From assembly GCA_944387885.1 (NCBI GenBank), contig CALXGR010000002.1, forward strand, positions 1 through 64,000: a stretch of DNA of 64,000 bases, written 5' to 3'. The position numbers and the translations under genes were made by a program. Numbering within the stretch: position 1 is the first letter of the stretch; every line of letters begins with the position of its first letter. The notes under the pieces are model-generated. The model did no database searches, was not told the DNA's origin, and saw nothing but the letters and a program-made list of their open reading frames with translations. Shown here in pieces: positions 1-64,000 of this stretch. The DNA comes from an uncultured Clostridia bacterium. Lineage in GTDB: Bacteria > Bacillota > Clostridia > Oscillospirales > Ruminococcaceae.

Positions 1-1660
1 CAATGTCGGGGCGGATGACCTCCACTCCCATCTCCTTCTCAAAGGCACGAAGGACTGCTTCGTTGTAGAAGGTGCCGCCCTGGACCACAATGTTCCGGCC
101 CAGCTCCTCGGGGCTGGAAGCACGGATGACCTTGTACAGGGCGTTTTTCACCACGCTGATGGAGAGGCCGGCGGAGATGTTCTCAATGGAAGCGCCGTCC
201 TTCTGGGCCTGCTTGACGCTGCTGTTCATGAAAACGGTGCAGCGGCTGCCCAGGTCCACCGGGCTGTCTGCAAACAGGCCCAGTGCGGCAAATTCTTTCA
301 CATCGTAGCCCAAAGCCTGGGCAAAGGTCTGCAAAAAGCTGCCGCAGCCGGAGGAGCAGGCTTCGTTGAGGAAGATGTTGCTGATGGCCCCATCCTCAAT
401 TTTGAAGCACTTCATGTCCTGGCCGCCGATGTCGATGATGAAATCCACATTGGGCATGAAATACCGGGCGGCGGTAAAGTGGGCAACGGTCTCCACCAGA
501 CTGTAGTCACAGTGGAAGGCATTCTTGACCAGCTCTTCCCCGTAGCCGGTGGTGGTGACACTGGCGATCTGCAGGCCGGGATGGGCCTCCATGATCTGGA
601 GCAGCACTTCCCGCAGCAGCTTGAGGGGGCTGCCCAGGTTAGGCTGATAGCTGGTGAACAGAATGTTCCGGTCCTGGTCGATGCAGACTACCTTCAAGGT
701 GGTGCTGCCGCTGTCAATGCCAATGTGGACAGGGCCGCAGTCTGCGGAGAAGGGGACACAGGGTACGCTGGCTTTCAAATGCCGGGCATGGAAAGCCTCA
801 TACTCCTCCTTGTTGGCAAAGAGGGGCGGCTGACTGGCATAGGTGGCAGTGGCCCGGTACTGGTCCAGCCGCTGGGCAACCTCCTCCAGATCCTGTTCCT
901 GGTCGCTGTAAAAAGCGGCGCCCATGGCAACAAAGAGAAGGCTGTTCTCGGGGCAGCGGCCTTCCAGGTGAAGCGCCTGGTCAAAGCTCTGGCGCAGTAC
1001 ACTGCTGAAGGTCAGGGGACCGCCCAGATAAAGAACCTTTCCCTTGATGGGCCGGCCCTGGGCAAGGCCGGCAATGGTTTGGTTGACCACTGCCTTGTAA
1101 ATGCTGGCGGCAATGTCTCCGGGCAGTGCTCCCTGATTGATAAGGGGCTGAATGTCGCTTTTGGCAAACACGCCGCACCGGCTGGCAATGGTATAGGTTT
1201 TGGCAGCCTTGGAAGCTGCCTCGTTCATTTCATCGGCCTCCATCTTCAAGAGGGTGGCCATCTGATCAATAAAGGCTCCGGTGCCGCCGGCGCAGCTGCC
1301 GTTCATCCGCACTTCGGTGCCGTTTGTAAGAAAGAGGATCTTGGCATCCTCACCGCCCAGTTCGATGACACAGTCGGTGTCCGGCTCCAGCCGGTTGACA
1401 GCCACCCGGGTGGCAAACACTTCCTGTACAAAGGGAACCTGGCAGCTGTTAGCCAATCCCATCCCGGCGCTGCCGGAAATGGCCAGAGAAGCCTTTCCAC
1501 CGGGAACCTTATCGCGGGCCAAGGAGCGCAGCAACTCCTGGGCACTTTCCAAAATATGGCTGTAGTGCCGCTGGTAACTGGAATGCACCAGCCGGTCCTT
1601 CTCGTCCAGAACCACACACTTGATAGTGGTGGAACCGATATCCAGACCTACTTTCATCAT
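1..1660 (-). CDS. 2-hydroxyacyl-CoA dehydratase activase, large multi-domain form (partial, runs off left edge)
   Basis: ATP-dependent activator of the BcrAD/HgdC class, which hydrolyses ATP to push an electron from an internal [4Fe-4S] cluster to a 2-hydroxyacyl-CoA dehydratase or related CoA reductase. About 553 codons are visible. Two ASKHA ATPase units lie in tandem: the first starts at once with [11 protein letters not shown], the second at about residue 310 with [12 protein letters not shown]. Each is followed by glycine-rich phosphate loops ([14 protein letters not shown]) and a cysteine motif of cluster-ligand type ([22 protein letters not shown]). Proteins with two fused activase units usually continue into dehydratase-like domains and total about 1,400 residues, so most of the C-terminus is probably outside the window. 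Start: ATG at 1660 behind GGAGGAAGG; a second ATG follows immediately. The dehydratase partner is not visible, so the substrate is unknown. Confidence 0.9.
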
Positions 1661-1713
1661 AGTTTCCTTCCTCCAATGTAAAAGGGCCTTTGCCAAAAAA
1701 CGACAAATTCACC

Positions 1714-1751
1714 TCCTATACATTATATAGGAAGGGTAAAGGAAAAATCAA
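1714..1751 (-). promoter_or_regulatory. Promoter of the activase gene with overlapping palindrome
   Basis: On the minus strand, -35 TTGATT (1751-1746) is 18 bases from -10 TATAAT (1727-1722). The -10 lies inside the palindrome CCTATACATTATATAGG (1714-1730, 6-base arms, 5-base centre), which is well placed to be a repressor operator. Confidence 0.65.
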
Positions 1752-1800
1752 TGAGCGCACTCCACGAAAAAATAGGAACAATTGTAAAAAAATTATGAAG

Positions 1801-1832
1801 AAAAGCGCTATTCCAGGGGGAATAGCGCTTTT
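1801..1832 (-). terminator. Intrinsic terminator of the LuxR-type gene
   Basis: A perfect 14-base inverted repeat (AAAAGCGCTATTCC and its complement) is followed, reading on the minus strand, by a T-rich run. It sits 15 bases after the LuxR stop and upstream of the activase promoter, so the two minus-strand genes are probably separate units. Confidence 0.85.
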
Positions 1833-1846
1833 GATGGAAAATTTTT

Positions 1847-4258
1847 TCAACTGTGAAGAAGCTGGTCCAAAGCTTGGGGAAGCTCCCGGCGGGAATGTAT
1901 GTCCAGCTTGGAAAAGATATTTTTCAGGGTGCTTTTGATGGTGTTTTCGCTGATATCCAGCTTCTGACTGATCTCCCGATTGTACATGCCCTGGGCGGCC
2001 AGGGTGGCAATTTCCACCTCTCTGGGGGTGAGCCCGGCGGAGTTCTGGCTGGCCAGACGGACGGGAATCTCCATGGTGGAGCCAAACTGGTCTCCCAGCT
2101 GGGGGATCTGTTCCCGGCAGGGTTCCCAGTCGGGCTGGACCCGGGCAAGGATCTCCTCCAACCGGTTGTACAGCTCCACAAAGGGCATGACCAGGCCGTC
2201 GGGACGGGCCAGGCGGATGGCTTCCTGTAAGTAATATTCCGCCCGGCGAGGGTGGTTCAGCCCCTGGCTGGCCATGGCCAGCGCCAGGTGACCGTACAGC
2301 CGGACCGGCAGAGTGTTGGAGGAACGGACCAGTTCCCGCTCCAGGCTGAGGACCTGAGTATGTTTACCCAACCGACAGAGGATAAGGGCCTGACAGGCCA
2401 GGGCCAGGGGCTTGAGGGGAGCGGAAAGCCGGACCTGGTCCCACTCTCCCTGACGAATCCAGGCAGGCGGCTGCCCCGGGTGCTGGCTGGAAGCCCAGAA
2501 CCAGCCTTCCAGAATGTCCAGCCCTGCAAGGCAGGGACCCCGGCGGCCATCCAATTCTTCCAATCGGCTCCGGGCCTGGTCCAGAAGATTTTTCAGCTTT
2601 TCCACCTTTCCGTTGGCGAAAAGAATGCGGGCTTCCAGAGCGGTGGCCCCCAGCAAAAGGTGGGGGAGCCGGGTACCCTGGGCCTGACGGCGGAGGCGGT
2701 GAGCCAGAATCTGGGATTCCTCCAGGTCACCGGAGAAATAAAGCAATTCTCCCCGGGCCAGGTCTCCCAGTCCGGTGAGGGGAAGGGGAGCGCTGGGATA
2801 TTTGGATTCCCCTTTTTGGAACAGCTCTGCGGTCTGGGCAAGCCCCTCTCCTTTGCCCCAGATGCTCAAAAGACTGGGAGAACCGTACAGGCCGCCGGCA
2901 TATTCCAGAGGAACCGAGCAGCCTCCCGGCAGGGAAGTGGTCACCCGCTCCAGCTGGGAGAAAAAAAGGGCAGGCTGACAGGACAGACAGCCCTCGGTCA
3001 ACACAAAGGTGGCATCCAGCCCGGCGGCCAGTTCCGGGTCAGAGACTTTCTGGCGGGCCTCCTGGTAAAGCTGGCGGCACTGGGCGGCAGGCCCATCAAT
3101 GCCATAGGCTGAAAAGAGCCAGAGAAAATGAAGAAGAGCGGCGGGATGCTCCGTCAGTTCGGGTACCTGACAGCAGGTCAGCCAATCCCGAGCGGCCCAG
3201 GGGTCCAGCGCCGCTGCCTGAGAACGGGTCAGACAGTCCATACTGTGGAGAAGAGCCTGAGACTGACCGCCCCGGGCAAAGCAGGCCAGAGCCTGCCCGG
3301 CCTTGCCCTGACTTTCATACCACTGACCGTGCCGGAGATAGATCTCTCCCTGGTCCCGGCGGCCTTTGAGCTGGCTGGTGAGAAGAGCGGCCAGAAGGGG
3401 ATAGAACCGGTATTCGCCCTCTTCCAGGTCATGCTGGAGGAAGAAGCCTTGGTCCACAAGCCGTTCCAGCGGGGGAGCTGCATCCCCTTCCTGCCAGAGG
3501 AACCGGGCCTGTTCCAGGGTAAAGCCGTCCCCGCAGGGGGCCAGCAGGTAGACAAACCGGCCCAGAGGGGCTTCCAGCTGGTCCACCTGGGTCATAAGGA
3601 ACCGGGGAAGAGCTGCGCTGAGACGAAGCTGCCCGGTCCGGACAAAGTCGGTGAGCATGAGGAAAACGGCCATCATCCAGCCCTGGGTGGCGGCGTAGAG
3701 GGTGTGGGCCTGGGCAGTGGATACCCGGACCTGACAGCTGCGGCAGAAGGGGATGATTTCCTTTTCATCCAGGAGAAGGTCCCGGTCCTGAATCAGCAGG
3801 ACCTGCCCTTTGCAGACCGGCTCGCTGTCCTCACTGAAAACCCGGTGGCGGGAGCAGATCATGATTTTCAGCCGCTCGGGAAGGGCCAGCGCCAGTTCCA
3901 GGAGCCGCTGGCTCAGCTGGGGGGACTGGGCCTTCTGGTAATCATCGATCAGGACCAGCACCGGACCTTTCCGGCAGATGGCCCCGGCCAGGATGGGCAT
4001 GGGAGATTCCGGGTCAATGCCGGGGGCCAGCTGGCTGCAAAAACGAATCCAGAAGGTGTCCGGGTTATATGTATCCAGGTTCATCCGGAAGGCCTGTCCT
4101 TTGAAATGCCGGGCCAGATACCCGGCGGCTACGGTTTTTCCACAGCCCACCGGAGCCCAGAGCAGGATCATGGGATAGTCCGGCAGCTGGGCGGCCAGGA
4201 CTTTCAGCCGGGGAGTGATATAAGGTTTTCTGGGGCGGGGCTGCTGATTATTTTCCAT
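1847..4258 (-). CDS. MalT-type large ATP-binding LuxR-family transcriptional regulator
   Basis: 803 residues, typical size for the LAL/MalT class of signal-dependent activators. N-terminal P-loop APVGCGKT (residues 35-42), Walker-B-like LVLIDDYQ (about 96-103), a long helical middle of TPR-like repeats, and a C-terminal LuxR helix-turn-helix beginning LTPREVEIATLAAQG and containing ISENTIKSTLKNIFSKLDI. In this family an inducer binds the TPR region, ATP drives oligomerisation and the HTH binds DNA. Start: ATG behind GGAGGCAGTAACGG. It is divergent from the fucose-isomerase-like/BMP-importer operon, so that operon is a reasonable but unproven target; the downstream activase gene is another. 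Confidence 0.9.
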   Translation of the reverse strand: MENNQQPRPRKPYITPRLKVLAAQLPDYPMILLWAPVGCGKTVAAGYLARHFKGQAFRMNLDTYNPDTFWIRFCSQLAPGIDPESPMPILAGAICRKGPVLVLIDDYQKAQSPQLSQRLLELALALPERLKIMICSRHRVFSEDSEPVCKGQVLLIQDRDLLLDEKEIIPFCRSCQVRVSTAQAHTLYAATQGWMMAVFLMLTDFVRTGQLRLSAALPRFLMTQVDQLEAPLGRFVYLLAPCGDGFTLEQARFLWQEGDAAPPLERLVDQGFFLQHDLEEGEYRFYPLLAALLTSQLKGRRDQGEIYLRHGQWYESQGKAGQALACFARGGQSQALLHSMDCLTRSQAAALDPWAARDWLTCCQVPELTEHPAALLHFLWLFSAYGIDGPAAQCRQLYQEARQKVSDPELAAGLDATFVLTEGCLSCQPALFFSQLERVTTSLPGGCSVPLEYAGGLYGSPSLLSIWGKGEGLAQTAELFQKGESKYPSAPLPLTGLGDLARGELLYFSGDLEESQILAHRLRRQAQGTRLPHLLLGATALEARILFANGKVEKLKNLLDQARSRLEELDGRRGPCLAGLDILEGWFWASSQHPGQPPAWIRQGEWDQVRLSAPLKPLALACQALILCRLGKHTQVLSLERELVRSSNTLPVRLYGHLALAMASQGLNHPRRAEYYLQEAIRLARPDGLVMPFVELYNRLEEILARVQPDWEPCREQIPQLGDQFGSTMEIPVRLASQNSAGLTPREVEIATLAAQGMYNREISQKLDISENTIKSTLKNIFSKLDIHSRRELPQALDQLLHS

Positions 4259-4311
4259 CCGTTACTGCCTCCAAGGGAGTTTGGGAATGTAAACTTCCGT
4301 GAGTTTCATTC

Positions 4312-4333
4312 TCTTTTTATGGTAACAAGTATA
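4312..4333 (-). promoter_or_regulatory. Extended -10 promoter of the LuxR-type gene
   Basis: On the minus strand TGATATACT gives an extended -10 (TATACT at 4333-4328). No good -35 is visible, as expected for a weak or activator-dependent promoter. Confidence 0.5.
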
Positions 4334-4495
4334 TCATAACCGGAGCCAAAAAGCACCCGTTATTTGGCGAAGAGGGAGGGGAAAGGACTGGAAATAAGTC
4401 TTACTTATATTTTTGGGCTGTTTTTCCCGGAACCCGAATAAAAAGACATTTTGTCCAGTTTGTATGGTAATGAGGGGAAAGTTGTCTCTTTTTCA

Positions 4496-4524
4496 TTGAA
4501 AAGGTCAAAAAAACATGATATACT
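4496..4524 (+). promoter_or_regulatory. Strong sigma-A promoter of the fucI-like/ABC operon
   Basis: TTGAAA (4496-4501), 17-base spacer, TATACT (4519-4524), with TGA directly before the -10 (extended -10). Transcription should begin near 4531. Confidence 0.8.
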
Positions 4525-4545
4525 TCACTTAGTATCACCAGAAGT

Positions 4546-4582
4546 GGGGATTGTGAAACCACATCCCCGGGACGACCGTCCC
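4546..4582 (+). other. Two small hairpins in the 5' leader
   Basis: GGGGAT (4546-4551) pairs with ATCCCC (4563-4568), directly followed by GGGAC (4569-4573) pairing with GTCCC (4578-4582). They lie between the transcription start and the ribosome-binding site of the gene at 4611. There is no T-run, so this is not a terminator; it does not match a riboswitch I can name. Confidence 0.45.
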
Positions 4583-4610
4583 AATACGAGTAAAGAGAGG
4601 TAACCGAACT

Positions 4611-5801
4611 ATGACTGGGAATATCTATTACATCCAGAGCCCCAACCTGAACAGTGAGGAGATTCGTCAGGCCAACATGAGTCTGCTGAAACAGCTGTCC
4701 GAGCAGGCAGGCGTGGAATTGAAGGTAGGCGAGCTGGAGGATCTTCAGCCCGACGGCTTCAATATGGTATTCGTAGGCGGCGGCGGATGCGAGAACGAGT
4801 TCAAGATCCGCTGCACTCAGATGCCCCAGCCCATTATTCTGCTCACCTGTGGAAACAATAACTCCCTGGCCGCTTCCATGGAGATCCTTTCCTACCTGCG
4901 CCAGCGTGACATCCCCTCCGAGATCATTCACGGCAGCATGGAGGACATGGCACAGCGGATCCAGACCCTGAGCCGGGTATTTGCCGCTAAGCAGAAGGTC
5001 AAGCATCTCCGCCTGGGCCGCCTGGGCCGTCCCAGCGACTGGCTTATCTCCAGCGACGTGGATGCCGTTCAGAGCGAGCTGACCAACGGAATCCAGATCC
5101 TGGACATCCCCATGCTGGAACTGATGGAGGAAATCAAAAAGCATACCTATGAGCCCAACCAGTACACTCAGATGGTGCTGGATGCCGCCTTCAGCCGGAA
5201 GGATGTGGACCTGGCTCTGGATATTTACGGCGGCATGAAGCGTATCTGCCAGAAGTACAAGCTGGACGGAATCACCGTCCGGTGCTTTGACCTGCTCCAG
5301 CCGGTCAAGAATACCGGGTGTGTGGCCCTGGCTATTCTGAATGCAGAAGGAATCTATGCCGGCTGTGAGGGCGATACCCCTGCCCTTATCTCCATGGCAG
5401 TGCTGGGCGAACTGACCGGCCAGCCCGTGTTTATGTGCAACCCCAGCCGGATCGAAAGCCGGAAGGGCGAGATCGTTCTGGCCCACTGCACCCTGCCTCT
5501 GAATATGCCCACCAGCTTCCAGCTTATGACCCATTACGAGTCCGGCCTGGGCGTCGCCTTCCGTGGCGTTATCCCCACCGGAGACGTGACCGTCTTCAAG
5601 TGCAGCGGCCTGCTGGACCGTTACTTTGCATCCAAGGGCCAGCTGATTGAGAATCTGGACGAGGCCACCCTCTGCCGCACCCAGATCCGTATCAAGATGG
5701 ATGGGCTGGACTACTTCACCACCCGCTCCATCGGCAACCATCATTGCGTCATCTGCGGAGATTACGTGGACCTGGTAGACGAGTTCTTCAAGTACCTGTG
5801 A
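4611..5801 (+). CDS. L-fucose/arabinose-isomerase-like protein
   Basis: 396 residues. The C-terminal half resembles the C-terminal domain of the L-fucose isomerase family (COG2407-like): conserved blocks around GITVRCFDLL, GCEGDTPALISMAVL and a final segment with TTRSIGNHHCVICGDYVDL, like the GNHH end of that family. That family converts aldoses to ketoses with a metal; I could not confirm the full metal-binding triad, so catalysis is not certain. Start: ATG behind AGAGAGGTAACCG, 80 bases after the predicted transcription start. It is first in an operon with a BMP-type ABC importer (40-base gap to the ATPase), so it may act on the imported nucleoside or sugar moiety. Function is inferred from family likeness and context. 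Confidence 0.6.
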   Translation: MTGNIYYIQSPNLNSEEIRQANMSLLKQLSEQAGVELKVGELEDLQPDGFNMVFVGGGGCENEFKIRCTQMPQPIILLTCGNNNSLAASMEILSYLRQRDIPSEIIHGSMEDMAQRIQTLSRVFAAKQKVKHLRLGRLGRPSDWLISSDVDAVQSELTNGIQILDIPMLELMEEIKKHTYEPNQYTQMVLDAAFSRKDVDLALDIYGGMKRICQKYKLDGITVRCFDLLQPVKNTGCVALAILNAEGIYAGCEGDTPALISMAVLGELTGQPVFMCNPSRIESRKGEIVLAHCTLPLNMPTSFQLMTHYESGLGVAFRGVIPTGDVTVFKCSGLLDRYFASKGQLIENLDEATLCRTQIRIKMDGLDYFTTRSIGNHHCVICGDYVDLVDEFFKYL

Positions 5802-5840
5802 TCTGGCGCAACCATACAGAAACTAAGAGGAGGGATCTCT

Positions 5841-7379
5841 TTGGCAAACGATCATATCGACATGAATGTCAAGGTCGTGGAAATGCGGGATATCGTCAAA
5901 AAGTTCGGAGACTTTGTGGCCAATGACGGTATCAATCTCACCGTCCATAAAGGTGAGATCCACGCCATCCTGGGCGAGAACGGCGCAGGAAAAAGTACCT
6001 TGATGAATCAGCTCTACGGCATGTTTCCGCCTACCAGCGGACAGATTCTGGTCCATGGCAAGCCGGTGGTGCTGGATAACCCCCAGAAGGCCATCAAAGC
6101 CGGGATCGGAATGGTCCACCAGCACTTCATGCTGGTGCCCCCCTTCACCGTCACTGAGAATATTGTCCTGGGAATGGAGCCGGTCAAGGGCGTAAAGCTG
6201 GATATGGTCAAAGCCAGACAGGATGTCAAGGAGATCAGTGAAAAGTACGGCCTTTCCATCGACCCGGATGCCAAAATCGAGGATATCAGCGTGGGCATGC
6301 AGCAGCGTGTGGAGATTCTCAAGGCTCTTTACCGGGGCGCCGAAACTCTGATTTTGGACGAACCCACCGCCAGCCTGACTCCTCAGGAGATCAATGAGCT
6401 GATCCACATTATGCACAGCCTCACCGAGGACGGGAAGTCCATCATCCTGATTACCCATAAGCTGAAGGAAATCAAGGCTTCCGCCGATTACTGCACCATC
6501 ATCCGGCTGGGCAAGTATATCGACACGGTCAAGGTTTCGGATGTGACCGAGAATGACCTGGCCAGCCTGATGGTGGGCCGGAAGGTGACCTTTACGGTGG
6601 ACAAGCCCCCCATGAAAGCAGGGGAGCTGGTCCTGGACGTAAAGGACCTTCACGGTGTGGACTACCGTGGGGTGGAAATTCTCAAGGGACTTTCCATTCA
6701 GGTCCGCAAGGGTGAGATCCTGGGCATTGCGGGTATCGACGGCAACGGTCAGACCGAGATGGTGGAGATCATCACCGGCCTGCGGAAAGCCACGGGAGGC
6801 CAGGTGCTGGTCAACGGGGTGGATGTGGTGAACAAACCTCCCCGGTTCGGCTTTGAGCATGGAGTGTCCAGTATCCCGGCCGACCGGCAGAAGCATGGCC
6901 TGGTTCTGGACTTCTCGGTGGCGGAGAATATGATCCTCCAGAACTACGCCCAGGAGCCCTTCTCCAAGAAGGGAATCCTGGACCAGAAGGCCATTGGGAA
7001 GTATACCCAGGAAGCCATGGAAAAGTACGATATCCGGCCCCGGGATGCAGTGCGGAAAGCGGCCCGGACCCTGTCCGGCGGCAACCAGCAAAAGGTGATT
7101 ATTGCCCGGGAAGTGAACAATGACAAGGACCTGCTCATTGCAGTCAACCCCACCCGGGGCCTGGACGTGGGCGCCATTGAATATGTTCACAAGTATATTA
7201 TTGAACAGAGAAACAAGGGGAAGGCAGTTCTCCTGGTCAGCTTTGAGCTGGACGAGATCATGTCCCTGTCCGACCGGATCGACGTTATTTTTGACGGAAG
7301 GATCAGCGGCAGCATGGCCGGAGACCAGGCGGATGAAGAGACCCTGGGAATGATGATGGCAGGAGGAAAAGCAGAATGA
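5841..7379 (+). CDS. ABC importer ATPase, nucleoside/BMP type (two fused ATPase domains)
   Basis: 512 residues with two nucleotide-binding domains, as in RbsA/YufO-type ATPases. Domain 1 has Walker A GENGAGKST (about residues 45-53) and Walker B LILDEPTAS; its signature is degenerate (ISVGMQQR). Domain 2 has a degenerate Walker A (GIDGNGQTE) and the signature LSGGNQQK. This asymmetry is normal for the family. It powers import of simple sugars or nucleosides with the two permeases downstream. Start: TTG at 5841, spaced correctly from AGGAGGG; the first residues are MANDHIDM. The stop overlaps the next ATG by 4 bases (ATGA), indicating translational coupling. Confidence 0.93.
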   Translation: MANDHIDMNVKVVEMRDIVKKFGDFVANDGINLTVHKGEIHAILGENGAGKSTLMNQLYGMFPPTSGQILVHGKPVVLDNPQKAIKAGIGMVHQHFMLVPPFTVTENIVLGMEPVKGVKLDMVKARQDVKEISEKYGLSIDPDAKIEDISVGMQQRVEILKALYRGAETLILDEPTASLTPQEINELIHIMHSLTEDGKSIILITHKLKEIKASADYCTIIRLGKYIDTVKVSDVTENDLASLMVGRKVTFTVDKPPMKAGELVLDVKDLHGVDYRGVEILKGLSIQVRKGEILGIAGIDGNGQTEMVEIITGLRKATGGQVLVNGVDVVNKPPRFGFEHGVSSIPADRQKHGLVLDFSVAENMILQNYAQEPFSKKGILDQKAIGKYTQEAMEKYDIRPRDAVRKAARTLSGGNQQKVIIAREVNNDKDLLIAVNPTRGLDVGAIEYVHKYIIEQRNKGKAVLLVSFELDEIMSLSDRIDVIFDGRISGSMAGDQADEETLGMMMAGGKAE

Positions 7380-8443
7380 GCAAACTTGAAAAGATACTGC
7401 AAAGCGCTTTTTTCCGGACCCTGCTGTCCATTCTGATTGGTTTTGCGGTAGGAGCCATCTTCCTTCTGGCGGTAAACATCAGCCCGGTGGAAGCCTACGA
7501 AAAACTCTTTACCAGCATTTTCTCCAGCCCCAAAAGCCTTTCCTACTGCGTGGTTTACGCTACGCCCTTGATTATTCTGGGCCTTTCGGTGGCCTTCTCC
7601 TTCCGGACCGGCGTCTTCAACATCGGTGCTGAAGGTCAGTTTGTAGTGGGCAGCATGGCCGCCTGTGTGGTGGGTATTCTGGTTCCCGCACCCCCTGTGA
7701 TTCTCCCTATCCTCTGCATTGCAGCGGCTGCCATTGCCGGTGCCCTGTGGGGCGTTATTGTGGGTTTCCTCAAGGTAAAATGGGGAATCAACGAAGTGCT
7801 TTCCATGATTATGTTCAACTGGATCGCCTTCTACCTCTCCAACTATATTGCCGATATTCCCCTCATTAAGAGCGACGGAAACGCCGAAGCCACCAAGAAC
7901 GTACAGGAAGCGGCCATGATTCTGCTGCCCAAGAGCTGGATCGAGGGGCTGGGCCTCTGCAACAGTGCCAGCTGGGGCATCTTCATTGCAGCGGCCCTGG
8001 CTGTGATGGTCTATATCATCATTGAGAAGACCTCTCTGGGCTACCGTCTCAAGGCGGTGGGCTTCAACCGGGATGCCGCAGAGTACGGCGGCATCAACGC
8101 CAACCGCTCCATTATGACGGCTCTGGCCATCTCCGGCGCCATGAGCGGCATTGCCGGTGCTACCAACCTGCTGGGAATCGGCCAGCGTATCGCCATCTTC
8201 TCTGCTCAGGAATCCTACGGCTTCCAGGGAATCATTGCAGCCCTGATCGGCGCCAACAATCCTCTGGGCGTTTTTGTGGGCGGCCTGTTCTACGGAGCCA
8301 TCAAGTACGGCGGCAGCCGCCTCAACCTGATTGGCGCTCCTTCGGAAGTGGTCAATGTAATCATGGGTACCGTGATTTTCTTCATCGCCGTAAGCCATGT
8401 GTTTAAGTTCCGGCTGAAAAAGGAAAAGGGAGGGAAGAAGTAA
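7376..8443 (+). CDS. ABC importer permease, nucleoside/BMP type (YufP-like)
   Basis: 355-residue polytopic membrane protein of the BPD_transp_2 family. Hydrophobic segments alternate with short loops; family-typical stretches include FNIGAEGQFVVG and GINEVLSMIMFNWIA. Overlaps the ATPase stop by 4 bases and the following permease start by 1 base (TAATG), so the three are coupled. With the next gene it forms the heterodimeric channel of the importer. Confidence 0.92.
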   Translation: MSKLEKILQSAFFRTLLSILIGFAVGAIFLLAVNISPVEAYEKLFTSIFSSPKSLSYCVVYATPLIILGLSVAFSFRTGVFNIGAEGQFVVGSMAACVVGILVPAPPVILPILCIAAAAIAGALWGVIVGFLKVKWGINEVLSMIMFNWIAFYLSNYIADIPLIKSDGNAEATKNVQEAAMILLPKSWIEGLGLCNSASWGIFIAAALAVMVYIIIEKTSLGYRLKAVGFNRDAAEYGGINANRSIMTALAISGAMSGIAGATNLLGIGQRIAIFSAQESYGFQGIIAALIGANNPLGVFVGGLFYGAIKYGGSRLNLIGAPSEVVNVIMGTVIFFIAVSHVFKFRLKKEKGGKK

Positions 8444-9390
8444 TGGATAATGTTATCAATACAGTAGGCATTATTATTTATGCCACACTTCTTTACACCC
8501 CTCCGCTTCTTTTTGCGGCCATGGGCAGCTGCTTCTCGGAAGTTTCCGGTGTGGTAAACATCGGTATTGAAGGCATGATGACCATCGGTGCATTTACCGG
8601 CGCTACAGTGGCCCACTTTACCGGGAATCCCTGGCTGGGATTCATCTGCGGCGGACTGGCCGGAATGGCCTTCGGTCTGCTCCATGGGGTGGCTACGGTG
8701 CAGTTCGGCGCTGACCAGACTATTTCCGGCACTGCCATCAACTTCCTGGCTCCCGGTGTAGCCATCGTTACTGCCAAGGCCATCTTTAACTCCTCGGATA
8801 CCATCCCTCTGGAGCCCACCAGCAAGATCCCCACACTGTTTTCTGATGTGTTCACCTCAGGCACTGCGTGGAGCAATTTCATGAAGAATATCTTCTCCAC
8901 CTATGCTTCCACCTACCTGGTGTTTGTGGTGCTGATTCTGGTTTGGTTTGTGTTCTACAAGACCCGCTTCGGTCTTCGGATGCGGGCCTGCGGTGAGCAT
9001 CCTCTGGCCTGCCAGAGCCTGGGCATTGATGTACAGCGCACCCGTATGATTTGTGTCTGCATCAGCGGATTCATGGCCGGTCTGGGCGGAGCCTGCATGA
9101 CCATGGCTACCACCAACCAGTTCCGTCCCACCTCCATTGTGGGCCAGGGCTTCATCGCCATTGCAGCCGTTATCTTCGGCAAGTTCCGTCCTCAGGGCGC
9201 CATGCTGGGCTGCCTGCTCTTCGGTATGTGCTCCGGTCTGCGGGTGGTCATCGGCACCAGCAGCCTGAACATTTCTGCACAGCTCATTTCCATGATTCCC
9301 TACGTGGTCACGGTGATCGTTCTGATCCTCTTTGTAGGAAAATCTCATGTGCCTGCGGCCAACGGAAAACCCTTTGTAAAAGCAAAATAG
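8443..9390 (+). CDS. ABC importer permease, nucleoside/BMP type (YufQ-like)
   Basis: 315-residue second permease of the same importer, shorter than the first as usual for this pair. Contains VVNIGIEGMMTIGAFTGA, equivalent to the NIGAEGQ block of the partner, and many hydrophobic segments. The gene ends the ATPase-permease-permease unit; a terminator follows, and the binding lipoprotein has its own promoter, giving a way to make more binding protein than transporter. Confidence 0.92.
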   Translation: MDNVINTVGIIIYATLLYTPPLLFAAMGSCFSEVSGVVNIGIEGMMTIGAFTGATVAHFTGNPWLGFICGGLAGMAFGLLHGVATVQFGADQTISGTAINFLAPGVAIVTAKAIFNSSDTIPLEPTSKIPTLFSDVFTSGTAWSNFMKNIFSTYASTYLVFVVLILVWFVFYKTRFGLRMRACGEHPLACQSLGIDVQRTRMICVCISGFMAGLGGACMTMATTNQFRPTSIVGQGFIAIAAVIFGKFRPQGAMLGCLLFGMCSGLRVVIGTSSLNISAQLISMIPYVVTVIVLILFVGKSHVPAANGKPFVKAK

Positions 9391-9403
9391 TATTACTTTT
9401 TGG

Positions 9404-9434
9404 CGCTCCGTCAGTTTGCCGGGGCGCTTTTTTA
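9404..9434 (+). terminator. Intrinsic terminator after the permease genes
   Basis: GCGCTCCG pairs with CGGGGCGC (one G-U pair) across a short loop, followed by TTTTTTATT. Confidence 0.7.
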
Positions 9435-9502
9435 TTCCGGCTATTTAAAGGTAAGGTAAACTTCTTTTAATAAATTTGTAATTTGTGTGAAAGGGTTTTG
9501 GG

Positions 9503-9531
9503 TTGAAAAAAGTCGGCTAACCTGTTACACT
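9503..9531 (+). promoter_or_regulatory. Sigma-A promoter of the BMP lipoprotein gene
   Basis: TTGAAA (9503-9508), 17-base spacer, TACACT (9526-9531) with TGT directly before it. Same architecture as the promoter at 4496. Confidence 0.8.
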
Positions 9532-9591
9532 AGAAACAGAGTCAGGGCCATTCTGTCCCTGTCCAAACAAATACATAAGGAGATAAATAAC

Positions 9592-10671
9592 ATGAAAAAG
9601 CTGATTGCACTTCTGCTGGCTGTTGTCATGTGCCTGAGCCTGGTTGCTTGCGGCGCTTCCAATGACACTGCTGCCAACGACGCAGCTAACAACGATGCAG
9701 CTACTACTGATGAGGCTGCTGGCGAAGCTACCGGCGAGACCGTCAAGATTGGTATGGTTACCGATGTGGGCGGCGTTAACGACAAGTCCTTCAACCAGAC
9801 TTCCTGGGAAGGCCTGCAGGCCCTGGCTGCCGAGGACCCCACCTTTGAGGTGAGCTACCTGGAGTCCAAGACCGATGCTGACTACGCTTCCAACATTGAG
9901 TCCTTCATCGACGAGGACTACGACCTGATCATCTGCGTAGGCTACATGCTGGCTGATGCTACTCGTGCTGCTGCCGAGGCTAACCCCGACCAGAAGTTCG
10001 CTATCATCGACGATAACAGCTGCGAGGATCTGCCCAATGTTGCCTGCCTGATGTTCGCTCAGGCTGAGGCTTCCTACCTGGTAGGTGTTGTGGCTGGTAT
10101 GGCTACCGAGACCAACACTGTTGGCTACGTTCAGGGCATGGTTTCCGAGTCCATGAACCAGTTCGGCGTTGGCTTCATCTCCGGCGTTCTGGCTGCTAAC
10201 CCCGAGGCTACCGTTCTGCAGTTCAATGCTAACAGCTTCGGCGATCCCACCGGCGGTTCCGCTGCTACTACCGACATGATCACCAAGGGTGCTGACGTTG
10301 TGTTCCACGCTGCTGGCGGCACCGGCAACGGCGTTATCGAAGCTTGCGCTGCTAACAAGGTTTACGCTATCGGCGTTGACGCTGACCAGAGCCCCCTGGC
10401 TCCCGAGTACGTGCTGACCTCCGCTATGAAGCGTGTTGACACTGCTGCTCAGGACATTTCCAAGGCTGTCAAGGACGGCACCTTCACCGCTGGCACTCAT
10501 ATGTACGACATGACCAACGGCGGCGTGGACATTGCTCCCACTCAGGACCTCCTGACCGAGGAAATGATCGCTGCTGTTGAAGAGGCCAAGGCTGGCATTC
10601 TGGACGGCTCCATTGTGGTTCCCACCACTGCTGAGGAAGTTCCCGAGTTCACTCTGGACGACGCTGAGTAA
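9592..10671 (+). CDS. BMP-family substrate-binding lipoprotein of the ABC importer
   Basis: 359 residues. Signal peptide MKKLIALLLAVVMCLSLVAC with lipobox LVAC and lipidated Cys20, then an Ala/Asn/Asp-rich linker. The mature part begins VKIGMVTDVGGVNDKSFNQ, the hallmark of the BMP/Med family that binds nucleosides in bacteria such as B. subtilis and Treponema. Codon use is strongly biased to GCT/GTT, unlike its neighbours and consistent with very high expression. Start: ATG behind AAGGAGATAAATAAC; an upstream in-frame start would lie before the promoter's start site. Ligand is probably a nucleoside or related sugar (inference). Confidence 0.95.
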   Translation: MKKLIALLLAVVMCLSLVACGASNDTAANDAANNDAATTDEAAGEATGETVKIGMVTDVGGVNDKSFNQTSWEGLQALAAEDPTFEVSYLESKTDADYASNIESFIDEDYDLIICVGYMLADATRAAAEANPDQKFAIIDDNSCEDLPNVACLMFAQAEASYLVGVVAGMATETNTVGYVQGMVSESMNQFGVGFISGVLAANPEATVLQFNANSFGDPTGGSAATTDMITKGADVVFHAAGGTGNGVIEACAANKVYAIGVDADQSPLAPEYVLTSAMKRVDTAAQDISKAVKDGTFTAGTHMYDMTNGGVDIAPTQDLLTEEMIAAVEEAKAGILDGSIVVPTTAEEVPEFTLDDAE

Positions 10672-10694
10672 TCCGAGCTTGACCCTGATTTTTC

Positions 10695-10730
10695 CGGGCA
10701 GAGGGAAACCTCTGCCCGGTTTCTGTTTTA
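10695..10730 (+). terminator. Terminator of the BMP lipoprotein gene
   Basis: CCGGGCAGAGG-GAAA-CCTCTGCCCGG stem-loop followed by TTTCTGTTTT. Confidence 0.9.
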
Positions 10731-10732
10731 AA

Positions 10733-10776
10733 TAAAAAATGCTGCCCGCCATTAAAAACGGACAGCATTTTTTGTT
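10733..10776. terminator. Second, bidirectional hairpin between convergent genes
   Basis: AAAAAATGCTG pairs with CAGCATTTTTT around an 18-base loop. The symmetrical A/T runs allow it to terminate the minus-strand helicase-loader gene as well as read-through from the left. Confidence 0.7.
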
Positions 10777-10787
10777 TGCAGAATAAA

Positions 10788-11768
10788 TCAACCTTTTTTC
10801 AGGCTCTGCCGGACCCGTAGGTCCTGACCAAAGAACCGAATCATCTTGCAGTTGCCCAGAATCCGGCTGGCGATTTTTTCGGTGTACCTGCTCTGAATCA
10901 CGCCGGGATCGATGATGTTGGTGGTGTAGATGGTGGCCCGGTGGGTGAGAAGCCGGTGATTTACCAGTTCATACAAAGCGCTGGTGGTATAGCTGTTGAG
11001 AAACTCAGTACCTAAATCGTCCAGAATCAGCAGATCCGCCTCTTTCACCGTGTCCATCCAGAGGGAATCTCCCTCCTGGAAATGCTCCCGGTCCAGCTGA
11101 GCCATAAGATCGGCGGCGCTGGCGTAAATCACATCATATCCCTGGTTCAGGACCCGGTCCGCGATGCTGAGAGCCAGCTTGGTTTTCCCCAAACCGGCGC
11201 TTCCGGTAAAGAGAAGGTTCCGGCTGTCGGGGCTGAATTCCTGGGCATACTTTTGGGCAAAGGCAAGCATTTTGCCCATGTATTCCCGCAGGTTTCCGCC
11301 CAGTTCAGGGTCGATCCCGTCGGGATACTTATCCAGGGAGAAGGAAGAAAAATCCGAAAGCTGAAGGGGAGAGGAGCGGTTGATCTCCTCCCGGCGCAGC
11401 ACCCGCACCCGCTGGTGGACACACTGACAGGTGAGCCCCTGGCTCTTTCCCGTATCCTTGCAGATGGGACAGGTGTACTTGGGTTCCAAAGCGTTTTCCG
11501 GATATCCGGCAGAGGCCAGCAGGGCCTTTTTCTCGGCAGCGATCCGGGCAACTGCTTCCAGGGCGGCTGCCCGTTTGGTGGCGTCTCCTTCCAGGGCGGC
11601 CAGCATAGCCTGGCTGCCCTGACGGCGGGCTTCGTCCTCCAATGGCTTCAGGCCGGGAAGAGCCTGGTAAATCTTCTCATTGTCCTGGTGGGCCTGCATA
11701 ACAGCCCGCTGACGGTTGTCTGAAGCCCAGTCCCGGGCCAGACGGTAAAGTTCGTCCCTGCTTTTCAT
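10788..11768 (-). CDS. DnaI/DnaC-like replicative helicase loader (AAA+ ATPase)
   Basis: 326 residues. N-terminal helical region, then a zinc-binding cluster with Cys100, Cys103, Cys114 and Cys116 (CPIC...CQC), as in B. subtilis DnaI. The C-terminal AAA+ domain has Walker A GSAGLGKT (189-196) and Walker B LLILDDLGTEF (Asp250/Asp251). Members load the replicative helicase onto DNA at origins and restart forks. Start: ATG behind AAAGGAGAGATCATC. Across a tRNA gene lies a DnaD-domain gene on the other strand; DnaD and DnaI proteins act together in primosome assembly, which supports the call. Confidence 0.9.
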   Translation of the reverse strand: MKSRDELYRLARDWASDNRQRAVMQAHQDNEKIYQALPGLKPLEDEARRQGSQAMLAALEGDATKRAAALEAVARIAAEKKALLASAGYPENALEPKYTCPICKDTGKSQGLTCQCVHQRVRVLRREEINRSSPLQLSDFSSFSLDKYPDGIDPELGGNLREYMGKMLAFAQKYAQEFSPDSRNLLFTGSAGLGKTKLALSIADRVLNQGYDVIYASAADLMAQLDREHFQEGDSLWMDTVKEADLLILDDLGTEFLNSYTTSALYELVNHRLLTHRATIYTTNIIDPGVIQSRYTEKIASRILGNCKMIRFFGQDLRVRQSLKKG

Positions 11769-11806
11769 GATGATCTCTCCTTTGGGAGAAAATGTGCTAT
11801 TAAAAA

Positions 11807-11837
11807 ACCGAAGTGCGGCGGCCTGCTACACTTCGGT
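11807..11837 (-). terminator. Terminator of the tRNA-Gly gene
   Basis: ACCGAAGTG (11807-11815) pairs with CACTTCGGT (11829-11837); reading on the minus strand it is followed by TTTTTAA. Confidence 0.8.
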
Positions 11838-11841
11838 ATGC

Positions 11842-11915
11842 TGGAGCGGATAATGGGAGTCGAACCCACCTATTCAGCTTGGGAAGCTGACATTCTACCG
11901 ATGAATTATATCCGC
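11842..11915 (-). tRNA. tRNA-Gly, anticodon CCC
   Basis: Full cloverleaf on the minus strand: acceptor GCGGATA/TATCCGC, anticodon stem TCAGC/GCTGA with loop TTCCCAA (anticodon CCC, reads GGG), T-loop TTCGACT, and encoded CCA. A second tRNA-Gly in the window (51977) has anticodon TCC. Confidence 0.95.
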
Positions 11916-12006
11916 ACTTCTTCTGAACAAATCTAGTCTACCAAAATTCAGAAACCTTGTCAAGAGAAAGTTTGGGGGTGAAAATGCTACCACTCCCAGG
12001 CGATTT

Positions 12007-12016
12007 GTGCTATACT
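12007..12016 (+). promoter_or_regulatory. Extended -10 promoter of the DnaD-domain gene
   Basis: TGCTATACT: TG one base before TATACT (12011-12016). No clear -35. It fixes the start of the gene at 12050, since upstream in-frame starts fall before the transcript begins. Confidence 0.6.
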
Positions 12017-12049
12017 ATGGGAGCAAATGGAGAGATGGGAGGGCATTTC

Positions 12050-12949
12050 GTGGAATATGCACTGAAGGAAATCCAGGGAGACAGCCGTGCGGTACCCCAG
12101 CTGGTATTCAATCAGCTTCAGCGGGCAGATGGGGACTCTGTGCGGGCCGCCCTCTACCTGATCGCAGGGGGAAGCACTGACCCCAAACAGATGGCCCGGG
12201 AACTGCGGCTGAAAAGTGTCCGGGCAGCGGAAAATATTCTTCAATTCTGGGCGGGCGCGGGGCTCCTGGAGCCTAAGAATGCCCCCCGGCTGGAGGAGCC
12301 TGCCCCGGTATTGGACACCCGCCAAATCAATCTGGCGGCCATGCGGGACCCTATGGTGGCCACCCTTATGGAGGAAGTCCAGGCCCACTTTGGTAAAGTC
12401 CTCAGCCACAGTGAAATGCAGCGGCTGGCAGGCCTGTATCTTCAGGAGGAATATCCGTTGGATGTTATCCTGATCTGCTGCGCCTACCTGGCACAAAGCG
12501 GAAAACGAACGGTTGCCAGACTGAGCAGTGAGCTGGCCCGGTGGCGGGAAAATGGGGTGGAAACCGGGGAACAGGCAGAGCGGTATCTGGTTCTGCTGGA
12601 ACGGCGGAGAAAAGAGGAGGAGGCTGTTGCACCCCTCTTTGGAATCACGCCCCAGGACCTGACCCTGGCCCAGAAGCGCTCTATCTACAGCTGGTTCGAG
12701 GACTGGAATTTCTCCCTGCCCATGATTCGGGAGGCGCTGGTCCACGCTGAGGATAAAAATACCATCCGGTATGTAAACGGGATACTTCGCACCTGGCACA
12801 GTCAGGGCTATACCCAGCCTTCCCAGGTGCAGGGATCGGGTGTATTGCAGGGCAGCAATATTACCTCCACCGCTGCACAGCCCACCCAGGCATCCGGCTC
12901 CATTCAGGCAATGTTCAGCCAGGACTGGAACCAGGCTTTTGAGGATTAA
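12050..12949 (+). CDS. DnaD-domain primosome/replication protein
   Basis: 299 residues. N-terminal winged-helix-like part (AAENILQFWAGAGLLEP resembles a DnaD_N wing) and two DnaB_2/DnaD-type segments; the second contains YSWFEDWNFSLPMIREALVHA and IRYVNGILRTWHSQGYT, close to the YxxxIRxW signature that binds single-stranded DNA. Start: GTG at 12050, 6 bases after GGGAGGG; the first residues are MEYALKEIQGD. Likely works with the DnaI-like loader encoded nearby in replication initiation. The C-terminus is a Gln/Ser/Thr-rich linker. Followed at 15 bases by a small gene of unknown function. Confidence 0.85.
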   Translation: MEYALKEIQGDSRAVPQLVFNQLQRADGDSVRAALYLIAGGSTDPKQMARELRLKSVRAAENILQFWAGAGLLEPKNAPRLEEPAPVLDTRQINLAAMRDPMVATLMEEVQAHFGKVLSHSEMQRLAGLYLQEEYPLDVILICCAYLAQSGKRTVARLSSELARWRENGVETGEQAERYLVLLERRRKEEEAVAPLFGITPQDLTLAQKRSIYSWFEDWNFSLPMIREALVHAEDKNTIRYVNGILRTWHSQGYTQPSQVQGSGVLQGSNITSTAAQPTQASGSIQAMFSQDWNQAFED

Positions 12950-12964
12950 AGGAGGAAAAAGAGA

Positions 12965-13351
12965 ATGCTGGAACTGGAAAAGCTGCCGGTTTATCTCTAT
13001 TTTAAAAACGGGAATACCTACTCCGGTGCCCATGAGGGAATGCGGTACCAGATTCGCCAGGGAGGCAGACCGGACCCGGATGACCCGGCAGGAAAGAAAA
13101 AAATCCCTTACCTGGAGGTAAGGGCATGGCCGGAACCCTGGAGCATTGAAAACACCGACCCTGCCAAAATTTCCACCCAGGAATTTTCTCCCGATCTGGC
13201 AGGATTGGAACAAGGAGTAAACTGGCTGAAGGAACTGCTTGTTTCACGCCGGGAGGATTGGGAGAATATTCCCTCCATCCTGGACTGTCAGCCTTGGAAA
13301 CCGGCCCCCGAACCGGAGGAAACAGAAAAAGATACCCCGCCTTGGGAATAA
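12965..13351 (+). CDS. Hypothetical protein in the DnaD operon
   Basis: 128 residues, no family recognised. Soluble, Trp- and Pro-rich, with an acidic, proline-rich C-terminus (EPEETEKDTPPWE). Start: ATG behind AAAGGAGGAAAAAGAG. The 15-base gap after the DnaD-domain gene indicates cotranscription, so a role linked to replication or cell division is possible but unsupported by sequence. The reading frame uses codons like its neighbours, so it is probably a real gene. Confidence 0.6.
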   Translation: MLELEKLPVYLYFKNGNTYSGAHEGMRYQIRQGGRPDPDDPAGKKKIPYLEVRAWPEPWSIENTDPAKISTQEFSPDLAGLEQGVNWLKELLVSRREDWENIPSILDCQPWKPAPEPEETEKDTPPWE

Positions 13352-13361
13352 AAAAAGAATG

Positions 13362-13390
13362 CCCACCGGTTGTGCGGACCGGTGGGCACC
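13362..13390. terminator. Strong GC hairpin after the DnaD operon
   Basis: TGCCCACCGGT pairs with ACCGGTGGGCA. The canonical T-run (TTCTTTTTTT) follows only when read on the minus strand; on the plus strand the hairpin is followed by CCAAGG. It can still slow plus-strand transcription, but its orientation fits a minus-strand transcript. Confidence 0.6.
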
Positions 13391-13538
13391 AAGGAAAGAG
13401 GGAAAGATAAGAAAGATGCTAGGCATCTGCAAATTAGCGTTTTTTCATTGACTTCATTATACCTCAGGAGTACAATTTAGTAAAACGCTTTATTTTCAGG
13501 TTAAAGGTGAAAGAAATTCACTATGTGAGGAAAAGACC

Positions 13539-14411
13539 ATGACCTTGCTGGACTATCAGGTATTTTGGGAAATCAGTCACCTGGGAAGTTTTGCGGCCGC
13601 TGCCAAAAAGCTTCATCTTACCCCCTCGGCCATCAGCCACGCCGTGGCGGGAATGGAGCGGGAATGCGGTTTCAGCCTGTTTCAGAGGGCCAAGAACGGG
13701 GTGTCCCTGACCAGCGGAGGCCGGCGGCTCTTGCCGGCAGCCCAGCAGGTGCTGGCCAGTCAGGAATTTTTCCGACAGACCCTGGAGGAAATCAACGGAT
13801 TGGCCCGGGGCCACGTGGCCATTGGAACCTTCAACAGCGTCTGCACCACTTGGCTGCCCCCGTTGATCAAACTGTTCCGGAGTCGGAACCCGGGAATCCA
13901 GGTGGAAGTATACCAGGGAAGCTATCAGGACGTGGCCAACTGGCTGAAGGAAGGCGTGGTGGACCTGGGAATCCTGTCCGAAGATGCGGCCACGGAGTTC
14001 CAGTTTACCCCTCTCAGCCGGGACAAACTGGTTTGCGTGGTTCCGGATAATTTCACCCCGGCAGCAGGGGACCACATCCGGGTGGAGGAGCTGGAAGGCC
14101 AGCCTTTTGTCCTCCAAAGTTCCGGGTCCAATGTGGATATCCGGGACTTTTTCAAGCGGCACCAGATGGAACTGCAGGTCAGCTGCCATGTGCAGGATGA
14201 CCAGGCCTGTATCGCTCTGGTGGAAAGTGGACTGGGAATCTGTGTGGTTCCGGAACTGGTGCTGAAATGTTTTGCCCGTCCCATCCGAGCCTATCCCATC
14301 CGCCCGGAAGAATACCGGGTCATTGGCCTGGCAGTGATGGCAGGAACAACCCTGACTCCCGCAGCCAAAGAACTGAGCAAAGCCATCTGTTCCGTGGGAG
14401 AGCTGACATAA
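13539..14411 (+). CDS. LysR-family transcriptional regulator
   Basis: 290 residues, normal LysR length. N-terminal winged HTH with FWEISHLGSFAAAAKKLHLTPSAIS and LFQRAKNGVSLTSGGRRLL; C-terminal periplasmic-binding-like effector domain beginning GHVAIGTFNSVCTTWLPPLI, with the LVCVVPDNF strand typical of the family. The N-terminal pattern is like CysL/CbbR-type members. Stands alone: no divergently transcribed partner, and flanked by terminators, so its target and effector are not apparent. Confidence 0.92.
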   Translation: MTLLDYQVFWEISHLGSFAAAAKKLHLTPSAISHAVAGMERECGFSLFQRAKNGVSLTSGGRRLLPAAQQVLASQEFFRQTLEEINGLARGHVAIGTFNSVCTTWLPPLIKLFRSRNPGIQVEVYQGSYQDVANWLKEGVVDLGILSEDAATEFQFTPLSRDKLVCVVPDNFTPAAGDHIRVEELEGQPFVLQSSGSNVDIRDFFKRHQMELQVSCHVQDDQACIALVESGLGICVVPELVLKCFARPIRAYPIRPEEYRVIGLAVMAGTTLTPAAKELSKAICSVGELT

Positions 14412-14428
14412 GAATTTTATCAGAAACG

Positions 14429-14468
14429 AAAAAAGCCAGACTAAGTATTACACTTAGTCTGGCTTTTA
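14429..14468. terminator. Bidirectional terminator between the LysR and glycosyltransferase genes
   Basis: AAAAAGCCAGACTAAG pairs with CTTAGTCTGGCTTTT across a 7-base loop; A and T runs on both sides serve the converging genes. Confidence 0.9.
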
Positions 14469-14477
14469 CTATGATTT

Positions 14478-15446
14478 TCAGGATTCCTGATCCTCCCAGG
14501 TGCGTTCGCTGATGATGTACCGGGGCCGGGCTTTGGTTTCCATATAAATTTTTCCGATGTATTCTCCGATGACTCCCAGACAAAGCAGCTGAACACCGCT
14601 CATAAAGCAGAGAATGCAGACGGTGCTGGCCCATCCCCAGACAGAGTGTCCGGTAAGGCTGGTCACCACGGCCCAGATCACGCCCAAAAAGCTGATAACC
14701 GAGACCAAAGCTCCGAAACCGGTGATCAAACGGATGGGCTTGACACTGAGACTGGTGATTCCATCAAAGGCCAGAGCCAGCATTTTTTTCAGGGGATAAT
14801 GGCTTTCCCCTGCAATTCGCTCTGCACGCTCATAGTAAACACTGGTGCTTTTAAAGCCAACCAGGGGAACCATTCCCCGGAGGAAGATGTTCACCTCTTT
14901 GAAGTTGGCAAACTCCTGCAGGACCCGGCTGGAGATGAGACGATAGTCAGCATGGTTGAAAACGCACTCGGCCCCCATCCAGTTCATAAGGTGATAGAAC
15001 CCTTCGGCGGTAAACCGCTTGAAGAAGGTATCGGTGTCTCGTTTGCTCCGGACCCCGTACACCACTTCGCATCCTTCCAGATAGGCATCTACCATCTTGT
15101 CCATGGCGTTGATGTCATCCTGACCGTCACAGTCGATGCTGATGGTAATGTCGCACCGGTCTTTGGCTTCCATCAGCCCAGCCAGAACAGCGTTCTGGTG
15201 ACCCCGGTTCCGGCTCTGGCTGATTCCCAGAAAATGAGGGTCCTCTTTTGCCAACTGTGAGATGATTTCCCAGGTCCGGTCTTTGCTGCCGTCGTTCACA
15301 AACAGGACCCGGCTGTCGGGGGAAATTTTTCCGGCGGCTTCCAGGGTCTCCAGCTTTTCCCGGAACATGGTACAGGTAATGGGAAGCACCTCCTGCTCGT
15401 TGTAGCAGGGAATCACAATGTAAAGGCAGGGAAGTTTCTGTCTCAT
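14478..15446 (-). CDS. GT2 membrane glycosyltransferase (GtrB/DPM1-like)
   Basis: 322 residues. The N-terminal GT-A domain starts YIVIPCYNEQEVLP, with VNDGSKDRTWEII and the metal/nucleotide-sugar motif DCDGQDD; two C-terminal membrane helices follow. This is the layout of polyprenyl-phosphate sugar transferases such as GtrB and YkcC, which load undecaprenyl phosphate with a sugar for cell-envelope decoration. Start: ATG at 15446 behind AAAGGAACTC; an in-frame TTG at 15464 overlaps the upstream stop but lacks a ribosome site. Cotranscribed after the Crp/Fnr gene (14-base gap), so its expression may follow that regulator. Acceptor and sugar unknown. Confidence 0.85.
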   Translation of the reverse strand: MRQKLPCLYIVIPCYNEQEVLPITCTMFREKLETLEAAGKISPDSRVLFVNDGSKDRTWEIISQLAKEDPHFLGISQSRNRGHQNAVLAGLMEAKDRCDITISIDCDGQDDINAMDKMVDAYLEGCEVVYGVRSKRDTDTFFKRFTAEGFYHLMNWMGAECVFNHADYRLISSRVLQEFANFKEVNIFLRGMVPLVGFKSTSVYYERAERIAGESHYPLKKMLALAFDGITSLSVKPIRLITGFGALVSVISFLGVIWAVVTSLTGHSVWGWASTVCILCFMSGVQLLCLGVIGEYIGKIYMETKARPRYIISERTWEDQES

Positions 15447-15460
15447 AATAAGAGTTCCTT

Positions 15461-16150
15461 TCAATGGGCTGCCTGGTTGGCCAAAGCCGCTTTGTCCAGC
15501 AGCTTGAAGCTGCTTTTGTACAGTTCGATCAATCCCTCATTCTGCATCCGGTTCAGCTCACGGCTGAGGGCGCTTCGCTCGCAGTTGAGATAATCGGCCA
15601 ACCCTGCCCGGTTGAGGGTGATGGAGAAGGTGTCTTTCCCCTGGCGGGCCGCTTCGTCCAGCAGCCAGGTGCAGAGCTTGGCCCGAAGGGTTTTCAGAAT
15701 CAAAAGGTCAACTCTCCGGTTGAGGGCAAAATATTTCTCGCTGATGGTAGCCACCAGATTCTGCATAAGCTGGTTATGACTGTAATGGAGAGAATGACAG
15801 GGATGGATAATCTTCTGGTAGGGAAAGAAGACCGCCTTGCAGTCGGTCCGGGCCAGAATGGTCACCGGACTTTTCAGGGAACTGCCGCTGAGCACGTCCC
15901 CAAAAATATCCCCGGGGCCCAGATGGGTGATAAGGACCTCGGCACCGTCGGGAGTGTTTTTGATCCCGTCCGCCTGGCCATCCAGAATGATTCCGATGTC
16001 GTGGCTTTCGTATCCGAACAGGAGAAGAATTTCTCCCTTGTGAAAGGTCTTTACCTGAGGACGGAAACATTGGAGCAATTCCTCAAGCCCCTGCAGGGAA
16101 ATTCCTCGGAACAGACTGGTAGACATAAGTATGGGATAATATTCCTCCAA
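15461..16150 (-). CDS. Crp/Fnr-family transcriptional regulator
   Basis: 229 residues. N-terminal cyclic-nucleotide-binding-like beta barrel (KGEILLLFGYESHDIGIILDGQADG, GDIFGDVLSG) and C-terminal HTH_Crp (NRAGLADYLNCERSALSRELNRMQ). It lacks the N-terminal cysteine set of FNR and the full cAMP-binding signature, so the effector is unknown; members in anaerobes answer to redox, nitric oxide, CO or small metabolites. Start: TTG at 16150 behind AAGGAGGGGTC. Divergent from an ABC importer and sharing a 14-base perfect palindrome in between. Confidence 0.9.
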   Translation of the reverse strand: MEEYYPILMSTSLFRGISLQGLEELLQCFRPQVKTFHKGEILLLFGYESHDIGIILDGQADGIKNTPDGAEVLITHLGPGDIFGDVLSGSSLKSPVTILARTDCKAVFFPYQKIIHPCHSLHYSHNQLMQNLVATISEKYFALNRRVDLLILKTLRAKLCTWLLDEAARQGKDTFSITLNRAGLADYLNCERSALSRELNRMQNEGLIELYKSSFKLLDKAALANQAAH

Positions 16151-16171
16151 AAAGACCCCTCCTTTTCGGTT

Positions 16172-16185
16172 GTTGCTTAAGCAAC
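16172..16185. promoter_or_regulatory. Perfect palindrome GTTGCTTAAGCAAC, probable Crp/Fnr operator
   Basis: A 14-base perfect palindrome in the divergent intergenic region. It covers the -35 (TTGCTT, 16173-16178) of the predicted ABC-importer promoter and is about 22 bases upstream of the Crp/Fnr start codon. That position suits repression of the importer and autoregulation. Assignment to this regulator is inferred from position and symmetry. Confidence 0.55.
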
Positions 16186-16201
16186 GAACTAAGCCTATTA
16201 T
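16173..16201 (+). promoter_or_regulatory. Promoter of the SsuABC-type importer
   Basis: TTGCTT (16173-16178), 17-base spacer, TATTAT (16196-16201). The -35 is embedded in the palindrome. Confidence 0.6.
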
Positions 16202-16338
16202 ACTCTAAAATGTCAGGGAATACAAGGAAATCTGATTTTTGCCCGTTGCGGCGGCAACTGACAAAAACACAGGGAAAGGATAGAATAAGGAAGATTCTGA
16301 ATCACTATTTCCAGCGATGGATGAAAGGAAGAAAAAAC

Positions 16339-17379
16339 ATGAAAAAAGTTATATCCCTTTTGCTAGTCCTGGCTCTCTGTCTGGGACTGGCCGCCTGCAC
16401 AGCCCAACAGGAACAGACTTCCCCTGCGGTGGAACAGACCCCTGCAGTGGAGGAAGAGCCTGTCCAGGAGACCGAGACAGACCCGGTCACCTGCCGTATT
16501 GCCGGCCTGAAAGGTCCCACCACCATGGGCCTGGTCAATCTCATGAAGAAGGCCGAGGAAGGTCAGACCCAGCAGGCATATGAATTCAGCGTTTACGGAA
16601 CTGCCGATGAGATCCTGCCCCTTCTCCTTCAGGGGGAACTGGATGTGGCAGCCATCCCTGCCAACCTGGCTTCCACCCTCTACGCCAAGACTGAGGGACA
16701 GATTCAGGCCATGGCAGTAAACACCCTGGGAGTGCTCTATGTGGTGACCACCGACGATTCCATCCAGTCTCTGGAGGACCTGAAAGGCCGGACTGTTCTC
16801 AGCACCGGAAAGGGAACCACCCCCGAGTACCTGTTCCGGTATCTTCTCAACCAGGCGGGAATTGACCCGGACAAAGACCTGACCCTGGAATACAAGAGTG
16901 AGGCCACTGAGGTGGTGGCTGCCATGCAGGCAGACAGCAGCTATCCTGTTGTCGTCCTGCCCCAGCCCTATGTGACCGCTGCACAGGCCCAGATGGAGAA
17001 CCTGCGGGTGGCAGTAAGCCTGACTGAAGAGTGGAACAAGCACAGTGAGAGCCCCCTCATTACCGGCGTGACTGTGGTCCGGGCCGAGTTTGCCCAGGAG
17101 CATCCCGAGGTGATGGAAGCTTTGGCCGCAGACTACAAGGCCAGCGTGGAAGCTGCCTGCAACGATCTGGAAACCACCGCCGCCCTCTGTGAGGAGTATG
17201 GCCTGGTAGGCAGCGCAGCCATTGCGCAGAAGGCTCTGCCCGGCTGCAACATTGTCTATATGGACGGGGAAGAGATGAAGGAAGCCCTGGAATTCTATCT
17301 CCAGGTCCTCTATGATGCAGATCCTGCCAGCGTGGGAGGCGCCCTGCCCGGGGACGATTTCTACCTTGCAGCTTCTTAA
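16339..17379 (+). CDS. ABC importer substrate-binding lipoprotein (NMT1/SsuA-like)
   Basis: 346 residues. Signal peptide with lipobox LAAC, lipidated Cys20, Glu/Thr/Pro linker, then a type II binding fold: CRIAGLKGPTTMGLVNLM, LQGELDVAAIPANLAST, LKGRTVLSTGKGTTPEYLFRYL. These blocks are typical of the NMT1/SsuA/TauA family, which binds sulfonates, nitrate or thiamine-precursor-like molecules. Start: ATG at 16339 behind GAAAGGAAG. First gene of a three-gene importer (lipoprotein, permease, ATPase). Substrate cannot be read from the sequence; no riboswitch is visible upstream. Confidence 0.88.
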   Translation: MKKVISLLLVLALCLGLAACTAQQEQTSPAVEQTPAVEEEPVQETETDPVTCRIAGLKGPTTMGLVNLMKKAEEGQTQQAYEFSVYGTADEILPLLLQGELDVAAIPANLASTLYAKTEGQIQAMAVNTLGVLYVVTTDDSIQSLEDLKGRTVLSTGKGTTPEYLFRYLLNQAGIDPDKDLTLEYKSEATEVVAAMQADSSYPVVVLPQPYVTAAQAQMENLRVAVSLTEEWNKHSESPLITGVTVVRAEFAQEHPEVMEALAADYKASVEAACNDLETTAALCEEYGLVGSAAIAQKALPGCNIVYMDGEEMKEALEFYLQVLYDADPASVGGALPGDDFYLAAS

Positions 17380-18118
17380 AAAGGCCTGGCCGGTCCTTTT
17401 CTGGGTGGCGGTGTGGCAGCTGCTGGCCCTGGCTATCGGACATACCATTCTGTTGCCGGGTCCCTGGGAGGTGCTGAAAGCTCTGGTGGAGCTGGTACCT
17501 CAGGGAGAGTTCTGGGCCAGAATCGGATACAGCGGCCTGAGGATCCTGTCAGGATTCTTTCTGGGGCTGGCGGCAGCTGCCGCCCTGGCGGGCATCAACC
17601 ACTGGCTGCCCTGGACTGTGCAGCTCACCCGGCCTCCTCTCCAGTTTATCAAAGCGGCGCCGGTGGCGGGATTTATCATCCTGGCCCTGCTTTGGGTGGG
17701 GAGCCGGAACCTGGCAGTGCTGATCAGTTTCCTTATGGTGCTGCCGGTGCTTTACGGCGCTATCCAGGGAGGAATGGAGAAGGTGGACCGGCAGCTGCTG
17801 GAAATGGCCCGGGTGTATCGGATGCCTTTGTCCCGGCAGCTGGTCCATATCTGGCTGCCCGGACTGTTGCCCTCTTTCCGACAGGGATGCGGGGTAGCGC
17901 TGGGCCTTTGCTGGAAAAGCGGCATCGCTGCGGAAGTCATTGGATTGCCGGCAGGAAGCATGGGGGACGCCCTCTATCAGGCCAAAATCACCCTGAATAT
18001 CCCCCAGGTGTTTGCCTGGACCCTGGTGATCATCCTGATTTCCTTTGCCTTTGAGAAGGGAGTTCTCTGGATTTTGGACCGGGTGACTGCCCCCTTTGCA
18101 ATGGAGGTAAAAGGATGA
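17366..18118 (+). CDS. ABC importer permease (SsuC/TauC-like)
   Basis: About 250 residues, BPD_transp_1 family, with six hydrophobic segments and a cytoplasmic EAA-type loop (MEKVDRQLLEMARVYRMPLSRQLVHIWLP region). LPGPWEVLKALVEL is typical of SsuC/ThiX-type permeases. The start is uncertain: TTG at 17366 gives MQLLKKAWPVLF and overlaps the lipoprotein gene by 14 bases; an ATG at 17312 would overlap by 68 bases and add a non-conserved, proline-rich head. Neither has a strong ribosome site, so translation is probably coupled to the lipoprotein gene. The stop overlaps the next start (ATGA). Confidence 0.88.
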   Translation: MQLLKKAWPVLFWVAVWQLLALAIGHTILLPGPWEVLKALVELVPQGEFWARIGYSGLRILSGFFLGLAAAAALAGINHWLPWTVQLTRPPLQFIKAAPVAGFIILALLWVGSRNLAVLISFLMVLPVLYGAIQGGMEKVDRQLLEMARVYRMPLSRQLVHIWLPGLLPSFRQGCGVALGLCWKSGIAAEVIGLPAGSMGDALYQAKITLNIPQVFAWTLVIILISFAFEKGVLWILDRVTAPFAMEVKG

Positions 18119-18672
18119 GAACGGAACACCTTTGGAAAAGTTATGAGGGCCGCCCCATCCTTCGGGACCTGACCCTCTTTATTGACAGCCCCACCCTCCT
18201 GACAGGACCCAGCGGGGAAGGAAAGACCACTCTTCTCCGGCTTCTTCTGGGGCTGGAGGAACCTGACCAGGGACGGGTATTTCTGGAAGGAAAACCGGGA
18301 GTGGTATTCCAGGAGGACAGACTGATTCCTCACCTGACCCCGGAGCAGAATATCCGGCTGACCGCCGGAAGGGAGATTCCGGACCAGGAACTGGAAGAAG
18401 GGTTCCGGGCTCTTTCCCTGGGAAGGGAAGTGCAGTCTCAGCCTGCTGCCCGTCTCAGCGGGGGAGAAAAGCGAAGGGTGGCGCTTCTCCGGGCGCTCCT
18501 TTGCCGGGCGGGCTGCCTTCTTCTGGATGAACCCTTTACCGGACTGGACCCGGAGACAGGAGCCCGTGCGGCGGACTTCACCCGGCAGAAGGTGGGCCAG
18601 AGGCCCTGCCTGCTGGTTTGTCACGACCGGGAATTGGCAGCCCGGCTGGGCTGGCCGGAAATCAGGCTCTAA
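18115..18672 (+). CDS. ABC importer ATPase (SsuB-like, short form)
   Basis: 185 residues, shorter than the usual 240-260 of SsuB/TauB proteins. Walker A GPSGEGKTT, Q-loop VVFQEDRLIPHLT, signature LSGGEKRR, Walker B CLLLDEPFTGLD and switch His in LLVCHDREL are all present, so it should be active; what is missing is the C-terminal tail after the H-loop. Overlaps the permease stop by 4 bases (ATGA). Completes the three-gene importer; a terminator follows. Confidence 0.92.
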   Translation: MRTEHLWKSYEGRPILRDLTLFIDSPTLLTGPSGEGKTTLLRLLLGLEEPDQGRVFLEGKPGVVFQEDRLIPHLTPEQNIRLTAGREIPDQELEEGFRALSLGREVQSQPAARLSGGEKRRVALLRALLCRAGCLLLDEPFTGLDPETGARAADFTRQKVGQRPCLLVCHDRELAARLGWPEIRL

Positions 18673-18684
18673 GCTATGTCAAAA

Positions 18685-18724
18685 TAAAAAAGACCCGTTT
18701 CCAATAAAGGAAACGGGTCTTTGA
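18685..18724. terminator. Bidirectional terminator
   Basis: AAAAGACCCGTTTCC pairs with GGAAACGGGTCTTT across a 6-base loop; serves the importer operon and the convergent PRTase-like gene. Confidence 0.9.
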
Positions 18725-18728
18725 AATT

Positions 18729-19364
18729 TTAAAGGGCGCTGTATCCGTAGCTGTTTACCAGGGCATCCAGCTTCTGTCCCTTCTTGCAGAGGGGGCAGTT
18801 GAGGGAGTCGTAGCTTTCGTAGTCGGGCAGGTCCCGTAAATCAAAGATAGACTGCACCGGGAACCCGCAGGCCTCGTCCAGCATACTGTAAATGCTGCAA
18901 ACCCCTACCGGGTTGCCGCCATAATAACGAATGGCTTCCACGCTCCGCTTAATGGTGTAGCCGGTGCTGACGCTGGCAGCCAGAATGAGAACATGCTTGC
19001 CGGCAATGGCGTGCTTGAGATTGTCCCGGAACATAAGCTGGTTATTGTTGTTGTTTTCCGGTTCCACCACATAAATGCTGTGATGACTGTTGATGCTCAG
19101 GAAGCCGCTCTTGGTCAGCTCGTGGGCCAGGAATGCTCCAATGAGCCCTGTGCCGTCCAGGCAAAAGATGGTGTCGATGATGGTGTTGGTGCTGTAGTGG
19201 GTGGAAAGCTCCAAAGCAGCGGCCCGAGCGTCGCTGAGCCGGGTCTTCTGGTCGGTCACGTCCACATAGTAGTTGATGTGGCTGTGGTTGGTGGCGAAGT
19301 GGCCGTGGGCTACTTTCAGGTATACTTTTCCTTTGCGGGTGGGCAGCTTGACGGTATTGATCAT
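18729..19364 (-). CDS. Orotate-phosphoribosyltransferase-like protein with altered PRPP motif
   Basis: 211 residues. General plan of a type I phosphoribosyltransferase: a beta strand with IDTIFCLDGTGLIGAFLA in the middle, then the position of the PRPP-binding loop, LILAASVSTGYTIKRS (about residues 126-141), and a C-terminal CPLCKKGQKLDALVN tail (Cys190, Cys193). In catalytic members the PRPP loop carries two acidic residues (VDDVxTTG); here they are Ala-Ala. The residue pair normally holds the ribose hydroxyls of PRPP, so activity may be lost or changed. Start: ATG behind GGGAGGAAAATCAG. Alternatives: a regulatory PRTase-like protein (compare PurR, which also has a PRTase fold) or a divergent enzyme. 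Confidence 0.7.
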   Translation of the reverse strand: MINTVKLPTRKGKVYLKVAHGHFATNHSHINYYVDVTDQKTRLSDARAAALELSTHYSTNTIIDTIFCLDGTGLIGAFLAHELTKSGFLSINSHHSIYVVEPENNNNNQLMFRDNLKHAIAGKHVLILAASVSTGYTIKRSVEAIRYYGGNPVGVCSIYSMLDEACGFPVQSIFDLRDLPDYESYDSLNCPLCKKGQKLDALVNSYGYSAL

Positions 19365-19518
19365 CTGATTTTCCTCCCAAACACAAAAAGGAATTTTCCC
19401 CCGGAGGAGAAAAAACCTTTTTTTTATTGTACTATGAATGAACGGGAAAAAACAAGAACTGGAATATCCAAAATTTGGAAGAAAAGTTTAGTAAAAGATA
19501 CAAGAAATGGGGAAATAA

Positions 19519-19548
19519 AAAACGGGCAGCAGAAATTTTCTGCTGCCC
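19519..19548 (-). terminator. Terminator of rny
   Basis: CGGGCAGCAGAAA pairs with its complement across a tiny loop; on the minus strand the hairpin is followed by TTTTTTATTT. Confidence 0.9.
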
Positions 19549-19566
19549 GGAAATGATTCGGGAAAC

Positions 19567-21120
19567 TTATTTGGCAAACTCTACGGCCCGGCTTTCCCGG
19601 ATTACATTTACCTTGATCTGACCGGGATAATCCAGCTCATCCTCGATTTTCTTGGTAATGCTCCGGGCCAGCAGGATCAGGCTGTCGTCATTGATCTGGT
19701 CGGGCTTGACCATGATCCGAACCTCACGGCCGGCCTGAACGGCAAAGGCGCTTTCCACGCCCTCAAAGCTGCAGCTGATTTCTTCCAGGTTCTCCAGACG
19801 CTTGATATAGCTTTCCAGATTCTCCCGGCGAGCTCCGGGACGGGCGGCGCTGATGGCGTCAGCGGCCATAACAATGAAGGCCAGGGGAGTCTTGGGCTCC
19901 ACATCGTTGTGATGGGCTTCCACTGCATGGATAACGGCGGGATTCTCCTTGTACTTCCGGCAGATGTCCACGCCGATCTGTACATGGCTGCCTTCGATTT
20001 CGTGGTCAAGAGCCTTGCCGATATCGTGGAGCAGACCGGCACGGCGGGCCTGCTGTACATTCAGACCCATTTCAGCTGCCATAAGACCGCTGAGCCAGGC
20101 TACCTCCACACTGTGGTTGAGCACGTTCTGGCCAAAGCTGGTGCGGTATTTCAGCCGTCCGATCAGCTTGGTCAGGTCGGGATGGAGACTGTGGATTCCC
20201 AGCTCCATAACGGCGTGTTCGCCGTCCCGCTTCATCTGCATTTCCAGATCCCGGCGGCACTTCTCCACCACTTCCTCGATCCGGGCGGGGTGGATACGGC
20301 CGTCCCCGATCAGCTTTTCCAGGGCCATCCGGGCAACTTCCCGGCGGGTCTGGTCGAAGCTGGAAAGGGTAATGGCTTCGGGGGTGTCATCAATGATCAG
20401 GTCTACACCGGTGGCGGTTTCCAGAGCCCGGATGTTCCGGCCCTCACGGCCAATGATGCGGCCCTTCATCTCGTCACTGGGCAGGCTCACTACGCTGACA
20501 GTGGCGTCGCTGCTGTGATCAGCGGCGCAGCGGGCAATGGCCTGACCGATGATCTTCCGGGCCATGGTTTCGGCTTCGTCCTTCAGATTGGTCTCATAGG
20601 CGGCCACCCGCATGGCCTTTTCGTGGACCAGTTCCTCGTCCAGCTTGGCCAGAAGCACCTCTTTGGCGTCATCCTGGGTCATGCCGGCGATGGTTTCCAG
20701 CTTATCCATCTGGCGGGCTTTGATCTGCTCCACCTCATCCAGCCGGGCTTCCACCAGCTGAGAGCGGCTTTTCAGATCCTCTTCCTTCTTTTCCAGGGCG
20801 GCAGTCTTCCGGTCCAGGTTCTCTTCCTTCTGGTTGAGACGGTTCTCCTGGCGGCTGATCTCGCTCCGCCGCTCCTTGATTTCCTTGTCGGCTTCCGCAC
20901 GCAGCTTGAAGGCCTGTTCCTTGGCTTCCACTACGGCTTCCTTGCGTTTCTGGCTGGCGGTTTTAATGGCGTCGTTGACGATGCGCTTTGCTTCCTCTTC
21001 GGCACTGCCGATCATGCTCTCTGCTTCGGTCTGGCGTTTTCTGTAACCAAAGCGAAAGCAGACGTAACTGGAAACGATTGCGGCAACGACAGCCAGGCCA
21101 GCAATGATCCATGCTGTCAT
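19567..21120 (-). CDS. rny: Ribonuclease Y
   Basis: 517 residues, the usual length (about 520). N-terminal membrane helix (residues 3-25), a long charged coiled coil to about residue 190, a KH RNA-binding domain with [15 protein letters not shown], and an HD metal-phosphohydrolase domain with [16 protein letters not shown] and [10 protein letters not shown]. Rny is the membrane-anchored endoribonuclease that starts bulk mRNA decay in Firmicutes and anchors the degradosome. Start: ATG behind GAGGAGTGACAACC. Single-gene unit with its own terminator. Confidence 0.97.
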
Positions 21121-21454
21121 TGGTTGTCACTCCTCAAAATTCATTGGAGAGCGCACCGTTTTGGTCAGTTCCATCTGCTTGATTTTAAACGCAGTGATTC
21201 CTTTTTCAGGGCATAATACGCCCGGTCTTTATTATCCGAAAACCGGCCCGGGGCCGGGAAAAATAAACACAAAAATCTATAGAACCATTCTCCCGGCCGC
21301 CCCTGAAAACAGGCGGAAAACCAGGGAAAAGCAAATCCAAAACAGTACGCTCATTAGTACCTACTTAATATATTAAACGGCACAAAGAGGATTGTCAAGG
21401 AAAACTGTAAATACTTTGTAAGGGCCCAGAACAGGAAATTTCTTGGGTTTCCCG
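21121..21454. other. Intergenic stretch between rny and the thrS T-box leader
   Basis: No gene seen. It holds the rny 5' leader on the minus strand (GC-rich inverted repeat CCGGCCC/GGGCCGG near 21244-21258) and an AT-rich stretch near 21355-21375. No promoter could be assigned to rny with confidence. Confidence 0.4.
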
Positions 21455-21483
21455 TTGACAAGGCGGAGAAAAGGGACTATAGT
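21455..21483 (+). promoter_or_regulatory. Promoter of thrS
   Basis: Consensus TTGACA (21455-21460), 17-base spacer, TATAGT (21478-21483). Transcription should start near 21490, giving a leader of about 300 bases. Confidence 0.85.
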
Positions 21484-21489
21484 AATGGT

Positions 21490-21757
21490 AATCATCCATC
21501 TCGACAAATGCGTGGAAACAGACAAGATTTTTGCCATAACAAGGCAACAGAGAGGGCTGCACTTTGGTGCAAGCAGCCTTACCTTGGGGCGGAAATTACC
21601 ACTGGTGAGCAGCAGGGGAGAACCCCTGCCGGGCAGGCCCGTTACAGCCGGAATGAGTGGCGCATGGCCCCCAAGGTCCAGGCGCAATCAGGGTGGAACC
21701 GTGGAGCTATTGAACGCTTCATCCCGTTATGCAGTGCGGGATGGAGCGTATTTTTTT
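21490..21757 (+). ncRNA. T-box leader (threonine) upstream of thrS
   Basis: The T-box sequence AGGGTGGAACCGTGGA lies at 21690-21705 and is followed by an intrinsic terminator (21714-21749, 13-base-pair stem, then TTTTTTT). Upstream is a long structured stem I region with the GAGAG motif near 21550. The specifier is probably ACC (Thr) in the segment GAAATTACCACTGG near 21593-21606; I could not fold it to be sure. Uncharged tRNA-Thr would stabilise the antiterminator and let transcription enter thrS. A reading frame that extends thrS upstream through this region is not a protein N-terminus. Confidence 0.92.
21714..21757 (+). terminator. T-box terminator hairpin
   Basis: ACGCTTCATCCCG pairs with CGGGATGGAGCGT (one G-U) across a 10-base loop, followed by seven T. 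It competes with the antiterminator formed by the T-box bulge. Confidence 0.9.
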
Positions 21758-21789
21758 GCCCTCTACAGGGCCGGAAAGGAGAAATTGTT

Positions 21790-23691
21790 ATGGTAAATGT
21801 AGATTTGAAAGGAACTGTCCGTCAGGTAGAGGCGGGCACTACCGTGGCTGATATTGCCAAGAGCATTGGCATGGGCCTGTACAAGGCCGCTACCAGCGCC
21901 AAGCTGGACGGAGAACTGGTGGACCTTCGCACTCCCGTGGAGAAGGACTGCAAGCTGGAGATTCTCACCTTTGAGGACGAGGAGGGCAAGCATGCCTTCT
22001 GGCACACCACTGCTCATATTATGGCTCAGGCCGTGCAGCGGCTGTTCCCCGGCACCAAGTTCGGTATCGGCCCTGCCCTGGAGGACGGCTTCTATTATGA
22101 TATGAAGGGGGAGCGTCCCTTCTCCACCGAGGACTTTGCTGCCATCGAGGCTGAGATGAAGAAGATCGTCAAGGCTGACATTCCGGTAGAAAAGCGGTTC
22201 ATTACCCTGGAGGAAGGCCGTGAGATTTTTGCCGGCCAGGACTACAAGCTGGAACTGCTGGAAGAGTACGCCGAAAAGGGCTGGCAGCTCTCCATCTATA
22301 CCCAGGATGACTTCACCGACCTGTGCGCCGGTCCTCACCTCATGAGCACCGGTTCTGTCAAGGCCATCAAGCTGACCAAGGCTTCCTCCGCTTACTGGCG
22401 GGGCGATGCTTCCAAGGACAGCCTGACCCGTATCTACGGCATTTCCTTCCCCAAGGCTTCTCTGCTGGAGGAGTATCAGAAGCGGATGGAGGAAGCTGCA
22501 AAACGGGATCATCGGAAACTGGGTAAAGAACTCGGTCTCTTTGCTTTCCGGGATGAAGCTCCTGGTTTCCCCTTCTACCTGCCCAAGGGAATGATTCTCA
22601 AGAATACCCTGATTGACTACTGGCGGGAGGTTCATAAGAAGTGGGGCTACATGGAAATTTCCACTCCCCAGATTATGAAGAGAACTTTGTGGGAGACCTC
22701 CGGCCACTGGGATCACTATAAGGAGAATATGTATACCACCGTCATTGACGGAGAGGATTTCGCAATCAAGCCCATGAACTGCCCCGGCAGCATTCTGGTT
22801 TATGATTTGGAACCTCACTCCTACCGGGAACTGCCCCTGCGGTACGGAGAACTGGGCCTGGTTCATCGTCATGAACTCAGCGGCGCTCTCCACGGTATGT
22901 TCCGGGTACGGTGCTTTACCCAGGACGACGCCCACATCCTCCTGGCCAAAGACCAGATCAAGGACGAGGTAGTACGGATCGCCAGCCTGTTTGACGAGGT
23001 GTACAGTCTCTTCGGACTGCCTTACACCATTGAACTCTCCACCATGCCTGACGACCATATTGGCAGTGAGGCAGACTGGGAGGTGGCCACGAACGCTCTG
23101 GCCGATGCAATCACTTCCATTGGCAAGACCTATCAGGTCAACCCGGGTGACGGTGCCTTCTACGGCCCCAAGCTGGACTTCCATATTCAGGACTCCCTGG
23201 GACGGACTTGGCAGTGCGGCACCATCCAGCTGGATTATCAGCTGCCCGGCCGGTTTGATTTGACCTATAAGAACAGTGAAGGGGAAAAGGAATGCCCCGT
23301 TATGATTCACCGGGTCGTTTTTGGCTCTATTGAACGCTTCATCGGCATTCTGACCGAGCACTTTGCAGGAGCATTCCCCACCTGGCTGGCTCCCGTTCAG
23401 GCAGAGATTATTCCCATTACCGACCGTGCCCATGAGTATGCACATCAGCTGGAGGCTAAGCTGAATGCCTTGGGCATCCGTGCAGAAGGAGACTACCGCA
23501 GCGAGAAGATGGGCTACAAGATTCGGGAAGCCCAGCTCAAGAAGATTCCTTATATGCTGGTAGTAGGCGACAAGGAAGTGGAGGAAGGTACTGTTTCTGT
23601 CCGTGCCCGGAAAGAGGGCAAGGGCGGCACCATGACCGTGGACCAGTTCCTGAACCAGATCACCACCGAGATCCGCACCAAGGAAAAGTAA
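21790..23691 (+). CDS. thrS: Threonyl-tRNA synthetase
   Basis: 633 residues, normal length. N-terminal TGS domain (about 1-62), editing domain with the zinc-type His motif HTTAHIMAQ and TDLCAGPHL, class II catalytic core (motif 2 region LVHRHELSGALHGMFRVRCFTQDDAHI, motif 3 HRVVFGSIERFIGILTEHFAGAFPTWLAP) and anticodon-binding C-terminal domain. Charges tRNA-Thr and clears Ser-tRNA-Thr. Start: ATG at 21790 behind AAAGGAGAAATTGTT. Controlled by the T-box leader. The codons for SIERFI contain a 17-base exact match to the 5' arm of the leader terminator. Confidence 0.97.
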   Translation: MVNVDLKGTVRQVEAGTTVADIAKSIGMGLYKAATSAKLDGELVDLRTPVEKDCKLEILTFEDEEGKHAFWHTTAHIMAQAVQRLFPGTKFGIGPALEDGFYYDMKGERPFSTEDFAAIEAEMKKIVKADIPVEKRFITLEEGREIFAGQDYKLELLEEYAEKGWQLSIYTQDDFTDLCAGPHLMSTGSVKAIKLTKASSAYWRGDASKDSLTRIYGISFPKASLLEEYQKRMEEAAKRDHRKLGKELGLFAFRDEAPGFPFYLPKGMILKNTLIDYWREVHKKWGYMEISTPQIMKRTLWETSGHWDHYKENMYTTVIDGEDFAIKPMNCPGSILVYDLEPHSYRELPLRYGELGLVHRHELSGALHGMFRVRCFTQDDAHILLAKDQIKDEVVRIASLFDEVYSLFGLPYTIELSTMPDDHIGSEADWEVATNALADAITSIGKTYQVNPGDGAFYGPKLDFHIQDSLGRTWQCGTIQLDYQLPGRFDLTYKNSEGEKECPVMIHRVVFGSIERFIGILTEHFAGAFPTWLAPVQAEIIPITDRAHEYAHQLEAKLNALGIRAEGDYRSEKMGYKIREAQLKKIPYMLVVGDKEVEEGTVSVRARKEGKGGTMTVDQFLNQITTEIRTKEK

Positions 23692-23698
23692 TCAAATC

Positions 23699-23741
23699 TA
23701 AAAAGCCCCCTGTCCATCGGACAGGGGGCTTTTCTTTTTGA
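23699..23741. terminator. Bidirectional terminator after thrS
   Basis: AAAAAGCCCCCTGTCC pairs with GGACAGGGGGCTTTT across a short loop. Confidence 0.92.
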
Positions 23742-23748
23742 AAGCGGT

Positions 23749-24186
23749 TTATTTCAAGGCGTCGTATTCTTCCTGAGTCACAGGTTCCAGCCACTGATTG
23801 GAGGTCTCGGTGCCGGGAGCCTCAAAGGCAATGTGGGAGAACCAGCTGTCGGCTTTGGCCCCGTGCCAGTGCTTTACGTTGGCGGGAATGGTAATGACCG
23901 TGCCAGGGGTCAGGCTGACGGCTTCCTTTCCTTCCTCCTGATACCAGCCCTCTCCCGCAGTGCAGATAAGGATCTGTCCGCCGCCTTCCTTGGCCTTGTG
24001 AATGTGCCAGTTGTTCCGGCATCCCGGCTCAAAGGTCACATTAGCCAGAAAGACAGGGCATTGACCGGCCTGGGTAAGAGGGTTCAAATAGGACTTGCCC
24101 ACAAAGTAGGGGGCGTAGGCGGTGTTCTCCTGGCCCAGTCCAAAAACGTTTTCCTGGGCAAACTTTTCATAATCAGGCTGTTTCAT
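23749..24186 (-). CDS. Cupin-domain protein
   Basis: 145 residues forming one cupin barrel. Cupin motif 1 contains NNWHIHKAKEGGGQILICTAGEG, with two His and a Glu-type metal set, and motif 2 PGTVITIPANVKHWHGA adds a further His. Metal-binding small-molecule enzyme or sensor. It lies 13 bases after the carboxymuconolactone-decarboxylase-like gene; this pair (CMD + cupin) is frequently adjacent or fused in anaerobes. Start: ATG behind AAAGGAGACACC. The reaction is not known for this pairing. Confidence 0.85.
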   Translation of the reverse strand: MKQPDYEKFAQENVFGLGQENTAYAPYFVGKSYLNPLTQAGQCPVFLANVTFEPGCRNNWHIHKAKEGGGQILICTAGEGWYQEEGKEAVSLTPGTVITIPANVKHWHGAKADSWFSHIAFEAPGTETSNQWLEPVTQEEYDALK

Positions 24187-24199
24187 AAGGTGTCTCCTT

Positions 24200-24958
24200 T
24201 CAGTTGCTCAAAACTTCCCGCCCGGCATTCAAGGCGTTGAAAAGGCGGGGAATCCCCATGTAACCGCTGGCGTGGACCAGGGCACAGACCAGTTCTTCCC
24301 GGGTGTTGCCAGCTTTCAGGGCTCCTTCCAGATGGCTTTTGACCTGGAGGTCGGCTCCGCCCAGCGCAGCCAGCAGGACTACGGTGAGAAGTTCCCGGGT
24401 CTTACCGTCCAGCCCGGAGCGGGTACAGAAATCCCCGAAGCAGAGCTCGGTGAGGAACCGGGGGACGGCCTGGGAAAATTCTCCCGGAAGCCAAGTGTAC
24501 TTCTGGGCAATCTCGTCCCCATAAAGAGGAGTCTGGAGAGCCAGTCCTTTCTCATATCGCTCCTGAGAATCCTGAATGGTCCCCTGGGCGGGCAGGGGGA
24601 GGCTGATGTTATTCCGGGCAAAAACCTGGTTCATGGTCTGGATGGCATTGAGGGTCTTGGGAAATCCAATGAAGGGGGCGCACTGGTAGATGGCTTCCCG
24701 AATCTCCACCGGAGTGCAGCCGGCGTTCAGCCCGGCCTGAACATGGGCGTCCAGCTGGGGCAGGGTACTGAGGGTGGTCAGGACTGTAATGGTCACCAGC
24801 TCCCTCATCCGGTTGTCCAGGCTGCCCACATAGCACACATCACCAAAAATAAACCCCTGCAAAATCTGCATGAACTCGGGGTCTGTGCCCTCGTTCCCGG
24901 CGGCAGGAATATGGAAAAGTTCCTCCACCTTTTCTGCAGTTCGTTCTTTTCGATTCAT
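24200..24958 (-). CDS. Carboxymuconolactone decarboxylase/AhpD-like family protein, two domains
   Basis: 252 residues with two CMD repeats. Repeat 1 has LDNRMRELVTITVLTTLSTLPQL followed by HVQAGLNAGCTPVEIREAI; repeat 2 has LDGKTRELLTVVLLAALGGADLQVKSHLEGALKAGNTREEL. The CxxC pair of AhpD peroxidase reductases is absent (a single Cys in repeat 1), so a decarboxylase/lactonase-like or unknown role is more likely than peroxide reduction. Start: ATG behind GTGAGGTATTG. Upstream gene of the cupin pair. Confidence 0.88.
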   Translation of the reverse strand: MNRKERTAEKVEELFHIPAAGNEGTDPEFMQILQGFIFGDVCYVGSLDNRMRELVTITVLTTLSTLPQLDAHVQAGLNAGCTPVEIREAIYQCAPFIGFPKTLNAIQTMNQVFARNNISLPLPAQGTIQDSQERYEKGLALQTPLYGDEIAQKYTWLPGEFSQAVPRFLTELCFGDFCTRSGLDGKTRELLTVVLLAALGGADLQVKSHLEGALKAGNTREELVCALVHASGYMGIPRLFNALNAGREVLSN

Positions 24959-25110
24959 AGCAATACCTCACTTCCGTTGGGCTGGAAGGGGAAACGGCTC
25001 CCGTGCTCCGGCCATTCTGATTTTCCATTTCTATTATAAACAGGGGAAAAAGGGAAAGTCCAATACCTGTTTTTTATCCCGCCCCATTCATTCTGGGCAT
25101 AGAAAAAAGA

Positions 25111-25142
25111 AAAACCGGGAGAGAACCTATGTCTCTCCCGGC
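25111..25142 (-). terminator. Terminator of gltX
   Basis: CCGGGAGAGA pairs with TCTCTCCCGG; on the minus strand the hairpin is followed by TTTTTCTTTTTTC. Confidence 0.9.
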
Positions 25143-25156
25143 AGGGTATCAACCTA

Positions 25157-26614
25157 TTAACCTTTCAGCTTTTCCAGGGCAGCCTTCAGCCGCTCCATGG
25201 TCAGCTCCCGTCCCAGGTAAGCAGCAATTTCGGTGCCGCCGCCAGGGGTCCGGTTCTTCCCGGACAGGGCAATGCCCAGGGGATACAGCAGCCAGCCGTT
25301 CTTCTTTTCCAGAGCCTCAGCCTTGGCCTTGCAGGCTTCAAAAATGGCATCCTTAGTCCAGGAGTCCAGGCCGGAGAGAACCTCCTCCAGGGCGGTCAGG
25401 GCTTCCAGAGCGCTTTCGGGGGTGGTCTTCTGCTTCTTGTTCCGATACAGCTCCAGGTCGTAGTCGGGCATCTGGTCAATAAAGTCCAGCTGCTCGGGAA
25501 TCTCGCCCAGGACCTCGCACCGGTTGTGGAGGCACTGGCAGAGGAGAGCCATGTCCACGGGACGATGGACAGCCTGCTCCACCCAGGGCTTGGCCACTTC
25601 CAGGAATTCCTCCTCGCTCAGACGGCGGATGTATTCCGCATTGATGGCCCGGAGCTTGAGGGAATCAAAGATGGCAGGGGACTTGCTGATGTTGGCGGGG
25701 TCCCAGATCTTGATCATTTCCTCCAGGGAGAAGATCTCTTCCTCACCCTTGGGGCTCCAGCCCAGAAGGAGAATATAGTTCATGACGGCCTGGCTCAGAT
25801 AGCCTTTGGCCACCAGGTCCTGGTAGCTGGCATCCCCGTTCCGCTTGCTCAGCTTGTTCTGAGCGTCCTTCATAACAGGGGGGCAGTGGATGTAGACGGG
25901 CAGATCCCATCCGAAAGCCTGATAGAGCAGGTTGTACTTGGGGGTGCTGCTCAGATACTCGCTTCCCCGGATTACATGAGTAATGCCCATGAGATGGTCG
26001 TCCACCACGTTGGCAAAATTGTAGGTGGGCATTCCGTCGGTTTTGATGAGGATCTGGTCTTCCAGCTCGCTGTTGTTTACCTCAATATGGCCGTATACCA
26101 GGTCATCAAAGGAGGTGACCCCTTCGGTGGGGCACTTCTGACGGATGACATAGGGGGTACCGGCAGCCAGGAGACGGTCTACTTCCTCCTTGGGCAGGTT
26201 CCGGCAATGTCCGTCGTAGTGGCCGACGGCTTCCCCGGCGGCCTTCTGGTCGGCGTGGAGCTGCTCCAGGCGCTCGGGGGTGCAGAAGCAGTAGTAAGCC
26301 TTTCCGGCTTCCACCAGCTTCTCAGCGTATTCCTTGAACATTCCCATCCGCTGGCTCTGGATGTAGGGACCTACGGGACCGCCGATGTCGGGGCCTTCAT
26401 CCCAAATCAGGCCGGTCTGACGGCAGGTGTTGTAGATGATGTCGGTAGCACCCTCCACCAGACGGCCCTGGTCGGTATCTTCGATCCGGAGAATGAAGGT
26501 ACCGTCGTTGTGCTTGGCCTGCAGATAGGCATAGAGGGCAGTGCGAAGATTACCCACATGCATGTAGCCGGTGGGGCTGGGGGCAAAGCGGGTTCTTACT
26601 TGATTGGTGGCCAT
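25157..26614 (-). CDS. gltX: Glutamyl-tRNA synthetase
   Basis: 485 residues, standard bacterial class I enzyme. HIGH-type motif in RFAPSPTGYMHVGNLRTALYA near the N-terminus, RIEDTDQGR, and the KMSKS-type motif KLSKRNGD. Charges tRNA-Glu (and probably tRNA-Gln, for amidation, as in most Firmicutes; inference). Start: ATG behind GTGAGGATG. Single-gene unit divergent from azlCD; no T-box is visible upstream. Confidence 0.97.
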   Translation of the reverse strand: MATNQVRTRFAPSPTGYMHVGNLRTALYAYLQAKHNDGTFILRIEDTDQGRLVEGATDIIYNTCRQTGLIWDEGPDIGGPVGPYIQSQRMGMFKEYAEKLVEAGKAYYCFCTPERLEQLHADQKAAGEAVGHYDGHCRNLPKEEVDRLLAAGTPYVIRQKCPTEGVTSFDDLVYGHIEVNNSELEDQILIKTDGMPTYNFANVVDDHLMGITHVIRGSEYLSSTPKYNLLYQAFGWDLPVYIHCPPVMKDAQNKLSKRNGDASYQDLVAKGYLSQAVMNYILLLGWSPKGEEEIFSLEEMIKIWDPANISKSPAIFDSLKLRAINAEYIRRLSEEEFLEVAKPWVEQAVHRPVDMALLCQCLHNRCEVLGEIPEQLDFIDQMPDYDLELYRNKKQKTTPESALEALTALEEVLSGLDSWTKDAIFEACKAKAEALEKKNGWLLYPLGIALSGKNRTPGGGTEIAAYLGRELTMERLKAALEKLKG

Positions 26615-26687
26615 AGAAAAACATCCTCACTTTGTAGTTTAAACTTCTTACATTGTAGTATCCGGCCGGGCTTTTGTCAATTCTACA

Positions 26688-26716
26688 TTGACCAAAGAGA
26701 TGGATTGTTCTATAAT
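26688..26716 (+). promoter_or_regulatory. Promoter of azlCD
   Basis: TTGACC (26688-26693), 17-base spacer, consensus TATAAT (26711-26716). Start site near 26723. Confidence 0.85.
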
Positions 26717-26725
26717 GTCCCTCGT

Positions 26726-26794
26726 ATGGGACCTCTACCCTTTCAGGAGGGGTTCCGGTCCAAGGATGTCAAACGGAGTTGGGATGAACCATGA
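26726..26794 (+). CDS. Possible 22-residue leader ORF coupled to azlC
   Basis: ATG at 26726 opens a frame MGPLPFQEG...SWDEP ending in TGA that overlaps the azlC ATG (ATGA). It would begin about 3 bases after the predicted transcription start, so it could only be read as a leaderless message. Within it, GGACC (26730-26734) can pair with GGTCC (26757-26761), with ACCC/GGGT inside, placing the only strong SD-like sequence (AGGAGGGG) in the loop. It may be a control element or accidental. Confidence 0.25.
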   Translation: MGPLPFQEGFRSKDVKRSWDEP

Positions 26795-27483
26795 AGGATA
26801 AAACCATAGGGTATGCCTTCCGGGCCAGCCTGCCGGTCATGGCAGGATACCTGGTTTTGGGAATGGGTTTTGGGGTGTTGCTCCACGACCAGGGATACAG
26901 CTGGTGGTGGGCAGCGGTAATGAGTCTGTTGATTTATGCAGGGAGTCTGCAGTATCTGGCGGTAGACCTGATGGCTGCCGGAGCGGGAATCATCACCACA
27001 GCCCTGATGAGTTTGGTGGTGAATTTCCGGCATCTGTTTTACGGAATCACCATGCTGGAACGATATAAAAAAGCGGGACGGGTGCGGCCCTATCTTATCT
27101 TTGCTTTGACCGACGAGACTTTTAGTCTGGTCTGTCAGGGAGACCTGCCCGACGGGGTAAGGGAAAAGGGATATTATTTCTGGGTCAGCCTGTTCAACCA
27201 TTGCTACTGGATCGTCGGCAGCGTGCTGGGCACCTTTGTGGGAAATATTCTGGGCGAACACACCCAGGGCATTGATTTCAGCATGACCGCCCTGTTTGTG
27301 ATCATCTTCATCCAGCAGTGGGAAACCGCCAAGGACCACCGTCCTGCCCTTATTGGACTGGGGGTCAGTCTGGCAAGCCTTTTGATTTTCGGGCCTGACA
27401 GCTTCCTCATTCCCGGCATGGTTGGAATTACCCTGGCCCTTCTGGCCATGCGGAAGTTCCCGGCCCGAAAGGAGGGAGAATAA
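26791..27483 (+). CDS. azlC: AzlC-family branched-chain amino acid exporter, large subunit
   Basis: 230 residues with several hydrophobic segments; family blocks include FRASLPVMAGYLVLGMGFGVLL near the start and VNFRHLFYGITML. AzlC with AzlD forms an export system for leucine analogues and branched-chain amino acids (known from B. subtilis). The following azlD start overlaps the stop by 1 base (TAATG). Ribosome site is weak (GGAG 12 bases upstream), so translation may depend on the overlapping mini-ORF. Confidence 0.92.
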   Translation: MKDKTIGYAFRASLPVMAGYLVLGMGFGVLLHDQGYSWWWAAVMSLLIYAGSLQYLAVDLMAAGAGIITTALMSLVVNFRHLFYGITMLERYKKAGRVRPYLIFALTDETFSLVCQGDLPDGVREKGYYFWVSLFNHCYWIVGSVLGTFVGNILGEHTQGIDFSMTALFVIIFIQQWETAKDHRPALIGLGVSLASLLIFGPDSFLIPGMVGITLALLAMRKFPARKEGE

Positions 27484-27815
27484 TGCCGATCTCTCCAATT
27501 CAGTCCTGGTCCCTGATTCTGACCATGGCGCTGGTCACTGCGGGCATCCGCTTTTTCCCTTTCTGGGTGTTCCGGAAGAATACCCCCAAGCTGGTGCTTT
27601 ATCTGGGAACTGTTCTGCCCGGGGCGGTCATGGCCATGCTGGTGGTCTACTGCCTGAAAGACCTGGACCTGCTGGGCTCCAACCATGGCCTGCCTCAAAT
27701 CATCTCGGTGGGAGTGGTGGCAGTCCTCCACAAGTGGAAGCACAACACCCTGCTCTCCATTCTGGGAGGGACCCTCTGCAATATGATTCTGCTTCAGACC
27801 ATATTTGCAGTATAG
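27483..27815 (+). CDS. azlD: AzlD-family branched-chain amino acid transport small subunit
   Basis: 110 residues, three to four hydrophobic helices, normal for AzlD. Contains AGIRFFPFWVF and LPGAVMAMLVVYCL, typical for the family. Translationally coupled to azlC through TAATG. Confidence 0.92.
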   Translation: MPISPIQSWSLILTMALVTAGIRFFPFWVFRKNTPKLVLYLGTVLPGAVMAMLVVYCLKDLDLLGSNHGLPQIISVGVVAVLHKWKHNTLLSILGGTLCNMILLQTIFAV

Positions 27816-27828
27816 TTTGATGAAAAAG

Positions 27829-27857
27829 TTGTGACCGGAACAAAACTGTGGTACACT
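27829..27857 (+). promoter_or_regulatory. Promoter of trpS
   Basis: TTGTGA (27829-27834), 17-base spacer, TACACT (27852-27857), preceded by TGG (extended -10). Confidence 0.75.
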
Positions 27858-27892
27858 ATATAAAATAAAAACCTTTCTGAGGTGAAGATAAA

Positions 27893-28897
27893 ATGGAAGA
27901 AATGAAGAAGAAACGGATCTTGTCCGGCATCCAGCCCACCGGTACTTTTACCCTGGGCAACTATATTGGGGCTGTTCGGAACTGGGCTGTCATGCAGGAA
28001 CAGTTTGAATGCCTGTACATGGTGGCAGACCTGCACGCCCTTACCGTGCGGCAGGAGCCCGCTGCTCTGCGGGCCCACACCCGGGAAGCCGCTGCCATGC
28101 TGCTGGCCGCCGGCATTGACCCGGCCCGGAGCATCCTCTTTGTGCAGAGCCATGTGCCCAGCCATACCATGCTCAACTGGGTGCTCTGTTGCAATACCCA
28201 GTTCGGAGAACTGAGCCGGATGACCCAGTACAAGGATAAGTCCGCCAAACACCCCGATAACGTGAATGCGGGTCTGTTCACTTATCCCTGCCTGATGGCC
28301 GCTGATATTCTTATCTACAACGCCGACCTGGTTCCGGTGGGAGGAGACCAGAAACAGCATCTGGAACTGAGCCGGAATATTGCTCAGCGGTTCAACAACA
28401 CCTACAGTCCCACCTTTACCATGCCTGAACCCTACATCACCAAGGCGGGAGCCAAGATCATGAGCCTGCAGGAGCCCACCAAGAAGATGAGCAAGAGCGA
28501 TACCAACGCCAACAGCTTTATTCTTATGACCGACACTCCCGATCAGATCATGAAGAAGTTCAAGCGGGCAGTCACCGACAGCGAAGGCGTGGTCCGGGCT
28601 GACAGCGAGAACAAGCCCGGCGTCACCAACCTGATGAGCATTTACAGTGTCTTTACCGGGAAAGAGTTCTCCCAGATCGAGGCTGAGTTTGCAGGGAAGG
28701 GGTACGGTGACTTTAAGGAAGCCGTGGCACAGAGCGTCATTGACACCTTCCGCCCCATCCAGGAAGAGTACTCCAGAATCCTGGCAGACAAGGCCTATGT
28801 GGACCAGGTGCTCAAGGACGGCGCCGCCGCCGCCGCACGGATCGCTGACCGGACTACCGCCAAGGTGTACCGGAAAGTCGGGCTGCTGCAGCTGTGA
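27893..28897 (+). CDS. trpS: Tryptophanyl-tRNA synthetase
   Basis: 334 residues, standard bacterial class I enzyme. Signature SGIQPTGTFTLGNYIGA (HIGH equivalent TLGN), GGDQKQHLELSRNIA, and the KMSKS motif KKMSKSDTN. Charges tRNA-Trp. Start: ATG behind GAGGTGAAGATAAA. Short leader (about 30 bases), no T-box, unlike thrS. Confidence 0.97.
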   Translation: MEEMKKKRILSGIQPTGTFTLGNYIGAVRNWAVMQEQFECLYMVADLHALTVRQEPAALRAHTREAAAMLLAAGIDPARSILFVQSHVPSHTMLNWVLCCNTQFGELSRMTQYKDKSAKHPDNVNAGLFTYPCLMAADILIYNADLVPVGGDQKQHLELSRNIAQRFNNTYSPTFTMPEPYITKAGAKIMSLQEPTKKMSKSDTNANSFILMTDTPDQIMKKFKRAVTDSEGVVRADSENKPGVTNLMSIYSVFTGKEFSQIEAEFAGKGYGDFKEAVAQSVIDTFRPIQEEYSRILADKAYVDQVLKDGAAAAARIADRTTAKVYRKVGLLQL

Positions 28898-28943
28898 GTC
28901 TGCTGGAAATAATTTACAGTATTTCCGGAAAAACAAAAACAGA

Positions 28944-28990
28944 AAAAAGCCTGGACTTCGGAGAAATGCCGAAATCCAGGCTTTTTTGTC
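28944..28990 (+). terminator. Terminator of trpS
   Basis: AAAAAGCCTGGA pairs with TCCAGGCTTTTTT, with an inner CTTCGG/CCGAAA pairing. Confidence 0.9.
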
Positions 28991-29022
28991 GAAAAGTTCC
29001 CGGGGAATCTTTTTTCCAAATA

Positions 29023-29051
29023 TTGACAATATTGGTGTAAATCGGTATACT
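29023..29051 (+). promoter_or_regulatory. Promoter of the AbrB-like gene
   Basis: Consensus TTGACA (29023-29028), 17-base spacer, TATACT (29046-29051). Confidence 0.85.
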
Positions 29052-29128
29052 TACAACAAAGGATAGTGGTTTGCGACCCTATCCAACACAATTTCTTGTC
29101 ATTTCAAAGGGAAATGGAGGCATTGAGG

Positions 29129-29380
29129 ATGAAATCCACCGGTATAGTGCGAAAAACGGATTCCCTGGGACGGATCGTTCTGCCCAAGGAACTGCGGGAG
29201 ACCTTAAAGATTCAGGACAACTCTCCTCTGGAAATTTTCGTGGACGAGGATTCCATTATTCTGAAGAAATATCGTCCTGCCGGGTCCTGCGATTTTTGCG
29301 GCAGCGTAGGGGATGACTGCAAGCCTTTCGGCAAGGTGATGATCTGCGCTGACTGCCGTGCCAAGATTGCCCGGCTGTAA
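29129..29380 (+). CDS. abrB: AbrB/SpoVT-family transition-state-type regulator
   Basis: 83 residues. N-terminal swapped-hairpin DNA-binding domain STGIVRKTDSLGRIVLPKELRETL, then a C-terminal four-cysteine zinc-ribbon-like tail (CDFC...CADC), a form common in Clostridia. AbrB proteins repress stationary-phase and early sporulation genes during growth. Start: ATG at 29129 behind GGAGGCATTGAGG; an ATG 15 bases upstream overlaps the SD. It has one of the best promoters in the window. Confidence 0.9.
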   Translation: MKSTGIVRKTDSLGRIVLPKELRETLKIQDNSPLEIFVDEDSIILKKYRPAGSCDFCGSVGDDCKPFGKVMICADCRAKIARL

Positions 29381-29385
29381 AAAAG

Positions 29386-29412
29386 CAAAGCTCCATGAAA
29401 ACTCATGGAGCC
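29386..29412 (-). terminator. Terminator of the XRE-family gene
   Basis: GCTCCATGA pairs with TCATGGAGC; on the minus strand it is followed by TTTGCTTTTTT. The T-run is absent on the plus strand. Confidence 0.8.
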
Positions 29413-29416
29413 GGAC

Positions 29417-30103
29417 TTATCGGTTGATTTTTCCTTCGCAGGTGTGGATCAGGTTCAACAGACAGGACAGGGTATAGGGCGGATACTCTTCTTCCAGACT
29501 TTTTGTGGTCATGGTAAGAGGGGAAAGGTCCTTCAGCCCGGGGGTCTTGTCGTCCAGGGATTCCCCTGCCAGCAGAGCTTTTACATCGGCCAGAGCCAGG
29601 GAGGAGGCAGAATCGGTGTAGCCCTCCCAGCGGCCGTTGGTCAGCCCGAACATGCTGGAAGCATTCTTGGGCTGAGCGGAATAGACCAGCCGGAACATTT
29701 TATAGATGGCCAGCATGAGATAATCCGATACACAAGCGGCCAGGGCCTTGTTCTGGCAGCTGCCTACCTTGTCAAAAAGAATGCTCAGGCTGTTGGTGAT
29801 CAGCTTTTTGCTCATAATGGAGAGAGCGCTGCCCCGTTTCAGATGGCTGTCCCCAGCCCCTTCTCCGGGAATGTCCTCCACAGCCAGAGTCTGGCCGGTG
29901 GGCTCAGCACTCCGCCCCAGCAGGTAATCACAGGAAACCCCGTAGTAGTCGGCTACTTTTACCACAAACTCCAGGCCGCATTCCCGGATTCCTTTTTCAT
30001 AATGGGAAAGCAGGGCCTGGCTTACACCCAGATCCTGAGCCGCCTGCTTTTGGGTCACACCCCGTTCTTTCCGCAGTAGGGTGATGATACGATTGAATTC
30101 CAT
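29417..30103 (-). CDS. XRE-family HTH regulator with helical C-terminal domain
   Basis: 228 residues. N-terminal HTH_3: ITLLRKERGVTQKQAAQDLGVSQALLSHYEKGIREC, followed by VKVADYYGVSCDYLLGRS. The long C-terminal part is helical and matches no family I recognise; it may bind a ligand or dimerise. Convergent with abrB. Many Oscillospiraceae carry such an XRE protein near sporulation regulators, but its targets are unknown here. Start ATG has a close SD (GAGGA). Confidence 0.82.
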   Translation of the reverse strand: MEFNRIITLLRKERGVTQKQAAQDLGVSQALLSHYEKGIRECGLEFVVKVADYYGVSCDYLLGRSAEPTGQTLAVEDIPGEGAGDSHLKRGSALSIMSKKLITNSLSILFDKVGSCQNKALAACVSDYLMLAIYKMFRLVYSAQPKNASSMFGLTNGRWEGYTDSASSLALADVKALLAGESLDDKTPGLKDLSPLTMTTKSLEEEYPPYTLSCLLNLIHTCEGKINR

Positions 30104-30363
30104 TCCTCAGTCCATCCTTGTATATTTACTGGTTCCCCAGAAAAAGCCGCAATAACACTCTTTACTACATGCCGTAAATTATACAAAATGGAAAACATTT
30201 TGTAAAGTAAGTAAAATCCCCATATTTTCCCCCGAATTTTGACGATGAACTGGATATATGTTCCAGAAAACCCTCCGGCCCCGAAATCTTGTGCCCGGAG
30301 ATATTTTTAAGAATGAAGAAAATTTATTCTGTAACCATTTTGTAACGATTGGAGCCTGTTTTT

Positions 30364-31017
30364 ATGAAAACTTTTAAGCTGCATCTTATCCGCCATGGCC
30401 TGACCCGGGGCAACCTGGAAGGCCTTTACATCGGCTCCGGGACGGACCTGCCCCTCTGCAAAGAGGGAAAGGAAGCCCTTTCCCGGCTTCAGGACCAATT
30501 TACCTATCCGGTGGTGGACACGGTCTTTACCAGCCCTCTCAGCCGTGCAGTGGAGACAGCCCAGATTTTATTCCCGGCAGCTACCCATAAAATGGAAGTG
30601 CAGGATCTGCGGGAGATGGATTTTGGGGTGTTTGAAAACCGTCCCATGTCCGAGCTGGTGAAGGACCCGGAGTTTGCGGCCTGGATGGACCCTTCCAGCC
30701 ATACGGTACCGGAAGGGGCGGAAAACCGGGCGGACTTCTACCGCCGCACCGGGGATGCCCTGATGAAGATGTTCGAGTATATGATGAAGATGGGAATCAC
30801 CGAGGCTGCCTGCGTGACCCATGGGGGAGTGATCATGAGCATGCTGGCCCAGCACGCTTTTCCCCAGAGAAAGCCGGAGGACTGGATGGCAGACCCGGGC
30901 TGCGGATACACGGTCCGGTGCGATGTCCAGATGTGGATGAGGGACGGAATGGCGGAAGCCATTGATGTGGTTCCTTACGGATACCTGGATGACCAGGAGG
31001 ACTCCGAAGAAGAGTAA
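30364..31017 (+). CDS. Histidine phosphatase family protein (phosphoglycerate-mutase-like)
   Basis: 217 residues. RHG motif LIRHGLTRGN at residues about 7-16, TSPLSRAVETAQ, catalytic acid region LREMDFGVFENRP and second catalytic His in VTHGGVIMSML. This is the layout of cobalamin phosphatase CobC/GpmB-like enzymes; no cobalamin genes are nearby, so a general small phosphatase role is more likely. Start: ATG at 30364 behind GGAG; an in-frame TTG 15 bases earlier would overlap the SD. The C-terminus is very acidic (DDQEDSEEE). Confidence 0.88.
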   Translation: MKTFKLHLIRHGLTRGNLEGLYIGSGTDLPLCKEGKEALSRLQDQFTYPVVDTVFTSPLSRAVETAQILFPAATHKMEVQDLREMDFGVFENRPMSELVKDPEFAAWMDPSSHTVPEGAENRADFYRRTGDALMKMFEYMMKMGITEAACVTHGGVIMSMLAQHAFPQRKPEDWMADPGCGYTVRCDVQMWMRDGMAEAIDVVPYGYLDDQEDSEEE

Positions 31018-31056
31018 AAATAAAAGAGCTGTGCATCTGCACAGCTCTTTTTGTTT
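31018..31056. terminator. Bidirectional terminator
   Basis: AAAAGAGCTGTGCA pairs with TGCACAGCTCTTTTT; shared by the phosphatase gene and the convergent DUF3048 gene. Confidence 0.9.
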
Positions 31057-31064
31057 TGACAGAT

Positions 31065-32120
31065 TCAGGAGAAGGTGACGGACTGCCCGTACACACCATA
31101 GATTCCCAGATAGGTGGTGCCGGGGTTGACGGTAATAGGGTCACCGTTTTCATCGACCAGCTGAAGGGGAGCGGTGGCACTGCCCTTTATGTAGCGGCAG
31201 GACAGCGCCTTCCCCTCATGAATGAGACAAGCATCGCCCTGGGACAGATCATAGTCCAGAGTTACACCGTCATCCTTGGTCTGGGTGGTGGACATGAGAA
31301 TTACCACGTTATCCACAGAGGCGGTTTTGTCCAGGTTGGGGTCAGTCCACTCTTCACCGTCCCCGTACTCCAGACGGTATTTCCCGGATTCGGAATCGTA
31401 ATAGCCCCGGGTGGTGCTGCCGGGAGAGTAGATGATTTCAAACTGGCTGGCAGGCTGTTCACCCGTCTGCCCTTCCCCAAACTGGAACAGGCTGACCAGA
31501 GCCCCTTGGGCAGATGTGCCATAGAGAGCCAGTCCGGAAGCGACCAGTCCTCGGTCGGTGTACCAGCAGTACTGCTCGGGATATCCCAGAGCCTTCCGCT
31601 CGGCATCATAGGCCAGAACAGATTTGCCGCCCAGGATCCCATCCAGGTCCTGGTAGGTAAGCAGATTGAGAATGTTGGAAGCGTACACGCTCTTTCCCTT
31701 GTGAACAGGAATGGCGTTGAGGGGAATCAGAAACTGAAGTCCCAGATCCTGACCATAGCCCACGGGTCCTGCCTTGGGCAGGTCCTCCGAATTGGGAAAG
31801 ACGGCGGTGATGGTGGAATAATCCCCCGAGACCAGCCCCTCAATGATCAGCTCAGCCTGGGAAATCCCCCACAGAGGCCGGGCCTCCGGGTCGGAAACAT
31901 AGGTGATGCCAACGGGACGGCTGCCGGGGTAGGCGGTCTCCAGACCGGTGAGCGGGTCAGTTTCCAGGGTGGGAAGCGGGGTGGGGGTGGGTTCCGGTGT
32001 GGGCTCCGGGGACGCAGTGGGGGCGGCGCTGGCAGAAACATCCTCTCCGGTGTTTTGCCCACAGCCGGCCAGGGCCAAAACAAAAACAAACGCCATAAAA
32101 ACGGCAAGAACTTTTTTCAA
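31065..32120 (-). CDS. DUF3048-family (YerB-like) lipoprotein, paralogue 1
   Basis: 351 residues. Signal peptide with lipobox LAGC (Cys20), a Pro/Thr/Glu repeat linker (PEPTPEPTPTP), then the DUF3048 region: DPLTGLETAYPGSRPVGITYVSD, AELIIEGLVSGDYSTITAVF, AGPVGYGQDLGLQFL. Extracellular, membrane-anchored; function not established, although YerB-like proteins are common in spore formers. Start: TTG at 32120 behind GGAGGTGTTTCAT. Lies 126 bases after the second paralogue with a terminator between. Confidence 0.85.
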   Translation of the reverse strand: MKKVLAVFMAFVFVLALAGCGQNTGEDVSASAAPTASPEPTPEPTPTPLPTLETDPLTGLETAYPGSRPVGITYVSDPEARPLWGISQAELIIEGLVSGDYSTITAVFPNSEDLPKAGPVGYGQDLGLQFLIPLNAIPVHKGKSVYASNILNLLTYQDLDGILGGKSVLAYDAERKALGYPEQYCWYTDRGLVASGLALYGTSAQGALVSLFQFGEGQTGEQPASQFEIIYSPGSTTRGYYDSESGKYRLEYGDGEEWTDPNLDKTASVDNVVILMSTTQTKDDGVTLDYDLSQGDACLIHEGKALSCRYIKGSATAPLQLVDENGDPITVNPGTTYLGIYGVYGQSVTFS

Positions 32121-32196
32121 ATGAAACACCTCCTGGTTGCAGGGTCGTCCCCATTGTACCACACCTGAGACAGCGGAACAAGGCGAAAGACAAATA

Positions 32197-32231
32197 AAAA
32201 CAGCCCCATGGACCTTTCCATGGGGCTGAAA
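32197..32231 (-). terminator. Terminator between the DUF3048 paralogues
   Basis: CAGCCCCATGG pairs with CCATGGGGCTG; on the minus strand followed by TTTTTATTTG. Confidence 0.85.
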
Positions 32232-32246
32232 AGTAAATCTTAAGAA

Positions 32247-33494
32247 TCAAGCGGCGGGAGTCTCTGCGGTATCGGCAGATTCTGCGGTACCCTCGACAGT
32301 GCCTTCGGTGGTGCCTTCTACGGGCTCCTCTACAACGGGATCGTTGCCGGTGTAGCTGCAGAAAGCAGTCTCATCATTGTCGATGACGGCAATATAGCAC
32401 TTGCCCAGGTTGACAGTGATCTCCTCGCTGCTGTGACTGCCGTCCTCGTTCAGATGGTAGAGGGTGATGGGCTCATGAGCGGCGCCCTGTCCCTTCTCCC
32501 AGTATACCTTCTCTACGTTGCCGTTGTAGAAGTAGTAACCGGTGCCGCCCTTGGCGTAATCAACACACTGCAGATCCTTGGCCTCGTGGCCGGGGTAGGT
32601 GTAGATATCGGCGGAAAGAACGAACACGTTGGTGAACTTCAGGGTCTCGCCGTTGAGCTCGTCCACGGTCTCCATCCAGCTGCCGCCGTTGGGGTAGTAG
32701 TACTGGCTCATGACATACTGGCCGCTGGCTTCATCAAAGGAGAAAGCGGTGCGGTAGCTCTGGCTGTGCTGGATGGTAATATCCAGGGCGCTGCCGTCGG
32801 GGAGCTGCCGGGGAGAGTCATACCGGTAGTCCAGCCAGTTGAAGTAGTTGTAGCTGTCCGGATTGTTGTAGGTGAAGTCCATGGGGGTGCTGTTGTTGTC
32901 AATGTACTGCTGGATGTGCTCGGCATCGGTGTACTCGGTATGCTCGTAATCCACATACTGACCGGCCCAGTTGGTACGGTTCCGATCACGATAACCGTTG
33001 CCGGCGTTCTTAGAGTTCAGCCAGTCGTAGTTGGTGGCTCGAACATACTGAGACTGTACTACCGACTCGCCATCATGGATGTAAAGAGGCTCCCAGTGAA
33101 CGATCAGCTGGAAGAACTGGTCACGGGCGGAACGGATGGGGCCAACTTCCTGAATCTTCTCATAGTCCTGGAAAAGGGCCATAAACCGGGTAATGCCGCC
33201 TTCTACCTTGATTTCAAAGAGCATTTCGGCGCCGGACAGACCCCGCTGAGGCCGGGCCTGCACAATGTTGTTTACCATGACAGCGGTAAGGCGAACGTCA
33301 TCGTTGTAGTCCCCATCCTTGGGCTCGCCGGTGAGCGGATTGGGGTCATAGGGAGGTTCGGGAGTGGGGGTGGGGGTGGGAGCCGCGGTAGGAACCGAAG
33401 ACTCGGACTGGGAATCGCCCTCCTTGTTGCCGCAAGCGACCAGGAGGCTGGCGGCCATGATCAAGGCCAGCAACAGACATACAATACGCTTCAT
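32247..33494 (-). CDS. DUF3048-family (YerB-like) lipoprotein, paralogue 2
   Basis: 415 residues. Signal peptide with lipobox LVAC (Cys21), linker of Thr-Pro repeats, DUF3048 region DPNPLTGEPKDG...RLTAVMVNNIVQARPQRGLSGAEMLFEI and VGPIRSARDQFFQLI, C-terminal DUF3048_C-like segment and an acidic Glu/Thr tail. It keeps the family core better than paralogue 1, which has diverged in the second half. Start: ATG at 33494 behind AAAGGAGTATC. The pair probably arose by tandem duplication (inference). Confidence 0.88.
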   Translation of the reverse strand: MKRIVCLLLALIMAASLLVACGNKEGDSQSESSVPTAAPTPTPTPEPPYDPNPLTGEPKDGDYNDDVRLTAVMVNNIVQARPQRGLSGAEMLFEIKVEGGITRFMALFQDYEKIQEVGPIRSARDQFFQLIVHWEPLYIHDGESVVQSQYVRATNYDWLNSKNAGNGYRDRNRTNWAGQYVDYEHTEYTDAEHIQQYIDNNSTPMDFTYNNPDSYNYFNWLDYRYDSPRQLPDGSALDITIQHSQSYRTAFSFDEASGQYVMSQYYYPNGGSWMETVDELNGETLKFTNVFVLSADIYTYPGHEAKDLQCVDYAKGGTGYYFYNGNVEKVYWEKGQGAAHEPITLYHLNEDGSHSSEEITVNLGKCYIAVIDNDETAFCSYTGNDPVVEEPVEGTTEGTVEGTAESADTAETPAA

Positions 33495-33635
33495 GGAAAG
33501 ATACTCCTTTTCTGGGCCCGCCGGGAGCCCGCCAAATATTGATTTCATTTTACCTGTTTCCCCATGTTTTGTAAAGGCATATTTGGCAGAACCCACAAAC
33601 TGTCAAAACCGAGAAAAAAGAATTCTTTCTTTTTC

Positions 33636-33664
33636 TTGACTTTTGTGTCCGGGACTGTTATAAT
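33636..33664 (+). promoter_or_regulatory. Promoter of tRNA-Lys
   Basis: TTGACT (33636-33641), 17-base spacer, consensus TATAAT (33659-33664); the tRNA begins 25 bases later. Confidence 0.85.
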
Positions 33665-33689
33665 CGTTGTGCTGTGGATTCAGCAGCAT

Positions 33690-33765
33690 GTGCCGTTAGC
33701 TCAGTTGGTAGAGCATCTGACTTTTAATCAGAGGGCCCGGGATTCGAGTTCCCGACGGCGCACCA
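33690..33765 (+). tRNA. tRNA-Lys, anticodon TTT
   Basis: Cloverleaf: acceptor GTGCCGT/ACGGCGC (one G-U), D-arm GCTCAGTTGGTAGAGC, anticodon arm TCTGA-CTTTTAA-TCAGA, T-arm CGGGATTCGAGTTCCCG, encoded CCA. Confidence 0.97.
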
Positions 33766-33771
33766 GGAAAT

Positions 33772-33805
33772 GCCCGCACAGGAAACTGTGCGGGTTTTCT
33801 TTTTT
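33772..33805 (+). terminator. Terminator of tRNA-Lys
   Basis: CCCGCACAG-GAAA-CTGTGCGGG stem-loop followed by TTTTCTTTTTT. Confidence 0.92.
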
Positions 33806-33865
33806 ATCTTATTGGAAAAACAGGGGAAAAGAGGTATACTGGAACCAAGAAGGGGGCGTTGTATT

Positions 33866-34417
33866 ATGTACGAGGAAATCACTGCCCAGGCCGCACAGGC
33901 TTTGAAGGAATTGTTGGATACCGCTAAACTGAAGGCGGGAGATATTTTGGTGGTGGGCTGCTCCTCCAGTGAGATGGTGGGCGGGACCATTGGGAAAAAC
34001 AGCAGCATGGAGGCTGCCCAAGCTCTGTACCAAGGGCTGGCCCCCATCCTGGAAGAAAAGAAAATATGGCTGGCTGCCCAGTGCTGTGAGCATCTCAACC
34101 GTGCCATTATCCTGGAAAAAGAGGCTGCCCAAAGCCGCTGCTGGCCCATTGTAAATGCAATGCCTCAGCCCCATGCAGGGGGAAGCTGGGCCACCACCTG
34201 CTGGTCCCGGTTCCGGGACCCGGTGGCGGTGGAGGCTATTCAGGCCCAGGCGGGAATGGATATTGGCGACACCCTGATTGGGATGCATCTGGCTCCTGTG
34301 GCGGTTCCGGTCCGGCTTTCCCTGGATTCCATCGGGAAAGCTCATCTGGTCTGCGCCAGGACCCGTCCCAAGTATATTGGGGGAGAGCGGGCTCATTATA
34401 ATCCGGATCTGGCATGA
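33866..34417 (+). CDS. UPF0340/DUF436 (YwlG-like) family protein
   Basis: 183 residues, matching the TIGR01440/DUF436 family length. Family blocks: VVGCSSSEMVGGTIGKNSS, AAQCCEHLNRAIILE, IGDTLIGMHLAPVAVPVR. Soluble and conserved in Firmicutes; function unassigned. Start: ATG at 33866 behind AGGGGGCG. Stands alone between the tRNA terminator and the PTS region. Confidence 0.88.
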   Translation: MYEEITAQAAQALKELLDTAKLKAGDILVVGCSSSEMVGGTIGKNSSMEAAQALYQGLAPILEEKKIWLAAQCCEHLNRAIILEKEAAQSRCWPIVNAMPQPHAGGSWATTCWSRFRDPVAVEAIQAQAGMDIGDTLIGMHLAPVAVPVRLSLDSIGKAHLVCARTRPKYIGGERAHYNPDLA

Positions 34418-34423
34418 TGGGAT

Positions 34424-34455
34424 TTCCCTCACATGGCCGTGTGAGGGGAATCTCT
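34424..34455 (+). terminator. Hairpin after the DUF436 gene
   Basis: GATTTCCCTCACA pairs with TGTGAGGGGAATC (one mismatch) followed by TCTTATTTTT. Confidence 0.7.
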
Positions 34456-34899
34456 TATTTTTAAAGTTAATACTCCGTCCTTACTATTAAGATAAAGAGA
34501 ACAGAAGAAGCCGATTTGTCGAAAAATGATCCTCGATAATTTGATTTTTGAAGTAATGTAAAAGCATAAAATGATCTTATGCAAGGTACATTTGGTTAAA
34601 ATAACTACAAATAGTCCCCCTCAAAAACTGCAAAAATTATTTTTCGCAGATAAAAATATGGAAAAAAATCCGGATTTGTTGTCTTTTTATCTAAAAGAGA
34701 GACTTTTTATTTGGCTATAATCGCAAAAACATAAAAGTTGCAGTTATTGGGCGGGTAAAAATGTACAGTTTGCAGCCTTAACCGGGAGTATACTAAAAAC
34801 AGAATCGATGGACGACGATCCGTTTCCCCATCGGCGCAATGAAAAGAGAGAGATTGCTTTGCACCGGTGGCAGAACAAGATGAAAGGAGGACAACACAA
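34456..34899 (+). promoter_or_regulatory. AT-rich control region of the PTS/Iol-like operon
   Basis: No gene in this stretch. It is much richer in A/T than its surroundings. It contains an inverted repeat GCATAA (34564-34569)/TTATGC (34577-34582); a direct repeat CTTTTTAT at 34683-34690 and 34703-34710 (20-base period); a consensus -10 TATAAT (34716-34721) with no recognisable -35, its place being framed by the direct repeats; and a second possible -10, TATACT, near 34789. A missing -35 with helically phased repeats suits an activator-dependent promoter, and the PRD regulator at 38247 is the obvious candidate (inference). Confidence 0.55.
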
Positions 34900-35208
34900 A
34901 TGAAGATTGTCGGAATTACTGCCTGCACCGCAGGAATCGCCCACACCTATCTGGTTAAGGAGAAACTGCTGGCCGCTGCTAAGGAGCTGGGGTATGAGAT
35001 CAAGATCGAGACCCAGGGCTCTATCGGAGTCGATGATGCTTTGACTCCGGAGGACATCGCAAGCGCCGATGTAGTTCTCATTGCCCATGATATCAATGTG
35101 GACACCGCTCGCTTCAAGGGCAAGCCCCTGGTAGACATTCCTATCAGCCTGGCCATGAAGAGCCCCAAGTCCGTACTTACTTCCATTGCTAAGAAGCTGG
35201 GCAAGTAA
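34900..35208 (+). CDS. PTS fructose-type EIIB component
   Basis: 102 residues, one PTS_IIB_fruc domain on its own. [18 protein letters not shown] carries the phosphorylated Cys9 in the CxxGIAHT motif; [12 protein letters not shown] is also typical. It takes phosphate from EIIA and hands it to the sugar during transport. Start: ATG at 34900 behind AAAGGAGGACAAC. Followed at 43 bases by the EIIC gene. The dispersed EII parts (B, C here; A at 40263) belong to one system. Confidence 0.93.
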
Positions 35209-35251
35209 TCGGGACTTCTAAAAATCCAAACAAGGAGGAGAATCATTCTTT

Positions 35252-36406
35252 ATGAACATCAAGAAGATTAAGGATCCGGTTATGACCGGTATTTCCTACA
35301 TGATCCCTATGGTGGTTGCCGGCGGTATTCTGGGCGCTCTGGCCAAGGGCCTTGGCGACTACGATATCAGCAATGCGGTGCTTTCTGGCGCCACTCCCTT
35401 CAGCAACATGTTTAGCAGCCTGAACCCTGACTGGGTACCTACCAACGGCTTTGTGGCTGTGGAAGGTGCACTGGGTGGTTTCTGGTACGCTTTCTGGTGG
35501 GGCGTTAACATGCTGTCCACCTACGCCATGAACTTCGCTGTTGCCGTTCTGACTGCTGGTGCTGCTTACGCTATCGCCGGCCGTCCCGGCATCGTTCCCG
35601 GCCTGGTTATCGGCTACGCAAGTGCTCAGTCTAAGGCTGGCTTCCTCGGCGGCCTGCTGATGGCTTTCGTTATCGGCTACTTCATCAACTGGATGAAGAC
35701 CTGGAAGGTTCCCAAGTGGTGCGCCGGTCTGATGCCCGTTTTGATTATTCCGGTCATATCCACATTGGTCTGCGGCATGCTCTTCTGCATCGTACTCATG
35801 CGCCCCATGGCAGCCGGTATGACCGCTCTCCAGAACTGGATTATGGCCCTGAACGGCGGTGCCAAGTTCGTCATCGGTGCTGTTATCGGCGGCTGTATGG
35901 GCTTTGACTTGGGTGGTCCCGTCAACAAGACCGCATCCATGGCCGCCAACGCTCTGGGTGCCGACGGTGTCAACGGACCTATGTCTGCTAAGATCATCGG
36001 CGGTATGACTCCTCCTGTGGGCATCTGGATCTCCACCCTCATCGCTCCCAAGAAGTTCAACCAGGCTGATAAGGACACTGCTCTCACCGCTCTGCCTATG
36101 GGCCTCTGCTTCATCACCGAAGGTGTTCTGCCCTTCGCTGCTGCTGACCCCCTGCGTTTCATTCCTTCCTCCGTCGTTGGTTCTGCCATTGCCGGTGGTA
36201 TCGCAGTAGCAGCTGGCGTAGAATCTGTAGCCGGTCACGGTGGTATCTTCGTATTCCCCATGATGGTCAACCCCCTCATGGCAGTTGTAGCTCTCGTTGC
36301 CGGTTCCGTTGTTACCGGTGTTATGTACGCCTTCATCCGCAAGCCTCTGCCTGAGGATGCAGGTGAAGAGGAAATGGTGGATCTGGATCTGAACATTCAG
36401 ATCTGA
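35252..36406 (+). CDS. PTS fructose-type EIIC permease
   Basis: 384 residues, polytopic membrane protein. Starts with IKDPVMTGISYMIPMVVAGGILGALA, and has GAVIGGCMGFDLGGPVNKTA and ITEGVLPFAAADPLRFIPSSVVGSAIAGG, all typical of fructose/mannitol-class EIIC. Codon use in the middle is GCT/GTT-rich, a sign of high expression. Start: ATG behind AAGGAGGAGAATC. The transported substrate cannot be read from sequence; downstream genes point away from plain fructose. Confidence 0.93.
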   Translation: MNIKKIKDPVMTGISYMIPMVVAGGILGALAKGLGDYDISNAVLSGATPFSNMFSSLNPDWVPTNGFVAVEGALGGFWYAFWWGVNMLSTYAMNFAVAVLTAGAAYAIAGRPGIVPGLVIGYASAQSKAGFLGGLLMAFVIGYFINWMKTWKVPKWCAGLMPVLIIPVISTLVCGMLFCIVLMRPMAAGMTALQNWIMALNGGAKFVIGAVIGGCMGFDLGGPVNKTASMAANALGADGVNGPMSAKIIGGMTPPVGIWISTLIAPKKFNQADKDTALTALPMGLCFITEGVLPFAAADPLRFIPSSVVGSAIAGGIAVAAGVESVAGHGGIFVFPMMVNPLMAVVALVAGSVVTGVMYAFIRKPLPEDAGEEEMVDLDLNIQI

Positions 36407-36450
36407 TCCCCCGCAAGTTAAGGTTTTACCAGGTAGACTCCTGAGTAAAA

Positions 36451-36483
36451 AAACAGTGCAGAAGGGGGTTCTTCCTTCTGCGC
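36451..36483 (+). terminator. Intra-operon hairpin between EIIC and aldolase
   Basis: AACAGTGCAGAAGG pairs with CCTTCTGCGCTGTT (one G-U) across an 8-base loop, followed by TCTTGATAGCTC and only later TTTTTT. Perhaps a partial terminator or mRNA-stabilising element lowering enzyme-gene expression relative to EIIB/C. Confidence 0.65.
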
Positions 36484-36565
36484 TGTTTCTTGATAGCTCT
36501 TTTTTCAAAAAAGGTAGGAATTATCCCCCTTACAAAAGCACACAAAAGCACAGAGGTATTTGAAA

Positions 36566-37450
36566 ATGTTAGTATCCATGAAAGCTATTCTGGACCACGC
36601 AAACAAGCACAACTACGCCGTTATGGCCATGAACTCCATCAACATGGAGATGGTCCGTGGCGCTATTCGTGCCGCCGAGGAGATGCATGCTCCCATTATC
36701 ATTCAGATGGGCCCCGGCCAGATGGGAAAACATGCTCATCGGGAGGAAATGGTCCCCCTGGTTACCGAGCTGGCAGAGCGGGCCAGCGTTCCCGTATGCC
36801 TGAACATGGACCACGGTTCCAAGTTTGAGGATATGGTGGACTGCATCCGGGCCGGTTTCACCAACGTTATGTTTGACGGTTCCTCTCTTCCTTATGAAGA
36901 GAATGTGGCCCGCACTGAGATGGTCTGCGCTCTGGCACATCCCCATGGCTGCAGCGTAGAAGCTGAGCTGGGCCATGTTGGCCAGGCAGCTGACGAGGAC
37001 GATGAGAACGCTGATTTCCTCACCGATCCTGCCATGGCAAAGGACTTTGTGGATCGCACCGGTGTAGATGCCCTGGCTGTAGCTATCGGCACCGCTCACG
37101 GCGCATATCCCAAGGGAAAGATTCCCAAACTGGACTTTGAGCGGCTGACTCAGCTCAAGCAGACCCTGAAGATGCCTCTGGTTCTCCATGGCGGCAGCGG
37201 CGCCGGCGAAGCCAACATCCGGAAGGCTGTTGAGTGCGGTATCAACAAGATCAATGTTGCAACCGATGCTTTCCAGGCTGCCAAGGATGCCTTCATGGCC
37301 GCATACAATGAGAATCCCTCCAAGGACTACCTGCAGCTCTGCATGGATACCGAGGAAGGTGTCAAGAAATTCGTAGAGGATTACATGCAGATGATCGGCT
37401 GCTGCAACCGTTATTACTACGGCGCCGCCGTTTCCACCAGCAAGGAGTAA
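36566..37450 (+). CDS. Class II ketose-bisphosphate aldolase (FbaA/GatY/IolJ-like)
   Basis: 294 residues. Zinc ligands in the expected places: His83 (MDHGS), Glu in VEAELGHVG (132-134), His178 (GTAHGAYP) and His208 (VLHGGSGA); phosphate loop GSGAGEANIRKAVE and KINVATD. These enzymes cleave ketose (bis)phosphates to dihydroxyacetone phosphate and an aldehyde. The family includes fructose- and tagatose-bisphosphate aldolases and IolJ, which cleaves 2-deoxy-5-keto-gluconate 6-phosphate; the IolC- and IolB-like genes nearby favour an IolJ-like substrate. Start: ATG at 36566 behind AGAGG; a TTG 6 bases earlier is less likely. Confidence 0.9.
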   Translation: MLVSMKAILDHANKHNYAVMAMNSINMEMVRGAIRAAEEMHAPIIIQMGPGQMGKHAHREEMVPLVTELAERASVPVCLNMDHGSKFEDMVDCIRAGFTNVMFDGSSLPYEENVARTEMVCALAHPHGCSVEAELGHVGQAADEDDENADFLTDPAMAKDFVDRTGVDALAVAIGTAHGAYPKGKIPKLDFERLTQLKQTLKMPLVLHGGSGAGEANIRKAVECGINKINVATDAFQAAKDAFMAAYNENPSKDYLQLCMDTEEGVKKFVEDYMQMIGCCNRYYYGAAVSTSKE

Positions 37451-37479
37451 TCCGACCAATAGTGTTTCAGAAAAAGGAA

Positions 37480-37589
37480 AAGGAGCCCTAAGCCACCGGC
37501 CAAACCCCCGTGGGGAGGCACCGTCCACACCATTGATGGTCCTGCCCACGGGCGGCTGTACGGGTGTGCCCGGGGTGGCGGGGCTCCTT
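37480..37589 (+). other. Long GC-rich stem structure in the PTS operon
   Basis: AAGGAGCCC (37480-37488) pairs with GGGCTCCTT (37581-37589), and GCCACC (37492-37497) with GGTGGC (37574-37579). Inside are smaller hairpins such as ACCATTGATGGT and CCCCCGTGGGG. After the closing arm comes GCCTTTTG, a poor T-run, so it is not a classical terminator. Could be a structured RNA, processing site or a small inserted repeat. Confidence 0.5.
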
Positions 37590-37618
37590 GCCTTTTGTAC
37601 AAAAAAGACAGGTGAGTT

Positions 37619-38242
37619 ATGGATCTATTTACTTGGGGCTTTATCAGCATCGTTCTTATCTTCATGGGCGCAAAAGTGTTTTATGAATTCAGAATGTATA
37701 AGAACAGTGTGTATAAAATGATTTACAGCTCCTTCATTGAATACCGCAGCCGGAGAAAGAGCATTGAAGGAATGTCGGAAAGCTATAACTTCCGTGATGC
37801 TTTCGGGCCTCACAGGATCATCTTTTCGGCCCTGGAGGACCAGAAGATAAGCCCGGCATCTTTTATGACAGTGTTCCTCACTTCAGGCTGTTATGTATTT
37901 GGGATCTGTACCAAAGAACCTGCCGCAAACTCCATCGCACGTACCAAAGAGTTTTTCAGTGAAAATGTCCAGAAGAAACTGGAGGGAACCGTCTATGGTT
38001 CAGAGAAGGTCCCGGTGACCTTCCGCCTCCTTCTCCCGGACAGCCTGCCCGGGAAAATTTCTCGGGACAAGGGAGTTATCCGCCGTCAGGAATTGATGGA
38101 GGAGTTGACCCGGCTCCACAAAGAGGCTCCGGCTGTCTGGTCCGCAGAGGATGTGGACCATCTGTTCCGGACCATTGCAGCCCAGGCACTGAAAACTGAG
38201 GAGGAGAGCAGCCTTTCCTCCATGCTCACGAAAGACATGTAA
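37619..38242 (+). CDS. Single-pass membrane protein of unknown function in the PTS operon
   Basis: 207 residues, no family recognised. One N-terminal membrane helix (about residues 5-22, FTWGFISIVLIFMGAKVFY), then a positively charged segment (YRSRRKS) implying a cytoplasmic body, and a soluble alpha/beta part. Start: ATG behind ACAGGTGAG. It lies 4 bases before the PRD-regulator gene, so the two are translationally linked; a sensing or regulator-anchoring role is possible but nothing in the sequence proves it. Confidence 0.7.
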   Translation: MDLFTWGFISIVLIFMGAKVFYEFRMYKNSVYKMIYSSFIEYRSRRKSIEGMSESYNFRDAFGPHRIIFSALEDQKISPASFMTVFLTSGCYVFGICTKEPAANSIARTKEFFSENVQKKLEGTVYGSEKVPVTFRLLLPDSLPGKISRDKGVIRRQELMEELTRLHKEAPAVWSAEDVDHLFRTIAAQALKTEEESSLSSMLTKDM

Positions 38243-38246
38243 CGCC

Positions 38247-40247
38247 ATGACCAAAAAGACAGAAAAAGAAAGATTTTACCGGGGCCGAATACTGGGATCA
38301 TTGCTCCGGCACGACATGGTGACCGTTTCCATGCTGGCGGAGGAGGCAGGAATTGCAGAAAATTCCGTCCGTGCCAAACTGGGAAATGTGGAAGAGTACC
38401 TTACGGAGAACCAGCTGGGAACCCTGACCAGAAAACCTCATGTGGGAATCTGGCTGGAAGCCACTGAATCTCAGCGGGAAGCACTTCGTCAGGAAGTCAA
38501 GGATGCAACTTCCAACCAGGAGTTTATCTCAGATCAGAACCTTCGCAGGGATGAAGTACTGCGGCTGATCTTCCAGATGCGAAAGTCCCAGCCCCTGACC
38601 CTGAATGCCATTGGTCAGAAGCTATACCTGAGCCCTCCGGCGGCCAAGAAAAGTTTTCAGCTTGCGGCAGCCTGGCTGGAGAAAAACGGGATCCAGGTCC
38701 AGGCGGTGCAGAACCGGGGGATCACCCTGGAGACATCTGAAGGCAATTACCGGAATGTGCTTAAAAACCATCTGCTCCAAAATTATTTTGATGGAACCAT
38801 CAAATCGGTGGAGGAGTTCCTTCCGGCGGTCCTGATGGAAGAAGTCCGGCAATGCCTGGTCAATGCCGAAAATATCTGGCGGCTGGAATTCAGTGATTAT
38901 TCCTTCCGTGATATATGGCTCTATCTGGTCATCGCTGTTTATCGGATGAACACGGGCCACGCCATTGAGCCTCTTACCAAAGAGGAAGAGGTGGAGATTG
39001 CCAAACATAAAGAGTTTGAGTTTTCCTCCAACCTGGTGGATATGCTGGCCAAAAAGAAGGGAATCCGCTTTCCGGCAGAGGAAGTCCTCAATCTGGCAAA
39101 GCTGATCCTCTGCACCGGCATGGCCTGCGGCAGTCCTCAGGATCCTCGTGCAGCCAACGACGTTTTCGAGTATGACAGCAAACTGAAAGCTTTCACCAAG
39201 GACGTTATCGCTACCATGAGCGTGGTTCTGGGAGAGGATCTGACAGAAGATGCACAGCTCTATGAAGGATTGCTCCAGCATCTCCGGCCTGCGGTCTTCC
39301 GACTACGGTACGGCTACGAAAAAGTGGATGAGCTGCTGGATTACACCCGTCAGGAGTATAAGAATGTATTCCGGGCGGCCTGGTCCACCAGCACCTTGTT
39401 TGAAAGCTACTTTAATGTGAATGTCACCGCTGACGAGCTGCTCTATATCACCCTTTATGTGGAGGTGGCTCTGGAGCGTAAAAAGCGGAGCCTGCGGGGA
39501 ATATTGGTGGTCCAGGCCAACGATATCCACGCCCAGCTTACCGCTATGAAGATCCAGAAAGCGTTCCCCAGAATCGTGAAACTGGAGCCGGTCAGTGTAC
39601 AGAATTTCGTGCCCGAACTGCTGAAAGAAAATGATTTCGTCCTCATTACCGAGGACAGCGCAGTACAGCGGGCGATGGCCGGGATAGGCCAGGATGAACG
39701 GCTTATTTCGGTTCCCAAGGTATTCTCGGACGATGCAGAGCTGAAGCTGAAGCAGGATCTGAGGGACCTTACGGCCAACCGGGACCGTCAGGACGAAAAG
39801 TTGGCCATCAGCAGCATCCCGCTGCTGGACCCTGACCTGATGTTTATCCACAGCCCCCTCACCAGCAAGGAGGAGATCCTCCGCACCATAGTGGACAAGC
39901 TGGTGAAAGAGGGATACGTTATGCCCGGGTATTTCGAGTCAGTAATGACCCGAGAAAAAGCTACCACCACAGCCATCGGCAATGGGGTGGCAATTCCCCA
40001 CGGTTTCCCCGGCGGGGTGAACCAATCCAAGGTTTGCATCTGCACTCTCCAGCAGCCCATCAACTGGAACGGCGAGATGGTGGATGTGATTTTCCTGCTG
40101 GCTATCAAAACAAATACCGTCACAGAGACGGACAATGTCCGGCAGTTTTATAGGTATTTTGTGAAGCTCACAGATACCAAGGAAAAGGTGGACGTGATCC
40201 GCAATATTTCCACCAGTTCTGAAATGTACAAATATCTTATTAGCTGA
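38247..40247 (+). CDS. PRD-domain transcriptional regulator with C-terminal EIIA (BglG/MtlR/LicR type)
   Basis: 666 residues. N-terminal winged-helix pair (RGRILGSLLRHDMVTVSMLAEEAGI; second HTH near residues 110-150 with LNAIGQKLYLSPPAAKKSF), two PRDs (first around FRDIWLYLVIAVYRMNTGHAI; second with LLQHLRPAVFRLRYGYE), an EIIB-like segment near GILVVQANDIHAQL, and a fructose/mannitol-type EIIA with His585 in NGVAIPHGFPGG. In this family PTS phosphorylation of PRD, IIB and IIA residues switches activity with substrate supply. It is a DNA-binding activator layout rather than an RNA-binding antiterminator. No clear SD; translation is likely coupled to the preceding gene. Confidence 0.9.
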   Translation: MTKKTEKERFYRGRILGSLLRHDMVTVSMLAEEAGIAENSVRAKLGNVEEYLTENQLGTLTRKPHVGIWLEATESQREALRQEVKDATSNQEFISDQNLRRDEVLRLIFQMRKSQPLTLNAIGQKLYLSPPAAKKSFQLAAAWLEKNGIQVQAVQNRGITLETSEGNYRNVLKNHLLQNYFDGTIKSVEEFLPAVLMEEVRQCLVNAENIWRLEFSDYSFRDIWLYLVIAVYRMNTGHAIEPLTKEEEVEIAKHKEFEFSSNLVDMLAKKKGIRFPAEEVLNLAKLILCTGMACGSPQDPRAANDVFEYDSKLKAFTKDVIATMSVVLGEDLTEDAQLYEGLLQHLRPAVFRLRYGYEKVDELLDYTRQEYKNVFRAAWSTSTLFESYFNVNVTADELLYITLYVEVALERKKRSLRGILVVQANDIHAQLTAMKIQKAFPRIVKLEPVSVQNFVPELLKENDFVLITEDSAVQRAMAGIGQDERLISVPKVFSDDAELKLKQDLRDLTANRDRQDEKLAISSIPLLDPDLMFIHSPLTSKEEILRTIVDKLVKEGYVMPGYFESVMTREKATTTAIGNGVAIPHGFPGGVNQSKVCICTLQQPINWNGEMVDVIFLLAIKTNTVTETDNVRQFYRYFVKLTDTKEKVDVIRNISTSSEMYKYLIS

Positions 40248-40262
40248 GAGGAGAGAAATGCT

Positions 40263-40796
40263 ATGAGCGAAGAACTGAATATTCTGGAGATTTTTGACGA
40301 AAAAGTAGTGGACTGTGACATGGATGTTACCACCAAGGATCAGGCTTTCCGGCACCTGAGCAAGCTGCTTCTGGAGGCAGGATACATTGACGATCTGGAA
40401 CAGTTTGTTGCAGACATCTACGAGCGTGAAGCCGTCGAGGAGACCGGCATCGGAGAGGGAATTGCCATTCCCCACGGAAAGTCCGATGCAGTCAAGAAAC
40501 TGGGCATCGCTGTTGGCAAGTGCCGCGGCACCATTGATGACTGGGGCAGCCTGGACGACGAACCCATCAAAACCGTATTTCTGTTCTGCGTATCCAAGAG
40601 CCAGTATGGGGAGGTACAGCTTCGGATGCTGAATAAGCTGGCAGGCAGCCTTGCCAAAGGAAACACCATGGATCTGGTAAAGGAAATGACCTGCTATCAG
40701 GACCTCATTGATGCCTTCAGCAACCAGGACAATGCAGCGAAGAAAGTTACTGACATTGAAGAGCTGAAGGACGATATTGAGATCAACATCCTGTAA
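40263..40796 (+). CDS. PTS fructose-type EIIA component
   Basis: 177 residues. Single PTS_EIIA_2 domain with active His71 in GIGEGIAIPHGKS, plus a short acidic C-terminal extension. It accepts phosphate from HPr and passes it to EIIB at 34900. Start: ATG behind GAGAGGAGAGAAATGCT; 15 bases after the regulator, whose own C-terminal EIIA is related in sequence, suggesting a shared origin or shared phosphate route. Confidence 0.92.
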   Translation: MSEELNILEIFDEKVVDCDMDVTTKDQAFRHLSKLLLEAGYIDDLEQFVADIYEREAVEETGIGEGIAIPHGKSDAVKKLGIAVGKCRGTIDDWGSLDDEPIKTVFLFCVSKSQYGEVQLRMLNKLAGSLAKGNTMDLVKEMTCYQDLIDAFSNQDNAAKKVTDIEELKDDIEINIL

Positions 40797-40834
40797 ATCA
40801 ACGGGAAAAATCAGAATTAAAGGAGTCAACTGTC

Positions 40835-41107
40835 ATGGTCAAGAAAGATGTAAAAGTCATTAACCCCACCGGTATTCACCTGCGTCCTGCCGGAAATCTG
40901 GTCAAGATGGCAAAAAAATGCACCTCTGAAACCCTCATCACCAAGGACGGCAAGAGCGAGGACCCCAAGCGTCTGCTCAAGCTGCTGACCCTGGAGATCG
41001 GCTGCGGCAACGTTATCACTGTCAGCTGCGACGGCCCCAACGAAGAAGAGGACCTGAAGATGCTGGTAGACTACATTGAGAGTGGTCTGGGAGAGTTGGA
41101 CGGCTGA
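40835..41107 (+). CDS. HPr-like phosphocarrier protein without the regulatory serine
   Basis: 90 residues. Active-site His15 in NPTGIHLRPAG is intact. The region that in Firmicute HPr carries Ser46 (KSIMGVMSL) reads KRLLKLLTLE here: the position is Arg46. It should thus carry phosphate but escape HPr kinase and the CcpA-linked catabolite response. Being encoded between EIIA and the catabolic genes, it looks like a dedicated phosphocarrier for this PTS. Start: ATG behind AAAGGAGTCAACTGTC. Confidence 0.92.
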   Translation: MVKKDVKVINPTGIHLRPAGNLVKMAKKCTSETLITKDGKSEDPKRLLKLLTLEIGCGNVITVSCDGPNEEEDLKMLVDYIESGLGELDG

Positions 41108-41154
41108 TTCCCCGAACTGGGAAAAGTCCTGCCGGCTGAAAGGAAGGAACGGTA

Positions 41155-42189
41155 ATGAAGTATTTGGAATTGGACCAGACCAGACCTCTGGATCTGGTGC
41201 TGTTGGGACGGGTTGCAATTGATTTTAACCCCGCCTACAATGACCAGGTGAAGGAAGAGTTCAAACCTCTGAAAAAAGTACATATGTTTGAAAAGTTTGT
41301 GGGGGGAAGCCCTGCAAACATCGCCGTAGGAGTGACCCACCACGGAATGAAAGCTGGATTCATCGGTAAGGTATCGGATGACCAGTTCGGTGAGTTTGTG
41401 GTGGACTACTTCAATGAGCAGGGGATCGACACTACCTGCATCACCAAATGTACCGGCGGGGAGAAGCTGGGACTGACCTTCACCGAGATGCTCTCTCCCA
41501 GTGAAAGCAGCATCCTCATGTACCGGAACTGCATTGCCGATCTGCAGCTGTCGGTGGAAGACATCCATCCGGAGTATATTGCAAAGGCCAAAGCCCTGCT
41601 TATCTCCGGCACTGCTCTGGCAGAGAGTCCTTCCCGGGAAGCCGCCATCAAGGCGGTAATGGTAGCCCGGCAGGTAAACACTCCCATTATCTTTGACATC
41701 GACTACCGGGCCTACAACTGGAAAAACAGCGATGAGATCTCCATCTACTACTCGGTAGTGGCCAAGGAAGCGGATATTATCATGGGCTCTCGGGAGGAGT
41801 TTGACCTGACCGAGAAGCTGATCCGCCCCGGCATGACGGATGAAGAATCCGCCGCCTACTGGCACGGCCGCCGGGCCAAGCTGGTAGTCATCAAACACGG
41901 AATGCAGGGCTCCACCGCCTACACCTGCGATGGACGGAGCTTCTCCATCAAGCCTTTCCCCGTCAAGGCACGGAAGGGCTTCGGGGGCGGCGACGGCTAC
42001 GGTTCCGGATTCCTGTATGGCCTTTACCAGGGATGGGATATCCAGGACTGCCTGGAGTTCGGCTCTGCCGAGGCATCCATGATGGTCCGCAGTAACAACT
42101 GCAGTGACTCCCTCCCCAATGCCCAGCAGGTAAGGGATTTTATTCAGGAGGAAAAAGCCCTGTATGGGGAAATGGTGGCCCGGGTGTGA
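41155..42189 (+). CDS. iolC: PfkB-family sugar kinase, 5-dehydro-2-deoxygluconokinase (IolC)-like
   Basis: 344 residues, ribokinase fold. N-terminal LVLLGRVAIDFNP and KFVGGSPANIAVGVTHHGMKAGFIGKVSDDQFG; C-terminal anion hole/catalytic segment is GGGDGYGSGFLYGL, retaining the catalytic Asp of the usual GAGD. The N-terminus and the KARKGFGGGDGYGSG stretch are like IolC, which phosphorylates 2-deoxy-5-keto-gluconate. Other PfkB kinases cannot be excluded. Start: ATG behind GAAAGGAAGGAACGG. Confidence 0.85.
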   Translation: MKYLELDQTRPLDLVLLGRVAIDFNPAYNDQVKEEFKPLKKVHMFEKFVGGSPANIAVGVTHHGMKAGFIGKVSDDQFGEFVVDYFNEQGIDTTCITKCTGGEKLGLTFTEMLSPSESSILMYRNCIADLQLSVEDIHPEYIAKAKALLISGTALAESPSREAAIKAVMVARQVNTPIIFDIDYRAYNWKNSDEISIYYSVVAKEADIIMGSREEFDLTEKLIRPGMTDEESAAYWHGRRAKLVVIKHGMQGSTAYTCDGRSFSIKPFPVKARKGFGGGDGYGSGFLYGLYQGWDIQDCLEFGSAEASMMVRSNNCSDSLPNAQQVRDFIQEEKALYGEMVARV

Positions 42190-42222
42190 CCCGGTTCAGT
42201 GGAGCAAGGAGGCAAAACCAGT

Positions 42223-43008
42223 ATGAGCAAAGTTTTTGGATATCCCCAGTTTGACGAGAATGGGGAAAAGATTCTTACTACCTATACCAACGAATACAGC
42301 GCCATGATGATGGACATCCGGGTCTACCGTCTGGCTTGTGGCCAGACCCGCCAGTTCTCCCGTGAAGGGGAGGAGACTGCTATCCTCCTGCTGAAGGGCG
42401 AGGTGACCTTCGGCTGGGAGGGCCAGACCGCCGGCGCCAGCCGGAAGGATGTCTTTACGGAAGGCCCCTGGGCCCTCCATGTTTGCAGCGGCACCCAGGT
42501 CACCGTCACCGCCCAGGCTCCCAGCGAGATTCTGGTCCAGTGCACCAAGAACGAAAAAGAATTCCCTGCCAAGCTGTACAAGCCCGAGGATGCTCCCTGG
42601 GGCTATTCCAGCAAGGGTAAGTTCGGAAATGTGGCCAACCGCCGTGTAAATACCATCTTTGACCATGACATCGCTCCCTGGTCCAACATGGTTCTGGGAG
42701 AGGTGCTCAATGACCGGGGAAACTGGTCCGGCTACCTGCCTCACCGTCATCCTCAGCCTGAGACCTACTACTTCCTGTTTGACCGTCCGGAAGGTTTCGG
42801 CGCCAGTTTTGTAGGAGATCAGGTTTTCAAGAGCACTGACGGCAGCTTCTCTGCCATCCCCGGCGGAGAACTTCACCCCCAGGCGGTGGCTCCCGGATTC
42901 CAGATGTATACCTGCTGGATGATCCGCCACCTGGATGGCAACCCCTGGCTCCAGACCGACCGCTGCGAAGATGAGCGGTATGTCTGGCTCCATGATGCAC
43001 AGTTCTGA
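42223..43008 (+). CDS. iolB: 5-deoxy-glucuronate isomerase (IolB)-like
   Basis: 261 residues, bicupin of the KduI/IolB family. SGYLPHRHPQPETYYFLFDRPEGFG gives the metal-binding His/Glu set and GGELHPQAVAPGFQMYTCWMIRHLDGNPW is a family hallmark. IolB turns 5-deoxy-glucuronate into 2-deoxy-5-keto-gluconate, the substrate of IolC. Start: ATG at 42223 behind AAGGAGGCAAAACC; an in-frame ATG at 42199 has no SD. Located between the IolC-like kinase and an alcohol dehydrogenase. Confidence 0.88.
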   Translation: MSKVFGYPQFDENGEKILTTYTNEYSAMMMDIRVYRLACGQTRQFSREGEETAILLLKGEVTFGWEGQTAGASRKDVFTEGPWALHVCSGTQVTVTAQAPSEILVQCTKNEKEFPAKLYKPEDAPWGYSSKGKFGNVANRRVNTIFDHDIAPWSNMVLGEVLNDRGNWSGYLPHRHPQPETYYFLFDRPEGFGASFVGDQVFKSTDGSFSAIPGGELHPQAVAPGFQMYTCWMIRHLDGNPWLQTDRCEDERYVWLHDAQF

Positions 43009-43028
43009 TAGAAAAGAGGAAGAGAAAA

Positions 43029-44183
43029 ATGGCAAGAGAATTTATTGTGCCGGGACGGATCGTAACCGGTGAAGGGGCTTTGCAGACCGCTCAGGCCGCC
43101 ATGGGCAGCCTGGGGAAAAAGGCCCTTCTGGTCACCGACCAGGTTATGATCTCTCTGGGCAACTGTGCAAAGGTGGAGCAGGCTCTGCGGGAGCAGGGGG
43201 TAGAGTATGCCATCTATGCTGAGATCAACGGGGAACCCAACGATCTCATGATCCAGAAAGGACTGGAGCTCTACCGCCAGGAGGGCTGTGATTTCCTGGT
43301 GGCACTGGGCGGCGGCAGCCCCATCGACAGCATGAAGGCTATCGGTGCCCTGGTGAAAAAGGGCGGCAAGATCTCCCAGTTTATGGGAAAGGTCATTGAG
43401 GAGGAGATGCCTCCCATGGTAGCCATCCCCACCACCGCCGGCACCGGTTCCGAGGCAACTCAGTTTACCATCATCACCGATACCGAAAAGGATATCAAGA
43501 TGCTTCTCAAGGGAAGCTGCCTCATGCCTGACCTGGCAGTGATCGATCCTCAGTTCACCATGACTGCACCTCCCAAAATTACCGCAGCCACCGGACTGGA
43601 TGCCCTCTGCCATGCAGTGGAAGCATACACCTCCCGGAAGAGCCAGACCCTCTCCGATACCTTTGCCCTTTCTGCGGTAAAGCGGATTTTCAAGTATCTG
43701 CCCCAGGCTTACCAGAACGGTTCCAACCAGGAAGCCCGGGTCCAGATGTCGGTGGCGGCTCTGGAGGCAGGTATCGCCTTTAACAACGCTTCTGTCACCA
43801 TCATTCATGGAATGAGCCGCCCCATCGGAGCCCTTTTCCATGTGGCTCACGGCATCTCCAATGCCATGCTCATGAATGAGTGCCTGGCCTTCGCCCTGCC
43901 CGGAGCCTATGGCCGGTTTGCAGACCTGGGCCGTGCCATCGGGGCAGCACCCCCCGAGATGGATGATGAGACTGCCGCATCCGCCTTCCTGGCTGCTGTT
44001 GGTCAGATCACCCGGCAGCTGGACACTCCCACCCTGGAAGAGTACGGCATCAAGAAGGAGGACTACTTCGCAGCCATTGAGAAGATGTCCCACGATGCTA
44101 TGGAGAGCGGAAGCCCCCAGAACACCATCCGGCCTGTGTCTCAGGACGAGGTAAAGGAGATTTACAGAAAGCTCTGGAAGTGA
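43029..44183 (+). CDS. Iron-containing alcohol dehydrogenase
   Basis: 384 residues, class III ADH. NAD-binding GGGSPIDSMKAIGAL, TTAGTGSEAT, and metal ligands in LDALCHAVEAY, HGMSRPIGALFHVAHGISNA. Such enzymes reduce aldehydes or oxidise alcohols with Fe2+. In this operon a fitting task is reduction of the aldehyde released by the aldolase (malonate semialdehyde to 3-hydroxypropionate if the IolB-IolC-IolJ reading is right), which would reoxidise NADH in an anaerobe; this is inference. Start: ATG behind AAAGAGGAAGAGAAA. Confidence 0.92.
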   Translation: MAREFIVPGRIVTGEGALQTAQAAMGSLGKKALLVTDQVMISLGNCAKVEQALREQGVEYAIYAEINGEPNDLMIQKGLELYRQEGCDFLVALGGGSPIDSMKAIGALVKKGGKISQFMGKVIEEEMPPMVAIPTTAGTGSEATQFTIITDTEKDIKMLLKGSCLMPDLAVIDPQFTMTAPPKITAATGLDALCHAVEAYTSRKSQTLSDTFALSAVKRIFKYLPQAYQNGSNQEARVQMSVAALEAGIAFNNASVTIIHGMSRPIGALFHVAHGISNAMLMNECLAFALPGAYGRFADLGRAIGAAPPEMDDETAASAFLAAVGQITRQLDTPTLEEYGIKKEDYFAAIEKMSHDAMESGSPQNTIRPVSQDEVKEIYRKLWK

Positions 44184-44208
44184 CAGGGCAGGGAAGGAGA
44201 CCTACTGA

Positions 44209-44898
44209 ATGATTCGGGCAGTAATTTTTGATTTGGACGGGACCCTGTATGACCGCTATTCCTCTCTCCGGGCAGCGGCCTACCAGCTCCACAGCGAGCA
44301 CCGGAACTGGTTCCCTGAATCCATGACCGCCAAGGAACTGGGCCGCCAGCTGGTAAAGTTTGACCATCGGTACAACTATTTTGGCGGATGGCCGTCGGTT
44401 GCTGAGAAACTGAAGACGGCAAATGTTCTCCTGCCGGAGGTAGATGACCGGCAGTTTGGGGAGGCTGCGATCTCGGCTATGGCAGAGAGCCTGGTGCCTT
44501 ATCCCTTTACCCTCAAGATGTTGGCAGACCTTCGCCGGAAAGGGTATCGTCTGGGAATGATCACCAACGGGACCCCTGAGATCCAGTGGCGGAAGCTGCG
44601 GAAGCTGGGTCTGGAAAACCAGTTTGAGACGGTGCTGGTCAGCGGTGCTGTGGGGGCAGAAAAGCCTGACCCTGCTATTTTCCAGGCCTGTGAAAAGGCC
44701 ATGGACCTGCCCGCCCGGGAAATGGTCTATGTAGGGGATAACCCTGAACTGGATATACTGGGCGCCTACAACGGAGGATTCACCCCCATCTGGGTAAAGA
44801 CCTCTGTGGGCTGGGGCTTCCCGGACATTCGCCGGGCTCCTTATGAAATCAATGACGTTTCCGAGCTGGATGATCTGTTGGACAGAATTTCCGGCTGA
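44209..44898 (+). CDS. HAD-superfamily phosphatase
   Basis: 229 residues. HAD motif I FDLDGTLYD, motif II ITNGTPE, motif III Lys in GAEKPDPAIFQ, motif IV VGDNPELDILGA; alpha-helical cap between I and II (type I). Acts on a small phosphate ester or, less likely, another substrate. Last gene of the PTS operon; it could remove phosphate from a PTS-phosphorylated intermediate. Start: ATG behind GAAGGAGACC. Confidence 0.88.
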   Translation: MIRAVIFDLDGTLYDRYSSLRAAAYQLHSEHRNWFPESMTAKELGRQLVKFDHRYNYFGGWPSVAEKLKTANVLLPEVDDRQFGEAAISAMAESLVPYPFTLKMLADLRRKGYRLGMITNGTPEIQWRKLRKLGLENQFETVLVSGAVGAEKPDPAIFQACEKAMDLPAREMVYVGDNPELDILGAYNGGFTPIWVKTSVGWGFPDIRRAPYEINDVSELDDLLDRISG

Positions 44899-44915
44899 CA
44901 AGATTCCCTCTTAAC

Positions 44916-44961
44916 AAGAAAACCTCCGGACAGATTTTTGTCCGGAGGTTTTCTTGTTCCT
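44916..44961 (+). terminator. Terminator of the PTS/Iol-like operon
   Basis: ACAAGAAAACCTCCGGACA pairs with TGTCCGGAGGTTTTCTTGT; 19-base-pair near-perfect stem with built-in T-run. Confidence 0.95.
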
Positions 44962-45095
44962 TTCCTCTTTCCCGTGTTGCGGGAGAGAGGAATTTTTGTT
45001 TTCGGGAAAAATGAAAAGCCTCTCGGCCTGTTTTGGCAATTCTTGCACCCGGCAGAAGGTATTCTGAAGAAAAACAATGCCGGAGGAAATCAATC

Positions 45096-47336
45096 ATGCA
45101 GAGTGTGGAACAGACCAGCCGCACCGGGACCCACGGGCAGTGGGGCCGGTGGACCCCCTGGGCCTGGCAGTTGGCCGGGGCGGGGATGGGCTTTTTGTTG
45201 GCGGGAGGACAGGTGGCCGGGGGCGTGTCGCCTCTGGGGCTGGGGTATCTTATGGCCTGCAGCCCGGGGTATCTTCTGGCAGGAGGACTGGGGGTACTCA
45301 CCGGTACCCTCACCCTTCTGCCTACCTTTGAGGCACTGCCCCTGCTGGGGGCAGCTCTCATGGTGCTGGTGGCCCGGCTGGCTTTCCGCCCCGGCTTCTG
45401 GGCCGGCGCCCTGACGGGAGGTGTTTTTGCTGCCCTGTTCCGGTTGATTCTGACCGGAGAAATCACCCCTGCCGGTGTGGGAACAGCCCTCCTGGAAGGG
45501 GGACTGGCCGTTCTGGCAGGGTGGGGGATGGACAGGCTCCCGCCCCAGACGGACCAGGGGCTTTGCCTCTGGCTCAGCATGGCGGCTCTGGCCATACAAT
45601 CCCTGGGTTCCGGAATTTTCCAGCCGGGAGTGATACTGGCGGGAATGGTACTGCTCCAGGTTTCCTGGCAGGGGACCGGGGGAGAGATCGGGGTGCTGGG
45701 CTGCTGCATGAGCGGAGCCATTGCCCTGGCAGACCCTCAGTGGAGTTACATACTGCTTCTTTACACCGGGGCGGCCCTGGCTGCCAATTTTATAGGAGGA
45801 GAGAACCGTCTGGCCTGCGGAGGTGTTTTCCTGGCGGTGGGTACGGCAGGGGCTTCCCTGGGAGGAAGCCTGGAAATGATACTGGCTGCTCTGGTTGGGG
45901 TGGTGGCGGCCCTGGTGGGATTCTGGCTTTGCCCCATTGCCTGGAGAGAGCGGCAGGAGCTTCTCCCGGCGGCTTCCCAGAAAGGAACCCTGAACCAGGC
46001 CACCGCCAAGCTGGAAGGGATTGCCCAGGCTCTGGAGGAGATTGCGGCAACGGTGGAACAGGTGGCCGCCAGAGAAGGCTCCCGGGGAGAAAACTATAAC
46101 TGGGTGGTGGACTATGTGGCGGAGGAGGTCTGCCGGAAATGCCGCCACCGGGAAATCTGCTGGAGCCAGAACTACAACCGGACGGTGGAGGGTTTCTATC
46201 ACCTTCGGTCCCAGCTGGAAAAATCCCTTCGCCCCGCCCCGGAGGAACTGCCGGTGGAGTTTGAAGGGTGTTCCAACCCTGAGAAGATTTGTTCTGCTCT
46301 GGCCCGGGGATACGCTCTCTACCGGGAACGGAGGGAGGCCCGGCTTCGCTCTCAGGCCATGCGGACCGTCCTCACCGAACAGTACGGGGCAATGGCTTCC
46401 AGTCTGGCCGCTCTGGGGGACCAGCTGAGCAGGACCGGCACCCCTGAACCGGGGAAAAGCGCCCGGGTCCAGAAACTTTTTTCCAGCCTGGGCCTGGAAC
46501 CGCTGGGGTGCATGGTCACCCGGGAAATCACCGGAAAACTGACCGTGACGGTGACAGTAGCCCGGATGGAATTGTCCCCGGAGGAGTTGGAGGAGCTGAC
46601 CGGAGAGGTGGGAGACCTCTGCCGCCATCCTTTGGGGCTGCCCCAGGTGCTCCATTGCCGCACCGTCACCACCCTGACCTTCTGCGAAAAACCTCTTTAT
46701 ATCCCGGTCTTTGGGGTGGCGGGGACACCTGCCCATCAGGTCAGCGGGGATGTGACCCGCCAGTTCTGCGATGGGGTAGGGAAGGGGTATATGCTCCTCT
46801 GCGACGGCATGGGAACAGGAAAACCGGCGGCAGTGGACGGCACCCTGGCCGCCCAGCTTACCACCCGGCTCCTTTTGGCGGGCTTTGACAGCACCGCCGC
46901 CGCCCGGCTGGTGAATGTGGCCCTCAACCTGAAAAGCCAGGAGGAGGGCAGCGCCACCCTGGACCTGCTTACCCTCAACCTTTATACGGGACAGGCCCTT
47001 CTCTTCAAAGCAGGGGCGGCGCCCAGCTTCCTCATTCGGAAAGGGAAGGCCCGGATTCTGGAAGGGAACAGCCTGCCCATTGGGATTCTGCCCCAGGTGG
47101 TGGGCAGTACCACCCCCCTTTCTCTCCTGCCGGGGGATTACCTGGTCATGATTTCGGATGGAGTACTGGACGATGGCCCCGAATGGGTCATGCACCAGCT
47201 CAGCCTCTGCGCAGGGCGGGGAATGGACCCCCGGCAGATGGCCCAGTCCCTTATTGAGAGCGCCCGCCGCCGCACCGGGCTCCATCACCCGGATGATATG
47301 ACGGCGGCGGTTTGTCTGGTGGAACAGGCTTATTGA
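45096..47336 (+). CDS. spoIIE: Stage II sporulation protein E
   Basis: 746 residues. N-terminal third is a block of hydrophobic helices (about residues 20-310), then a linker with cysteines (VCRKCRHREICW) and a PP2C-type phosphatase domain: CDGMGTGKPAA (Asp about 569) and ISDGVLDDGPEW (about 687) supply the metal aspartates. SpoIIE dephosphorylates SpoIIAA to free sigma-F in the forespore and takes part in polar septation, so the organism probably forms spores. B. subtilis SpoIIE is 827 residues; the Oscillospiraceae form is shorter. Start: ATG at 45096 behind GGAGGAAATC. Confidence 0.93.
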   Translation: MQSVEQTSRTGTHGQWGRWTPWAWQLAGAGMGFLLAGGQVAGGVSPLGLGYLMACSPGYLLAGGLGVLTGTLTLLPTFEALPLLGAALMVLVARLAFRPGFWAGALTGGVFAALFRLILTGEITPAGVGTALLEGGLAVLAGWGMDRLPPQTDQGLCLWLSMAALAIQSLGSGIFQPGVILAGMVLLQVSWQGTGGEIGVLGCCMSGAIALADPQWSYILLLYTGAALAANFIGGENRLACGGVFLAVGTAGASLGGSLEMILAALVGVVAALVGFWLCPIAWRERQELLPAASQKGTLNQATAKLEGIAQALEEIAATVEQVAAREGSRGENYNWVVDYVAEEVCRKCRHREICWSQNYNRTVEGFYHLRSQLEKSLRPAPEELPVEFEGCSNPEKICSALARGYALYRERREARLRSQAMRTVLTEQYGAMASSLAALGDQLSRTGTPEPGKSARVQKLFSSLGLEPLGCMVTREITGKLTVTVTVARMELSPEELEELTGEVGDLCRHPLGLPQVLHCRTVTTLTFCEKPLYIPVFGVAGTPAHQVSGDVTRQFCDGVGKGYMLLCDGMGTGKPAAVDGTLAAQLTTRLLLAGFDSTAAARLVNVALNLKSQEEGSATLDLLTLNLYTGQALLFKAGAAPSFLIRKGKARILEGNSLPIGILPQVVGSTTPLSLLPGDYLVMISDGVLDDGPEWVMHQLSLCAGRGMDPRQMAQSLIESARRRTGLHHPDDMTAAVCLVEQAY

Positions 47337-47362
47337 AACAGCGGGGACGATAGGGAAAATCC

Positions 47363-47391
47363 TTGACACAGACTGGAGAGGTCAATATAAT
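47363..47391 (+). promoter_or_regulatory. Promoter of the MarR/YczE operon
   Basis: Consensus TTGACA (47363-47368), 17-base spacer, consensus TATAAT (47386-47391). Confidence 0.9.
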
Positions 47392-47421
47392 AAGCTTTTT
47401 TATTAAAAGAAAGCTTACTAT
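47387..47421. promoter_or_regulatory. Imperfect palindromic operator over the start site
   Basis: TAATAAGCTTTTTT is mirrored by AAAGAAAGCTTACTA about 6 bases further on (12 of 14 arm positions match). It overlaps the -10 and start site of a near-consensus promoter and precedes a MarR gene, so autorepression is likely. Confidence 0.65.
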
Positions 47422-47448
47422 TTGAGAGCGAATACCCGGGAGGTAGCC

Positions 47449-47871
47449 ATGTATTCTCTTCACCAGCTTTGGATGAAAACCTATCTGCAGATGAAACGGC
47501 TGGTTTCGGCCCGGGCCACACCCCTGGGATTGTCTCCGGGACAGCCCAAAATCCTGGAGTTCCTGGGAGAATACGGAGAACACGAACAGAAGGACATTGC
47601 AAAATATTGCGAGATCGAGCCCGCAACAGTGGGCACCATCCTTCTGAGGATGGAGAATGCCGGGCTGGTCCTGCGGCGCAATCGCCCCAACAACCGCCGG
47701 TCCCTGTATGTCTCCCTGACCCCCAAAGGGATGGAAATGGCTGAGACAATGCAGGGGATATTCACGGATGCGGAAAGGGAGATCACGGCCAAGCTGACCG
47801 AGGAAGAGCGGGAGACGCTGCACCGGCTGCTGAGCAAGTGTCTGCAAGATGAGGAAGGAAGTTGTGAATGA
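47449..47871 (+). CDS. MarR-family transcriptional regulator
   Basis: 140 residues. Winged HTH: EQKDIAKYCEIEPATVGTILLRMENAGLVLRRNRPNNRRSLYVSLTPKGME, with recognition helix and wing complete. Start: ATG at 47449 behind GGGAGGTAGCC. Overlaps the membrane-protein gene by 4 bases (ATGA), so it probably controls it through the palindrome at its own promoter. The inducer is unknown. Confidence 0.9.
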   Translation: MYSLHQLWMKTYLQMKRLVSARATPLGLSPGQPKILEFLGEYGEHEQKDIAKYCEIEPATVGTILLRMENAGLVLRRNRPNNRRSLYVSLTPKGMEMAETMQGIFTDAEREITAKLTEEERETLHRLLSKCLQDEEGSCE

Positions 47872-48563
47872 AAGAGAAAAGTATCCAGATGGCAAAACGC
47901 ATTATTACTTATTGTGCCGGACTGTTTGTCATGGCAATGGGAGTCTCCTTTTCCGGTACGGCGGATTTGGGAATGTCCCCGGTGAATTCCATCCCGTATG
48001 TGCTGAGTGAGATTTTCACCGCCTTATCCATGGGAACCTGGATCATCATTGTTTTTTCCCTGTATATTATCATCCAGTTTGTGATTCAGGGAAAGAATTT
48101 CCAGCCCTGGCGGATTCTCCAGCTGATTTGTACCACCCTCTTTGGGTATTTCACGGATTTTACCAACCTGCTGGCGGAACGGTTTCTCCCGAATCCTGAT
48201 CTGATGACTTTCTCTCCCGCCATGGTCTACGGAGTGCGGCTGGTTTATCTGGTCATCAGCATGGCCCTTATTGCCCTGGGAATTCTCCTCTATCTTTCCC
48301 CCGACCTGGTTTCCCTGCCGGGAGAGGGCATCATGCAGGTGATTGCCGACAAGCTCCAAAAGCCCCTGCCTGTGGTGAAAATGTGTTTTGACTGTACCGT
48401 GGCCTGCATTGCGCTGGTCATCTCCCTGGCATATTTCCGACAGTTCCACGGCATCCGGGAGGGAACCGTGATTGCCGCTTTCGGGGTGGGCAAGATTCTG
48501 AGCCTGTACGATCCCCTGAAACTTCCCCTGAACCGTTTCCTGCATGGCGCAAGGGCAGAATAA
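47868..48563 (+). CDS. YczE/YyaS/YitT-type integral membrane protein
   Basis: 231 residues, five or so membrane helices. N-terminal YCAGLFVMAMGVSFSGTADLGMSPVNSIPYVLS is typical of the YczE/YyaS family; GTWIIIVFSLYIIIQFVIQGKNF follows. Function of the family is not settled; possibly transport. Controlled with the MarR gene. Starts 4 bases before the MarR stop. Confidence 0.85.
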   Translation: MKEKSIQMAKRIITYCAGLFVMAMGVSFSGTADLGMSPVNSIPYVLSEIFTALSMGTWIIIVFSLYIIIQFVIQGKNFQPWRILQLICTTLFGYFTDFTNLLAERFLPNPDLMTFSPAMVYGVRLVYLVISMALIALGILLYLSPDLVSLPGEGIMQVIADKLQKPLPVVKMCFDCTVACIALVISLAYFRQFHGIREGTVIAAFGVGKILSLYDPLKLPLNRFLHGARAE

Positions 48564-48568
48564 GCAAA

Positions 48569-48612
48569 AAGAAAAAGGCACCGCAAACCTCGGGGTTGCG
48601 GTGCCTTTTATA
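48569..48612 (+). terminator. Terminator of the MarR/YczE operon
   Basis: AAAAAGGCACCGCAA pairs with TTGCGGTGCCTTTT around ACCTCGGGG. Confidence 0.92.
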
Positions 48613-48954
48613 TAGGAATGAATTAAGTCTCAGGGCGGGGGGTGTCCGGGTTCCGGAACCGGGACAGCTCGGCCGTCAGGCACAGAAAAGGGCCGGGATA
48701 AAGGGACTTGAGAAATCTTTTGCTTTGCAAAAGCTTTCGTCCCTTGAGCACAGCTCTGCGGGACAATTTTCCTAAAAACAGTCCGCCGGACGGGGTCCCC
48801 GCAAAAGGTTGCGAAGCAAGATTTTGTGGGGAGAAGGAGGGATAAGGGAGCAGAGTGAGAACTGCCCGGCGAAAGCCCGGGCAGTTTGAAAGCAGCGGAC
48901 TGTATCCCGACGCACGGAAAATACTTTACCAGCTTCAAGTACCTTCAAACCAAC
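48613..48954. repeat. Hairpin-rich noncoding stretch, possible interspersed repeat or structured RNA
   Basis: No convincing gene. Three separate stem-loops are visible: CTTTTGC/GCAAAAG inside GGGAC/GTCCC (48703-48743); CCCCGCAAAA/TTTTGTGGGG with inner TTGC/GCAA (48797-48831); AACTGCCCGG/CCGGGCAGTT (48860-48886). A 102-codon open frame on the minus strand (48630-48938) ends in PVPEPGHPPP, has unusual composition and looks accidental. The pattern resembles dispersed intergenic elements in related genomes, from general impression only. Confidence 0.4.
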
Positions 48955-48988
48955 AAAAAAAGAGCTGCCCGATTGGACAGCTCCTTTT
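48955..48988. terminator. Hairpin next to tRNA-Leu
   Basis: AAAAGAGCTG pairs with CAGCTCCTTTTC around CCCGATTGGA. On the minus strand it lies directly after tRNA-Leu and is followed by TTTTTTTG, so it is that gene's terminator. Confidence 0.8.
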
Positions 48989-48992
48989 CTGT

Positions 48993-49080
48993 TGGTGCGG
49001 ATGAAGGGACTTGAACCCCCACGGCTTTAAGGGCCACTAGAACCTGAATCTAGCGCGTCTGCCAATTCCGCCACATCCGC
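48993..49080 (-). tRNA. tRNA-Leu, anticodon CAG
   Basis: Class II tRNA, 88 bases on the minus strand: acceptor GCGGATG/CATCCGC, anticodon arm CTAGA-TTCAGGT-TCTAG, long variable arm (GGCCCTTAAAGCCG region), T-arm with GGTTCAAGTCC, encoded CCA. Confidence 0.95.
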
Positions 49081-49136
49081 AGAACAGTATTTATTATACA
49101 CCAGAATCCGCAGATGTCAATATCTTTTTTGAAAAA

Positions 49137-50105
49137 TTATAAAATTACATTTTTCACCAGCAAACTGACGCTTCCGTCCGGGTTGTTGATGAACTCTACC
49201 GTCTCATCACTGAGGAACACATCCCCGGGAATCTTTACCTCAATGCCGCTGTGGCTTTTCACGGTGCGGCTGGTGATTTTTTTGATACGGGCGGGGGGGA
49301 CGGTGATTTGTTCCTCCATCCGAATATCGTCCGCAATCAGTTCCTCCTCAAAGGCGGAGGCAGCTTCCGGGAAATCCCGTTCCAGCCGTGCCTTTACCTG
49401 CTGCACCGGAAGAATGTCCTCGGAGGTCTCTGCCCGGATGATGTTGGCTACGGCAGTCTCCACCTTTCCGTCGTCATCGTAGGCTTCCTTGACGGCGTGG
49501 AGGGCAGCATCCCGCACCGCCTGGAGCTTGACCTTTTCGGTTTTGGCGGGGCTGGTGTTCAGCAGCTTGGTGGAAATATAGAAATCCCGGCCGCCGTCCA
49601 TCTCCACCCGCTTTTCCACCAGCTTTACGGCGCCGGTGTCCAGCTGAATGAGGATGGCTTCATCACATTTGGAGGTGGAGCTGGGGAGAATGGTCTTCTG
49701 CCGCACCAGGCTGACCAGGCCGGGGTGGCCTGCATCGTGGAGATAGGCGGTGCGGTAGTTCATTTTCAGAATGGCCAGGAAAGGCTTCCCGTCAATGGTC
49801 AGGTCTGCCACAGCCAAATCTCCGCTGGGAATTTCCGGGTACCGCATCATCTGCTCAAAGAACATCTGGGCGGCGGACTGGCTCATGGGAACAAATTCCT
49901 TCTCCCGGATCAGCATTTCCTCAAAGGGACTGCCGGGAAGGAAGGTGCAGTTTTTGCAGTCGTCCCCGGTGTGGAGCTTGATAATGTGACCCAGCAGGTA
50001 ATCGCTGTTTTCGTCGTCCAGCACCAGGGGCTGTTCGCTGAGCAGGGGAGCGCTGGCCCCGCTGTCCAGCAGGTGAATGATGGCTTGGTTCAGATGATAT
50101 TCCAT
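49137..50105 (-). CDS. Nucleoid-associated protein, NdpA/YejK family
   Basis: 322 residues, matching the 37-kDa nucleoid-associated family (PF04245). Family blocks: QAIIHLLDSGASAPLLSEQPL at the start, FLAILKMNYRTAYLHD, ILIQLDTGAVKLVEKRVEMDG and VEFINNPDGSVSLLVKN at the end. E. coli YejK binds the nucleoid and topoisomerase IV; function in Firmicutes is little studied. Start: ATG at 50105 behind AAGAGGAATAAAATC; longer upstream frames run through the divergent promoter region and are not coding. Divergent from the CorC-like gene. Confidence 0.85.
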   Translation of the reverse strand: MEYHLNQAIIHLLDSGASAPLLSEQPLVLDDENSDYLLGHIIKLHTGDDCKNCTFLPGSPFEEMLIREKEFVPMSQSAAQMFFEQMMRYPEIPSGDLAVADLTIDGKPFLAILKMNYRTAYLHDAGHPGLVSLVRQKTILPSSTSKCDEAILIQLDTGAVKLVEKRVEMDGGRDFYISTKLLNTSPAKTEKVKLQAVRDAALHAVKEAYDDDGKVETAVANIIRAETSEDILPVQQVKARLERDFPEAASAFEEELIADDIRMEEQITVPPARIKKITSRTVKSHSGIEVKIPGDVFLSDETVEFINNPDGSVSLLVKNVIL

Positions 50106-50238
50106 GATTTTATTCCTCTTGTTATGGTTCCCCCTCCGGACCGTTTGGCCCGGGGCAGGGAACCGGTATTTTTCCCTTGCATTATACAAAACCCGGCGGG
50201 CGGTTGGCAAGGGGAATTTTCCCGGCAGGGTATTCCTG

Positions 50239-50267
50239 TTGACGGAAAGGGAAGAATCTGATATGAT
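50239..50267 (+). promoter_or_regulatory. Promoter of the CorC/HlyC-like gene
   Basis: TTGACG (50239-50244), 17-base spacer, TATGAT (50262-50267) preceded by TGA (extended -10). Start site near 50274, giving a 180-base leader. Confidence 0.8.
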
Positions 50268-50307
50268 GGGAAAAATTCTTTTTTGAAAGGAGTAGGAAGC
50301 CGCCGCC

Positions 50308-50394
50308 ATGGAGGACAGCGACAATAACACTGACCATCCTGCTTTGTATCATAGAGTTTATCCCATGGGACATAGTCTGCCATTACGAGAGTAA
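50308..50394 (+). CDS. Candidate 28-residue upstream ORF in the CorC/HlyC leader
   Basis: ATG at 50308, 10 bases after AGGA, opens a 28-codon frame: it begins MEDSDNNTDHP, contains YHRVYPMGH and ends SLPLRE before TAA. The start is strongly acidic with prolines following. Just past it, GTCTGCC (50375-50381... region) pairs with GGCGGAC (50397-50403) around a TTAC-GAGA-GTAA hairpin. Leader peptides starting with acidic residues and prolines (E. coli MgtL) sense low magnesium by ribosome destabilisation, and the downstream gene is of a magnesium-transport-linked family. Translation is not proven. Confidence 0.4.
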   Translation: MEDSDNNTDHPALYHRVYPMGHSLPLRE

Positions 50395-50453
50395 GGGGCG
50401 GACCCTGTTCCATTTTTTCGTTTAAACCGTCTATGATTCAGGAGGATATTGTT

Positions 50454-51785
50454 TTGGAAGATTCTATTTTATTTATGCTTTTGCTTCAGGTGGGGCTGAT
50501 AGCCCTCAACGCCGTATTTGCCAGCGCAGAAATCGCCGTGATTTCCATGAACGATGCCAAGCTGGCCCGGATGGCCGCCCAGGGCGATAAGCGGGCGGTC
50601 CGCCTGGCCCGGCTTACCAGTCAGCCGGCCCGGTTCCTGGCTACCATCCAGGTGGCCATCACCCTGTCCGGATTTCTGGGCAGTGCGTTCGCCGCTGAAA
50701 ACTTTTCCGATGTGCTGGTTTCCCAGGCCTTGGCCCTGGGAGTTCCTCTGCCCCAGAAGACCATGGACAGCATTGCGGTCATTCTGATCACCCTGATCCT
50801 CTCCTACTTTACCCTGATTTTCGGTGAGCTGGTCCCCAAGCGGGTGGCCATGAGAAAAGCGGAGGCCCTGGCTTTGGGGATGTCCGGGCTTATCAGTGCC
50901 ATTGCCCGGCTTTTCGCACCCCTGGTCTGGCTCCTTACCCTCTCCACCAACGGAGTGCTTCGGCTGCTGGGCATCGACCCCAACGCCCCGGAGGATGCGG
51001 TCAGCGAGGAGGAGATCCGGATGATGGTGGATGTGGGCAGCGAGAAGGGGGCCATCGACCGGGAGGAAAAAGAGCTGATTCAGAATGTCTTTGAGTTTGA
51101 CGACCTTACCGCCGGAGAGATTGCCACCCACCGCACCGAGCTTTCCATCCTCTGGATGGAGGATGACATGGAAACCTGGAAGGAGACCATCCACCGGGCC
51201 CGACACACCCTTTATCCCGTATGCCGGGAAACGGTGGACCAGGTGGTGGGGGTACTCAACGCCAAGGACTATTTTCGGCTGGAGGATAAAAGCCGGGACT
51301 CTGTAATGGAACAGGCGGTAAAGCCTGCCTATTTTGTCCCGGAAGGGGTCAAGGCGGATGTGCTGTTCCGGAATATGAAACGGACCCGGAACTCTCTGGC
51401 TGTAGTGCTGGACGAGTACGGCGGCCTTACGGGAATCGTCACCCTCAACGACTTGGTGGAGCAGTTGGTGGGAGACCTGGGGGACGAACCTGGAGAGGAG
51501 ATTCCCGCACCTGCCGCTGAACCGGTAGAGCCGGGAACCTGGCGGGTCCAGGGAGACGCGTCCCTGGAGGAAGTGTCCCGGGCCCTAGGGGTGTCCCTGC
51601 CCTGCCGGGAATATGATACCTTCAACGGCCTGGTGTTCAGCGCCCTGGATGCCATCCCCAAGGATGGCTCGGTGGTGGAGCTGGAAACCGCAGGTCTGGC
51701 CATCCGGGTCACCGAGGTCCGGGATCATCAGGTCCGGAGCGCTCTGGTCCGGAAGCTGGAATCTTCTGCCCAGGAAATTCAATAA
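50454..51785 (+). CDS. CorC/HlyC-type transporter-like protein (DUF21-CBS-CorC_HlyC)
   Basis: 443 residues. DUF21 membrane domain with about four helices (residues 1-180; ends with IFGELVPKRVAMRKAEALAL), two CBS repeats (about 200-320; MVDVGSEKGAIDREEKELIQNVFEFDD precedes them), and C-terminal CorC_HlyC domain. Relatives include MpfA/YhdP, linked to magnesium export, though annotated as haemolysin. Start: TTG at 50454, 8 bases after AGGAGG; the upstream in-frame ATG at 50433 would put the SD inside the gene. Preceded by a long leader with a mini-ORF. Confidence 0.9.
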   Translation: MEDSILFMLLLQVGLIALNAVFASAEIAVISMNDAKLARMAAQGDKRAVRLARLTSQPARFLATIQVAITLSGFLGSAFAAENFSDVLVSQALALGVPLPQKTMDSIAVILITLILSYFTLIFGELVPKRVAMRKAEALALGMSGLISAIARLFAPLVWLLTLSTNGVLRLLGIDPNAPEDAVSEEEIRMMVDVGSEKGAIDREEKELIQNVFEFDDLTAGEIATHRTELSILWMEDDMETWKETIHRARHTLYPVCRETVDQVVGVLNAKDYFRLEDKSRDSVMEQAVKPAYFVPEGVKADVLFRNMKRTRNSLAVVLDEYGGLTGIVTLNDLVEQLVGDLGDEPGEEIPAPAAEPVEPGTWRVQGDASLEEVSRALGVSLPCREYDTFNGLVFSALDAIPKDGSVVELETAGLAIRVTEVRDHQVRSALVRKLESSAQEIQ

Positions 51786-51789
51786 GGAT

Positions 51790-51824
51790 AAAGCCCCCGG
51801 CGGAACTCCGCCGGGGGCTTTTCA
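51790..51824 (+). terminator. Terminator of the CorC/HlyC-like gene
   Basis: AAAGCCCCCGGCGGA pairs with TCCGCCGGGGGCTTT. Confidence 0.92.
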
Positions 51825-51937
51825 GATTAAAATGAACTGGAAAAGAAAAATTCCCCGGTCCGTCCGGACCAGGGAGGTGGGTTTGTGTGATAAAATAAAT
51901 GTCTGTATCAGTGCGGGATATCCATGCGGAAAAAAGA

Positions 51938-51970
51938 AAAAGACCCGGAGCATCTTCTGCTCCAGGTCTG
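51938..51970 (-). terminator. Terminator of tRNA-Gly
   Basis: AGACCTGGAGCA pairs with TGCTCCGGGTCT (minus strand), followed by TTTTCTTTTTTCC. Confidence 0.9.
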
Positions 51971-51976
51971 ACCTGG

Positions 51977-52051
51977 TGGAGCGGCTGATGGGAGTCGAAC
52001 CCACGTCCTCAGCTTGGAAGGCTGATGTACTAGCCGTTGTACGACAGCCGC
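51977..52051 (-). tRNA. tRNA-Gly, anticodon TCC
   Basis: 75 bases on the minus strand: acceptor GCGGCTG/CAGCCGC, anticodon arm TCAGC-CTTCCAA-GCTGA, T-arm GTGGGTTCGACTCCCAT, encoded CCA. Confidence 0.96.
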
Positions 52052-52104
52052 ATAACATCATATATTGTATCACGATTTTTATTTTTGTCAATGGGGAAAA
52101 TCCA

Positions 52105-52133
52105 TTTACGGGAAAAGGATTTTGTGATAAAAT
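52105..52133 (+). promoter_or_regulatory. Promoter of proB
   Basis: TTTACG (52105-52110), 17-base spacer, TAAAAT (52128-52133) with TGA before it. An inverted repeat TTTGTGA (52121-52127)/TCACAAA (52137-52143) straddles the -10 and may be an operator. Confidence 0.65.
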
Positions 52134-52207
52134 GATTCACAAATCGGTTTCTTATTCATTTAAAGAAGAGAAACAGACCAATTTAGAGAAAAAAGGCAGT
52201 TGTTTTT

Positions 52208-53011
52208 ATGCGGATTGTAGTAAAAATCGGAACCTCCACCCTGGCTTACCCCACCGGACGGCTGAACATCCGGCGGATGGAGCATTTCTGCAAAGTGGTC
52301 AGCGACCTGATCAACGCAGGTCACGAGATTATCCTGGTTTCCTCCGGCGCCATCGGCCTGGGGGTAGGGAAGCTGAACCTCCCCAGCCGGCCTCAGGATA
52401 TCCCAGGCAAGCAGGCTGCAGCCGCAGTGGGCCAGTGTGAGCTGATGTATATTTACGATAAGCTGTTTGGGGAATATAACCACACCGTGGCCCAGCTTCT
52501 GATTACCGCCGCCGATGTCAAGGACCCGGCCCGGGCCATCAATTTTGAGAACGCCTTGTTCCGGCTGCTGGAAATGAAGGCGCTGCCCATTATCAACGAG
52601 AACGACACCATCGGCACCGAAGAAATCGTCATCGGAGACAATGATACCCTGGCCGCCATTGTGGCAGAGGGCACCCACAGCCAGCTGCTGGTGCTTCTCT
52701 CCGACATCAACGGCTTTTATACCGCCGACCCCCGGAAAAATCCGGATGCCCGGCTTATCTCCCAGGTGGAGGAAGTTACCCCCGAGCTGGAGGCTCTGGC
52801 CGCCGACAAGGGAACCAGCCTGGGCACCGGCGGTATGATCACCAAGCTGAAGGCGGCCAAAATCGTCAATGCCGCAGGCTGTCAGATGGTGATTGCCAAC
52901 GGCGCGGAGCCGGAGGTTCTGTATGACATTGTGGAAGGAAAACCGGTGGGAACCCGGTTCATGGCAAAGTCCAATGGTATGAAGTCAAGTAGTGATGAAG
53001 AAAAAAATTAG
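52208..53011 (+). CDS. proB: Glutamate 5-kinase
   Basis: 267 residues, amino-acid-kinase fold without the C-terminal PUA domain of the E. coli enzyme, a common short form. MRIVVKIGTSTLA at the start, VSSGAIGLGVGKL, INENDTIGTEEIVIGDNDTLAA and GTGGMITKLKAAKIVNAAG. First step of proline synthesis. The family normally ends near VGTRFMAK; the extra SNGMKSSSDEEKN tail may derive from insertion of the IS110 element just behind it. Start: ATG with a poor SD (AAAAAAGGCAG). Confidence 0.95.
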   Translation: MRIVVKIGTSTLAYPTGRLNIRRMEHFCKVVSDLINAGHEIILVSSGAIGLGVGKLNLPSRPQDIPGKQAAAAVGQCELMYIYDKLFGEYNHTVAQLLITAADVKDPARAINFENALFRLLEMKALPIINENDTIGTEEIVIGDNDTLAAIVAEGTHSQLLVLLSDINGFYTADPRKNPDARLISQVEEVTPELEALAADKGTSLGTGGMITKLKAAKIVNAAGCQMVIANGAEPEVLYDIVEGKPVGTRFMAKSNGMKSSSDEEKN

Positions 53012-53123
53012 GCAAAACAGAATAAGAAGCACTGTGTAGACAGCAAAAATGCAACACCAAACTAAGCCCTGCCTCTGCAATTTTTGAAACAGGGCTTGGA
53101 CACCAAAGCGGCAAGCGGTGTGC

Positions 53124-54347
53124 TCAGCCCTCTGGCGGGATATACAGGCGGTTGTCCTTCAGCAGTCGAAAGACCAACCGGACCAGTTTTCTGGCAGTTA
53201 AAGCGAGTGCTCGTTTGTGCTGGTACTTGTTGACCTCTTTGAATTTAAGGTCATAGTAGCGCCGGAACTCGGAGTCGCATCTTCTCACAGAGTTGGCGGC
53301 TTCCAGCAGGTAGTAACGGAGATAGCGGTTGCCGGATTTAATCATCCGGGAGTGCTCCGCTTCAAATTCACCGGACTGGTGCTGGGTCCAGACAAGGCCG
53401 GCAAACTTGGCGACAGAGGCTTGGGAATCGAAACGGTGGATATTGCCAATTTCAGCGATGATACCGGCGGAGTAGACCTTGCCAATGCCGGGAATGGAGG
53501 TTAGGGTATTGGGGATGATCTCAAACTGGTGTTCAATAGCCTTGTCCAAGACCTTGACCTGCCTCTCTAAAGCCCGCATAGAGGCAATGGAGACGGCCAT
53601 GGCCTGATTCACAGAGTTGTTCACAGTGATTGGTAAGCGGTAAGAATCTCTGGCAGCGGTTTGAATCGCCTTGGCTTTTGCAGCCGGGTCAGCAAAGTTC
53701 CTGCCTTTCTCATCAATGAAGGAAGTCAGTTCTTCCAGATCAGCGTTTGCCAGATCATCCACAGTTTCAAACCGCTCCATGAGCGCAATGGTGGTAGCGC
53801 TGGTATTCTGGATGTCCTTGTCCTGCGCAATGCCGGAGCATTTCAGGAATAGGTAGTTGGCAAACCGCTGCTTTTCCCGAGTCAGATTTTGAATCACGTC
53901 GAATCTGGCTCTGGTAAGGGTTCTGAGCGCCTGATAGCGATAGTCGTCCATATAGACCTCCTTGGCGATCCTGCCAAAACGGAGATGGTCGGCAATCACA
54001 AAGGCATCCACAAAGTCATTCTTGGGCAGGTCAGGATAGGCTTCCTTAAACTTTTTGACCTGCTTAGGATTGAGAACATGAATTTTCCGCTGGAACCGGC
54101 CAAGACTGCCATCCTCCCGGAGAGCATAGACAAGGCTGTCCCCATAGATAGAGGTGGCTTCCAGACCGATCACCACATCACTGAGTTGCATGGAGCCAAG
54201 CGCCGACACGATTCTTTCTGACAATATTTTAGCACCGCCAAGGTTGTTCTGCACAGAAAAACTGGAATGCTTACTGCCGTCTGGTTTCATCAGGTAAGCC
54301 ACATTGTTTTTGCTGCTCACATCAATGCCAACGAATAATGGATTCAC
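53124..54347 (-). CDS. IS110-family transposase (DEDD recombinase)
   Basis: 407 residues. N-terminal RuvC-like DEDD domain starting LFVGIDVSSKNNVAYL, with IGLEATSIYGDSLV and NDFVDAFVIADHLRFG; a coiled-coil middle; C-terminal Tnp domain with LTSIPGIGKVYSAGIIAEIGN and the serine region HSRMIKSGNRYLRYYLLEAA. All catalytic blocks appear intact, so the element may be active. Start: GTG at 54347 behind GGGAGGTGAAAATT; a longer frame upstream is less likely. Confidence 0.93.
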   Translation of the reverse strand: MNPLFVGIDVSSKNNVAYLMKPDGSKHSSFSVQNNLGGAKILSERIVSALGSMQLSDVVIGLEATSIYGDSLVYALREDGSLGRFQRKIHVLNPKQVKKFKEAYPDLPKNDFVDAFVIADHLRFGRIAKEVYMDDYRYQALRTLTRARFDVIQNLTREKQRFANYLFLKCSGIAQDKDIQNTSATTIALMERFETVDDLANADLEELTSFIDEKGRNFADPAAKAKAIQTAARDSYRLPITVNNSVNQAMAVSIASMRALERQVKVLDKAIEHQFEIIPNTLTSIPGIGKVYSAGIIAEIGNIHRFDSQASVAKFAGLVWTQHQSGEFEAEHSRMIKSGNRYLRYYLLEAANSVRRCDSEFRRYYDLKFKEVNKYQHKRALALTARKLVRLVFRLLKDNRLYIPPEG

Positions 54348-54650
54348 AATTTTCACCTCCCCACATGGAGATTTCAGGCCAGCAGGCTTTGAGATACCCA
54401 TGATAACCGGAGCATCTGGCAACCTCGCGTATCAGAATCATTCCAGAGAAAGCCAATGCGATATCCCTCACTGCTGAAAGGGCGGCCTTGTCTCCGGCAA
54501 ACAGCCAATGAGTTTGCAGCTGACTTCCGGCTCAGGGGAACGGACTTTGTTTGAAGCAGCCTTGCGGCTCAACTGGAGGTGATAGAACTTGACCCTGCTG
54601 TCCTACAGCTATTGTATCACGGGCATCTCTAAGCCTGCTGATACCTAAAT
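54348..54650 (-). ncRNA. Candidate bridge-RNA region of the IS110 element
   Basis: A 300-base noncoding stretch upstream of the transposase (minus strand). GTATCA and TGATAC form an inverted repeat (54642-54617 region), with further short hairpins such as GAGCCGCAAGGCTGC and GGCTGTTTGCCGGAGACAAGGCC. Its position and size suit the bridge RNA known for IS110-group elements, but the loops were not matched to target sequence. Confidence 0.4.
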
Positions 54651-54688
54651 TATTAACTTTGAAACTTATTATACGAGGAGGTAAAGGA

Positions 54689-55945
54689 ATGACCACCCAG
54701 GAAATCCTGAAGGAAGCCAAAGCTGCCGCTCCGGTGCTGATGAGCGCCGACACCGAAACCAAAAACGCCGCCCTGGAGGGGATGGCCGCCGCCCTGGAGG
54801 AAAACACCCAGGCCATTCTGGAGGCCAACGCCCTGGATATGGAAGCGGCTAAGGGGACCATCTCTCCGGTCATGCTGGACCGGCTGGCCCTCAATCCCCA
54901 GCGAATCGCCGGGATGGCTCAGGGAATCCGTCAGGTAGCCCAGCTGCCCGACCCGGCCTGGAAGGTGCTGGAAACCATCACCCGGCCCAGCGGAATCAAG
55001 GTGGAAAAGACCGCCGTGCCTCTGGGCGTGGTGGGAATCATTTATGAGAGCCGTCCCAATGTGACCGCTGATGCCGCCGCCCTCTGTGTCAAGAGCGGAA
55101 ATGCCTGCGTGCTTCGCAGCGGCAAGGAAGCCTGGCGGAGCGCCAACGCCATTGTCACCGCCCTGCGCCAGGGGCTGGAAAAGGCCGGCCTGCCTGCCAC
55201 CTGTGTCAACCTGATTCAGGACACCAGCCGGGCTTCCTCCCAGGAAATGATGGTGGCCAAGGGACTCATTGACCTGCTGATTCCCCGGGGGGGAGCCGGA
55301 CTGATTCGGGCCTGCGTGGAGAACGCCACCGTTCCCTGCATTGAGACAGGCACCGGAATCTGCCACATCTATCTGGATGAGACCGCCGACCCGGAAATGG
55401 CAGTGAAAATCGTGGTCAATGCCAAGACCAGCCGTCCCTCCGTCTGCAATGCGGAGGAAGTATTGCTGGTCAACCGGAAGGCCGCTCCCACTCTGCTCCC
55501 CCTGCTTCACAAGGCTCTGGTGGAGGACCGAACCGCCGCCGGGGAAATCCCGGTGGAACTGCGGCTGGATAAAGAGGCTGCCGCCATCATTCCCGGAACC
55601 CCTGCAGGGGAGAAGGACTTTGACACCGAGTTCCTGGATTACATCCTGGCAGTGGGAGTGGTGGAAAATGTGGAGGAGGCCATCGCCCACATCAATGCCC
55701 ATTCCACCGGCCACAGCGAGGCCATCGTTACCACAAACGAAGAGAATGCCCAAAAGTTCACCCGGATGGTGGACAGCGCCGCCGTCTATGTAAACGCCAG
55801 CACCCGGTTCACCGACGGGGGAGAGTTCGGCCTGGGCTGCGAGATGGGAATCAGCACCCAGAAACTTCATGCCCGGGGCCCCATGGGACTGGGAGAACTC
55901 TGCACCTATAAATACATTGTAAAAGGAACCGGCCAGATCCGGTAA
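54689..55945 (+). CDS. proA: Gamma-glutamyl phosphate reductase
   Basis: 418 residues, usual length. [33 protein letters not shown] (cofactor region), active Cys about residue 225 in [17 protein letters not shown], and [24 protein letters not shown] near the end. Second step of proline synthesis after ProB. Start: ATG behind GAGGAGGTAAAGGA. Now cut off from proB by the IS110 element, so it may depend on read-through or a promoter in the element end (TTGAAACTTATTATACGAGG carries a weak -10). Confidence 0.96.
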
Positions 55946-55949
55946 AATA

Positions 55950-55984
55950 AAAGAGCCTGAGGGATTTCCCTCAGGCTCTTTTTG
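55950..55984. terminator. Bidirectional terminator between proA and gpsA
   Basis: AAAAGAGCCTGAGGGA pairs with TCCCTCAGGCTCTTTTT. Confidence 0.93.
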
Positions 55985-55993
55985 CGGTTAGGG

Positions 55994-56986
55994 TTATTCT
56001 GCTTTCCGCTGCCGGCCCATAAGCATGGCCACAACTTCCTGGCCATCTGCTCCCTGGTTGATGACTGCATCGGCGGCGGCAACAATGGGCATCTCCACCC
56101 CGTATTTCTCCGCCAGAAGAAGGGCGGCTTCCAGAGCATTGAGGCCTTCCACCACCATGCCCACCTGGGCTTTGGCTTCTTCCTTGGTCTTTCCCTGACC
56201 GATGAGCATGCCGGCCCGGAAGTTCCGGCTGTGGCGGCTGGTACAGGTGACCACCAGGTCTCCCAGACCGGCCAGGCCCATAAAGGTGGTCAGCTGACCG
56301 CCCATGGCGCAGCCCAGACGGGCCATCTCGGCATTGCCCCGGGTGATAAGGGCGGCTTTGGCGTTATCCCCGTAGCCAAGCCCGGAACTGATTCCTACGC
56401 AGAGGGCCATAATGTTTTTCAGCGCACCTCCGATTTCCACTCCGATCACATCGGTGTTGGTGTAGACCCGAAAGTTATTGTTCATGAAAATGTCCTGAAC
56501 CTTTTTGGCAATCTCCTCGTCCTCGCAGGCGGAGACAATGGCGGTGGGCAGGTCCAGACTGACCTCCTCCGCATGGGTGGGGCCGCTGAGAGCCACGATT
56601 CCGGCGGGGGTGTCTCCCAGCACATCCCGGAGAATCCCGGTCATGGTCAACAGGGTAGGGGTCTCCACGCCTTTGGCTACATCCACCAGAATCTGGTGAG
56701 AGGTGATATAGGGCTTGGCCTTCTCGGCAGTGGACCGGACAAAGACGGAGGGAACCGCAAACAGAACCAGGTCGCTTCCTTCCAGGGCAGGACCTATCTG
56801 GGCCTGGTACCGGATCTCCTTGGGCAGGACCATTCCCGGAAGATTGGGGTGTACACCGGTGCGCTCCAGGTTTTCCAGTTCGGCGGAAATGGCGGACCAG
56901 ACAGTGACCTGATGCCCGTTGACGGCCAGAAGCCGGGCCAGGGCAATTCCCCAGGTGCCTGCCCCCAAAACAGTGACTTTTACCAT
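55994..56986 (-). CDS. gpsA: Glycerol-3-phosphate dehydrogenase [NAD(P)+]
   Basis: 330 residues. Rossmann motif VTVLGAGTWGIALARLLA at the N-terminus, SGPTHAEEVSLDLPTAIV, catalytic Lys in GALKNIMALCVGISSGLGYGDNAKAALITRG. Reduces dihydroxyacetone phosphate to sn-glycerol 3-phosphate for phospholipid synthesis. Start: ATG behind GGAGCAGCCGTC. Single gene, divergent from the purine operon. Confidence 0.96.
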   Translation of the reverse strand: MVKVTVLGAGTWGIALARLLAVNGHQVTVWSAISAELENLERTGVHPNLPGMVLPKEIRYQAQIGPALEGSDLVLFAVPSVFVRSTAEKAKPYITSHQILVDVAKGVETPTLLTMTGILRDVLGDTPAGIVALSGPTHAEEVSLDLPTAIVSACEDEEIAKKVQDIFMNNNFRVYTNTDVIGVEIGGALKNIMALCVGISSGLGYGDNAKAALITRGNAEMARLGCAMGGQLTTFMGLAGLGDLVVTCTSRHSRNFRAGMLIGQGKTKEEAKAQVGMVVEGLNALEAALLLAEKYGVEMPIVAAADAVINQGADGQEVVAMLMGRQRKAE

Positions 56987-57239
56987 GACGGCTGCTCCTT
57001 CCCAAAACTGCCGGCAGGCCCGGAAAAAGCCCGGCCGACAGGGTATATTTTAGGTATTATAACATAAAAAGAAAGGGATGGAAAGCCCTTACGGAAAAGG
57101 GAAAAATCCTGCCCCGGAAAAGTATTATTTTTCCTCCGGACAGGGGTGAATTTTCATGTAAAATATTGTTCAAGTTTCCAAAAAAAGCGGGCCGGAGGGG
57201 ATGGGGTTGTGCCCCATTGACAAATTTCTTTTAAGGTGA

Positions 57240-57268
57240 TTGCTTTTTCAATTTTGTAACCGTATCAT
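57240..57268 (+). promoter_or_regulatory. Promoter of the purine leader
   Basis: TTGCTT (57240-57245), 17-base spacer, TATCAT (57263-57268); start near 57275. A consensus TTGACA at 57217-57222 has no -10 at the right distance. Confidence 0.55.
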
Positions 57269-57302
57269 AGAATCATAGATTAGATTCTGGGAGGACCGCT
57301 TT

Positions 57303-57380
57303 ATGGGTCAGCTGGGAAAAAAGGAAAAGTCTCGGTTTGGCGGGCATAGTGCAGCCTCTCATACTCTGATTCCGGAGTAA
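57303..57380 (+). CDS. Candidate 25-residue leader peptide before purE
   Basis: ATG at 57303 behind GGGAGG (8-base spacing) opens a 25-codon frame beginning MGQLGKKEKSRFGGHS and ending ASHTLIPE, TAA at 57378-57380. Its last third covers the antiterminator arm, so translating ribosomes would favour the terminator and stalled ones would favour read-through. It has four Gly, one Gln and two His codons; glycine and glutamine are substrates of purine synthesis, but no clear run of control codons exists. Coding status unproven. Confidence 0.45.
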   Translation: MGQLGKKEKSRFGGHSAASHTLIPE

Positions 57381-57388
57381 CAAGTTGC

Positions 57389-57428
57389 CGTAGTGTACCA
57401 GTCTGGTGCGCTGCGCTTTTTGTTTTTT
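57389..57428 (+). terminator. Attenuator terminator upstream of purE
   Basis: 12-base-pair stem (several G-U pairs), 3-base loop and a T-rich tail; lies between the leader ORF and purE. Confidence 0.75.
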
Positions 57429-57468
57429 AGACCGTCTTTCCGGCGGCCACAGTAAGGAGGAAGAAACT

Positions 57469-57966
57469 ATGGAACAGAAGAAAGTTGCCGTTATCATGGG
57501 TTCGGACAGCGATTGGCCGGTGGTCAAAACCGCCTGCGCCCAGCTGAAGGAATTCGGAGTTCCTTTTGAAGCACATATCCTGTCGGCTCACCGTACCCCT
57601 GCCGCCGCAGCTCAGTTCGCCAAGGCCGCCCGGGACAACGGATTTGGTGCCATCATCTGCGCTGCAGGCATGGCTGCCCACCTGGCAGGCGCCTTCGCCG
57701 CCAACACCACCCTTCCCGTCATCGGTATCCCCATGAAGGGGGGCGCCCAGGACGGAATGGATGCCCTGCTGGCCACCGTCCAGATGCCCAGCGGAATCCC
57801 GGTAGCCACTGTGGCCATCAACGGCGCCAAGAACGCCGCTGTGCTGGCTGTTCAGATGTTGGCTATTCAGGATGAGGAACTGGCTCGGAAGCTGGATGCC
57901 GCCCGGGCAGAGATGGCCAATCAGATCGCTGAGAAGGAGGCACGGCTCCAGGAGGAGCTGGGCTGA
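57469..57966 (+). CDS. purE: N5-carboxyaminoimidazole ribonucleotide mutase (PurE)
   Basis: 165 residues, class I PurE size. [17 protein letters not shown] and [40 protein letters not shown] contain the substrate loop and active His. Converts N5-CAIR to CAIR; no PurK lies next to it, so the source of N5-CAIR is elsewhere. Start: ATG at 57469 behind TAAGGAGGAAGAAAC. First structural gene of the purine operon, after the attenuator. Confidence 0.96.
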
Positions 57967-58023
57967 TTCCCATAAATATTGTTTTTAAAAAAGTAATCAT
58001 ATAAGAGAACAGGAGTAGTTATC

Positions 58024-58734
58024 ATGAAAAAACTGGAACAGCTGTACGAAGGAAAAGCCAAGAAGGTATACGCCACCGACGACCCCAATGTAGTTCTGGT
58101 GGATTACAAGGACGATGCTACCGCCGGTGACGGCGCCAAGAAGGGCACCATCCGGGGCAAGGGCGTTGTAAACAACAAGGTCACCAACAGCCTCATGCGG
58201 ATGCTGGAGGAGAAGGGAATCCCCACCCATTATGTGGAGGAAATCAGCGACCGTGAGACCTATGTTAAGAAGGTTCAGATCGTTCCCCTGGAGGTCATCA
58301 TCCGGAATGTGGCCGCCGGCAGCTTCACCAAGCGCCTGGGCGTTCCCGAAGGCACTGTTCTCAAGTGCCCCACCCTGGAGTTCAGCTACAAGAACGATGA
58401 CCTCCATGACCCCCTCATCAACCATTATCATGCTCTGGCTCTGGGTCTGGCTACCCAGGAGGAGATCGACATCATCAGCAACTATGCTTTCAAGGTAAAC
58501 GAGATCCTCTCCCAGTACCTGGCCCAGTTCAACATCCGGCTCATCGACTTCAAGCTGGAGTTCGGCCGTCTGGCTGACGGCACCATCGTCCTGGCTGACG
58601 AGATCAGCCCCGACACCTGCCGGTTCTGGGACGCTACCACCGGCGCACACCTGGACAAGGACCTGTTCCGCCGGGATCTGGGCGGTGAGGAGGACGCTTA
58701 CAAGGAAGTGTTCCGCCGCCTGCTGGGCGAATAA
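58024..58734 (+). CDS. purC: SAICAR synthetase
   Basis: 236 residues, standard. [31 protein letters not shown] at the start, [16 protein letters not shown] and [31 protein letters not shown]. Joins aspartate to CAIR. Start: ATG behind AACAGGAGTAGTTATC; 57 bases after purE. Confidence 0.97.
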
Positions 58735-58760
58735 ACACCATCTCAGAGCAGAGGTAGAGA

Positions 58761-60230
58761 ATGAACTGTAAGGAAACCTTTCATCCCGGCCTGCACGAGG
58801 AGTGCGGGGTATTCGGGATTTATGACCGCAGCGGCGAGGAAGATGTGATCGCCGCCACCTACAGCGGTCTGTACGCTTTGCAGCACCGGGGACAGGAGAG
58901 CTGCGGCATGGCCATCAACGTGGACGGTGTTATCACCGGCCACCGGGACCTGGGTCTGGTGAACGAAGTGTTCACCCCGCAGGTTCTGGAAAATCTGCCC
59001 AAGGGGGGCAAGATGGCCACCGGTCATGTGCGGTACGCTACCAGCGGCAGCCGGGTCCGGGCCAACGCCCAGCCCATGGTGGTCCGCCACCAGAAGGGCG
59101 GCATGGCTCTTTGCCATAACGGCAACCTGGTCAACGCCGCCGAGCTCCGCCAGGAACTGGAAATGGACGGGTGCATCTTCCACGGAACCTCGGACACTGA
59201 GGTCATCAGCTATCTTATCACCCGCCACCGGCTGAAAACCAGCAACATTGAGGAAGCAGTCAGCCGGACCATGGACTCCATCCGGGGCGCTTACAGCCTG
59301 GTGGTCATGTCTCCCACCAAACTGATTGCAGCCCGGGACCCCAACGGATTCCGTCCCCTCTGCGTGGGCAAGCTGCCGGACGGATATGTGTTCGCCAGCG
59401 AAAGCTGCGCTTTGGATGCTGCGGGCGCTACCCTCATCCGGGACCTGGAACCCGGTGAGATCCTCATTGCAGACCGGAACGGCCTGCGGAGCATCAAGGA
59501 CCACTGCGGCAAAGCACCTCACACCATCTGCGTGTTTGAGTATATCTACTTTGCCCGTCCTGACAGCGTCATCGAGGGGACCTGTGTCCACGATGCCCGG
59601 ATTCAGGCAGGCCGGTTCCTGGCCCAGGAACATCCCATTGAGGCGGATGTGGTCATTGGTGTGCCGGACAGCGGCCTGGATGCCGCACTGGGTTACTCCC
59701 AGGCCAGCGGAATCCCCTATGAGGTAGGATTCATCAAGAATAAGTACATCGGCCGTACCTTCATCCAGGGCAGCCAGCGCCAGCGGGAGAACAGTGTTCG
59801 CATCAAGCTGAATGTGGTCACCTCCACTGTAAAGGACAAGCGGGTGGTCCTCATTGACGACTCCATTGTCCGGGGCACTACCAGTGCCCGGATCATCCAG
59901 CTGCTCCGGGATGCAGGAGCCAAGGAAGTCCATTTCCTGGCCAGCGCACCGCCCTTTGCCTATCCCTGCTACTTTGGCACCGATATTCCCGACCAGGAAC
60001 ATCTGGTGGCGGTAGGCCGGGACATTGAGGGAATCAATGAAATCATCGGAGCAGATACCCTGGGATATCTCAGCATTGAGCATGCCCGTCAGCTGGCCAT
60101 CCATTCGGGCTGCAGCTTCTGTGACGGCTGCTTTACCGGACATTGGCCGGTAGACCCTCCCAAGATGACCATGGACAATACCTTCGACAAACCTCTGAGC
60201 CTGGCCAACAAGAAGAATAAAAGCCTGTAA
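58761..60230 (+). CDS. purF: Amidophosphoribosyltransferase
   Basis: 489 residues. Short propeptide, then active Cys15 (EECGVFGIYD) of the class II glutamine amidotransferase domain, with ALQHRGQESCG and GHVRYATSG; PRTase domain with VLIDDSIVRGTTS. C-terminal cysteines (GCSFCDGCFTGHWP) and others suggest the Fe-S-containing B. subtilis type, whose stability depends on oxygen. Committed step of purine synthesis: PRPP plus glutamine to phosphoribosylamine. Start: ATG behind AGCAGAGGTAGAG. Confidence 0.97.
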   Translation: MNCKETFHPGLHEECGVFGIYDRSGEEDVIAATYSGLYALQHRGQESCGMAINVDGVITGHRDLGLVNEVFTPQVLENLPKGGKMATGHVRYATSGSRVRANAQPMVVRHQKGGMALCHNGNLVNAAELRQELEMDGCIFHGTSDTEVISYLITRHRLKTSNIEEAVSRTMDSIRGAYSLVVMSPTKLIAARDPNGFRPLCVGKLPDGYVFASESCALDAAGATLIRDLEPGEILIADRNGLRSIKDHCGKAPHTICVFEYIYFARPDSVIEGTCVHDARIQAGRFLAQEHPIEADVVIGVPDSGLDAALGYSQASGIPYEVGFIKNKYIGRTFIQGSQRQRENSVRIKLNVVTSTVKDKRVVLIDDSIVRGTTSARIIQLLRDAGAKEVHFLASAPPFAYPCYFGTDIPDQEHLVAVGRDIEGINEIIGADTLGYLSIEHARQLAIHSGCSFCDGCFTGHWPVDPPKMTMDNTFDKPLSLANKKNKSL

Positions 60231-60252
60231 TAGATAAAAAAGGAGAACCACC

Positions 60253-61293
60253 ATGGAAAAGAGTTTTTCTGCCAGCTATGCAGCCGCCGGTGTGGACATT
60301 ACTGCCGGCTACAAGGCTGTGAAACTGATGAAGCAGTCGGTGGCCCGCACCAATATCCCCGGCGTCATTGGCGGCCTGGGCGGATTCGGCGGCCTGTTTG
60401 AGCTGGACTGCACCAATATGCCCCATCCCGTTCTTATCTCCGGCACCGACGGGGTAGGCACCAAGCTGAAACTGGCTTTCCTCATGAACAAGCATGATAC
60501 TGTGGGCATTGACTGCGTGGCTATGTGTGTCAATGACGTGGTCTGCGCCGGAGCCAAGCCCCTGGTTTTCCTGGATTATATCGCCTGCGGCAAGAATGTC
60601 CCTGAGCGTATCGCCGACATTGTAGCCGGTGTGGCCGAGGGCTGCGTTCAGGCCGGCTGTGCCCTGGTAGGAGGCGAGACTGCCGAAATGCCCGGCTTCT
60701 ATCCCGAAGACGAGTACGACCTGGCCGGTTTCACCGTGGGCGCTGTGGACAAGAGCAAAATCCTCTCCAACGAGAAGATGGCTCCCGGGGATGTGCTCAT
60801 CGCCCTGCCTTCCAGCGGCGTTCACTCCAACGGCTTCTCCCTGGTCCGCCGGGTCTTTGACCTGGAGAACCACCCCGAAGTCCTGAACACCTACTACGAC
60901 AGCATGGGCAAGACCCTGGGCGAGGCGCTCTTGGCTCCCACCAAGATTTATGTAAAGCCGGTGCTGGCTCTTCTGGAGCAGGTGGATGTGCGGGGAATCA
61001 GCCACATTACCGGCGGCGGATTCTACGAGAACATTCCCCGCAGCCTGAAAGAGGGCTGCTGCGCCAAGATTAAGAAGGAAGATGTGCGGACTCCCGCCCT
61101 CTTTGCCGAGATCGCCAAGGCCGGCAACATTCCCGAGCGGGATATGTTCAACACCTTCAACATGGGCGTGGGCATGGTCATTACCGTTCCCGCCGACCAG
61201 GCCGACCAGGCCATCGAGATCCTCAAGGCCAACGGGGAGGATGCTTACCGTCTGGGTGTCATTGCCGAAGGCGACGGGGTAGAGTTATGGTAA
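60253..61293 (+). CDS. purM: Phosphoribosylformylglycinamidine cyclo-ligase
   Basis: 346 residues. [50 protein letters not shown] and [13 protein letters not shown], all typical of AIR synthetase. Converts FGAM to AIR. Start: ATG behind AAAGGAGAACCACC. The stop overlaps purN by 7 bases. Confidence 0.97.
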
Positions 61294-61892
61294 AAATCGG
61301 GGTACTGGTCAGCGGCGGAGGCACCAACCTCCAGGCCATTCTGGAAGCCCAGAGCCGGGGAGAAATTCCCGGCGGTCAGGTCTCCCTGGTCATTGCCAGC
61401 AAGCCCGGAGTTTATGCCCTGGAACGGGCGGCCAATTTCGGGGTGGAGGGAATCGTGGTTCCCCGGAAGGAATATCCCGACACCAAAGCCTACGATGAAG
61501 CCCTTATCCGGGAACTGAAAAGCCGGGGCATCTCCCTGGTGGTGCTGGCCGGATTCATGACGGTGCTGGGCCCGGATTTCATCCAGGCTTTCCCTGATCG
61601 AATTCTCAATGTCCATCCCAGCCTGATTCCCGCCTTCTGCGGGGAAGGGTACTACGGCCTGCGGGTCCATAAGGAGGCCCTGGCCCGTGGGGTAAAGGTG
61701 ACCGGCGCCACCGTTCACCTGGTAAACGAAGTCTGCGACGGAGGCCCCATCCTGCTCCAGAAGGCAGTGGAGGTCCTGCCGGGGGACACCCCCGAGGTCC
61801 TTCAGCGCCGGGTAATGGAGCAGGCAGAGTGGAAGCTGCTTCCCCGGGCCATCGCCATGATTTGTGAACAGGAAAGGAAGGAACAGGAATGA
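61287..61892 (+). CDS. purN: Phosphoribosylglycinamide formyltransferase
   Basis: 201 residues. [14 protein letters not shown], catalytic Asn/His in [12 protein letters not shown] and Asp in [12 protein letters not shown]. Uses 10-formyltetrahydrofolate to formylate GAR. Begins inside the purM gene (7-base overlap) and overlaps the next gene by 4 bases. Confidence 0.96.
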
Positions 61893-62629
61893 AAAAGAAT
61901 CTTCTCAAATACCTGGAAGGAAACGAATATCCCGGCCGGGGAATCTGCCTGGGCCTTTCTCCCAAGGGAGACAAGGCCATGATCGCCTACTGGATCATGG
62001 GCCGGAGCACCAACAGCCGGAACCGGATTTTCGACCCCATCGAGGGCGGTATCCGCACTGTGGCCGCTGACCCTGCCAAGCTGGAGGACCCCCATCTGAT
62101 TATCTACAACCCGGTCCTCACCGCAGGGGAGACCACCATTGTCACCAACGGGGACCAGACCAACACCATCTACGACTTTATCACCGGGGGCCAGTATCCC
62201 GGATTTGGCTTTGAAGCTGCCCTGAACACCCGCACCTTTGAGGACGACGGTCCCAACTGGACCCCCCGTATCAGCGGTGTGGTGAGCCATAAGACCGGCT
62301 CCTATAAGCTGAGCATCCTTAAGTCCAGCGACGGTAATCCGGACAGTGTGCTCCGCCAGACCTTCGATGTGCCCCAGCCGGTGGCAGGGGAAGGCCATTT
62401 CATCAGCACTTACAAGCAGAACGGCAACCCCATCCCCAGCTTTGCCGGGGAACCCATCCGGGTGACCATCCCCACCGGGGATGCCTCCGAGTGGGCAGGA
62501 CTCCTTTGGGAGGCTTTGAACAAGGACAACAAGGTCAGCCTTTATACCCGGTCCATTGACCTGGCCACCGGAGATATGGAGGAGACCATCATCAACAAAT
62601 ACGACGCAGTGTGGGAGGAAGAAAAATGA
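61889..62629 (+). CDS. IMP cyclohydrolase of the stand-alone PurO-like type
   Basis: 246 residues. Matches the IMP_cyclohyd family (PurO, first known from archaea) rather than the PurH N-terminal domain: starts [37 protein letters not shown] and has [15 protein letters not shown] and [14 protein letters not shown]. Catalyses closure of FAICAR to IMP, the last step. Overlaps purN (ATGA) and the next gene (ATGA). Together with the following gene it replaces bifunctional PurH. Confidence 0.9.
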
Positions 62630-63801
62630 AGGAACTTGCTTTGAAGTATGGCTGCAATCCCAACCAGAAACCCGCCCGGGTATACATGGAGGAGGGCGAG
62701 CTGCCCATCCAGGTGCTTAACGGCAAACCCGGGTATATCAATCTGCTGGATGCCCTCAACAGCTGGCAGCTGGTGAAGGAGCTGAAGGAGGCCACCGGCC
62801 TGCCCGCCGCCGCCAGCTTCAAGCATGTTTCTCCTGCCGGCGCCGCCCTGGGCCTGCCCCTGGATGAGGTGCTGCGGCAGATGTACAGCGTTCCGGAAGG
62901 GCTGGAACTGAGCCCTCTGGCCTGCGCCTATGCCCGTGCCCGTGGTGCTGACCGGATGAGCAGCTTCGGCGACTGGATCGCCCTCTCCGATGTCTGCGAT
63001 GTCCCCACTGCAAAAATCATCCAGCACGAGGTCACCGACGGAATCATCGCCCCCGGCTATGAGCCCGAGGCCCTGGAAATTCTCAAATCCAAGCGGAAGG
63101 GCGGCTACAATGTCCTTCAGATGGACCCGGACTATGTTCCCGCACCCATTGAGCATAAGCAGGTGTTCGGCATCACCTTCGAGCAGGGCCGGAACGACCT
63201 GAAAATCGACGAGACCATGCTGGAGAATGTGGTCACCGAGAACAAGACCATCACCCCCGAACAGAAGCGGGACCTGATCATCAGCCTGATCACCCTGAAA
63301 TACACCCAGTCCAACAGTGTCTGCTATGTGGCCGACGGCCAGACCATCGGTGTAGGCGCCGGCCAGCAGAGCCGTATCCACTGCACCCGGCTGGCAGGCC
63401 AGAAGGCCGACAACTGGCAGCTCCGCCATCATCCCAAGGTGCTGGGCCTGCCTTTCCGGGAGGATGTGTCCAAGCCCAACCGGGACAACGCTATCGATGT
63501 GTACATCGGGGACACCCCCGAGGATGTAATTGGGGATGATGTCTGGGCCGAGACCTTTACCAGCCAGCCCGAACCCCTCACCCCCGCCGAGAAGAAGGAA
63601 TATCTCAGCCATGTCACCGGTGTGGTGCTGGGCAGCGATGCCTTCTTCCCCTTCGGCGACAACATCGAGCGGGCCCGCCGCAGCGGCGTTACCGCCATTG
63701 TCCAGCCCGGCGGAAGCATCCGGGACCAGCAGGTCATTGACACCTGCAATAAGTACGGAATCGCCATGGCCTTCTGCGGCCTGCGGCTATTCCACCACTA
63801 A
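62626..63801 (+). CDS. AICAR transformylase, stand-alone PurH C-terminal domain
   Basis: 391 residues, against about 510 for bifunctional PurH; the MGS-like cyclohydrolase domain is absent. [16 protein letters not shown] at the start, [16 protein letters not shown] (catalytic Lys-His), [40 protein letters not shown] and the C-terminal FCGLRLFHH are typical transformylase motifs. Formylates AICAR with 10-formyl-THF; the product goes to the PurO-like enzyme encoded upstream. Start: ATG at 62626 overlapping the previous stop. Confidence 0.92.
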
Positions 63802-63836
63802 GCCGTTTCCGGCCTGAAAAAAGGGGAGGAATTGTT

Positions 63837-64000
63837 ATGAAAATTCTGGTTGTAGGAGGGGGCGGACGGGAACACGCCATCATCCGCGCCCTGAAAAAGA
63901 ATCCCCAGTGCAGCGACATCTGGTGCGCTCCCGGCAACGGGGGAATCAGCTATGATGCCCACTGTGTGGATATCAAGGCCACCGACCTGAAAATGATGGT
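63837..64000 (+). CDS. purD: Phosphoribosylamine-glycine ligase, 5' end (partial)
   Basis: 54 codons before the window ends. [22 protein letters not shown] is the PurD N-terminal signature, followed by [17 protein letters not shown]. Start: ATG behind AAGGGGAGGAATTG. Continues the purine operon. Confidence 0.93.

Follow-up and report, generated by a model that had tools for sequence, protein, structure and literature searches.

A fructose-type PTS joined to second-half inositol enzymes in an operon of a gut bacterium of the Gemmiger group

Organization of the operon

The window analysed here is a stretch of 64,000 nucleotides from the MAG of a gut bacterium of the Gemmiger group. It carries an operon of 11 genes, all on the + strand at 34900-44898 and lying between terminator-like sites. 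The genes and the flanking features are as follows.

34419-34454, + strand: terminator-like hairpin 5' of the operon (16 pairs, T tail)
34455-34899, + strand: AT-rich leader (alignment with the sister-species locus L010)
34900-35208, + strand: fructose-type PTS EIIB (TIGR00829, 102 bits, above cut-off)
35252-36406, + strand: fructose-type PTS EIIC (TIGR01427, 253 bits, above cut-off)
36560-37450, + strand: class II aldolase of a PTS-linked clade (PF01116, 317 bits; trees; alignment)
37619-38242, + strand: X37, membrane-anchored protein (homologue comparison)
38247-40247, + strand: activator-type transcriptional regulator with Mga HTH, PRDs and an EIIA domain (PF05043, PF00874, PF00359)
40263-40796, + strand: fructose-type PTS EIIA (TIGR00848, 111 bits, above cut-off)
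40835-41107, + strand: private HPr (TIGR01003, 68 bits, above cut-off)
41155-42189, + strand: IolC, 5-dehydro-2-deoxygluconokinase, PfkB family (TIGR04382, 365 bits, cut-off 300)
42220-43008, + strand: IolB, 5-deoxyglucuronate isomerase, KduI/IolB family (PF04962, 167 bits)
43029-44183, + strand: Fe-dependent alcohol dehydrogenase (Fe-ADH), ortholog of the ADH in gut inositol operons
44209-44898, + strand: HAD-family phosphatase (PF00702, 99 bits)
44913-44958 and 44962-44992, + strand: two terminator-like hairpins at the 3' end of the operon (hairpin search)

The first-pass annotation had described a run of PTS and lower-inositol genes at this position, and profile searches recovered every gene that it named on the + strand of the interval. 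It overlooked the eleventh gene, X37, which has no match in the Pfam or NCBIfam profiles; a NERD domain is present in distant X37 relatives located beside related aldolases. The PTS belongs to the fructose class, with EIIA, EIIB and EIIC above their cut-offs and the phosphorylation sites in place, these being AIPHGK in EIIA and the Cys of ACTAGIAHT in EIIB. The HPr bears its His site in GIHLRPA; no counterpart of the usual Ser46 could be made out by eye. In the leader, the dyad CTGCAAAAATTATTTTTCGCAG at 34628-34649 is kept in the sister species and is a candidate operator, while an Rfam search detected no RNA family there, its sole match being a tRNA.

All 11 genes recur in another species of the same genus (locus L010, genome G110), and dN/dS between the two species lies between 0 and 0.10 across them. 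The operon is real and under purifying selection.

The kinase, isomerase and dehydrogenase

The closest known counterparts of IolC, IolB and the Fe-ADH are the orthologs in myo-inositol operons of gut Firmicutes, which encode iolC-iolD-iolB-adh, iolG, iolE and iolJ. In Anaerostipes, iolCDB forms an operon induced on myo-inositol (PMC8355322). Identity to the complete operons of gut Lachnospiraceae is mostly 80-86% for IolC, 77-84% for IolB and 67-78% for the Fe-ADH, and the gene order is that of iolC-iolD-iolB-adh minus iolD. The present operon differs from them in its PTS uptake, in an aldolase of another clade and in having no IolD, IolE or IolG. IolC, whose best PDB match is 2qcv, shows one change among 139 columns that are otherwise invariant in its inositol-operon relatives. 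IolB shows none among 108 such columns of its orthologs, and its score of 92 bits lies under the TIGR04378 cut-off of 205. Given the orthology, the shared gene order and the near absence of change at conserved positions, the two enzymes probably retain their chemistry on 5-deoxyglucuronate (5DG) and 2-deoxy-5-keto-gluconate (DKG).

The missing iolD could also mark a decaying inositol-operon remnant, captured beside a fructose PTS operon and without present function. We regard this as highly improbable and reject it on dN/dS, which is 0.019 for IolC, 0.036 for IolB and 0.023 for the ADH; all genes are intact, and the conserved residues are kept. The isomerase is not the KduI of this genome, as the real KduI lies elsewhere, inside a separate uronate cluster (kduI-kduD-kdgK-KDPG aldolase-uxaC/B/A). 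Other IolB matches were set aside: the one on a Klebsiella plasmid (44%) stands by itself in the annotation that was listed, and those of Ilyobacter and Mesomycoplasma are located in ordinary inositol operons.

The combination of an isomerase, a kinase, a class II aldolase and a reductase also follows the logic of sulfo-EMP2, in which these steps are carried out by SqvD, SqiK, SqiA and a reductase (PMC12890257). The set might thus have been re-purposed for another acid aldose, such as a hexuronate, yielding DHAP and tartronate semialdehyde, or sulfoquinovose, yielding DHAP and sulfolactaldehyde as in sulfo-EMP2. This is unlikely, as the inositol-operon residues are kept in both IolB and IolC and the genome has its own uronate cluster. 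For sulfoquinovose, no supporting gene lies in the run, a sulfoquinovosidase included.

Search for the first half of the inositol pathway

The first-pass annotation had noted that IolG, IolE and IolD are missing from the operon, and none was found in the run. The wider check that it proposed for iolD and iolE gave the same outcome across the MAG, which is 85% complete. The best IolD candidates in the whole genome reach about 228 of the required 715 bits and are other enzymes of the same superfamily, and IolE has no match at all. The sister genome G110 (81% complete) likewise holds no IolD above cut-off, and its IolE search returned only a 19-bit match. A PTS joined to second-half inositol enzymes, with no first-half genes found, suggests that the bacterium feeds on an acid sugar that enters the pathway half-way.

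With both MAGs incomplete, iolG, iolE and iolD could sit in the 15% of this genome that is unassembled, and the operon would then supply the later steps of a normal inositol pathway. This split pathway is quite unlikely. IolD and IolE are below cut-off in both sister MAGs and also in two more complete genomes with partly similar operons, G932 (96%) and G1009 (98%), and inositol operons with an IolB this close normally place iolD between iolC and iolB.

The PTS-linked aldolase and related loci

The aldolase had been labelled IolJ/Fba-type in the first-pass annotation. In trees, it falls outside the IolJ clade, which rules out IolJ, and groups in a separate clade encoded with fructose-type PTS genes; the PTS and aldolase have a separate origin from IolC, IolB and the ADH. 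Its motif reads NVATDAF where FBP aldolases have NxDTDxR, whose Arg serves the second (distal) phosphate. In the alignment F replaces this Arg, as it does in the IolJs of gut inositol operons. The missing Arg is not decisive as a marker, since the aldolase of structure 4to8, which we take to be S. aureus FBA, is likewise without it. Neither of the genome's other two aldolases is an IolJ in trees, so that no enzyme but the PTS-clade aldolase was identified as a candidate for acting on DKG-phosphate.

Fructose-type PTS operons with a class II aldolase and a PRD regulator (G638/G1098, L117, L118) share EIIB, EIIC, aldolase, PRD and EIIA with the present operon, in the very order of G638, whereas here IolC, IolB, ADH and HAD are added. 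In G638 and G1098, the same module, at 66-70% identity, has no iol genes in its operon and resides in genomes that hold IolD and IolE, the inositol operon of G638 having its own IolJ. The PTS may therefore serve another ketose. More distant modules without iol genes are found in L117, L118 and L158-L165. CoA-ligase/transferase genes lie downstream of a related aldolase in L158-L160, L163 and L164; a shared CoA-transferase branch was rejected, these genes being unmatched in the fetched inositol loci.

Such modules, together with the aldolase tree that separates the PTS-linked enzyme from IolJ, fit an operon with two jobs. The PTS and aldolase would degrade an ordinary or rare ketose, its 1-phosphate being cleaved to DHAP and glyceraldehyde or a deoxy-aldehyde, and an acquired IolC-IolB-ADH cassette would separately salvage 5DG or DKG, sharing only the aldolase, ADH and regulator. 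We consider this possible, though on the doubtful side. Against it stand the lack of an IolJ ortholog among the genome's aldolases and the fact that two other genomes independently place the module next to lower-inositol genes: G932 links EIIB-EIIC-aldolase-PRD-EIIA-ADH-IolC and also has a YdjG-like reductase, and G1009 links PTS, aldolase, IolB and ADH. Of the gene order for which the first-pass annotation had suggested a search, these two genomes hold parts, and the sister G110 has all 11 genes. L087 carries IolC-IolB-ADH behind an ABC transporter, with no IolD or IolE above cut-off.

Close relatives of the aldolase have a PTS partner and no kinase in the run in L117, L118 and L123, and an ABC importer with a PfkB kinase in L155 and L156. 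Such partners would be expected of an aldolase that acts on a ketose-1-phosphate, whichever of the two systems supplies it. The E. coli ydj cluster (YdjH kinase, YdjI class II aldolase, YdjG reductase) may work alike: presumably, and as a lead only, its kinase makes a ketose(uronate)-1-phosphate from which YdjI releases DHAP and an aldehyde. This class II aldolase is without the distal Arg, structure 6ofu having C at that position. The ydj cluster differs in its kinase and has neither a PTS nor an IolB. A literature search found no PTS joined to iolB/iolC.

A proposed pathway with two branches

Our best explanation, held tentatively and at somewhat less than even confidence, is that the operon is inducible and serves to break down a 5DG/DKG-type acid sugar independently of inositol, two branches meeting at a ketose-1-phosphate. 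In ketose nomenclature, DKG corresponds to 5-deoxy-fructuronate, which makes DKG-6-phosphate a ketose-1-phosphate, the kind of compound that a PTS of the fructose class forms. The PTS and IolB/IolC would therefore feed one aldolase. In one branch, EIIA, EIIB, EIIC and the private HPr would import the ketose as its 1-phosphate. In the other, IolB would convert the unphosphorylated aldose 5DG to the ketose and IolC would add the phosphate, both branches converging on DKG-6-phosphate. Cleavage of this compound by the PTS-clade aldolase would give DHAP plus malonate semialdehyde. The Fe-ADH, a proposed malonate semialdehyde reductase, would turn the latter into 3-hydroxypropionate and so balance the NADH arising from DHAP. 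The regulator with PRD and EIIA domains would sense PTS phosphorylation and activate the operon. What the PTS carries, what the aldolase accepts, what the ADH forms and how the operon is regulated are inferred here. The linked genes of G932 and G1009, the L087 cassette, the F at the distal-phosphate position and the partners of the close aldolase relatives speak for the scheme. Against it stand the modules of G638/G1098, the 85% completeness of the genome and the place of the aldolase outside the IolJ clade. In addition, free DKG or 5DG is not known to occur in nature, and IolC and IolB would be redundant for the PTS branch if the PTS makes the phosphate directly.

Two routes had been offered in the first-pass annotation. 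A PTS-linked substrate entering at the 5DG/DKG level fits best, because the invariant columns of IolB and IolC are almost all kept and searches here and in G932 and G1009 returned no IolD or IolE above cut-off. Re-isomerisation of a PTS-made sugar phosphate is disfavoured, since it needs new specificities of IolB and IolC, none of which is visible, and the aldolase is without the second-phosphate Arg. As a refinement beyond both, whatever the PTS forms could bypass IolB and IolC altogether, since a ketose-1-phosphate made by the PTS is a molecule of the same type as the one that IolC releases. A more speculative extension, possible but far from probable, is that the fructose-class PTS takes up DKG (5-deoxy-fructuronate), a keto-acid, in 1-phosphorylated form, IolB and IolC providing another way into an inositol-independent deoxyuronate pathway ending in 3-hydroxypropionate.

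Implications

The family-based labels "inositol catabolism" and "fructose PTS" could both mislead for the genes of this operon. If the PTS imports DKG as a 1-phosphate, a gut source of such deoxyuronates is implied. If the proposed pathway is true, the lower inositol branch would constitute an independent pathway, fed by a dietary or microbial substrate of its own. Gut clostridia would then be able to form 3-hydroxypropionate, which has been reported in cross-feeding in the gut (PMC7618129), from a starting compound other than inositol.

Operon structure

The first-pass annotation had described a PTS joined to enzymes of the lower inositol branch, and this arrangement is borne out as an eleven-gene run on the forward strand (34900-44898) of contig C2 in a 2.04 Mb MAG that is 85% complete. 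The order is EIIB, EIIC, class II aldolase, the membrane protein gene X37, PRD/EIIA regulator, EIIA, HPr, IolC, IolB, Fe-ADH and HAD, and terminator-like hairpins lie on both flanks. The entire run recurs in a sister species, an uncultured Gemmiger (L010), where every gene shows a dN/dS of 0-0.10 against the window; a family search found the same run in G110, of the same genus. Because of the hairpins, the recurrence and the low dN/dS, the run is judged from sequence to be a functional unit rather than a chance neighbourhood.

Related PTS-aldolase operons running into CoA genes were found at five other loci:

L158, 757-11248, with a private HPr
L159, 2909-13795
L160, 3822-14909, with a private HPr
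L163, 5264-16470
L164, 2008-12976

Their CoA genes encode an acyl-CoA ligase, a FadX-like CoA-transferase, a 3-hydroxybutyryl-CoA dehydrogenase and a BktB-like thiolase. X37 (37619-38242) represents a family of membrane-anchored proteins encoded beside these aldolases, with homologs in L157, L159, L160, L163 and L164; a NERD domain scores above the Pfam cut-off in the relatives of L159, L160, L163 and L164. The window's private HPr (40835-41107) has no recognisable Ser46, and is therefore probably outside HPr-kinase/CcpA signalling.

Upper inositol pathway

The first-pass annotation had noted no upper-pathway genes in the operon; for IolD and IolE this extends to the search of the whole genome (85% complete), which gave no match for IolE and best IolD matches of only about 228 bits against a cut-off of 715. 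Since the IolD model gives matches, under or over cut-off, in all 14 control genomes, those of about 228 bits are considered other enzymes of the same superfamily. The outcome for IolD and IolE was the same in G110. On another contig of the genome (C10; locus L006, 1109-11836), ORF reading gives a hexuronate cluster of uxaC, uxaB, uxaA, kduD, kduI, a kdgK-like kinase and a KDPG-aldolase-type gene.

IolC, IolB and ADH

An IolB query against a collection of genome contigs left 80 loci, chiefly from Lachnospiraceae (77-84% identity), the majority ordered IolC-iolD-IolB, often with ADH next; iolG, iolE and an aldolase of the IolJ type are usually close by. The window holds the same IolC-IolB-ADH set as these gut inositol operons, with iolD missing. 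In one such operon, from Anaerostipes, iolCDB are co-induced by myo-inositol (PMC8355322). An IolB gene (44%; L007, 12013-12762) stands alone on a plasmid whose record names it Klebsiella grimontii pNY3A. The same plasmid encodes an S-layer homology protein, which is uncommon in that genus; the record assignment looks odd.

Compared with orthologs, otherwise invariant columns are changed at 0/108 positions in IolB, 1/139 in IolC and 3/138 in ADH, and at 0/64, 1/120 and 4/142, respectively, once more divergent inositol operons are added. The mean identity of the window IolB to the ortholog set equals the median within the set itself. As nearly all conserved columns are kept, there is good, not final, evidence that the three substrates are unchanged from the inositol-operon orthologs, although such columns argue about specificity and do not measure it. 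At position 71 of the ADH, 49 enzymes from inositol operons carry T, and the three PTS-linked ones carry N, D and N, a tentative hint.

Aldolase and proposed convergence

The gene first annotated as an IolJ/Fba-type class II aldolase does encode a class II aldolase; the IolJ assignment does not hold, as the protein, roughly 38-47% identical to IolJ of inositol operons, falls in a separate clade together with aldolases whose genes adjoin those of a fructose-type PTS (L117, L118, L123). By sequence reading, the genome has two further aldolases, one FbaA-like and one KbaY-like, the latter beside a glucosamine-6-phosphate deaminase-like gene. In the Giardia FBP aldolase, the distal phosphate is bound by the Arg of NxDTDxR. 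This position is F in the window (NVATDAF), L123, L117 and gut IolJ (NIATASF), and W in L118. The missing Arg fits a ketose-1-phosphate substrate without a second phosphate; the marker is soft, because the FBP aldolase 4to8 likewise lacks it.

From the chemistry, we infer that 2-deoxy-5-keto-gluconate (DKG) is 5-deoxy-fructuronate in ketose numbering, and DKG-6-phosphate its 1-phosphate. Fructose-class EII proteins phosphorylate fructose at C1, as established for FruA, so the PTS and IolB/IolC could converge on one aldolase. At L155 and L156, a relative of this aldolase (59%) adjoins an ABC importer together with a PfkB kinase where the PTS would be, as expected if PTS and kinase give the same product type. 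Malonate semialdehyde would then be reduced by the ADH, an ortholog of the inositol-operon ADHs for which this role is inferred. Mitsuokella makes 3-hydroxypropionate from inositol, and a 3-oxopropionate reductase has been proposed (PMC7618129).

Recurrence in other genomes

A search for this aldolase covered 397 genomes from another family of Clostridia, and 12 of them encode it at E <= 1e-95. The complete gene order of the first-pass annotation was found in L010/G110, with only partial linkage in G932 and G1009, and a bare module (EIIB-EIIC-aldolase-PRD-EIIA) in G638 and G1098. The latter two genomes contain IolD and IolE, in G638 within a complete inositol operon having its own IolJ. As the bare module thus occurs in inositol degraders, the PTS may instead act on a different ketose.

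In G932, the linked run is ordered EIIB-EIIC-aldolase-PRD-EIIA-ADH (58%)-IolC (62%; 3/120 conserved columns changed)-aldo/keto reductase-RpiB-like. G1009 has EIIA-EIIB-EIIC-aldolase-RpiB-like-GldA-like-racemase-like-transketolase (two subunits)-IolB (76%), while the opposite strand encodes an ADH (55%) as well as a relative of X37; a 291-base gap following the GldA-like gene may divide this into two operons. In L087 (Pseudoflavonifractor), IolC-IolB-ADH, with no iolD between, stands behind an SBP_bac_3-type ABC transporter, and the contig stops after ADH.

Two IolB genes from genomes without iolD (L089, 9992-10780; L082, 9887-10675) group with the G1009 IolB (support 0.92) and are possibly uronate isomerases. 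That of L082 is close to a run of PTS, UidA-, UxuA- and UxuB-like genes, but separated from it by an opposite-strand gene. At L161 (6578-12843), genes for an RpiB-like protein, an aldolase related to that of the window (56%), a two-subunit transketolase and an Fe-ADH lie with an apparent mannose-type PTS, and the aldolase/RpiB/transketolase set thus looks to recur with another PTS class.

IolD and IolE were absent over cut-off from G932 (96% complete), G1009 (98% complete) and the L087 genome. Together with the loci of the window and its sister, and within a small sample that gives a pattern and not a statistic, the lower inositol branch, or part of it, therefore occurs without the upper branch in four lineages, with differing importers.
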